Assembly: GCF_000963695.1 (NCBI RefSeq)
Contig: NZ_LAJX01000102.1
Coordinates: 1-33,278 of the forward strand
Origin: Methylocucumis oryzae
GTDB taxonomy: Bacteria; Pseudomonadota; Gammaproteobacteria; Methylococcales; Methylomonadaceae
DNA: 33,278 nucleotides
Reading direction: 5' to 3'
Below, one piece after another: positions 1 through 33,278 of the stretch. The notes beneath the pieces were generated by a model that was given only the letters and a program-made list of their open reading frames with translations, ran no database searches and was not told the DNA's origin. Every line of letters starts with the position of its first letter. The stretch's first letter is position 1. The translations under genes and the position numbers were made by a program.

Positions 1-361
1 TTTTGACATTAAGCCGATGCTGTCGCAATACGCCGCTTGCGTCATTCCGCTGCTTTGCCAAGTGTTCAGGTGGTGTATCCAATGCGCGGTTAAGGTCATG
101 CATTATCCTCTTCAAAAATTTTTGAGAATAACGGTTCTGAACTTATTAGAACAGGTGGTTTGGTTGAGCGCTTACAGTTTTTGTTTAAACAAGGATGTTA
201 ATTCCGCAGGATCGCCTGACTGCCATTAGGTTAAGCACTCAACAGTCAATTATCGGAGTGCAAGGATTGCCTTGCAGATTTTAAACACCGTACAAAGCAA
301 GCTTTGCACTCCAAAATGGCTTAACTTAATGGCAGTGAGGCGGTAATTGCGAGAATGTTAT
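1..361. other. Intergenic flank without a convincing gene
   Basis: Open frames here are short, low in complexity and lack family resemblance. The only structure I see is the nested inverted repeat at 213-342, just downstream of the pentapeptide-repeat gene that ends at 362. Confidence 0.6.
213..342. repeat. Nested palindromic intergenic repeat
   Basis: Outer arms at 213-236 and 319-342 are 24-base inverted repeats with two mismatches. An inner pair (255-263 and 304-312) surrounds a centre with two further small hairpins (about 261-275 and 294-305). The folded element begins 20 bases after the stop of the pentapeptide-repeat gene, so it could end that transcript. The shape is that of a small non-autonomous palindromic element. 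I see no second copy in the window. Confidence 0.7.
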
Positions 362-2623
362 TTATTGATTGACTGTGTTGCCTGTTGCCACTGTAAAAAA
401 CGCTTGTTCGTCAATTTTATTTTGCTTAAGCCAGGAAAAAGGTAAACAGGCTGGACCTACGGAATTAGAGCTAAAAGCATTGGCTAAATTTTGAGTGGCA
501 CCGAAAGCGACCCCTTGCGGATATTGGCTTAAATTTTCAATTAATATGGGGGAAGTCCCGTAAACGGATAAACGCGTTGTTTCGGCAAAAACCTGTAAGG
601 TGTTAAACCGATAACTGCGAAGGTATACGGCATCCGCACTAGGTGTTATCGACCAACTGCTAGTGGCTGTTATCGGTGCGTTTAGTGCTAAGTTGTATTG
701 TTTTCCAGCAAAAATTGACACTAACCGTTGTGAAGCTTGCGGCTGATTTAAAAAAGGTGCGTCAGCCGCAGGCAAATTGAACAGGTACTTGCCATTACCA
801 TAGACATTAAAACCTGAAGTTCCGGTCTTAACCAGGTATTGTTTTGGGGCATGTGGATCGATGGCTTGGCTATTGTCTATTGTCCAAAAGGCTGTGTCCA
901 TTATCGAAGGCGTATTACCAAGATCGAGTCCGGCGGCATGAAACGCAGGACTCAAATTAGCGATACCGGTTGCTGTTAAATATTGCTGATCATCGCTAGG
1001 TAGAAAGAATAAGACTACACCCAAATCGAGAGCCACTACCGCATGGGTTAGTAGCGTTCCAGAAAAAGTTGCTTTGCTGAAATCAACGCCTTCAAGATGC
1101 GCCCTGGCAAACGAAATCGCCCGCCCGCTTCCCCCAGGTCCAACCATGCATCCGGTAAATTTTCCCTGTAATAATAGGCAATCACTGAAATCCGCTCCCG
1201 AAACATTGGCTTGGGTAAAATCGTTTGAGGTCAGAACTGAACCGGTCAAAACCGCATCTTGTAAATCGGCATGATTGAGCGTCGCAGGCGCCGCATACCA
1301 CTTAACGTTACGCAAATCAGCACCGGCAAGACTGGCTGTTGGCGCTGTAACCCCGACTAATGAGGCACCATTAAGCACTGCTGGAATTAAGCTTGGATTA
1401 TCGTTAAATACCTCAATCCCGTTGTCACTCAGGAATAATTTGTAAGGGCCACTAGGGTCGAGAATTAACCAGCTTTGGCCTTTAATGACAACGACGACCA
1501 CGGATGCCGGTTGAAGGGTAATGCCATTATTTTTAAAAGCGGCGATTAAATCAGTCTGTGGATAAGCATCGTTATCTAATTCGTTAGCAAACTGTGTATT
1601 TAATTGAGGGTCGAGAAAAAACAAAAAGCTGCTCGCGCCCATTTTTACCCGAGTTAAATCCGAATGATCAAAGACAGCATTACAAAAAATCCCCATTTGT
1701 GCCGAAGCATCGGTTAACGTCACTCCGCGTAAAAATGCTCCAAGCGCAACCACGCCATTTAAGTTCGCGGTGGTCAAATCGGCGGTATCGAGGACGGTAG
1801 AAATCAATGTGGCACCGGCCAAGTTTGCGCCTTGTAGATTGAGATTGGTCAACACAGCTCTAGTGAAATCGGCTGATGTAGCTTTTGCCCCGCTGCAATC
1901 TAGCTTATAAGTTTGACCACCGAGTTGACAACCTGCCGCATTTGAACCAGACAAATCAATTTGCCGTGCCGATGCTGGTTTACCCCAATTCAAACCGCGT
2001 AAATCGGTCTGGCTCATATTCGCGTTATCCAACGTCGCATTGCTGAAATTGGCACCTGCTAGCTGTGCCCCGGTAAAGTTGGCGTTACTAAAATCTATGC
2101 CTTGGGATAAATCTTGGCCGATGAGAATCACGTTGGAAAAATCGGCATTCACCGCTTGTTTGGCTTGCCTGACGGTTGCTAGCGAAACCGTTTCTACAGT
2201 CGGCGCAAAGGTTGCGTAATGGTCGGTGCCGTCGGTTACTCCCAGAACATTAGGCGTTTCTGGATTGGTCGGCGACAAGTAATAAAGCGCTTGGTCACCG
2301 TTGGCTGTTTTAACGCTGATCTGGCTACCCAATGGGTTTCCAGACAATAAAAATGCCGCCGCATTGGCAACGTCATCGGTGAATTCGATAAAGACACCGG
2401 TTTCATTTAAGCTTAGCCAGCGCAGATCGCCCGATTGTATGCGGTAAGTGCCATCGGGGAAAAGATACACCATATACTTTTCCGTCGCGGTCACGGACAA
2501 GGCATTCATGCCGGGAATATACAACCAGCCGTGATGCCCGTCACTGATGCGGTTGGTGGTTAGATATAAATTTTGAATGCCTTCAACGGCAGAACAAAAA
2601 CGCCATTTTGCCTGCGAATACAC
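362..2623 (-). CDS. Pentapeptide-repeat protein with inserted W-D-Y-V modules
   Basis: A 753-residue protein with runs of pentapeptide repeats of the A-(D/N)-(L/F)-x-x type at about residues 160-215, 245-330, 420-500 and 505-535 (for example ADFSN, ANFTG, ANLAG, ADLRN). Such repeats form a right-handed quadrilateral beta helix. Two inserts interrupt the helix near residues 345-395 and 540-595. Each runs from a hydrophobic FFL start to a W-x-I-x-D then Y...G-x-x-V-(F/Y) ending, and they resemble each other and segments of the 1304-residue protein upstream. No signal peptide or membrane span is evident. The start is GTG at 2623, because an in-frame stop lies just upstream and the nearby ATG (about 2642) is in another frame that stops quickly. 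It follows the TULIP A stop by 23 bases, so it is probably co-transcribed. Function unknown; the helix suggests a binding or scaffold role. Confidence 0.85.
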   Translation of the reverse strand: MYSQAKWRFCSAVEGIQNLYLTTNRISDGHHGWLYIPGMNALSVTATEKYMVYLFPDGTYRIQSGDLRWLSLNETGVFIEFTDDVANAAAFLLSGNPLGSQISVKTANGDQALYYLSPTNPETPNVLGVTDGTDHYATFAPTVETVSLATVRQAKQAVNADFSNVILIGQDLSQGIDFSNANFTGAQLAGANFSNATLDNANMSQTDLRGLNWGKPASARQIDLSGSNAAGCQLGGQTYKLDCSGAKATSADFTRAVLTNLNLQGANLAGATLISTVLDTADLTTANLNGVVALGAFLRGVTLTDASAQMGIFCNAVFDHSDLTRVKMGASSFLFFLDPQLNTQFANELDNDAYPQTDLIAAFKNNGITLQPASVVVVVIKGQSWLILDPSGPYKLFLSDNGIEVFNDNPSLIPAVLNGASLVGVTAPTASLAGADLRNVKWYAAPATLNHADLQDAVLTGSVLTSNDFTQANVSGADFSDCLLLQGKFTGCMVGPGGSGRAISFARAHLEGVDFSKATFSGTLLTHAVVALDLGVVLFFLPSDDQQYLTATGIANLSPAFHAAGLDLGNTPSIMDTAFWTIDNSQAIDPHAPKQYLVKTGTSGFNVYGNGKYLFNLPAADAPFLNQPQASQRLVSIFAGKQYNLALNAPITATSSWSITPSADAVYLRSYRFNTLQVFAETTRLSVYGTSPILIENLSQYPQGVAFGATQNLANAFSSNSVGPACLPFSWLKQNKIDEQAFFTVATGNTVNQ

Positions 2624-2646
2624 CTGGAAATGTTTGGCTCATGACT

Positions 2647-4313
2647 TTAATGGGTAACAAGGTTAGATTTATAGACGACATCAGCCAGAATGCTGACATA
2701 GCCGGTTTGGATGCTCAGCTCGGCATTGCCAAAATCGAATTGGAAATCCTGCATGATGGGTAATGGCACCCCGGTTTTGCCTAAGTCCGCCAAATTCTGG
2801 GCATATAAACCTTCGGCAATCACCCAAACAATGGCTTCGAAAATAGGGCCGTTAAATCCAGGAATGCTACTGCTATCGTAAGTGATGGTATTTTCGGCAT
2901 TAGCAAAACCAAATTGCAAGGTCTGCGTATTATTCGATGAAATTCCCAACGCCAGATCAGTCAAAACATCCGTCCGTTTTACGCTGAATGTTATGTTTGG
3001 CTGGGGATTAGCGCTATTTTGAATGGTCAGCGTATAACTGATATCTTGCGTTGACGCCATCGCAGCTATTTTGGCCGCTGTTTCTATGGTTGAAAAATAC
3101 TGGGTTGGAACAGTTGCCGACGTCAAAAACGCTTCAACGGCAGCTTGCGTTAAATAAGCATTGCCAGCAATCGCCTGTAGCAATTGGTAAACATCGGCAG
3201 GCAACTGGCTTTGTAAAAGCGTCATCACGGCCGCGTTGAATAAATAAACAGTTTGGAATGAGGTGGTTGGTGCGGCGTTTTGCGTGATTTGCGCATACAT
3301 GACAAAGGCAGCATAGGGCTGAAGCGCGGTTCATAAGTGGTATAACTCGATACCTTCAACAATTGCGCATCGGGCAAATCTTCCGGTTTAATCAACAAAT
3401 TCAGCTTTCCAGCTTCAAAATAAACCCAGTTCAAGGCATCCACTTCGTAATTTGAAACATACATATTCAAATGATGCGAGGTATCGGAATCGGCAGGAGG
3501 AATGGGCAAGGGTAGCGAGGGCGGGTTAGCGCCAGAGAAAGCGGTGCCGTTATAGCTAGCCCCACCTTTTACGCCCATTTGAATGCCATCATTATTGGGA
3601 AACAGCAAACCTGAATCGCCAAGCGAAAAATCATAAACCATACCGTCACCTAAATTGCCCGATGCAGGAATACTGGCTAGGTTTCCGGTAATCAGAGTAT
3701 TCAGTGATGAGCTGAAATCAATCGCCGACAACGCAGACGCTGTTGCATCAGACGCATGGGAAGAAAAACATTCTTGGTTTTCTTCTTGGATAATACTGTC
3801 ACTGGGAATATTGGCACTACTGCTTACGGCATTACCGGTTGTCGTACCGGCGACGATGCTCCAGGTCTGACTTTGATTATCGTATTCAAATTGCAGTGGA
3901 ACATTGACGGTCAGTGATGAAAAGCTAGGCGTATAAGTAAATTTATTATCTTTATTGACTGGGTTATCGCAAATAACGCCTACGCCAGCGATAAAAGTGC
4001 AATGGGTATAACTATAGGTTTCTTCCCACGCATATTGGGCGTTGAAATTGACCGCTTGCATCACCAGCGGAAAATTACCGCCACTATTTTGGGTGACACT
4101 TTCAAATGCGGGCGTGAAGTTGACTAACGTTCCGTTGGTCAGATTAATAACGATGTTATCAGCCGTGCTGTAAAGAATATCGATACGACCGATATTTATC
4201 GTTTTATTGGGCGGCCTCAGTTGGGATAACAGGTTAACCAGTTCTTTAGCAACCAATTGCTGTGCGAAAAAATTAATACCGGTTTTGCCGATGGCGATCG
4301 TAATGGCTTGCAT
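2647..4313 (-). CDS. BPI/LBP/CETP-like TULIP protein A (one frameshift)
   Basis: Rebuilt length about 555 residues, as in a complete two-lobe BPI. As I recall human BPI, matches lie in order: an N-terminal strand-helix with GKTGINFF then a charged amphipathic helix and PP; a beta segment NFNAQYAW; a lone Cys (ECFSS) before a helix; a proline-rich linker; the interdomain motif SNYEVDALNWVYFEAGKL (BPI: SDYFFNTAGLVYQEAG); and the C-terminus GVPLPI...ILADVVYK (BPI: GFPLPT...FGADVVYK). Family members bind phospholipid or LPS acyl chains in apolar pockets. There is no signal peptide, so the export route is unclear. Frame is lost near 3314-3320, where a G run on the plus strand lacks one base compared with paralogue B; the C-terminal lobe continues as the frame ending at 2647. 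The ATG at 4313 has an AAGGA site and follows B by 15 bases. The BPI assignment is by eye. Confidence 0.75.
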
Positions 4314-4328
4314 AAGTAATCCTTGTAA

Positions 4329-6019
4329 TTAGCTGTTTTTATAAACCACATTGGCTAAAATGCTGACATAGCCCGTTTGTACGCTAAGTTCGGCATTGCT
4401 GAAATCGAATTGGAAATTCTGCATAATAGGTAGAGGGACGCCGGTTGCGCCTAAATCCACTAAGTTTTGTGCGTAAAGACCTTCAGCGATTACCCAGACG
4501 ATTGCCTCAAAAATTTCACCGTTAAAGCCTGGAATCGTACTGCTTTGGTAAGTAACCGTACTACCTGCATTGGCGAAGCGAATTGCAAGGTCTGGGTATT
4601 ATTTAACGAAATGCCCAGGCCCAAATTAGTTAATACATCTACGCGTTTAACGCTAAAGGTTATATTTGGTTGGGGATTGGCGTTATTTTGAATCGTTAGC
4701 GTATAACTAATGTCTTGGGTTAAGACCATTGCCGATGTTTTTCCGGCATTTTCTATCGTTGTGAAGTATTGATTCGGAACAGTCGCTTGGGTTAAAAAAG
4801 CTTCCAGACTGGTTTGCGACAAATACGCATTGCTTGGCAGCGCTTCGATCAATGTGTAAACAGTTGCTGGAAGTTGCTGTTGCAAAAGAGTCATTGCACT
4901 TTTGGAATAAACGTACGCCGTCTGAAACGACGTCACTGGAGCGATGTTTTGCGTCAATTGAGCATTCATAACAAATGCTGAGTACGGGGTTAAGCTCGGT
5001 TCAAACGTTGTGTAACTGGATACCAGCAGCAGTTTTGGGTCCGGCAAATCCTGAGGGGTTATCAGCAGGTTCAATTTTCCAGCTTTGTAATAAGCCCAGT
5101 TTAGAGCGTCCACTTCGTAATTCGAGACATACATAGACAAATGATGGGTATCGGAATCGGTGGGCGGTACGGGTAACGGTAACGACGGTGGGGTAGGGCC
5201 GGAAAATGCAGTGCCGTTATAGCTCGCGCCGCCTTTCACACCCATTTGAATCCCATCATTATTGGGAAATACTAGGCCAGAATCTCCAAGCGAAAAGTCA
5301 TAAACCATACCATCACCTAAATTTCCCGAACCGGGAATCGTTTTAATGATTCCGCTGAGCAAACTGTTCAGTGGCGTAGCAAAATCGATAGCACTAATCG
5401 CTTGCGCGGTGGCGTCATCGACATGTGTTCCGGCACAACTAGCATCTTGTCCGTTCAGAATACTCGAACCAGGGATATTCGCAGTTAAATTAGCAGTTTG
5501 GGCAGACGTTTTATAGGTTGTGATCTCCCAGGCATTATTGCTGCTATCAAATAAAAATTGCACGATTACCATCGCCGTTAATTGACCAAAGCCAGGGCTA
5601 TAAGATAGAGGCGTGGAAGTATTTCCGTCAGTATGCTGTACGACAGGCCCATTCGGTCCGGTATAAGTGTCATATTCGTCCCAATGATAATTTTCCTGCC
5701 AATCATACTTAGCTGAAAAATTACCCGCAGCGAAAGTCAGCGTAAAAATCGGTGTTTTAGCCGAATCATCAGCAACACCTTGGGTGACAGTTTTGAAAGT
5801 AGGGGAAAAACCAATCAAACTGCCATTTGATAAGACTATTGAGATAGCGCTGTAGTCGATTTCCACTTGATAGCTGGGATAGGTTTTGAAATTTGCAACC
5901 TGAATGGTTCTATTGGGCGGGGCTAACTTTCCAAGTAGAGTGACTAACGTACCCACTAAATAGTTTTGGGTAAAGAACTGAATTCCGGTTTTGCCAATGG
6001 CGATGGTAATGCCCTGCAT
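4329..6019 (-). CDS. BPI/LBP/CETP-like TULIP protein B (one frameshift)
   Basis: Paralogue of TULIP A, about 563 residues when rebuilt, with near-identical blocks (GDGMVYDFSLGDSGL, NNDGIQMGVKGGASYNGTAF, SYTLTIQN). It shows the same order of BPI-like landmarks: GKTGIQFF N-terminus, NFSAKYDWQENY strand, single Cys before the lobe-closing helix, proline-rich linker, SNYEVDALNWAYYKAGKL, and an ILANVVYK C-terminus. One base is missing near 4577 compared with paralogue A, so the raw frame ends at 4490 in unrelated residues, while the homologous tail continues to the TAA at 4329. The site is a short G/C run and could be a sequencing error or a genuine lesion. No signal peptide. An AGGTG motif precedes the ATG at 6019. 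The tandem copies imply duplication within the locus; a third copy has left a trace at 6123-6158. Confidence 0.75.
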
Positions 6020-6066
6020 GTGTTCACCTAACAGTTGAAAAGTTTATGTTATTGCTGTTGTTTTTT

Positions 6067-6118
6067 GGCTACCCACTTAAGTAGGGACAGGGCATTGTCC
6101 TGCCTAAAGTGCATAGCC
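6067..6118. repeat. Short copy of palindromic repeat family 2
   Basis: The sequence starts ggctacccacttaagtaggg and ends with the imperfect reverse complement (ctaaagtgcatagcc). The arm matches the terminal arms of the 135-base elements at 16598-16732 and 19397-19531. It looks like an internally deleted copy keeping only the ends, and could fold into a hairpin between two genes. Confidence 0.6.
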
Positions 6119-6122
6119 TTGT

Positions 6123-6158
6123 TTTTATAGAGCACGTTGGTCAAAGCTGACATAGCCT
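6123..6158 (-). pseudogene. 3' scar of a third TULIP gene
   Basis: Read on the minus strand, this stretch matches the last codons of TULIP B and A: twelve identical bases encoding GYVS, a two-base gap, then about 21 of 26 identical bases that would encode a tail like LTNVLYKN (B: LANVVYKN). It lies between the stop of the 1304-residue protein and the start of TULIP B. This is what a third tandem copy would leave after deletion. Homology rests on about 38 aligned bases, so chance is unlikely but not excluded. Confidence 0.55.
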
Positions 6159-6162
6159 TAAA

Positions 6163-6185
6163 GCCGTCATCTCAGCGATGACGGC
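6163..6185 (-). terminator. Perfect 8-bp hairpin after the large propeller gene
   Basis: Inverted repeat gccgtcat (6163-6170) and atgacggc (6178-6185) with a 7-base loop, 11 bases past the stop at 6197. On the minus strand only three Ts follow the stem, so it would be a weak terminator or a processing/attenuation point, lowering expression of the TULIP genes relative to the first gene. Confidence 0.4.
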
Positions 6186-6196
6186 ATTGTTTTAGG

Positions 6197-9100
6197 TTAT
6201 GCTGGAATTGAATACACTTGCAGGGCGTCGCCGCTACGGTAAACGTGATATATCGTTACGCCGTCTTTTACATCCCAGAAGCCATCAGGATTAATCACTT
6301 CAATAAACGCTTGATTGCTTAAAGAAATGTGATGATCGGCAAAGTCAGCTTTAATAGCGCTGATGTTCTGTGAATTAAAATTGGGTTGCTCGCTCAATGG
6401 GAAACTGAATAAAGGCGGAGTGGGTGTCCAATGCGCTAAACCCGGTTGCAAGCCTCCGTTAGCGCCTTTCAGTGTTTCGTAGGTTAGCGCATATAAGTCA
6501 CGCCAAATGTCAACGGTAAGCCGTCCAGCGACGATATTTTGTGGCTGGGTAGTAATCGCCGAATCCGGTGAGCGGAACAAGAAAGTGCCATCCGGGTTGT
6601 ACACGTCGAGTAGATAATCCGATGCTGAGCCCCCGTCATTGGTATATGACAGGATATATAGATAGCCTTGCGCCTCGACGGCCATATCCAAGTAATTGAG
6701 GTCTGCGCCGTTCGGCCCGGCTTGGAGTGGGAAATAAGTCAAACAATCAAACACTTCAACTAATTTTGGATTACCGCTTGACACTGTTAATAGCCAGGCC
6801 AAACCCAGTAGATTATCGCTCAACAGCCAGCGTTCTCCAGGCTGCTGCACTTTTATTGAAACCGATAGTGGGCGCTGGTACACATTTAACAGGCCATCTT
6901 GGTATAAAATCTGCCATGCCAGCTTGCGTGGATCGGTGATAATCCAAGAGGAACCGGGTTGCACGACTTCAATTTGCGAACTAACCGACGGATCGTTAAG
7001 CGCGTCAGGGTCATACGATGGATTGATGTTTAACAAAGCCAATGCCGCCAGCAAAGGGTCTTTGCTGTTAGGCTGAAATTTTCCACTATCTAGTTCGGCA
7101 ATATAGCTCGCATTAGTAAGGGGCGCGATGAAATTTTGTCCGGCTACAATCAGGCCGTCGGTAAACTGTAGCGGTACTTGACCGGCATCCAACATAGGGG
7201 CGACATCTGCCGTGTTGACGGTATAAACCCAAGGGTATGGCGTAAAACTTGGAACCGCGTTACCCAAAATGTCAAAAGCTTGCACGCGATTGTTTAAACT
7301 TTCTAAAATCAGAATCCTGCCATCTGGTGCTACAGCCAAGGCTTTTGGACCTTTCATCAAACCTTCGCGCACACCTTCGCCAGAGACTAATAACGCTTCT
7401 GGCGCTTGGCCGTCAGGTGATGGCGCAGCAGGTAGATTCAAAATCATCAGTTTGTGCTTACTAAACGAACAAGCAAGCACTGCGTTATTGGGATGAATTG
7501 CCATAGAGTCTAAATTGTCTAGCGGAAACGAACCCCAACTCAGCAAATTAGGCTTACCCAAGCCAAAATCGCTTTCGCCGTCTAACACGACTTGCCGTAA
7601 ATTTAACGAACCGTTACGCGGGTCGAGAATAAAATTGTTTTGGTCTATGGTGTTATCGGTATTCAGCGACGGTGCGTACGCGATGCCTGGCTTTTGAGTC
7701 AAACCAATAGTGCTGCTAATTAAACGTGAACCGGGATCGGCTAAGACCGAAAGGTTTTGCAGGCCGTAAAGTTGCTGATCGGAAATCGGCGCGTCCGGTG
7801 AATCCGGATGCAAATGCTGATTCGCTGCCCGCCAAATATAACCCACTTGGAAGGCACTGTTATTGACGGTAATTGCGGTCAATTCACACAATCCACCGGT
7901 GGCGGCGCAATTTAGTGAAGTCAGATTAGTGCTCGGTGGTTCACCGTTAGCAACCCAGGAAAAATCGGAGTTGGCGTACTGAATTTTTTCTTTATACACA
8001 TACTGGGTATCAATGCCTAGCGGTACCAGATTTTCCGTGACACTTTTATCACCAAGATTAAGCGTCGTGCCTTGATTCGGCACGGCTGGCGTCCAGTTAT
8101 TTTGCCAAGAGCTTGCTAACCAGCCATTGGCGCTGTACAAACCGATAAAAATACGGAAATTACCACCTGCAGGCACATTCTCAAATAACAAAGGGATGGG
8201 GGTTCCGCTGGTAGTCGCTGGCATTGTTCCTTTTAACTCAAAGTTGGTCCCCCCTTGAACTTGTAAGGTCGCAACATAATACGCAGCCACCGAAGACCAA
8301 ACGGCGGTTTCAGGATGTCCGGCTTCACCATGACGTGGATCTGGGTGCAAAGTTAAAGAAACATCAATCGCGCGTTTGATTTCTGCAGTAACCAACGAAT
8401 CAGACGACAACACTTCACCGGTGGTGATAGCGATTAATTCGAAATCCAAGGCCACAGCAGCCAATTTAAATAACCAACCAACCGGGCCGAATGCGTTGGA
8501 TAATTCACCTTCACCGACTTGTTCTAGCAACCACTCGCCTAGTTTTTCCATGCCTTTTTTGACAACGAAACTAATCACGACATTGCCGAATTGCAGCATG
8601 GTTTCTTTCCAATTGGTCAATGCCGCTTTGGTCGCTACGCCACCGGCAACCAGAAATGAAAGTACGGCAACTGCGGCCAGTCTTAATTCTTTATCGTTAA
8701 CGATTTTATTGAACGTTTGCGTGCTGGTGATTATTTTTCCGGCAATCATGAATATAATGGGTATACCATACTGCCAAGCTCCGGTTAACAATGCACCTCG
8801 GTCACTGACGTTTAAGTCATCCCAACTGACTTTATCCCAGTTGGAAACGCCTAGACTACCAAAATAAATTTTAATCGCCGAAGCCGTACCGATATTAAAA
8901 CGCTCTGTCGTCGGGAACACAGGAATGGGAATGCCCATAATCGTATCGACGGCTGACAGCCCGTCTATGCTTTGGCGTGGACCAAGCGAATGGCCCTGGT
9001 CATCGAATAATTCAAAAGCGACGTAAAATGTACGGCTATAAACATTGTACGCATCAATGGAAAAATTATTTTTAGGATCAATCTTTAGCGAGTCTTTATC

Positions 9101-10111
9101 GAGTTTTATTCCGGATGTATACGTTTGATAAGGCACCGTCCATTTAAATTCAGTGTCTTCGACTAAGCGTTCAACATTTAATGCTGTATTTTTAGTGTTA
9201 GATTTTTTGAGAACGCTGGTGCCAGGAGCAGGACTCCATAACTGATTCTGCAGTTGCAAATCGTCGCTAGAGGTGCGTTTTGCACCAACAATCGGAACGG
9301 CTGATGCGCTAAGAACATTGCCTGTAATATCAAAGGTCTGTAGTTTTTGCCCTTGCTTAAATTCACCCAAATCGTAATCTGCTGTAATCGGATTGCCATT
9401 TTTGTCCTTACAATCAATGACGGGCGACCAGCTCGGCGTATTGGTCATTGCGTCATTCAATACTTGCATGGCATTGTATTGATCCGGATTCACCTTAGGA
9501 TCAGGCAAAATATGAGCATCACGAATATAAGCTGCCGTGACGGGTTGCACTGTCGCTAAATCAGGATGGTGGGCAATCAAGCCTGCGGCCGTCGTTTGGG
9601 TGTCGACTAAATACTGTGCAGCCACCATTTTGTCTATGGCTTTTTCTTCATCGGTTGCTTGGGTTTCAATACCTAGCCAATAAAGCCTGCCATTGGTATG
9701 CGAATTAATAGCGGGCTGATTCGCTTTCATGCCTTGAGGCGCATGACGTCCATGTTGGCGTGATAAACGCTGTTTCCACATGTCCGACCGGTAAAAATTT
9801 CTCAAAATTACCGGTGGGATAATATGGCTCATTAACACCACTTCATTCAAATGCGAGCCTGCTTGTTTAGGTCTGACGACTTTAACCCATTTCGGTGCAT
9901 TGCTGTCAAAATGCTCGTCCGGAATCTCAACAAAATGGGTGTAGCTCTTAGCTTTCTCGGGTGACAAGTCGGCAAATACCGGATTAGTAGTTTTCGATGC
10001 CGCTAGAGATTCATCGGTATGCACAGACAAATCAAAGATAGTTCCGTGAACAAGAACTTGCAAACACTCAGAATCATGCAGATGACCCAACGCAAAATGA
10101 AAATATGACAT
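6197..10111 (-). CDS. Large (1304 aa) protein with C-terminal NHL/propeller-like half
   Basis: I recognise no family for the N-terminal half. Residues about 440-570 hold three hydrophobic stretches (GIPIIFMIAGKI; AAVAVLSFLVAGGVATKAAL; LFKLAAVALDFELIAITTG) that could span or insert into a membrane. From about 850 to 1190 the protein shows propeller-like repeats, such as ALAVAPDGRILILESLNNRV near 920-945 and a DVYNPDGTF repeat near 1170, typical of NHL/SMP-30-like blades. W-x-I-x-D...VY modules occur near 1056 (SSWIITDP), 1091 (ERWLLSD) and at the extreme C-terminus near 1280 (GFWDVKDG), matching inserts in the pentapeptide-repeat protein. No signal peptide is obvious. The frame is intact over 3.9 kb, in contrast with its neighbours. 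It is the first gene of the minus-strand cluster; the ATG at 10111 has a weak AGG upstream. Confidence 0.8.
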   Translation of the reverse strand: MSYFHFALGHLHDSECLQVLVHGTIFDLSVHTDESLAASKTTNPVFADLSPEKAKSYTHFVEIPDEHFDSNAPKWVKVVRPKQAGSHLNEVVLMSHIIPPVILRNFYRSDMWKQRLSRQHGRHAPQGMKANQPAINSHTNGRLYWLGIETQATDEEKAIDKMVAAQYLVDTQTTAAGLIAHHPDLATVQPVTAAYIRDAHILPDPKVNPDQYNAMQVLNDAMTNTPSWSPVIDCKDKNGNPITADYDLGEFKQGQKLQTFDITGNVLSASAVPIVGAKRTSSDDLQLQNQLWSPAPGTSVLKKSNTKNTALNVERLVEDTEFKWTVPYQTYTSGIKLDKDSLKIDPKNNFSIDAYNVYSRTFYVAFELFDDQGHSLGPRQSIDGLSAVDTIMGIPIPVFPTTERFNIGTASAIKIYFGSLGVSNWDKVSWDDLNVSDRGALLTGAWQYGIPIIFMIAGKIITSTQTFNKIVNDKELRLAAVAVLSFLVAGGVATKAALTNWKETMLQFGNVVISFVVKKGMEKLGEWLLEQVGEGELSNAFGPVGWLFKLAAVALDFELIAITTGEVLSSDSLVTAEIKRAIDVSLTLHPDPRHGEAGHPETAVWSSVAAYYVATLQVQGGTNFELKGTMPATTSGTPIPLLFENVPAGGNFRIFIGLYSANGWLASSWQNNWTPAVPNQGTTLNLGDKSVTENLVPLGIDTQYVYKEKIQYANSDFSWVANGEPPSTNLTSLNCAATGGLCELTAITVNNSAFQVGYIWRAANQHLHPDSPDAPISDQQLYGLQNLSVLADPGSRLISSTIGLTQKPGIAYAPSLNTDNTIDQNNFILDPRNGSLNLRQVVLDGESDFGLGKPNLLSWGSFPLDNLDSMAIHPNNAVLACSFSKHKLMILNLPAAPSPDGQAPEALLVSGEGVREGLMKGPKALAVAPDGRILILESLNNRVQAFDILGNAVPSFTPYPWVYTVNTADVAPMLDAGQVPLQFTDGLIVAGQNFIAPLTNASYIAELDSGKFQPNSKDPLLAALALLNINPSYDPDALNDPSVSSQIEVVQPGSSWIITDPRKLAWQILYQDGLLNVYQRPLSVSIKVQQPGERWLLSDNLLGLAWLLTVSSGNPKLVEVFDCLTYFPLQAGPNGADLNYLDMAVEAQGYLYILSYTNDGGSASDYLLDVYNPDGTFLFRSPDSAITTQPQNIVAGRLTVDIWRDLYALTYETLKGANGGLQPGLAHWTPTPPLFSFPLSEQPNFNSQNISAIKADFADHHISLSNQAFIEVINPDGFWDVKDGVTIYHVYRSGDALQVYSIPA

Positions 10112-10376
10112 AAGCCTAAACCCGCCTTTAGAAAAAATAGTTGTGAAACACGATAAGTTTTTTGTAGTGATGATGGGTGGAAAAAAGCCGCATGGTAACT
10201 GTTATTCTTAAACGATACGAACTTCTAACAAATTATATGCTGCCAAATAATAATCCATACTTACGATATAAGCTAGTGCGAATTGTAAGGTAGGTTTTAT
10301 CGAAAATTTTCAAAAAGGCTAAGCAGTGTAATTACAGCAAAAAAATTATGCGCCCGTTATTAGTCTGTAAACGGTT

Positions 10377-10609
10377 TTAGCAAGCGCTGTTGCTGCAATC
10401 ACTACCGAGCATGTCGGCATGAGGTACACGCAGACCCGCATAACAGAGCAATATCGCGGCTAATACCCAGAGAGGGTTTGGTATTGTTGTATGATATTTA
10501 ACCGAGGCTAGCAAAAAACACCGCATAGACGACAGAAGGTGACACATCGAGCGGTTTTTTCAACATCATCTGTATGAGTTGCAAAATACCTAAACCACAG
10601 AAGAGTCAT
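10377..10609 (-). pseudogene. Frameshifted remnant of a small membrane protein
   Basis: Two minus-strand frames join into protein-like sequence. One reads GLGILQLIQMMLKKPLDVSP then a hydrophobic VVYAVFFASLG. After a one-base shift near 10505 the next reads IPNPLWVLAAILLCYAGLRV and ends at 10377. Alternating hydrophobic segments and proline-bounded loops look coding, with two predicted spans. A possible ATG at 10609 is in a different frame, so at least one more lesion is needed. I cannot name the family. Confidence 0.4.
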
Positions 10610-10675
10610 TTATCCAAGTTGCCGAAGTTTTTATCAGCACAATAGCTTATTGTGTTAGTCATTTTGAATGATGAT

Positions 10676-10822
10676 GTATACTCCGAACGGTAAAGTTTTC
10701 GGTATCTTGGGTTGCTGTAGGGTGCGCTGCGCATACCTTATTATTGATTTTATTGCGATTTTTTTTAATGGTACACACCGCGTACCCTACTCAAAAAACG
10801 AAGGTTGACTGTTCAGAGTATG
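10676..10822. mobile_element. MITE-like repeat family 1, copy 1
   Basis: A 147-base element with terminal inverted repeats starting gtatactc and ending gagtatg, and internal palindromic arms around gtagggtgcgc and gcgtaccctac. It is the reverse-complement counterpart of 18067-18215, alike over its full length. It encodes nothing, as expected of a non-autonomous element. Confidence 0.75.
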
Positions 10823-11059
10823 TATTTGGACAACTTGATACTTACAATATTTAATTTTAAAAGTTTCTTTCGCTTTCTTTTTTATAGAGTTATGATTGCT
10901 ACTAGCAATTGAAAGATAAGCGAATTAGCGTTTGCTTATTCTATGCGGCTTACAGATTAGGTATATAGTCGACTTAGTATTGCTTATAACCATTTATGTA
11001 AATAAGTGGCTTTCAAGAAGCTATTACGATAATAAACAACTATAAGAGTGAGGTATAAC

Positions 11060-13103
11060 ATGATAAAGCCAGGCAATACGCGGCGTGGGGTGTACTCTAA
11101 ACCGGTGAATCAATTGTTGACGCTTCCGGTGTCGCATCTGTGTGAGTTAATACGTTGGTTATTAGATAGAGGAGGGGTGCCTTATCGTGAGTCTGGGCAA
11201 GTACCTGTTTTGCATTTTTTTGCGTTTTTATTAGCCGGTGCTGACACTAAAGCGATGCCGGTGTTAATCACAAATGAAGCGACCTTAGGCAGTCTACGTG
11301 AGGCTATTGATTATATCGATGCGCGTTTGCCGGAGGCGTTGCGGTTATGGCCTAGTAACCCTTCGGAACGTGAACAAACTGAACGTTTACTGGGCATATT
11401 GCTTAATGATTTAGCCATCGCGACGCGCAATTATGCGTATGCGATGTTATTACCGCATAAAGAGGTTGTGTTACCGTTATGGCAACAACGGGTGCCTGGT
11501 TGGCAGCAGTGGTTAGCGGCTAAGATTTATCTGTGGTTAGCCGGGGTTTTGGCAAAAAAATTTACCGGCCGATACTGCGCAAATCACCATCAGCCAATCT
11601 AAGATTGAGACGATTTTTGCTGAGTTAGATGCGTTACTTGCAGATGGTCGACCTTATTTATTAGGTCGTCAACCGACTCTAGTTGATTACTGTTTAGCAG
11701 CATTGGCTGCACCTGTACTATTGCCTGAGCAATTTCGTGGTGTACAGGCGACTTTAGCGCAATTGCCTGCTGCATACCGTGCTTTTGTCGAAGAACTGCG
11801 CGTAACGCCTAGCGGTCAATTAGCACTCACCCTATACCGTGAGCATAGGCCGGTGCCTGCTAGTGCGCCAGCCTATCATCCGACCTCTACCACGCCTCAA
11901 CACATTATTCCTTATTATGGTAGCCGAGTAGTGGCTACATTAACGAGCGCATCCGTGCAACGCTGTGTATTTAACTGGCTGCGTAAGCATAAGCCTGTCG
12001 TCGTCATTGGTAAACGTGCGATTGTGACGCGTGCCGTTGATGTCAAACAAACGTTGGCACGCGATACTGAATTTACTATTGCCGAGATTAATGCGCCTAA
12101 TATGCTACGTTTAAATGGCCCATTTTTCTTAGGCATGGATCGTTCGCCGCAGTATAGCCACGAGCAATCGACGCTAAGACGAGTGATTAAACCTGATGAA
12201 GCGGCATTGATTCGGCGTGTTGCGCGTAAACACTGCGATGATATGATTCAAGCGGCACTGCCGATAGGGCGTATTGATGTGGTTTCACAACTGGCACGTC
12301 CGGTTGCTAGACGTTTTATTACTGATTATTTAGGCGTACCGGGTCCCGATGAAGTCACGATGATGCGTTGGTTGCGCGCGTTGTTTCATGATTTGTTTTT
12401 AAATCTAAGCAATGAACGTAGTATTCAAGTAACCGCTGAGCAGGCGTTTCACGAGTTAGGCCCTTATTTATTAACGCTGATTGAGCAGCGCCGAGAGTTG
12501 CTGAAACAAGGTCAAGTGTTTGACGATTTTTTGTCTCGTTTAGTGCAAGGTCAACTGACAGGGCAAAACGATTTTGATGATGATGCGATTCGGCGCAATA
12601 TTTCTGGTTTGATTGTTGGCGCGTTGGATACCACATCAATGGCATCTACGTTAATTATTGAACAAATGTTGGCTAAACCGGATGTGATGCAGCGCGCTAA
12701 ACAAGTGATTGACGATGAACAGAAATTTTTACATCTGTGCTTTGACGTATTTAGGTTTAATACCATGGCGGCGGCTATGCGTCGGTATTGTAAACAAGGT
12801 GCGGTGATTGCTGGTGTGAAGATTCCACCTGACACTGAGTTGTTTATTTCAACCGCTTCAGCGATGTTTGATGAAAGTGCTTGGCCTGACCCTTATACGG
12901 TGCGCGACGATAGGCCGCTAGATGACTATTTGCATTTTGGTGATGGCATGCACCGGTGTTTTGGCGAGTATATTAATCGTATTCAAATTCCAATTATCGT
13001 CGCTGGCGTTTTGCGCTTAGACACTCTCAAACCGTGTAGTCGCTTGTTATACGACGGGCCATTCCCTGACCAGTATGTGTTAAGTTTTGATGTGCCTGGC
13101 TGA
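11060..13103 (+). CDS. Glutathione S-transferase-cytochrome P450 fusion (one frameshift)
   Basis: The N-terminal part (about residues 12-85) looks like a thioredoxin-fold GST domain (SHLCELIRWLLDRGGVPYRE, then MPVLITNEATLGS). A GST C-terminal helix motif, LLGRQPTLVDYCLAA, follows near residue 200. The rest (about 290-680) is a P450: I-helix GALDTT, a DVFR segment where ExxR is usual, and the haem loop FGDGMHRCFG with the thiolate Cys. Substrate unknown. The frame breaks at 11554-11563 (A7T3); removing one base restores a continuous GST-P450 reading frame, so the raw split into two proteins is probably artificial. ATG 11060 with a GAGTGAGG site is preferred to GTG 11048. The stop abuts the stop of glcD on the other strand. 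Soluble; a redox partner is not evident nearby. Confidence 0.8.
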
Positions 13104-14633
13104 TTAGAAACGCGGTAACTCTTGAAATTTAAGCCGTCCCTGATGCACATGCATAGCGCCGAATTCTGCACAACGCGCTAAGCTAGGGACGGCTTTGCCA
13201 GGGTTTAACAAGCCTTTAGCATCAAAAACTTGTTTTAGCGCGTGAAATTGTTCGAGCTCTGCGTGACTAAACTGCAAACACATTTGATTGATTTTTTCTA
13301 TCCCTACACCGTGTTCACCCGAAATCGTCCCACCTGCGTCTATGCTTAGACGCAAAATATCGCTACCTAACTGTTCGGCTTTGGCGAGTTCACCCGGCAC
13401 ATCGGCGTTGTATAAAATCAATGGATGCAAATTGCCGTCACCGGCATGAAAGACATTTGCCACTGCTAAGCCGTATTGGGCTGATAACTCGGCAATCCCT
13501 TGTAATACCTGCGCTAAATGGCGTCTTGGTATGGTACCGTCCATACAATAATAATCCGGCGATAATCGACCTATGGCCGGAAACGCTGATTTACGCCCTG
13601 CCCAGAGTTGTTTACGTTCCGCTTCGGCTTCGGCGATGTGAATAGAAAATGCTTGGTTTTCTGTAACAATGTGCATAGCGGCTTCAGTTTCGGTGACGAC
13701 TTGTGCATGATTGCCGTCAAATTCGCATAACAACAAGGCTTCAGCATCGTCTGGATAACCGGCATGGATAAATGCTTCAGCGGCTTTTATGCTGGCTTTA
13801 TCCATCATTTCTAAGCCTGCTGGTATTAAGCCTGAGGCAATAATCGCTGACACCGCTTGTGCTGCATTTTCAAGGCGTTTAAACGCGGCCATTAACGTGC
13901 AAACATGTTCGGGCTTGGGTAATAATTTAACCGTAGCCTCGACGACAACACCGAGTAAGCCTTCTGAGCCAATGACGACAGCTAGTAAATCATAACCCGG
14001 CCCATCTAAACCTTGGCTGCCTAACTCGACAAGCTCGCCGGTGATAGTAACGATTTTAACGCTTAAGACATTATGCGTAGTTAAGCCGTATTTTAAACAA
14101 TGTACACCCCCCGCGTTTTCTGCAATGTTGCCGCCGATAGTGCAAGCAATTTGCGAAGAAGGGTCGGGTGCATAATACAAACCAAAAGCGGCAGCGGCTT
14201 GTGAAATGGCTATGTTGCGAACGCCAGGCTGGACTATCGCTAAGCGGCTATCGGGATTTACCGCTAAAATTCGATTGAGTTTAGTTAAGCTTAATAACAC
14301 ACCATTAGAGAGTGGCAACGCGCCACCTGCGAGTCCCGTGCCAGCACCACGCGCGACGATAGGTACGTTAAGCTCATAGCAACATCGTAAGCAATGTTGT
14401 ACTTGTTCGACAGTGTCAGGCAATACCACTAACCAAGGCGGATTTTTATAAGCCGATAAACCATCACATTCAAAAGGCATTAATGCCTCTACCTCGCTGA
14501 TAATCGCACTCGCTGGGAGTTGCTCGCGTAATCGCTTGATTAATTCTTCGCGCGGAGTAGCGTGGTGTTTGTGTTCTGATGGATGCGGTTGCATAGGTGG
14601 CGTCGCGCAGTATGTGGTCATCATGCCTGCCAT
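13104..14633 (-). CDS. glcD: FAD-linked oxidase, glycolate oxidase subunit GlcD-like
   Basis: An intact 509-residue FAD-binding type 4 (VAO/PCMH) oxidoreductase. The FAD site is visible as ARGAGTGLAGGALP near residues 95-108 and the second pyrophosphate-binding block as IGGNIAENAGGVHCLKYG near 167-184. The C-terminal FAD-oxidase domain carries NVFHAGDGNLHPLI and SGEHGVGIEK. Length fits GlcD (about 500). GlcD acts with GlcE and GlcF in oxidising glycolate to glyoxylate, but neither partner is adjacent, so a D-lactate or other 2-hydroxyacid dehydrogenase is also possible. The first ATG (14633) lies inside a perfect hairpin; ATG 14624 or 14621 are alternatives. It lies 68 bases after thiC on the same strand. 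Confidence 0.85.
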   Translation of the reverse strand: MAGMMTTYCATPPMQPHPSEHKHHATPREELIKRLREQLPASAIISEVEALMPFECDGLSAYKNPPWLVVLPDTVEQVQHCLRCCYELNVPIVARGAGTGLAGGALPLSNGVLLSLTKLNRILAVNPDSRLAIVQPGVRNIAISQAAAAFGLYYAPDPSSQIACTIGGNIAENAGGVHCLKYGLTTHNVLSVKIVTITGELVELGSQGLDGPGYDLLAVVIGSEGLLGVVVEATVKLLPKPEHVCTLMAAFKRLENAAQAVSAIIASGLIPAGLEMMDKASIKAAEAFIHAGYPDDAEALLLCEFDGNHAQVVTETEAAMHIVTENQAFSIHIAEAEAERKQLWAGRKSAFPAIGRLSPDYYCMDGTIPRRHLAQVLQGIAELSAQYGLAVANVFHAGDGNLHPLILYNADVPGELAKAEQLGSDILRLSIDAGGTISGEHGVGIEKINQMCLQFSHAELEQFHALKQVFDAKGLLNPGKAVPSLARCAEFGAMHVHQGRLKFQELPRF

Positions 14634-14653
14634 AGCGTGGTTCGCTATGGCAG
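14627..14653 (-). other. Perfect 11-bp hairpin overlapping the glcD start
   Basis: ctgccatagcg (14627-14637) pairs with cgctatggcag (14643-14653) around a 5-base loop, 49 bases after the thiC stop. No T run follows on the minus strand. It covers the first candidate ATG of glcD and would sit just before ATG 14624, so it could separate thiC from glcD or limit glcD translation. Confidence 0.5.
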
Positions 14654-14701
14654 TGTTTTAGGCGTTTAAAAGCCAAACTCAACGCGCAAACATCTCGCGC
14701 C

Positions 14702-16573
<1,872 letters not shown>

Positions 16574-16597
16574 GTGTTATCTCCATTTTAAAAACAA

Positions 16598-16732
16598 GGT
16601 TACCAACTTAAGACGGGACAGGTCATTCAGAACGCAGGACGCCGTAAATACGTCCCTGTAGGCTTGGCGGCAGCATCCCTGCTGCCGACACCTGCTTTCT
16701 AAACGCCCTGTCCCATCATTAAGTGTGTAGCC
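16598..16732. repeat. Palindromic repeat family 2, full copy in the thiC leader
   Basis: About 135 bases, nearly identical to 19397-19531, with imperfect terminal inverted repeats (ggttaccaacttaagac...gtgtgtagcc) and an internal hairpin ggcggcagcatccctgctgcc. It lies between the TPP riboswitch and the thiC start, 25 bases from the ATG, so it is transcribed in the leader. Confidence 0.8.
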
Positions 16733-16756
16733 AAAAACAACAAGGCGCAGGTAAGT

Positions 16757-16838
16757 GGGGCTTTCCTACGCCGGTATTAACCGGAATCAGGTTCAAAGGG
16801 TCTGTCTCAGCCTCATCATGCGATGAAGCACCCCTAGC
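16757..16838 (-). promoter_or_regulatory. TPP riboswitch (THI element) of thiC
   Basis: On the minus strand the hallmark segments occur in order: ggggtgc, gctgagacagacccttt, gaacctgat, and ggttaataccggcgtagg followed by aaag. These are the conserved core of the thiamine pyrophosphate riboswitch. It lies about 185 bases upstream of the thiC start. When TPP binds, thiC expression should fall. I do not see a classic terminator with a T run directly after it; the inserted repeat supplies the strongest downstream hairpins. Confidence 0.93.
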
Positions 16839-17046
16839 CTTAACGGATGTGCGGCTAAGTTAATGGAAAATAGCCTATATTGCAAGCAATCTACGTTATT
16901 TAGTGTTGGTTAGAAATTGATTTGTTAATCAATAGACTAGGTGTTTGTACATCGCTAACGCTTATTTTTATCTGATTTATCTTTGCTTTTATTTATGGCT
17001 TGGGTGATAAAATAATCACTGCTTTAACTTACTTTTTAAAATATTT

Positions 17047-17781
17047 GTGAAACTATCTATTGTTGTTCCGGTTTTTAACGAAGCCGACAATATTCTTCTG
17101 TTGTTAAATGAAATTACTCAGGCCATGCAAGATGCCGAGGCGTATGAAATTATTTTTGTTGATGATGCAAGTACGGATAATTCTGCTCAAGTATTTGCTG
17201 AGGCATTGCATGAAATTCCAACATTACGCGTACTAAAACATAGTCGTACCTCTGGACAAAGTAGGGCGGTTTACACCGGTGTTAAAGCGGCGCGTTATGC
17301 CACGATTGCGACGTTAGATGGTGACGGCCAGAACGACCCCGCCGATATTCCAAGGCTTTACCAGACCCTTATCGCTAAGCAATCGCTAGAGCCTAACTTG
17401 GTTATGGTTGCTGGCTGGCGGCAACACCGGCATGATTCGGCTTGGCGGTTGTTTTCGTCTAAATTTGCTAATACGGTGCGTGCAAGCTTATTAGGTGATA
17501 ACACGCCAGATACCGGTTGCGGTTTGAAAGTGTTTGTTAGAGACCTATTTTTGTCGCTGCCTTACTTTGATCACATGCATAGATTTTTACCGGCTTTGGT
17601 GTTGCGTACCGGTGGGCAAGTGATTTCGGAGCCGGTGAACCATCGCTCTCGCGTCAAAGGCCAATCAAAATATGGTACGTTGGATAGGTTAAGTGCCGGT
17701 ATTATCGATTTATTCGGCGTGATGTGGTTACAGCGTCGAGCTAGACGTACTGACGTAACGGAGATTAAGCGTGACGAGTGA
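17047..17781 (+). CDS. Family 2 glycosyltransferase (polyprenyl-phosphate sugar transferase type)
   Basis: A 244-residue GT-A enzyme of the dolichyl/undecaprenyl-phosphate mannosyltransferase kind. The N-terminus shows LSIVVPVFNEADNI, then IIFVDDASTDNS (nucleotide-binding Asp pair), TLDGDGQNDP (DxD-like metal site) and a late HRSRVKGQSKYG segment typical of DPM1-like enzymes. No C-terminal membrane spans, so it works at the inner face of the membrane, charging a polyprenyl phosphate. Start is GTG 17047. It overlaps the next gene by 11 bases, so the pair is translationally coupled. Gene trios of GT2, LAB_N and GT39 are common; here the GT39 lies at 23656-25206. Confidence 0.88.
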   Translation: MKLSIVVPVFNEADNILLLLNEITQAMQDAEAYEIIFVDDASTDNSAQVFAEALHEIPTLRVLKHSRTSGQSRAVYTGVKAARYATIATLDGDGQNDPADIPRLYQTLIAKQSLEPNLVMVAGWRQHRHDSAWRLFSSKFANTVRASLLGDNTPDTGCGLKVFVRDLFLSLPYFDHMHRFLPALVLRTGGQVISEPVNHRSRVKGQSKYGTLDRLSAGIIDLFGVMWLQRRARRTDVTEIKRDE

Positions 17782-18100
17782 AACCCTTTGGTTAGGTATA
17801 GGCTTTATAGGCCAAGCGCTGTTTTCGGCGCGTTTTATCATTCAGTGGCTGCAATCTGAGAAAGAAAAGAAAAGCGTATTCCCTGTGGCGTTTTGGTATT
17901 TCAGTATTGCGGGTGGTTTAACGCTAACAGCGTATGCGATTTATCGTCAAGACCCGGTATTTATTTTAGGTCAAGCAAGCGGGTTGTTGATTTATTTGCG
18001 TAATTTGTATTTTGTGGTTTATCAGCCTAAACAAAAAATTCGACCGAAAGTTAAAGTGGGTCATAGGTATACTCTGAACGTTCAAATTTTCGGTTTTTGA
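17771..18100 (+). CDS. LAB_N-domain small membrane protein
   Basis: A 109-residue protein resembling the lipid A biosynthesis N-terminal (LAB_N) family, with GFIGQALFSARFIIQWLQSE at the start and about three membrane spans (residues 5-22, 38-56, 62-85). Stand-alone LAB_N proteins often accompany GT2 and GT39 genes in envelope sugar modification; whether they catalyse anything is unclear. GTG start at 17771 overlaps the GT2 gene. The last 11 or so residues (after about position 98) and the stop codon come from the MITE-like repeat at 18067-18215, so the native C-terminus was replaced or extended by insertion. Confidence 0.8.
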   Translation: MTSETLWLGIGFIGQALFSARFIIQWLQSEKEKKSVFPVAFWYFSIAGGLTLTAYAIYRQDPVFILGQASGLLIYLRNLYFVVYQPKQKIRPKVKVGHRYTLNVQIFGF

Positions 18101-18215
18101 GTAGGGTACGCTGTGCGTACCATTAAAAAATCGTAATAAAATCAATAAAAAGGTAAGCGTAGCGTACCCTACAGCGAGCTGTAAAAACCGAAAACTTAAC
18201 CATTTTAAAGTATAT
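18067..18215. mobile_element. MITE-like repeat family 1, copy 2 (inverted relative to copy 1)
   Basis: A 149-base element with ends gtatactctgaacg and agtatat. Its reverse complement matches 10676-10822 along its full length, including gtagggtacgc...gcgtaccctac arms and an AT-rich centre. It overlaps the 3' end of the LAB_N gene and supplies its stop codon; its right end reaches the start codon of the next gene at 18214. Confidence 0.8.
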
Positions 18216-19385
18216 GTCTAGTGCTAATCATTCAGAACGTTTAACCGCCATAGATTGCTTACGTGGCTTAGTCATGATTTTGATGACGTTAGACCATACC
18301 CGCGATTTTTTTACCAATGCGCATTTTTCCCCGACGGATTTATCCCAAACTAGCCCGGCATTGTTTTTAACGCGTTGGATTACGCATTATTGTGCGCCAA
18401 CCTTTGTATTCTTAGCGGGTGTCAGTGCGTTCTTAGCTGCCGGGAAGTTTGCACGAGTCAGCGAACTTAGCCGGTTTTTATTGTTGCGCGGTGTATTATT
18501 AATCGTGTTGCAAAGTACCGTTGAGGCGGTGGCATGGGAGTTTACTGGGGATTTGCGTGAAATCAACGGTGGCGTGTTGTGGGCGATAGGCTGGTCTATG
18601 ATTTTTTTAGCCGGTCTGGTGTATTTGCCTATGCGTTGGCTTGTCGCCATTGGTTGGTGATGGTGTTAGGTCATAACGCTTTCGATACGGTTACTAGCGA
18701 TGATTTTGGTCATGTTGCTTGGCTATGGGCAATTTTACATACGGGCAATAAGATAGATCTGGGTGGCGCTTGGAGCTTAAGGCCTTATTATCCATTGATT
18801 CCGTGGCTAGGTGTGATGGCGTTAGGTTATGGTTTTGGCGCAGTGTTATCGCGTTTCCCAGCGCAGCGGTCTAGTTATGTGTTGGGATTAGGCGGCGTTT
18901 TGATCGTGTTGTTTTTGCTGCTGCGCGGGTTTAATAGCTATGGCGACCCTAAGCCGTGGCAGGTTCTACCGAATCCCGTGTTTACCGTGTTATCGTTTCT
19001 AAATTGTCATAAATATCCGCCGTCACTGGCATATTTATTGATGACCTTAGGGCCAGCGTTGGTTTTATTAGGTTTATTTGACCGTATTAAACCTAAAACC
19101 TTGCCTATCTTACCCATCTTTGGCCGTACGGCCTTGTTTTATTATTTACTGCATTTGTATGTGATACATGGCTTGGCTGTTATCGTCGCAGTATTAACCG
19201 ATGGGCCTGTAATACCGTTATTACTCGGCCCGTGGTCAAAAGAGATGCCAGAGCATTATGGCTATGATTTACCCGTGGTATACGGAATTTGGCTAGCGGT
19301 GTTGGCGCTGTTGTATCCGTTATGCGTATGGTTTGACCAGTTTAAGCGCAGTCACAGTCATTGGGCTTGGTTGAAGTTTTTTTAG
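18214..19385 (+). CDS. DUF1624 (heparan-alpha-glucosaminide N-acetyltransferase-like) membrane protein, one frameshift
   Basis: The rebuilt protein has about 390 residues and roughly ten membrane spans. The N-terminus RLTAIDCLRGLVMILMTLDH, followed by TRDFF, is the signature of the DUF1624/HGSNAT-like family of membrane acyltransferases, and the end has FGRTALFYYLLHLYVIHGLA, also typical. Bacterial members are presumed to acetylate envelope sugars, but this is not established. Frame is lost near 18651-18656, where one T is missing: one frame stops at 18660 and the rest of the protein continues in the next frame to 19385. The loss sits in a short T run, consistent with a sequencing indel. ATG 18214 overlaps the end of the upstream repeat, so the promoter and leader are repeat-derived. 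Confidence 0.85.
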
Positions 19386-19396
19386 CTTTTTATAAG

Positions 19397-19531
19397 GGTT
19401 ACCAACTTAAGACGAGGACAGGTCATTTAGAACGCAGGACGCCGTAAATACGTCCCTGTAGGTTTGGCGGCAGCATCCCTGCTGCCGACACCTGTGCTCT
19501 AAACGCCCTGTCCCATCTTAAGCGTGTAGTC
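19397..19531. repeat. Palindromic repeat family 2, second full copy
   Basis: Same 135-base element as 16598-16732, in the same orientation, with only a handful of differences. It fills the gap between two convergent stops (19385 and 19533) and may act as a two-way terminator through its ggcggcagcatccctgctgcc hairpin. Confidence 0.8.
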
Positions 19532-19532
19532 T

Positions 19533-20330
19533 TTATAAGCATTGCTGACCAATATGATAAGGCGTGGCAACTAAATAATTGCCATGCCAATACGCTTCGA
19601 CAAAGGTGTTAGCATCGGTTAACACTAATAGAAAATCCCCAATACCAGCACTGACAAATGCGGCTTTTAAGGGAATATCGGAATTAGCCCGGTAATACCA
19701 ACCTACGGAATAAATGGTTAATTGCCCCACCGATTCATCAAAACCGCTGAAGCGGTAAAGCGGACCCGGCAAGAAAGACGGGTCTTGATAAAATTGGTAT
19801 TGCGTTAATGCACTGTATTCCGACACCCAGCAAGCGACGTTTTTGTGCCGCTAAAACCCGCCATAACGAGTTAAACAAATCGGTAGCCACTGAAGCATCG
19901 TTAACATAGTTGTAGCTATCGCCTTTTTCTAACGTGTTAAGATAATACGTGAGTGCCGGGGCGACGGTGAAGGCTTTTGCTGCACTCCAAGCTCCCCAGC
20001 CAGCCTGATTTTTAGCACGTACGCGCCAACTGCTGTTGCCAGGCGGTAGCGCTAAGCTGGGTACGCCGAACATGATTTTTTACTAGCTAAGCATTTTTGT
20101 TCGGCTTTATATTGATAATTACTAATGTTGCCGGTGCTGTCTTTTATCGACAATTGATAAAGACTCGCGCCGACAACCATTGACCATTGATAGCTGGTCG
20201 CGACTTCAGTGATGTTGCCTGCGGGTGAGCGCAGTATTGGCGCTTTCGGTAGTGCCGCATAGACAACTTCTGTGAACAGCGCGCAAACAATGAACAGTCC
20301 TAAGTAGTGGGATATTGTTTGAGTTTTCAT
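19533..20330 (-). CDS. Secreted protein with an Fn3-like N-terminal domain (two frameshifts)
   Basis: The rebuilt protein has about 265 residues. A Sec signal peptide opens it (MKTQTISHYLGLFIVCALF, cleavage likely after VVYA). Residues about 28-120 look like a fibronectin-III-like beta sandwich (APILRSPAGNITEV...YQW, later SSWRVRAKNQAGWGAWS). The C-terminal part has CWVSEYSALTQYQFY and a GFD...IYSVGWYYR segment of unknown family. Two shifts break the frame: one base missing near 20050-20075 and one extra base in a T5 run at 19840-19844. They cancel, so the first and last segments share a frame. I chose ATG 20330 because the signal peptide starts there. Role probably periplasmic or extracellular; unknown. 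Confidence 0.65.
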
Positions 20331-20342
20331 AGTGTTTACCGA

Positions 20343-20385
20343 GTTAAGTGTTAACAAGCCTAAGAGGGGTGTCGGTTAACTTAAC
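20343..20385. terminator. Possible hairpin between nucleotidyltransferase and Fn3-like gene
   Basis: gttaagtgttaac (20343-20355) is an imperfect inverted copy of gttaacttaac (20375-20385), 18 bases past the nucleotidyltransferase stop. No clear T run, so termination is only possible. Confidence 0.3.
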
Positions 20386-20402
20386 GCAAAAACATCCACG
20401 AA

Positions 20403-20879
20403 TCACGCGTGTAACTTGGGTAATATTACCAGTGGGTGGGGGACAGGTGCTGCGACGTGTTGGATCGGCCATATTACGACCGGAGGATTCTTGCACAAGT
20501 CGGAGGACAACTTCAGCAGATGGAAGTCTGTGTTCACCCAAGATCCCGGACGATAGTCAGCGCCTTGGCATGCCACTCGAGAGTGGCATTCTCGGTATGC
20601 GCAAGTTCGGCCTATATATTGATGCTTGGCATTGCAGAGGAAGACATCGGCTCCTGATGCGTAGCCCTGTAAGTACCCCTTGAGCTTACGGCCCGCTATA
20701 GCCACTGCTTCCATGTTGGCTTCATCGGAGACCGTCAGCAGGAAATCTATGTCTTTGGGATTGCTCTTGTTCGTAGTTAGCGAGCCTAAGAGTGCGACCC
20801 GTTCGACCCCGCGCACAAGAATGATTCTGCCGACGAAGGTCTCGCCAGCGGTTAAGAGTACTTGTCGAGTGATGTGCAT
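20403..20879 (-). CDS. Small stand-alone nucleotidyltransferase-fold protein
   Basis: A 158-residue protein with the pol-beta-type nucleotidyltransferase motif LLGSLTTNKSNPKDIDFLLT near residues 31-50 (GS followed by DxD). Downstream are GADVFLCN and YIGRTCAYRECHSRVAC, a Cys-rich part seen in a family of small bacterial nucleotidyltransferases annotated only by fold. Substrate unknown. RBS agagga lies about 8 bases before ATG 20879. The last 15 or so residues after VVIWP do not look family-like and may be read-through into altered 3' sequence. A truncated second copy of its 5' end, with RBS and ATG, lies at 23428-23461. Confidence 0.75.
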   Translation of the reverse strand: MHITRQVLLTAGETFVGRIILVRGVERVALLGSLTTNKSNPKDIDFLLTVSDEANMEAVAIAGRKLKGYLQGYASGADVFLCNAKHQYIGRTCAYRECHSRVACQGADYRPGSWVNTDFHLLKLSSDLCKNPPVVIWPIQHVAAPVPHPLVILPKLHA

Positions 20880-21143
20880 ATTATTTTCCTCTCAGTATAG
20901 CTTTGGTAATAGTATCAATAGCTAGCAAGGGCAGGGCAATCACCAACGGGTCGTGCGTCTTACAAACGTTGAGTCAGTAGACAAAATTTAGTACAGAACA
21001 ATATTTATACAAACGATAATGCCTCCGCGCTAAAACAAGCAGCATTTTTTGTTTGGTTTTTTCACGTATTGCCACAGTTACGCAATAGCTCAGTCTGGTC
21101 GGCTTAATGTAGGCCATCGTTTTAGCTCTTGTGCTAATAAAAC
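20874..21143. repeat. Direct repeat, left copy (junction duplication)
   Basis: Matches 23454-23702 in the same orientation. Identity is high at both ends: about 50 bases from the nucleotidyltransferase start outward, and about 70 bases around caatagctcagtctggtcgg. The middle is diverged and differs in length. The copy includes the ancestral GT39 3' end and nucleotidyltransferase 5' end, so both copies are old versions of one intergenic junction. Confidence 0.75.
21090..21143 (-). pseudogene. 3' remnant of a GT39 glycosyltransferase gene
   Basis: Minus-strand codons read VLLAQELKRWPTLSRPD then stop; the intact GT39 gene at 23656 ends VLLAQGLKQWPVLSRPD then stop. Upstream of codon V the similarity ends abruptly near 21143, marking the break point of the inserted island. 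Confidence 0.8.
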
Positions 21144-21199
21144 TAACTGGGGTCATATATTTAAATTCTTGCTGTTTTTCTACTCGGACGCCGGTTTTA

Positions 21200-21944
21200 T
21201 TAGCCATTAATTTGACGTGCATGTTGTGCTACAACGTCTTGCCAAAGTTTCTCAAATTCACTAAGTAATTTTTGGAATGACTCGGCTTCGGTTTTTAATC
21301 GTGAATTTTCTATGGCTTGCTCACTCGACCAAGTAGTGGCTCTTTGTTGCTCAGTTGCCGTGGCTTCCGCTACGCCATAGACATAACCTGTGCGCACATC
21401 GAACAATGCCGCTGATGCAGTTGTTGTTACCAGAGCCTTTTTATTGGGTAAGAACCCAAGCGATATAATAGACAGTGGCCCAATGTCGGTACTTTCTACA
21501 TTAAACCGAGTGTCTATTGAATAGACCAACAACATGTCTGTTTTTAGGCTTGCGGCTGCAAGCCGCAAATCTTTTATTGATTGAAGCTTTTCGGATAGCA
21601 GTATGCGGCTCATAGCCGCGATGCCTGAAACCATTGGCAAGCGACCCAGCCTATCAAGGTCTTGCTCTGTTTCAATATCCCGTGTAGTCACAATGCAGAA
21701 CGTTCCCTCACCATAACACTGATTGTTAAATGAGTGATAGCCGGTGGATTGCACTCTTGCCAAAGCGATGCGGGATGGAAAAGGTGCGGCCGGCTCACGC
21801 TGCATGATTTCCGCAATATCGCCATCGGTTTTGGCTAGATTGCCGACATTGATGCCTGCACCAGGCGTTTTGATACGTGGCGCAGCCGGTAATCGATAAT
21901 GCCAGTGCGACTACGAGGATAAGACGTTTGTAATTAAAGTGCAT
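21200..21944 (-). CDS. Putative lipoprotein of unknown function (one frameshift)
   Basis: About 247 residues when rebuilt. Upstream of the longer frame (21805) a start at 21944 gives a signal peptide with a lipobox (LILVVALALSITGC), then one extra base near 21880-21885 (cc in place of c) must be removed to enter the main frame, which then reads RIKTPGAGINVGNLAKTDGD. The rest is soluble, with alternating beta strands (DMLLVYSIDTRF, ALVTTTASAALFDVRTGYVYG) and a C-terminal helix. I do not recognise the family; the layout resembles outer-membrane lipoproteins whose domain has a CsgG/LpoB-like alpha-beta pattern, but this is weak. It is the last gene of the island. Confidence 0.55.
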
Positions 21945-22017
21945 GGATGCCTGATCGTTTAATGGCTGGCGTAAAGCTCAGTGGCTGAGTATTAGTGGAT
22001 TTTGCAGGAATGTTGAG

Positions 22018-22221
22018 TTAAGCCTTAATTGCTTTCTTTATGATTTCAGTCGAATGTCGCAAGCGTGGGCTATCTACCAGGTTAAACCCCAATGCAAGAC
22101 AATGCTCTTGCGCCGCTTGAGAGTAAGTAAGCAAATCATTGTGATATAGCTCCGCAAGTCTTTGCCGCGTATCGTGAATTTCATTAACAATTGAATTTTG
22201 GCTAGGTTGTAGGGTGTTCAT
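22018..22221 (-). CDS. Small antitoxin-like partner of the PIN gene
   Basis: A 67-residue protein: an N-terminal SIVNEIHDTRQRLAELYHND segment followed by helical sequence and a basic tail. Small proteins with the IV-x-E-(I/V)-(R/H)-x-x-R-x-x-L pattern are often found next to PIN-domain genes and are annotated as antitoxins. Its ATG shares an A with the stop of the PIN gene (TAATG), so translation is coupled. The toxin-first order is the reverse of the most common VapBC order but is known for this type. The partner is truncated, so the pair is probably not a working toxin-antitoxin module. Confidence 0.6.
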   Translation of the reverse strand: MNTLQPSQNSIVNEIHDTRQRLAELYHNDLLTYSQAAQEHCLALGFNLVDSPRLRHSTEIIKKAIKA

Positions 22222-22500
22222 TATCTAGTCTCCATTAGTTCAAAAGGGGTCACCAGCTCAGGTAACTTATATCCCTTGGCGGAACACAAACCGCGCATTA
22301 CAGGCAATTGCGCCGGGTTGGCAATGTGTGTGCAATTCCAGGTTAGAAGTACATCCATCTCATGATAAGCCGCGCAAGCAATATGCAAAGCATCTAATCT
22401 TGCTTTAGGCGGCAGTCCTCCGCCCAAGAGTAAAAATTCAGCTAATGTTGGGATTTCTGTTGTAATGACTGAGGTCAGAGTAGGCTTATTACTCTGATCC
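22221..22500 (-). pseudogene. N-terminally truncated PIN-domain protein
   Basis: The C-terminal half of a PIN nuclease is intact: LPPKARLDALHIACAAYHEM, then LLTWNCTHIANP and a final VTPFELMETR, as in VapC-like proteins of about 160 residues. The frame extends in protein-like sequence (PTLTSVITTEIPTLAEFLLL) up to about 22490 but has no ATG, and a stop lies at about 22510. The N-terminal half with the first catalytic Asp (usually in LDTS near the start) is absent. The break coincides with the hairpin at 22473-22500. TTG 22427 could start a fragment, but that fragment would lack the active site. Confidence 0.75.
22473..22500. repeat. REP-like hairpin at the PIN break point
   Basis: ggtcagagta (22473-22482) pairs with tactctgatcc (22490-22500), one bulged base, 7-base loop ggcttat. 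This resembles the short ggtcagagta-type palindromes common in gammaproteobacterial intergenic regions. It lies where the PIN reading frame loses its family resemblance. Confidence 0.55.
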
Positions 22501-22548
22501 CTGTTTTATTGCCTTGATTTGTATAGGCTATCGGTGTTAACAGCATTT

Positions 22549-23361
22549 CTATGACTGGTAGACATAATTTCTATGATACTCAAGATAAGGTAAATTTTCT
22601 TTCTTGATATCCTTAATTACTAGACCTGGATGAATTCCTAATATACCTCTAGAGGCAACATCTAAAGCTGAGGAAATTACTATGGCTCCAGTATTATCAA
22701 ACGTTATTAGCCCTGTGTCGAATGATGAATCTAAATTAGGTGTGAGTAAAAAACCATTGAATACATCAAGTCTTTCTACATTGTTGGAGTCTCGCCATGG
22801 TTTGATATGGGATGCTTTTAACAAAGGAATTGCGGGACAGCTTGTCACTGAACATGCACCCCACAAATCAATCAGTTGCTTTCTAAATAGTCCTTGGCCA
22901 ACGCGGCTATTGATAACTGATTCTTTTTCTGTAGTGGGCAGATTTTCTAGTTGCCCTTCGGCCTCCTTAATTTCCTCTAGCTCGTTGCAAAAGTAGGCAA
23001 TAGGATGTGTTAATAATTGTTCTATGAAGTTTCGGAATGCAGCTTCAGAATCAAAACCGAACGGCATTCCGTAACAAATTTCCTTCTTTCCCTTATTTTG
23101 TTTTTTAGGGAACATCTTCATGTTCGACTTATGAATATATTTTTGTTGGCTCTGAACTCCATAGGTCGCCATAAGATTGTCTCTAAACGATTGATGTCGC
23201 GGATGAATAACCAAGCCAGAATAATTTTCCCCAGCTTTCTTGTTCACATAAATGTACTGATCCGTTGAGGGCAACGTGTAACCTATTGCATACTGGGTTT
23301 CGTGTTTTTTTGTGCAGCCAATTGATTCGAGCAATCTCGCAATTTCATTTGAAGTTAGCAT
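22549..23361 (-). CDS. HNH endonuclease (HNH_2 type)
   Basis: A 270-residue protein. The C-terminal half (about 150-250) has RVGQGLFRKQLIDLWGACSV, then LKASHIKPW, and FNGFLLTPNLDSSFDTGLI: the His of SHIKPW, Asn of TPNLD and downstream Asp/His form the betabetaalpha-metal site. This arrangement is typical of HNH_2 restriction-like nucleases. The N-terminal part is unassigned and basic (KNKGKKEICYG), possibly a DNA- or target-recognition domain. No methyltransferase is nearby, so it may be a modification-dependent or phage-defence nuclease. It sits in the island between junction repeats, just inside the right copy, which suggests gain by recombination. Confidence 0.82.
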   Translation of the reverse strand: MLTSNEIARLLESIGCTKKHETQYAIGYTLPSTDQYIYVNKKAGENYSGLVIHPRHQSFRDNLMATYGVQSQQKYIHKSNMKMFPKKQNKGKKEICYGMPFGFDSEAAFRNFIEQLLTHPIAYFCNELEEIKEAEGQLENLPTTEKESVINSRVGQGLFRKQLIDLWGACSVTSCPAIPLLKASHIKPWRDSNNVERLDVFNGFLLTPNLDSSFDTGLITFDNTGAIVISSALDVASRGILGIHPGLVIKDIKKENLPYLEYHRNYVYQS

Positions 23362-23427
23362 TAGTTATAAAGCATCCTTTCTTGCTACGAATAAGGAGCT
23401 AGATAGCTTCAACCTATCTACTAAAAA

Positions 23428-23461
23428 AAGACCGGCAGTAAGGTAATCGATTGATCTGCAT
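23428..23461 (-). pseudogene. 5' remnant of a nucleotidyltransferase gene
   Basis: Codons MQINR correspond to MHITR of the intact gene at 20403-20879, with 13 of 15 bases identical, and a following LTAG (one base out of frame) corresponds to its LTAG. The RBS (aaagga) and ATG are retained. Similarity stops near 23428. Confidence 0.6.
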
Positions 23462-23702
23462 ATTATTTTCCTTTTCAGTATAGCTTGGGTCACCGTATCA
23501 ATCGCTAGTAAGGGCGGTGCTTATTACCAACTTTGAGTCAGTGGACAAAATCTAGCACAATCTAAAACTTATGCAAATTATAGTTAACGTTAGTAGTAAA
23601 GCAATGGGCATCTTCTTGCTAATTGACTCACGCATTACCATGAATAAGCAATAGCTCAGTCTGGTCGGCTTAACACAGGCCATTGTTTTAGCCCTTGCGC
23701 TA
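23454..23702. repeat. Direct repeat, right copy (junction duplication)
   Basis: Right-hand partner of 20874-21143, in direct orientation. It contains the true 3' end of the GT39 gene and the intergenic stretch leading to the dead nucleotidyltransferase start. Of the intergenic interval 23362-23655, the rest (23362-23427) shows no feature beyond the HNH leader. Confidence 0.75.
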
Positions 23703-25206
23703 ATAACACATGGTAAGGATTGCTTATGTCGAGAGGGTTTTCGATTTGGCCTAGGGTTTGAATATGCTCGAAAGCGTTGGTGATGGCTTTGGGCAAGGGT
23801 ATGTATTTATGTTCGACTATTAAATAGGCTGAATGGCCGATTGGGTCATTAGGGCCGGGCCAGAGTTCGTATTGTGAGGCGATTTGGCCTGTTGTTTCGT
23901 AGCGGTAAACCTGCGGCTGCTCTGGTAGGTAAAACGCTAATTCACTGGTCATGAAGCGATGGCCTAGTGTGATAATGAACGCGTCTTGTCCGTGTTGTTG
24001 TCGGTAATTGTCCACTTGAGTAGCGAGTTGACGCCAGTATTTAAAGCGGCTGGTCGGGTCTAGTGGGCTGTTGGTTAAGTTAAAGACTGAGATTAATAGC
24101 GGTAATGCGTAAGTTATCAGCACTAAGCCTAAACCTAGTTTTATGCCGTTGGTGAGGCTATTGGGTAAGGTTTTGAGCTGGCTATAGCTGCCGCTAATTA
24201 GGATAATTGCGCTAAAGTAAAACGGCACTGCCCAGTTGCCCTGAGTTTTTTGGCCTATATTTAATAGAAAAATACCGGCTAATAGCACTGGGCCTGTTAG
24301 GGTTAAAAACTGTTCAGCGGCGTTGAGCTGTTTAAAGTGGCGCAAGCGTTTTGCGCTATCTGAGATAACGAGTACGCAGAGTAATGGCGAGATTAACAGT
24401 AATTGATAACCGATGAAGCTAGCGGCTTGGCTTGCTCTAGCGGATAGGTTTAAAACCTCTTGGGTTAAGTGATGTTTACTATGCTCATACATGACCCAAT
24501 CATGCTCGGCATTCCACGCTAGGATGGGTATTAAGCTAAGCAAAACGGGTGCTAAATAGCTGAAAAAACATCGGCTTAGTAGTAACTGCCGTCTATTTTG
24601 TTCTAGCGCTAAGAAAATCAATACCATTAACGGTAACAGTAAAGCGACTTGTTTGCTTAAGACTGCTGCACCGGTTGCACAGCCAGCCCATAGCCAGGCT
24701 TTATCACGTTGTTTAAATAAGGCTTGCGCAAGATAATAGAGTGACATAGCCCAAAAACAACACAGCGGTGCGTCTATGGTCATGATAAAGCCTAACAAGA
24801 CGTTAAACGGCATGGCGATTAACATGAGTAAGGCTAAACAACCGGCTTTAGGTGAGTAAAGCGCTGAGGTTGTTTTGTACAAATAAACTAGGGTTAAGAG
24901 GTTTAATATAGCGGCGGGTAGGCGTACTGACTCTACGCTAGAGCCGCCTAGTGTTGTGGCAACTGCGATAATCCATGCCACCATCGGTGGTTTACTGTAA
25001 TAACACCAATCGGGTTGGCGTGACCAATCCCAGTAATAGCTCTCATCACCGATTAGCTCTAAGCCATTGCCGACAATATAGCCAATTTTTACAGTGAGTA
25101 TGCCTATAAATAGCCAGATTAGCCGACGCTCTGATAGTGACAGTAAGGAGGTTAGCATGGGGTGAGGCAATAGCAAGGTCGTTGTCAGCTTTCGCAAGGT
25201 ACGCAT
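23656..25206 (-). CDS. GT39 (ArnT/PMT-like) membrane glycosyltransferase
   Basis: A 516-residue integral membrane protein with about ten spans in its first 400 residues and a soluble C-terminal part. The first periplasmic loop holds the family motif LIGDESYYWDWS (acidic pair DE) followed by PDWCYYSKPPMVAWI, typical of PMT_2/GT39 enzymes, which take a sugar from a polyprenyl phosphate donor and pass it to lipid A or another envelope acceptor. The GT2 (17047) and LAB_N (17771) genes could supply the donor. ATG 25206 lies in a fragment of repeat family 1, so a later ATG (25158, MLTSLLSLSERR) may be the original start; neither has a strong RBS. It lies downstream of the Anbu gene on the same strand. 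Confidence 0.85.
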   Translation of the reverse strand: MRTLRKLTTTLLLPHPMLTSLLSLSERRLIWLFIGILTVKIGYIVGNGLELIGDESYYWDWSRQPDWCYYSKPPMVAWIIAVATTLGGSSVESVRLPAAILNLLTLVYLYKTTSALYSPKAGCLALLMLIAMPFNVLLGFIMTIDAPLCCFWAMSLYYLAQALFKQRDKAWLWAGCATGAAVLSKQVALLLPLMVLIFLALEQNRRQLLLSRCFFSYLAPVLLSLIPILAWNAEHDWVMYEHSKHHLTQEVLNLSARASQAASFIGYQLLLISPLLCVLVISDSAKRLRHFKQLNAAEQFLTLTGPVLLAGIFLLNIGQKTQGNWAVPFYFSAIILISGSYSQLKTLPNSLTNGIKLGLGLVLITYALPLLISVFNLTNSPLDPTSRFKYWRQLATQVDNYRQQHGQDAFIITLGHRFMTSELAFYLPEQPQVYRYETTGQIASQYELWPGPNDPIGHSAYLIVEHKYIPLPKAITNAFEHIQTLGQIENPLDISNPYHVLLAQGLKQWPVLSRPD

Positions 25207-25218
25207 GGCGTACCCTAC
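25198..25218. repeat. Half-copy of repeat family 1
   Basis: ggtacgcatggcgtaccc (25198-25215) and the next tac match an internal arm of the 18067-18215 element at 18 of 21 positions and form a 7-bp perfect palindrome. It overlaps the putative GT39 start. Confidence 0.5.
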
Positions 25219-25254
25219 ATGAATAACTGACGGTGACCGTTTAGAGGGGATGCG

Positions 25255-26014
25255 TTACAGGACAACACGCATTTTTTTGTCAGTTTGTGGTGTTAAGCAG
25301 GGTAGGGCAGAAATCGCTTCGCGTAATTTCGATTCCCAGCTTCGTCTCAGTCTAGGTAAGTAGTCGTCATCATCATCGAAGCAATAATATTCGTTAAAGC
25401 TAAAGCTATTTTTGCGGTAAATCAGCATTTCTACTGGTGGGCCTACACTGGCATTACTGCGGATAGTTGAATCCATAGAGACCAAGCAACAGCGAGCCGC
25501 TTCATCAATAGATGATTCTAATTTTAAAAACCTATCTAAAATAGGTTTGCCGTATTTACTTTCGCCAATTTGCAAAAAAAAGGTGTGTTAGCGGACGTGG
25601 TGATACTATTACCTTCGGCATATACCATATAGGCGCCATGGGGTTCATCACCAATTTGACCGGCGATAATAAATGTGGCGGTAAAGTTAAACGCGGATTG
25701 GCCTTCGGCATTTAAATGTTGTTTTTGTTTCTCGACGCTAATATGACCTAAATAACTAGCGGCTTCAGACAAACATTCAACGGTATTTAAATTAACTCCC
25801 GCTTTTTTTTATTTTGTCTCTATGCAATTGCTCAATCACCGCTTGGGTTGTAGCAAGATTGCCGGCGCACATTAATATAATAAATCGGTCGCTATTCGTT
25901 TCAAATGCGTGCATTTTTCCCGTGGGTACTGACATTATCAATACCCGCGTTGGTTCGAGAGTCCGATACCAGAATTAAACCTTCATTGATAGAAGCGGCA
26001 ATACAATAAGTCAT
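25255..26014 (-). CDS. Anbu proteasome-like peptidase (three homopolymer frameshifts)
   Basis: Anbu (ancestral beta-subunit, COG3484) is a self-assembling Ntn-hydrolase related to proteasome beta subunits. The rebuilt protein has about 252 residues, the family length. It begins MTYCIAASINEGLILVSDSR, whose Thr2 is the expected nucleophile after Met removal; TNAGIDNVSTHGKMHAFE follows, with the Lys of GK as the general base partner. Later blocks are LSEAASYLGHISVEKQ and QIGESKYGKPILDR. Frame changes occur at T5 25914-25918 (one extra), T8 25803-25810 (one extra) and A8 25574-25581 (one missing or two extra). All are homopolymers, so the gene is probably intact. Anbu genes sit with alpha-E, ATP-grasp and transglutaminase genes, as here. 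Confidence 0.88.
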
Positions 26015-26126
26015 AGTCTTAACAGGGCAAGAACAAGGCAGAGTATTTTAATCTTTATTTAAGTAAATTACACCAGGTGTGCTTGATGCGAAAGCTTTTA
26101 GGTCAAGGAATTATCATTATGAGCGC

Positions 26127-27008
26127 TCAGCGTCTTGCGACATCAACAGACACACTTAACGAATGCTGACCACCACCATAAGCAATACCTTTAAGTGGCG
26201 TAACATCGGCAAAATCACGTCCCCAGCCTAACGTGATATATTGGTCATTCGGTATTTTATTATTGGTGGGGTCAAAATCTTGCCAGCCGATAGTCGGTAT
26301 GTAGACGGCAAGCCAAGCATGTGAGGCATCTGCACCGACGAGCCTAGGCGTGCCAGGTGCAGGTATGGTTTCTAAGTAGCCTGAGATATAGCGTGCGGCT
26401 AACCCTAAGCTGCGTAGGCAGGCTATCGCTAAATGGGCAAAGTCCTGACATACCCCGCGCTTATGCTCTAACACGGTAGCTAACGGCGTGGCTATTGTCG
26501 TGAAAGAGGGGTCATAAGTGAAATCATGGTAAATGCGTTGGGTTAAATCGCAAGTAGCTTGAAATAACGATTGGTCTTTAGTAAACGAGGCCTCTGCATA
26601 AGCCACTAAATCATCTGAAGCGGTGACCATTGCTGAATCCAATAAGAATTGTTTGGCTTCTAATAGCTCGGGTGTTAATAGTGCGTGGCTATCTGAGCTT
26701 AGTAGTTCGCGTGCCGCTTCCCACGTTATCGCAGCATTGCTTGGCATAGGCATCGCTGTGACACAGACATCGCTGATAGCGGTAACAGTGAGTTCTTTAT
26801 GCGCTTGCTGAATGGCAAAATAAGCGGTGCGATTACCAAAGTAATCGTCAAATTCTTGAAAATCACTCGGTGTAGGCGTGATAACAAACCTGGTATTTAA
26901 ACAACGCTGGTGCGCTAAATTGCGCGGCTGTAGACGAGCTTGATTTTGACATAATCCGACGGCTTGGCTGTAGTGATAAGTCGTTGTGTGGGTAATCCTG
27001 TAGTTCAT
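26127..27008 (-). CDS. Transglutaminase-like protein of the Anbu cluster
   Basis: An intact 293-residue protein. The N-terminal 100 residues form the bacterial transglutaminase-like beta domain (MNYRITHTTTYHYSQAVGLC). The papain-like core carries the triad as Cys in RGVCQDFAHLA (near 180), His in ADASHAWLAVYIP (near 235) and Asp in WQDFDPTNN (near 250). Family members may act as amidases or peptidases, or form isopeptide bonds. The ATG overlaps the stop of the upstream ATP-grasp/alpha-E gene (ATGA), so the two are coupled; Anbu starts 113 bases downstream. Confidence 0.92.
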   Translation of the reverse strand: MNYRITHTTTYHYSQAVGLCQNQARLQPRNLAHQRCLNTRFVITPTPSDFQEFDDYFGNRTAYFAIQQAHKELTVTAISDVCVTAMPMPSNAAITWEAARELLSSDSHALLTPELLEAKQFLLDSAMVTASDDLVAYAEASFTKDQSLFQATCDLTQRIYHDFTYDPSFTTIATPLATVLEHKRGVCQDFAHLAIACLRSLGLAARYISGYLETIPAPGTPRLVGADASHAWLAVYIPTIGWQDFDPTNNKIPNDQYITLGWGRDFADVTPLKGIAYGGGQHSLSVSVDVARR

Positions 27009-29563
27009 AGCTCATCATCTAAGCGTTGTACATGGGTTAAATCGGTTGTTTGCGAGTGGCTGAAATAGGCTTGTGCAATCACATCGGCAAGTTGCCATAT
27101 CAATTCTCTGCTATCGGATAATAATTTATCGAGTTGCAAATAACAGGCCTCTTCATCGCTAGCAGCGAGTAATGTAGTTAAATTGCTTAACTTCACATCG
27201 GTGTATAGCTTCATGACCAATTGTTCTTCTTCGCTTAGCCTACTTTTGCGTTCTCTAGGCAGCTCTGCAATATGCGCTGAAAGTTGTTGCAGTTGATAAG
27301 CAAGTGAGCGTGGATGCGCGGCGTCAAATAATAATAAATCCAATACCATAGGGAGTTGTACCGGGCAGCGATAGCGGCGCTGGTAAATCGTTAAGCTATG
27401 GGTGGAATATAACACCGCTTCTAAAATTTGGCTTTGTACCGCGCTTTCTTGTTTGCAAACCAGCGCACCGCGCAGTAACGTGATGAGTGCTAGCGCGCGT
27501 TCCAGTTTACGGCCACTGTCAAGCATTAGCCAACCGGCTTCTCGGGTCATGCTTTCACTGGTGAAGCCGGTAAAGGCGACAATGCCGGTAATTAATTCAT
27601 CTAAGCAGCTTAGCAAATGTTCTAGCGCCATATCGTTATTAATGACGCGTTGTTGCCAGCGGTGTTGAATATTATCTATTGTGCGCCAGGTATCTTGCGA
27701 CCATAAATCACGCACACTAAATGCAGTCTGCACAAAACGCTTGTATATTAGCGGCGAGAGAACCGGGTTTTAAACTGTCTTTGGCTAGAGAAAGCAACTC
27801 AGTTTGTGGTGTGTTTAGTAGTGCATTGTCGGCGCGACAAAGCCTGGATAACTGGTAGTAACGTGCGTTAAGCTGGCTAATAAAACGCTTAATGACGATT
27901 GTTCGGTAGGGTCATTAAATTCTAATAGCGAGCGCATTTTAAGTAAGACCGTGCGCAGCAAACGAGCGGATGCTTCAATGCGTTCGATATAACGTCCTAC
28001 CCAGAACAAATGGTCGGCCGCACGGCTAGTAAGGGCTTCGCTAACGGCTTCAACGACTAACGTGCGCGTGGGTGGTGTATTGCTGACCGAGGTTTCCTGC
28101 GTGGCAGGGGCTAAAATCCAGGTATCCTTGCTAAGACCACCTGATTGGTTGGAGACTGAGAAAGGATTTTGGCCTGAAGCGACTCGGGTCAGGCCGCCCG
28201 ACATGACGATATAATCGTTGCCGTGTGCAACGACAAACTGGCGTAACACTGCTTGGCAAGGCTCGATTTTATGGTCTATGAAGGCCGGTACGGATGCTAA
28301 GTGCATTTGTTCTTGCCCGACGAACAAATAAGGCTTGGCAATAATTTCTGCGCGTAAACGCTGTTGCTGCTCACCCGATAATTCATTGCCAAAAATCGCG
28401 CTATTACCTGGGTTACGATTAATGTGTTTGATGATTAATCGGTCTAAGTTGTTTAAGACAAAGTCGCGTTCTTTAGCATGGCCACACCACCAGGTGGCAA
28501 TAGAGGGGAGTAATAAGTCTTCGCCGAGGAAATAACGGGCTAATTGCGGTAAAAAAGCCAGTAAGCCGGGATTTTCTAAAATACTAGAGCCTAATGGATT
28601 GGCTATCGCAACATTGCCGCGCCGTACTGCTTCCATCAGTCCGGCGACGCCTAAGCGGGAATCACTGCGTAACTCTAAAGGGTCGCAATACACATCATCG
28701 ACGCGCCGTAAAATGACATCGACATGTTGTAAGCCTGCCAACGTTTTTAACCAGACATGGCCATCACGCACGGTTAAATCGTCGCCTTGGACTAAGGTAT
28801 AACCTAAATAAGCGGCTAAATAGGCGTGCTCAAAATAGGTTTCGTTAAATGGGCCAGGTGTAAGAATGACGATACGCGGATTATCTTTGTTTTGTGGTGA
28901 TAATCCGGCTAAGCCTTTGTGCAAGCCTTTAAAAAAATTAGCCAGTCTATGGACTTTATTGGCTTGAAAAATATCGGGTAATACGCGTGTTAACACCATA
29001 CGGTTTTCTAGCGCATAACCTGAGCCTGATGGGGCTTGGCTTCTATCGTCTAAAACGAATAACTGACCGCTGCTGCTGCGAACTAAGTTAGCAGAATAAA
29101 TAACTAGCGACTTATTATGCTTAGGGTTGGCTCCCACACAACCGGGCAAAAAACCTTGATGACCGTAGATTAATTCAGGTGGCAACAAGCCTTGTTTTAA
29201 CAAGTTTTGTGAGCCGTAGATGTCTTTTAGGATTAAATTTAGTAATTCAGCACGCTGTTGCAATCCTGCAGCTAAACGTAAACCGTCATCATGGCTAATC
29301 AGCAGTGGTATCGGGTCTAAACGCCAAGGCCGCGCCATTTTTTGCGTATCACCATAGACATTATAGGTCACGCCGTTTTCGCGTAATAAACGTTGCGCTT
29401 CTTTGCGACGCTTATCCAGCTCAGTAATGCCTAGTGTGTTTAATTGCGACCAATACGACAGCTCTTTCGCATCGTGTACGGCGGTTGCGTCGTCGTACAC
29501 GCCTAGTTGCGTTGGGAAATATTGGCCGCTATCAGTTTGTGCAAAGGGATTTATAACGCTCAC
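27005..29563 (-). CDS. Circularly permuted ATP-grasp fused to alpha-E domain (two frameshifts)
   Basis: Rebuilt length about 852 residues. Residues 1-500 are the circularly permuted ATP-grasp (COG2308): RPWRLDPIPLLISHDD, LLPPELIYGHQGFLPGC, TPGPFNETYFEHAYLA, DVILRRVDDVYCDPLELR and LLLPSIATWWCG are in the expected order. The C-terminal 320 residues are an alpha-E helical domain (COG2307) beginning SRAADHLFWVGRYIERIEAS. ATP-grasp members of this type are predicted to form peptide-like amide bonds. Two opposing shifts, one base missing near 27830 and one extra in A4 at 27733-27736, split the alpha-E part; repair gives a continuous domain. Start GTG 29563 with AGG 8 bases upstream, and 17 bases after the previous gene. 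Confidence 0.88.
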
Positions 29564-29580
29564 GCGATAACCTGTTACCG

Positions 29581-32500
29581 TTAACGATGTTGATAACGTA
29601 AGTCTAATGTAAATGGAAAATCATTGTTGAGTTCTTCCAGCGGCGGAGCCATCGGTCTTGGCGCATCGGTATGTATTCTAAAGCGTTGTTCTAGCGCTTG
29701 GTCGGCGACGGCTTCGGTTGTGGTTTGTGCCATAGGTGCTTTTATGATTGCCCCCGGTGTATGACCGTAATCCCAGAATCGGCTAATACGTCTGGCTTCG
29801 GCCTCAAAGCTGTTAACCGGGAAGCGCTCATAACTACGACCACCCGGATGGGCAACATGATAAGTACATCCTCCCACCGCATGACCGTTCCAAGTATCTA
29901 TCACGTCAAAAATTAATGGTACATGGGGGCTAATCGTTGGGTGTAACGCCGACGGTGGTTGCCAAGCCCGGTAACGCACACCGGCAACATATTCGCCGAT
30001 ACGGTTCGTTGGTCGTAATGGCAGACGTCTACCGTTACAAGCAATGACATAGCGCCCAGCGGTAAAACCAGTGACTTTAACTTGTAAGCGCTCGACCGAT
30101 GAATCAACATAGCGAGCAGTACCGGTGCTAGTGACTTCTTCGCCTAAGACATGCCAAGGTTCTATAGCAAAACGTAGCTCTAATTCCATGTCATCAGTCA
30201 TCATGACGCCATATCTTGGGAAGCGGAATTCAAAAAATGGCTCTAGCCAGCTCAGCTCAAAGGGGTAGCCAGCTCGTTTTAAGTCATTGACCACGCTGAT
30301 TAAGTCTTGTCGTACATAATGCGGCAGCATAAAGCGGTCATGTAATTCTGTGCCCCAGCGTACTAAGTCGTGTTGATACGGTTTACGCCAAAACCATGCG
30401 ATTAACGCGCGTAATAACACCGTTTGGACGAGTGACATACGCGCATGAGGCGGCATTTCAAAGGCTCTCAGCTCTAAAATACCTAAACGACCTGTTGAGC
30501 TATCGGGTGAATACAGTTTATCTATGCAAAATTCAGCTCTATGGGTATTACCGGTAATATCGGTTAACAAATGCCGTAGCAAGCGGTCAACTAGCCAAGG
30601 TGCAGGTACTTCACCGGCTGGCATTTGTTGGAAGGCGATTTCTAACTCGTATAATTTTTCATCCCGACCCTCATCGACTCTAGGTGCTTGACTGGTAGGG
30701 CCGATAAACATACCTGAGAATAAATACGATAAGCCTGGATGATGTTGCCAGTAAGTAATTAAGCTGCGTAATAAATCAGGCCGTCTTAACAGCGGGCTAT
30801 CGGCTGGCGATTCTGCACCTATGGTGATGTGATTGCCGCCGCCCGTTCCGGTATGGCGACCGTCGAGCATAAATTTTTCTGTGCCTAAGCGCGATAAATA
30901 GGCGTTTTGATACAGTATTTCAGTTTTTTCAACTAATTCTGGCCAGTTTTTAGAGGGGTGAATATTGACCTCGATAACGCCGGGGTCTGGTGTAACCATT
31001 AGGCGTTCGACGCGGTAATCTCTAGGGGGCTCATAACCTTCGATGACTACAGGTAACGCTAGTTTTTCTGCAACGATTTCAATGGTTGCGATTAAGTCTA
31101 AATAATGTTCCAGCGTAGACAGCGGCGGCATGAATAAATACAAGCGACCATTGCGCGGCTCTATACAAATCGCGGTATGCGGTACATCGACGTAGCGGCT
31201 AGGTACATCGCCAGGCTCTTGCTCATTTAAGTCGGATGTAGCGGTTTTTTCTTCAAACGTGCTGTAACGCTGCATGACTTCGCCAAAATAGTCGGCCAAT
31301 TTCGGCAAGTCTTTGAATAAGCTTTGCGGTTCTTGCGGGTCACGTCGTTCAGGCGCTACCCAAGGCAAGCTGCTTAACGGCATACGCATACCGATAGGTG
31401 AGTTACCGGGTATTAAAAACATTGCGCCTCGTCTAAATTCCCAAGGGCCGCTTTGCCAAACATGGTTATACCAATTCCATTTTAACGGTAAGGTAAAACC
31501 TACCGGCATACCCAAATCTTGGTCTAATACTTGCGCAAGCGTTCTGCGTTCTAGCGGGTCTTTTTAAATTGGCTTTAAGTGGATTCAGGTTAGTCGGTAA
31601 TGTGCCTTCTTGCCATAAGTAGTAAAAGCTGTCTTCGTAGGCCGGTGTGATATGGCTTTCCGTGACGCCTAAATAGCGAGTCAGTTCTTGAGTAAACGCC
31701 AACGCATCTTTAATGTCATGACCATAATCGGTATTGATGTCGGCTAATAGCTCAGGATTTCGCCATATCGGGGTATGGTCTTTACGCCAAAAAATGCCGT
31801 ATTGCCAGCGTGGTAAGGGTTCACCGGGATACCATTTGCCTTGCCCGTAATGCAATAATGCGCCTTTAGCAAAAAACGTCGCGCAAACGTTTGGTCAATT
31901 CTTGTGCGCGCTCGCGTTTGTGCGCACCATCTGCGTGCGTATTCCATTGCGGACTCTCCATATCATCAATAGAGACGAAGGTAGGTTCGCCGCCCATCGT
32001 CAAATGAACGCGGTCTTGCTCGAATTGCCTGTCTATTTGTAAGCCCAGCTCGTTAATCGCGTACCATTGCTCATCGGTATAAGGTTTGGTGACGCGTGGG
32101 TCTTCAAATAAGCGTTCGACGGTATTGCTAAAGTCAAATTCGACTTCGCAAGGGTCTGTACAGCCGGTTACCGGTGCAGCGCTTGCAGGTGAAGGTGTAC
32201 AGGCTAATGGAATATGACCTTCGCCGGCTAAAAGACCCGAGGTCGGGTCTAAGCCTATCCAACCAGCCCCAGGAATATAGACTTCTGCCCAGGCATGTAA
32301 ATCGGTAAAATCTTGAGCTGGCCCTGATGGACCGTCTAATGATTTAATGTCGGCGGTTAATTGCACTAAATAACCGGAGACAAAGCGTGCCGCTAGGCCA
32401 AAATGCCGTAGGATTTGCACTAATAACCAGGCCGAATCACGACACGAGCCATTGGCTTTGGTCAATGTTTCTTCGCAGCTTTGAATACCAGGTTCCATCC

Positions 32501-32982
32501 GAATGTTATAGGCAACTGTTTGATAAACGGCGCGATTAACATCGACCATAAAGTCGTTGATATTACGTGGGCTTAAATCGAAGTTGGCTAGCCATTGCTT
32601 AAGTCGTTCACCTGATTCAGCGATTTCTAAATAAGGCACTAATTCTTTAGCCAGTGCGGCTTCATAGCTAAAAGGAAATTTTTCGGCGTAGCTTTCGACG
32701 AAAAAAATCAAATGGATTAATCGTCGTCATATCGGCAATGACTTCGACATCGACGCTTAATAAACGGGTTTTTTTCGGAAACACCACGCGCGCCAATATA
32801 TTGCCGAAGGGGTCTTGTTGCCAGTTAATAAAATGCTCTTCTGGCTCAATGCGTAGGCTATAACCTTTTATCGGTGTGCGGCTATGTACGGCAGGGCGCA
32901 ATCTAAACACATGCGGCGACAGCGCGACAGCTTTGTCGAAGTGGTAAATTGTTTTGTGCCGAATGGCTACTTTTATTGACAT
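29581..32982 (-). CDS. Transglutaminase-DUF2126 (putative amidoligase) fusion protein, three frameshifts
   Basis: The rebuilt protein has about 1132 residues. An N-terminal transglutaminase-like part (about 1-300) shows KVAIRHKTIYHFDKAV, Cys in NGSCRDSAWLLVQ, His in DLHAWAEVYIPG and Asp in GLDPTSG. The rest is DUF2126 (COG4196), predicted to be a COOH-NH2 ligase (amidoligase), with HLTMGGEPTFVSIDD, LPVVIEGYEPPRDYR, DGRHTGTGGGNHITIG and ILELRAFEMPPHARM. Shifts sit in A7 at 32701-32707, A6 at 31871-31876 and T5 at 31561-31565, each with one extra base; correcting all three gives one uninterrupted protein of normal family length. GAGG precedes ATG 32982. First gene seen of the Anbu cluster. Confidence 0.9.
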
Positions 32983-33029
32983 GCGAAAATCCTCGACGTT
33001 AAGTGATGTAGCATAGCAAGTGCCTATGA

Positions 33030-33278
33030 TTAATAGGCTTTGCGTTGTTGTTCGGATTGCATTCTGAGCAATTCTTCTTCAATACCGGCAGCAAACGTAA
33101 GTTGTGCGACATTATTGGTATGGAAAAAACCTTGGAAATCTTGGTAGCGCTGAACATATTCGATAATTAACGAAGAATGCTCAGATGACGTGGAAAAAAT
33201 TTGTTTTAAGCCTTCTTGTTTAGAGCCTACTGCGTCGAGTAAAAAATCCTTGCCTTGTTCACGTATAGCATTCACCAC
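33030..33278 (-). CDS. C-terminal part of an unidentified protein (runs off the window)
   Basis: The frame is open to the right edge, so the true start is beyond 33278. The visible 82 residues are soluble and helical (GKDFLLDAVGSKQEGLKQIF, later AAGIEEELLRMQSEQQRKAY) and I do not recognise them. The stop is 47 bases before the transglutaminase-DUF2126 start on the same strand, so it could be the operon's preceding gene. Confidence 0.5.
   Translation of the reverse strand: MVNAIREQGKDFLLDAVGSKQEGLKQIFSTSSEHSSLIIEYVQRYQDFQGFFHTNNVAQLTFAAGIEEELLRMQSEQQRKAY

Follow-up and report, generated by a model that had tools for sequence, protein, structure and literature searches.

Tandem bacterial proteins homologous to the LBP/BPI/CETP family and the conserved A-B-C gene set that contains them

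What do two adjacent genes that resemble a eukaryotic lipid-binding protein do in a bacterium? The 33,278-nucleotide stretch of DNA analysed here (the window) raises this question with a tandem pair of genes, named B1 and B2, on its minus strand. The window contig carries ordinary bacterial genes, and another contig of the same genome encodes an AMO-family protein (subunit A of ammonia/methane monooxygenase; 428 bits); thus, the host is probably a methane-oxidising gammaproteobacterium. The original prediction was that two adjacent BPI/LBP-like paralogues are encoded in a bacterium, and ordinary sequence profiles bear this out.

Two tandem genes and their kinship with LBP, BPI and CETP

B1 extends from 4329 to 6019 and B2 from 2647 to 4313, both on the minus strand, and each is spread over two frames, with one visible frame change per copy. 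The main frame of B1 (4490-6019, minus strand, 509 aa) encodes a BPI/LBP-like N-lobe and, after the linker, the greater part of the C-lobe; the final ~28 residues of this frame are out of register in the alignment with the relatives, and the C-terminal piece is found in a second open frame of 89 aa (4332-4598, minus strand). In the same way, the N-terminal frame of B2 (3225-4313, minus strand, 362 aa) has its final ~30 residues out of register and is followed by a C-terminal frame of 217 aa (2647-3300, minus strand). The window genome is 88.6% complete and lies in 389 contigs. Splits over at least two ORFs also affect ThiC, HGSNAT_cat, Alpha-E and a four-ORF transglutaminase/DUF2126 run in this 33-kb stretch. 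Since these four other conserved stretches are split too, we infer that assembly or sequencing errors are the likely cause of the breaks in B1 and B2; they look like the simplest one. Programmed frameshifting was considered as a cause and rejected, because unrelated genes of the window are also split. The transglutaminase and DUF2126 pieces may themselves be one gene, and they were counted as one of the four stretches.

The two copies have not diverged evenly. Their identity is 55% along B1 residues 1-347 but 70% along B1 residues 341-481, and in the stretch where they are most alike 78 of 89 residues are identical, 35 of those 78 with a different codon. This means that the protein sequence was kept while codons changed, as expected if selection acts on the protein.

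Intact relatives of B, each in a single frame and 591-595 aa long, are present in Ancylobacter polymorphus, Ancylobacter aquaticus and Jiella sonneratiae. The unbroken B of A. polymorphus DSM 2457 (locus L009, in the genome G543; 594 aa) is 43-44% identical to the window pieces, the value for the B1 main frame being 44%; B of A. aquaticus DSM 101 (L010) is 85% and that of J. sonneratiae MQZ13P-4 (L011) 61% identical to the A. polymorphus protein.

All four pieces of B1 and B2 match the Pfam family PF02886 (LBP_BPI_CETP_C) with E-values of 2.2e-5 to 8.3e-5, and none of them matches any other Pfam family at E<=1. The curated cut-off of this family, 23 bits, is passed by two of the four pieces, namely the B1 main frame (24.4 bits, residues 277-355 on profile positions 19-97) and the B2 N-terminal frame (23.2 bits, profile positions 17-78). 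The two end pieces, each of which holds only part of the domain, fall just below it: the B1 C-terminal piece reaches 22.7 bits (profile 170-238 of 238) and the B2 C-terminal frame 22.6 bits (171-238 of 238). The front pieces thus cover profile positions 17-97, near its start, and the end pieces positions 170-238, in an order collinear with PF02886. In A. polymorphus the protein scores 31.6 bits, as does the Jiella frame.

An alignment of six members, consisting of the three intact relatives and three window pieces, strengthens the connection. All six members match PF02886 (best E 6.7e-9), and one has a weak second match, to AbfS_sensor (E 0.05). When the profile of this alignment was searched against the PDB, the only entries found at E<=10 were LBP 4m4d (1.3e-4), BPI 1ewf (0.0025) and BPI 1bp1 (0.0027), and these alignments hold their register from the linker into the first part of the C-lobe. 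Likewise, a phmmer search of the PDB with the intact A. polymorphus protein returned, at E<=10, only LBP (9e-4) and BPI (0.0042 and 0.0048). The B1 main frame alone, searched in the PDB by phmmer, found neither LBP nor BPI, and its only match was HmuY (E 0.82). Of the five alignment members with an N-lobe, none matched the N-domain model PF01273 at E<=10, in a search whose HMMER filters drop most matches above about 0.1. Judged by these sequence comparisons, the likeness of B1 and B2 to BPI exceeds chance, and the two proteins are homologous to the eukaryotic LBP/BPI/CETP family.

Lobes, charge and cysteines of the B proteins

The original prediction went further and saw the full-length, two-lobed plan of BPI in both proteins. 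An AlphaFold2 model of the A. polymorphus protein bears on the N-lobe. Over the whole protein, the model has a mean pLDDT of 52.5 and a pTM of 0.39; in residues 21-230, however, 20 of the 21 ten-residue blocks have mean pLDDT values of 59-90, and the C-lobe stays below 50 over most of its length. A Foldseek search with this model gave seven entries at E<=1e-3, which are LBP, BPI, LBP, BPI, CETP and two mite group-7 allergens. The other entries in ranks 1-19 are mite group-7 allergens, Takeout, a juvenile-hormone-binding protein and a beta-carotene-binding protein of an insect, all of which belong to the TULIPs; from rank 20 down, unrelated folds are mixed in (E 0.016 and worse). The fold alignments to LBP and BPI run over 618-633 columns, but their TM-scores are 0.20-0.25 of the query with an rmsd of about 22; such low TM-scores are expected, because the C-terminal half of the model is poor. 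Taken together, the mostly confident model of this region and its best folds LBP, BPI and CETP support a BPI-like N-lobe, as far as the model of a relative can indicate it, and a BPI-like C-lobe is supported by the sequence matches. A two-lobed plan is therefore probable, supported for the N-lobe by the model and for the C-lobe by the sequence, the C-lobe model itself, and with it the geometry of the whole, being unreliable. In the profile and fold searches, PF02886 and the LBP, BPI and CETP folds were matched, PF01273 was not, and P47-type matches were weak or absent.

Members of the LBP/BPI/CETP family carry a signal peptide, and the N-lobe of BPI is strongly basic. The B proteins appear to differ in both respects. 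In five B N-termini, the highest hydropathy of any 19-residue stretch among the first 30 residues is 0.72-1.07, which is not leader-like, though export by a leaderless route may still occur. The proteins are acidic, with a pI of 4.33-5.25 in the intact relatives and 4.05-4.89 in the window pieces; the N-lobes of the three intact relatives have a pI of 4.62-6.17, i.e., they are without the strong basicity expected of BPI. Considering the acidity and the start without a leader, LPS killing in the manner of BPI is unlikely, mainly because of the charge, and the link of B1 and B2 to LPS touched on in the original prediction is not supported.

In BPI, a disulphide pairs the N-lobe sheet and a helix. 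The B1 main frame has a single cysteine, at residue 195, which excludes a disulphide of this type for B1 only. B2 has cysteines at 105, 115 and 182; in the relatives there are either three at similar positions (for example, 116, 126 and 193) or four. B2 and the three intact relatives thus share two N-lobe cysteines and one before the closing helix, and in these proteins the cysteines might pair.

A conserved gene set with a patchy distribution

B does not stand alone. In all four loci, i.e., the window, L009, L010 and L011, it lies between two partner genes in the order A-B-C on one strand, and B is doubled in the window locus only. Typically, A encodes about 1300 aa and C about 760 aa with pentapeptide repeats. 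These conserved partners flanking B had been missed in the earlier description of the window. In L009, 12 and 6 bases separate the genes, and in the window 177 (A-B1), 15 (B1-B2) and 23 bases (B2-C). The neighbours outside the set differ where inspected: L009 has FTHFS upstream, and the window continues beyond A with genes for a GST-like protein, a P450 and a GlcD-like oxidase. By gene, the G+C content of A-B-C is 44-47% in the window locus (window, 45%) and 64-67% in the other three (flanks, 67-68%). The set is thus adapted in G+C to each host, which argues against a very recent capture.

Gene A of the window (6197-10111, minus strand) encodes 1304 aa and is 46% identical to A of A. polymorphus. 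Most of the protein found no relative of solved structure in a PDB profile search. The A alignment matches NHL propellers in the PDB (best E 3e-12), and NHL-type blades are located at about residues 900-958 of window A. Hydrophobic 19-residue stretches (mean >=1.6) occur in all four complete A sequences; those of window A lie near residues 475 and 544 and are helical only in the low-confidence model of a relative, the AlphaFold2 model built for residues 1-846 of A having a mean pLDDT of 43.8. Gene C of the window (362-2623, minus strand) encodes 753 aa, matches Pentapeptide with 123.9 bits and is 36% identical to C of A. polymorphus.

A and C have a module of about 75 residues in common (hhalign E 1.1e-5, probability 82%). 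It lies near residues 1000-1085 in window A and at about residues 341-414 in window C. Because the module profile becomes circular beyond its first round, only the first round and the separate hhalign result are used here. In that round, a copy at the C-terminus of A is found in the three relatives at 1.3e-4 or better, and window A probably has a second copy there too, with a weak value of 0.093. Window C has a possible second copy at 617-687 (0.0045), and further copies in C of the relatives are weak (0.35 or worse). No sequence shared between B and A was found.

The loci of the relatives come from a contig scan in which one or the other of two short peptide patterns had to be matched exactly; it gave 266 stretches and three loci. 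The patterns are strict, so the three intact relatives are a lower bound, and distant members would have been missed. Both A. polymorphus and J. sonneratiae belong to the Alphaproteobacteria, but to different families; the window genome belongs to the same phylum as A. polymorphus and to a different class. An apparent A-B fusion in Jiella, an ORF of 1943 aa, was rejected, as residues 1-1352 of this ORF come from reading A in the wrong frame; the true layout of this locus has A at 6057-9986 and the start of B at 9998.

Broader genome samples, which overlap with each other, give the same picture of rarity. PF02886 is matched in none of 14 control genomes, in one of the 369 genomes of the window genome's class (the window genome only) and in two of 398 genomes of the phylum, i.e., the window genome and A. 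polymorphus. With B1 as the query, a single genome was matched among 101 around the window genome, its own. Around A. polymorphus, B was matched in two of 101 genomes, both of the same genus, and this species found only itself in its class sample (385 genomes) and in its order sample (219 genomes). No plasmid or phage record matched the A. polymorphus protein, none of 57 candidate stretches on viral contigs was confirmed, and A and B gave no PHROG match.

A search for A in the phylum matched nine of 249 genomes: the window genome, A. polymorphus, a third genome (G617) with a distant homologue (E 1.8e-42), and six genomes that match through NHL blades only (E 3.3e-5 to 9.8e-4). The sample around the window genome gave one of 61 genomes, its own, and that around G617 gave five of 110 and no new ones. 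No B was detected in G617, which counts against the joint role of A, B and C proposed below, although this genome is 71% complete and its contig ends inside A.

Proposed function and known systems

We consider it probable that B1 and B2 are leaderless two-lobed TULIP lipid carriers, homologous to LBP, BPI and CETP, that work together with A and C. From the homology and the gene set, we infer lipid binding, the class of the ligand, a complex with A and C and the location of B in the cell. We propose the following: a soluble B would take up a hydrophobic ligand, possibly a phospholipid or a neutral lipid, in its tubular lobes, and pass it on at an assembly of A and C in contact with a membrane, to which A would contribute its hydrophobic stretch and NHL propeller, and C its pentapeptide solenoid. 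The tandem B1 and B2 would then stem from the duplication of a carrier, after which the N-lobes diverged and the interlobe region stayed conserved.

Other explanations have to be weighed against this one. P47 and OrfX are bacterial TULIPs that have no leader and are encoded in a cluster with large proteins, so the layout of the orfX-p47 cluster is comparable to that of A-B-C; moreover, the A family can be exported, judging from A of G617, which to the eye begins with a Tat/lipoprotein-like leader. A, B and C could in that case form a secreted, leaderless, extracellular lipid-binding complex that aids another factor or binds other cells. We regard this as unlikely. None of the six alignment members matches the Pfam models of P47/OrfX at E<=10, and the same holds for DUF4403 and DUF1439/YceB, with HMMER filters that drop most matches above about 0.1; the OrfX1-OrfX3 entry appears in the fold search at rank 40 only (E 0.2), the partners of B differ from those of P47/OrfX, and toxin families are absent from the Pfam matches of the 28 scanned ORFs, out of 32 window ORFs of at least 100 aa.

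An even smaller chance is given to the idea that B1 and B2 are decaying pseudogenes and that the set does not work in the window strain. Both copies do have a frame change, but the four other split stretches in the same 33 kb point to assembly or sequencing errors, and the 35 changed codons among the 78 identical residues tell of a protein that was kept. The least probable explanation, in our view a remote one, is the recent capture of a eukaryotic LBP/BPI gene whose product binds LPS or damages the outer membrane of rival bacteria. The sequence-level likeness to LBP and BPI, the very patchy distribution of B and a cysteine layout in B2 and the three intact relatives that could allow the BPI disulphide would all fit; against it stand the acidity of B, its start without a leader, the one cysteine of the B1 main frame and the lack of any PADLOC defence-system match for A, B or C. 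As to the deeper history of the leaderless carriers that we favour, it is conceivable, though doubtful, that an LBP/BPI-type protein of eukaryotes was acquired by Proteobacteria (or that a bacterial ancestor was kept), was internalised and built into an undescribed A-B-C lipid-handling machine, and moved as a unit between distant classes.

The B group may matter beyond this locus. The bacterial TULIPs described in the papers cited here are so diverged that their kinship with BPI rests on weak profile scores; the B group, tied to LBP and BPI by ordinary Pfam and PDB searches, is a firmer bridge to the origin of two-lobed lipid carriers. The partners A and C in named Ancylobacter strains provide a genetic handle, so that a BPI-type function in a bacterium becomes directly testable.

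The original prediction held a BPI-like protein to be unexpected in bacteria, and here earlier work has to be credited. According to one paper, all proteins of the CETP/BPI family are extracellular, and bacteria have a TULIP in YceB (PMC5507252). In 2019, DUF4403 was described as a bacterial full-length pseudodimeric BPI homologue, linked by HHsearch (PMC6791001). In 2023, a structural clustering placed human BPI together with a bacterial protein structure, A0A2D5ZNG0, at a TM-score of 0.81 by human length (PMC10584675). As these BPI-like proteins of bacteria are already published, B is not the first of its kind.

In comparison, DUF4403 resembles B in that a single bacterial protein would hold two TULIP domains; its link to BPI reaches at most 63% HHsearch probability, for the N-domain (PMC6791001), whereas B matches PF02886 directly. 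A0A2D5ZNG0 is likewise described as a bacterial protein of BPI-like structure (PMC10584675). No paper on the A-B-C gene set was among the matches listed in the open-licence literature, as judged from titles and the starts of abstracts. With LBP (4m4d), BPI (1ewf, 1bp1) and CETP (2obd), B shares the collinear match to the C-domain profile, the best folds and the two-lobed length plan; unlike them, it is acidic, has no leader-like start and no PF01273 match, and in B1 has one cysteine in the N-terminal part. What is new here is the setting: B is embedded in the A-B-C set in all four loci.

Uneven divergence of B1 and B2

The tandem BPI/LBP-like genes B1 and B2 (window 3225-6019) are most alike in alignment columns 241-330, which cover the interlobe region and the start of the C-lobe and where identity per 30-column block is 83-97%; across columns 31-210, it is only 25-45%. 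The most similar stretch has 78 identical residues, and the two genes use different codons for 35 of them, so this part looks to be under constraint, with the N-lobe apparently diverging.

The flanking proteins A and C

A module of about 75 residues, with a W-x-I-x-D-like core, is common to A, the NHL-type blade protein (window 6197-10111), and C, the pentapeptide-repeat protein (window 362-2623); the Pfam scan reported no match for this module. The genome G617 encodes a distant homologue of A (locus L023, 1-3279, minus strand), which begins with a Tat/lipoprotein-like leader, as judged by eye, and is cut by the contig end.

Split genes across the window

ThiC, HGSNAT_cat, Alpha-E and transglutaminase/DUF2126 (window 14702-16157, 18214-19385, 27005-29563 and 29581-32982) are conserved genes or domains, each broken into at least two ORFs, which suggests indel errors throughout the assembly as the source of the split ORFs. 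Window 26127-32982 holds consecutive genes for a circularly permuted ATP-grasp, Alpha-E, DUF2126 and transglutaminase-like proteins.
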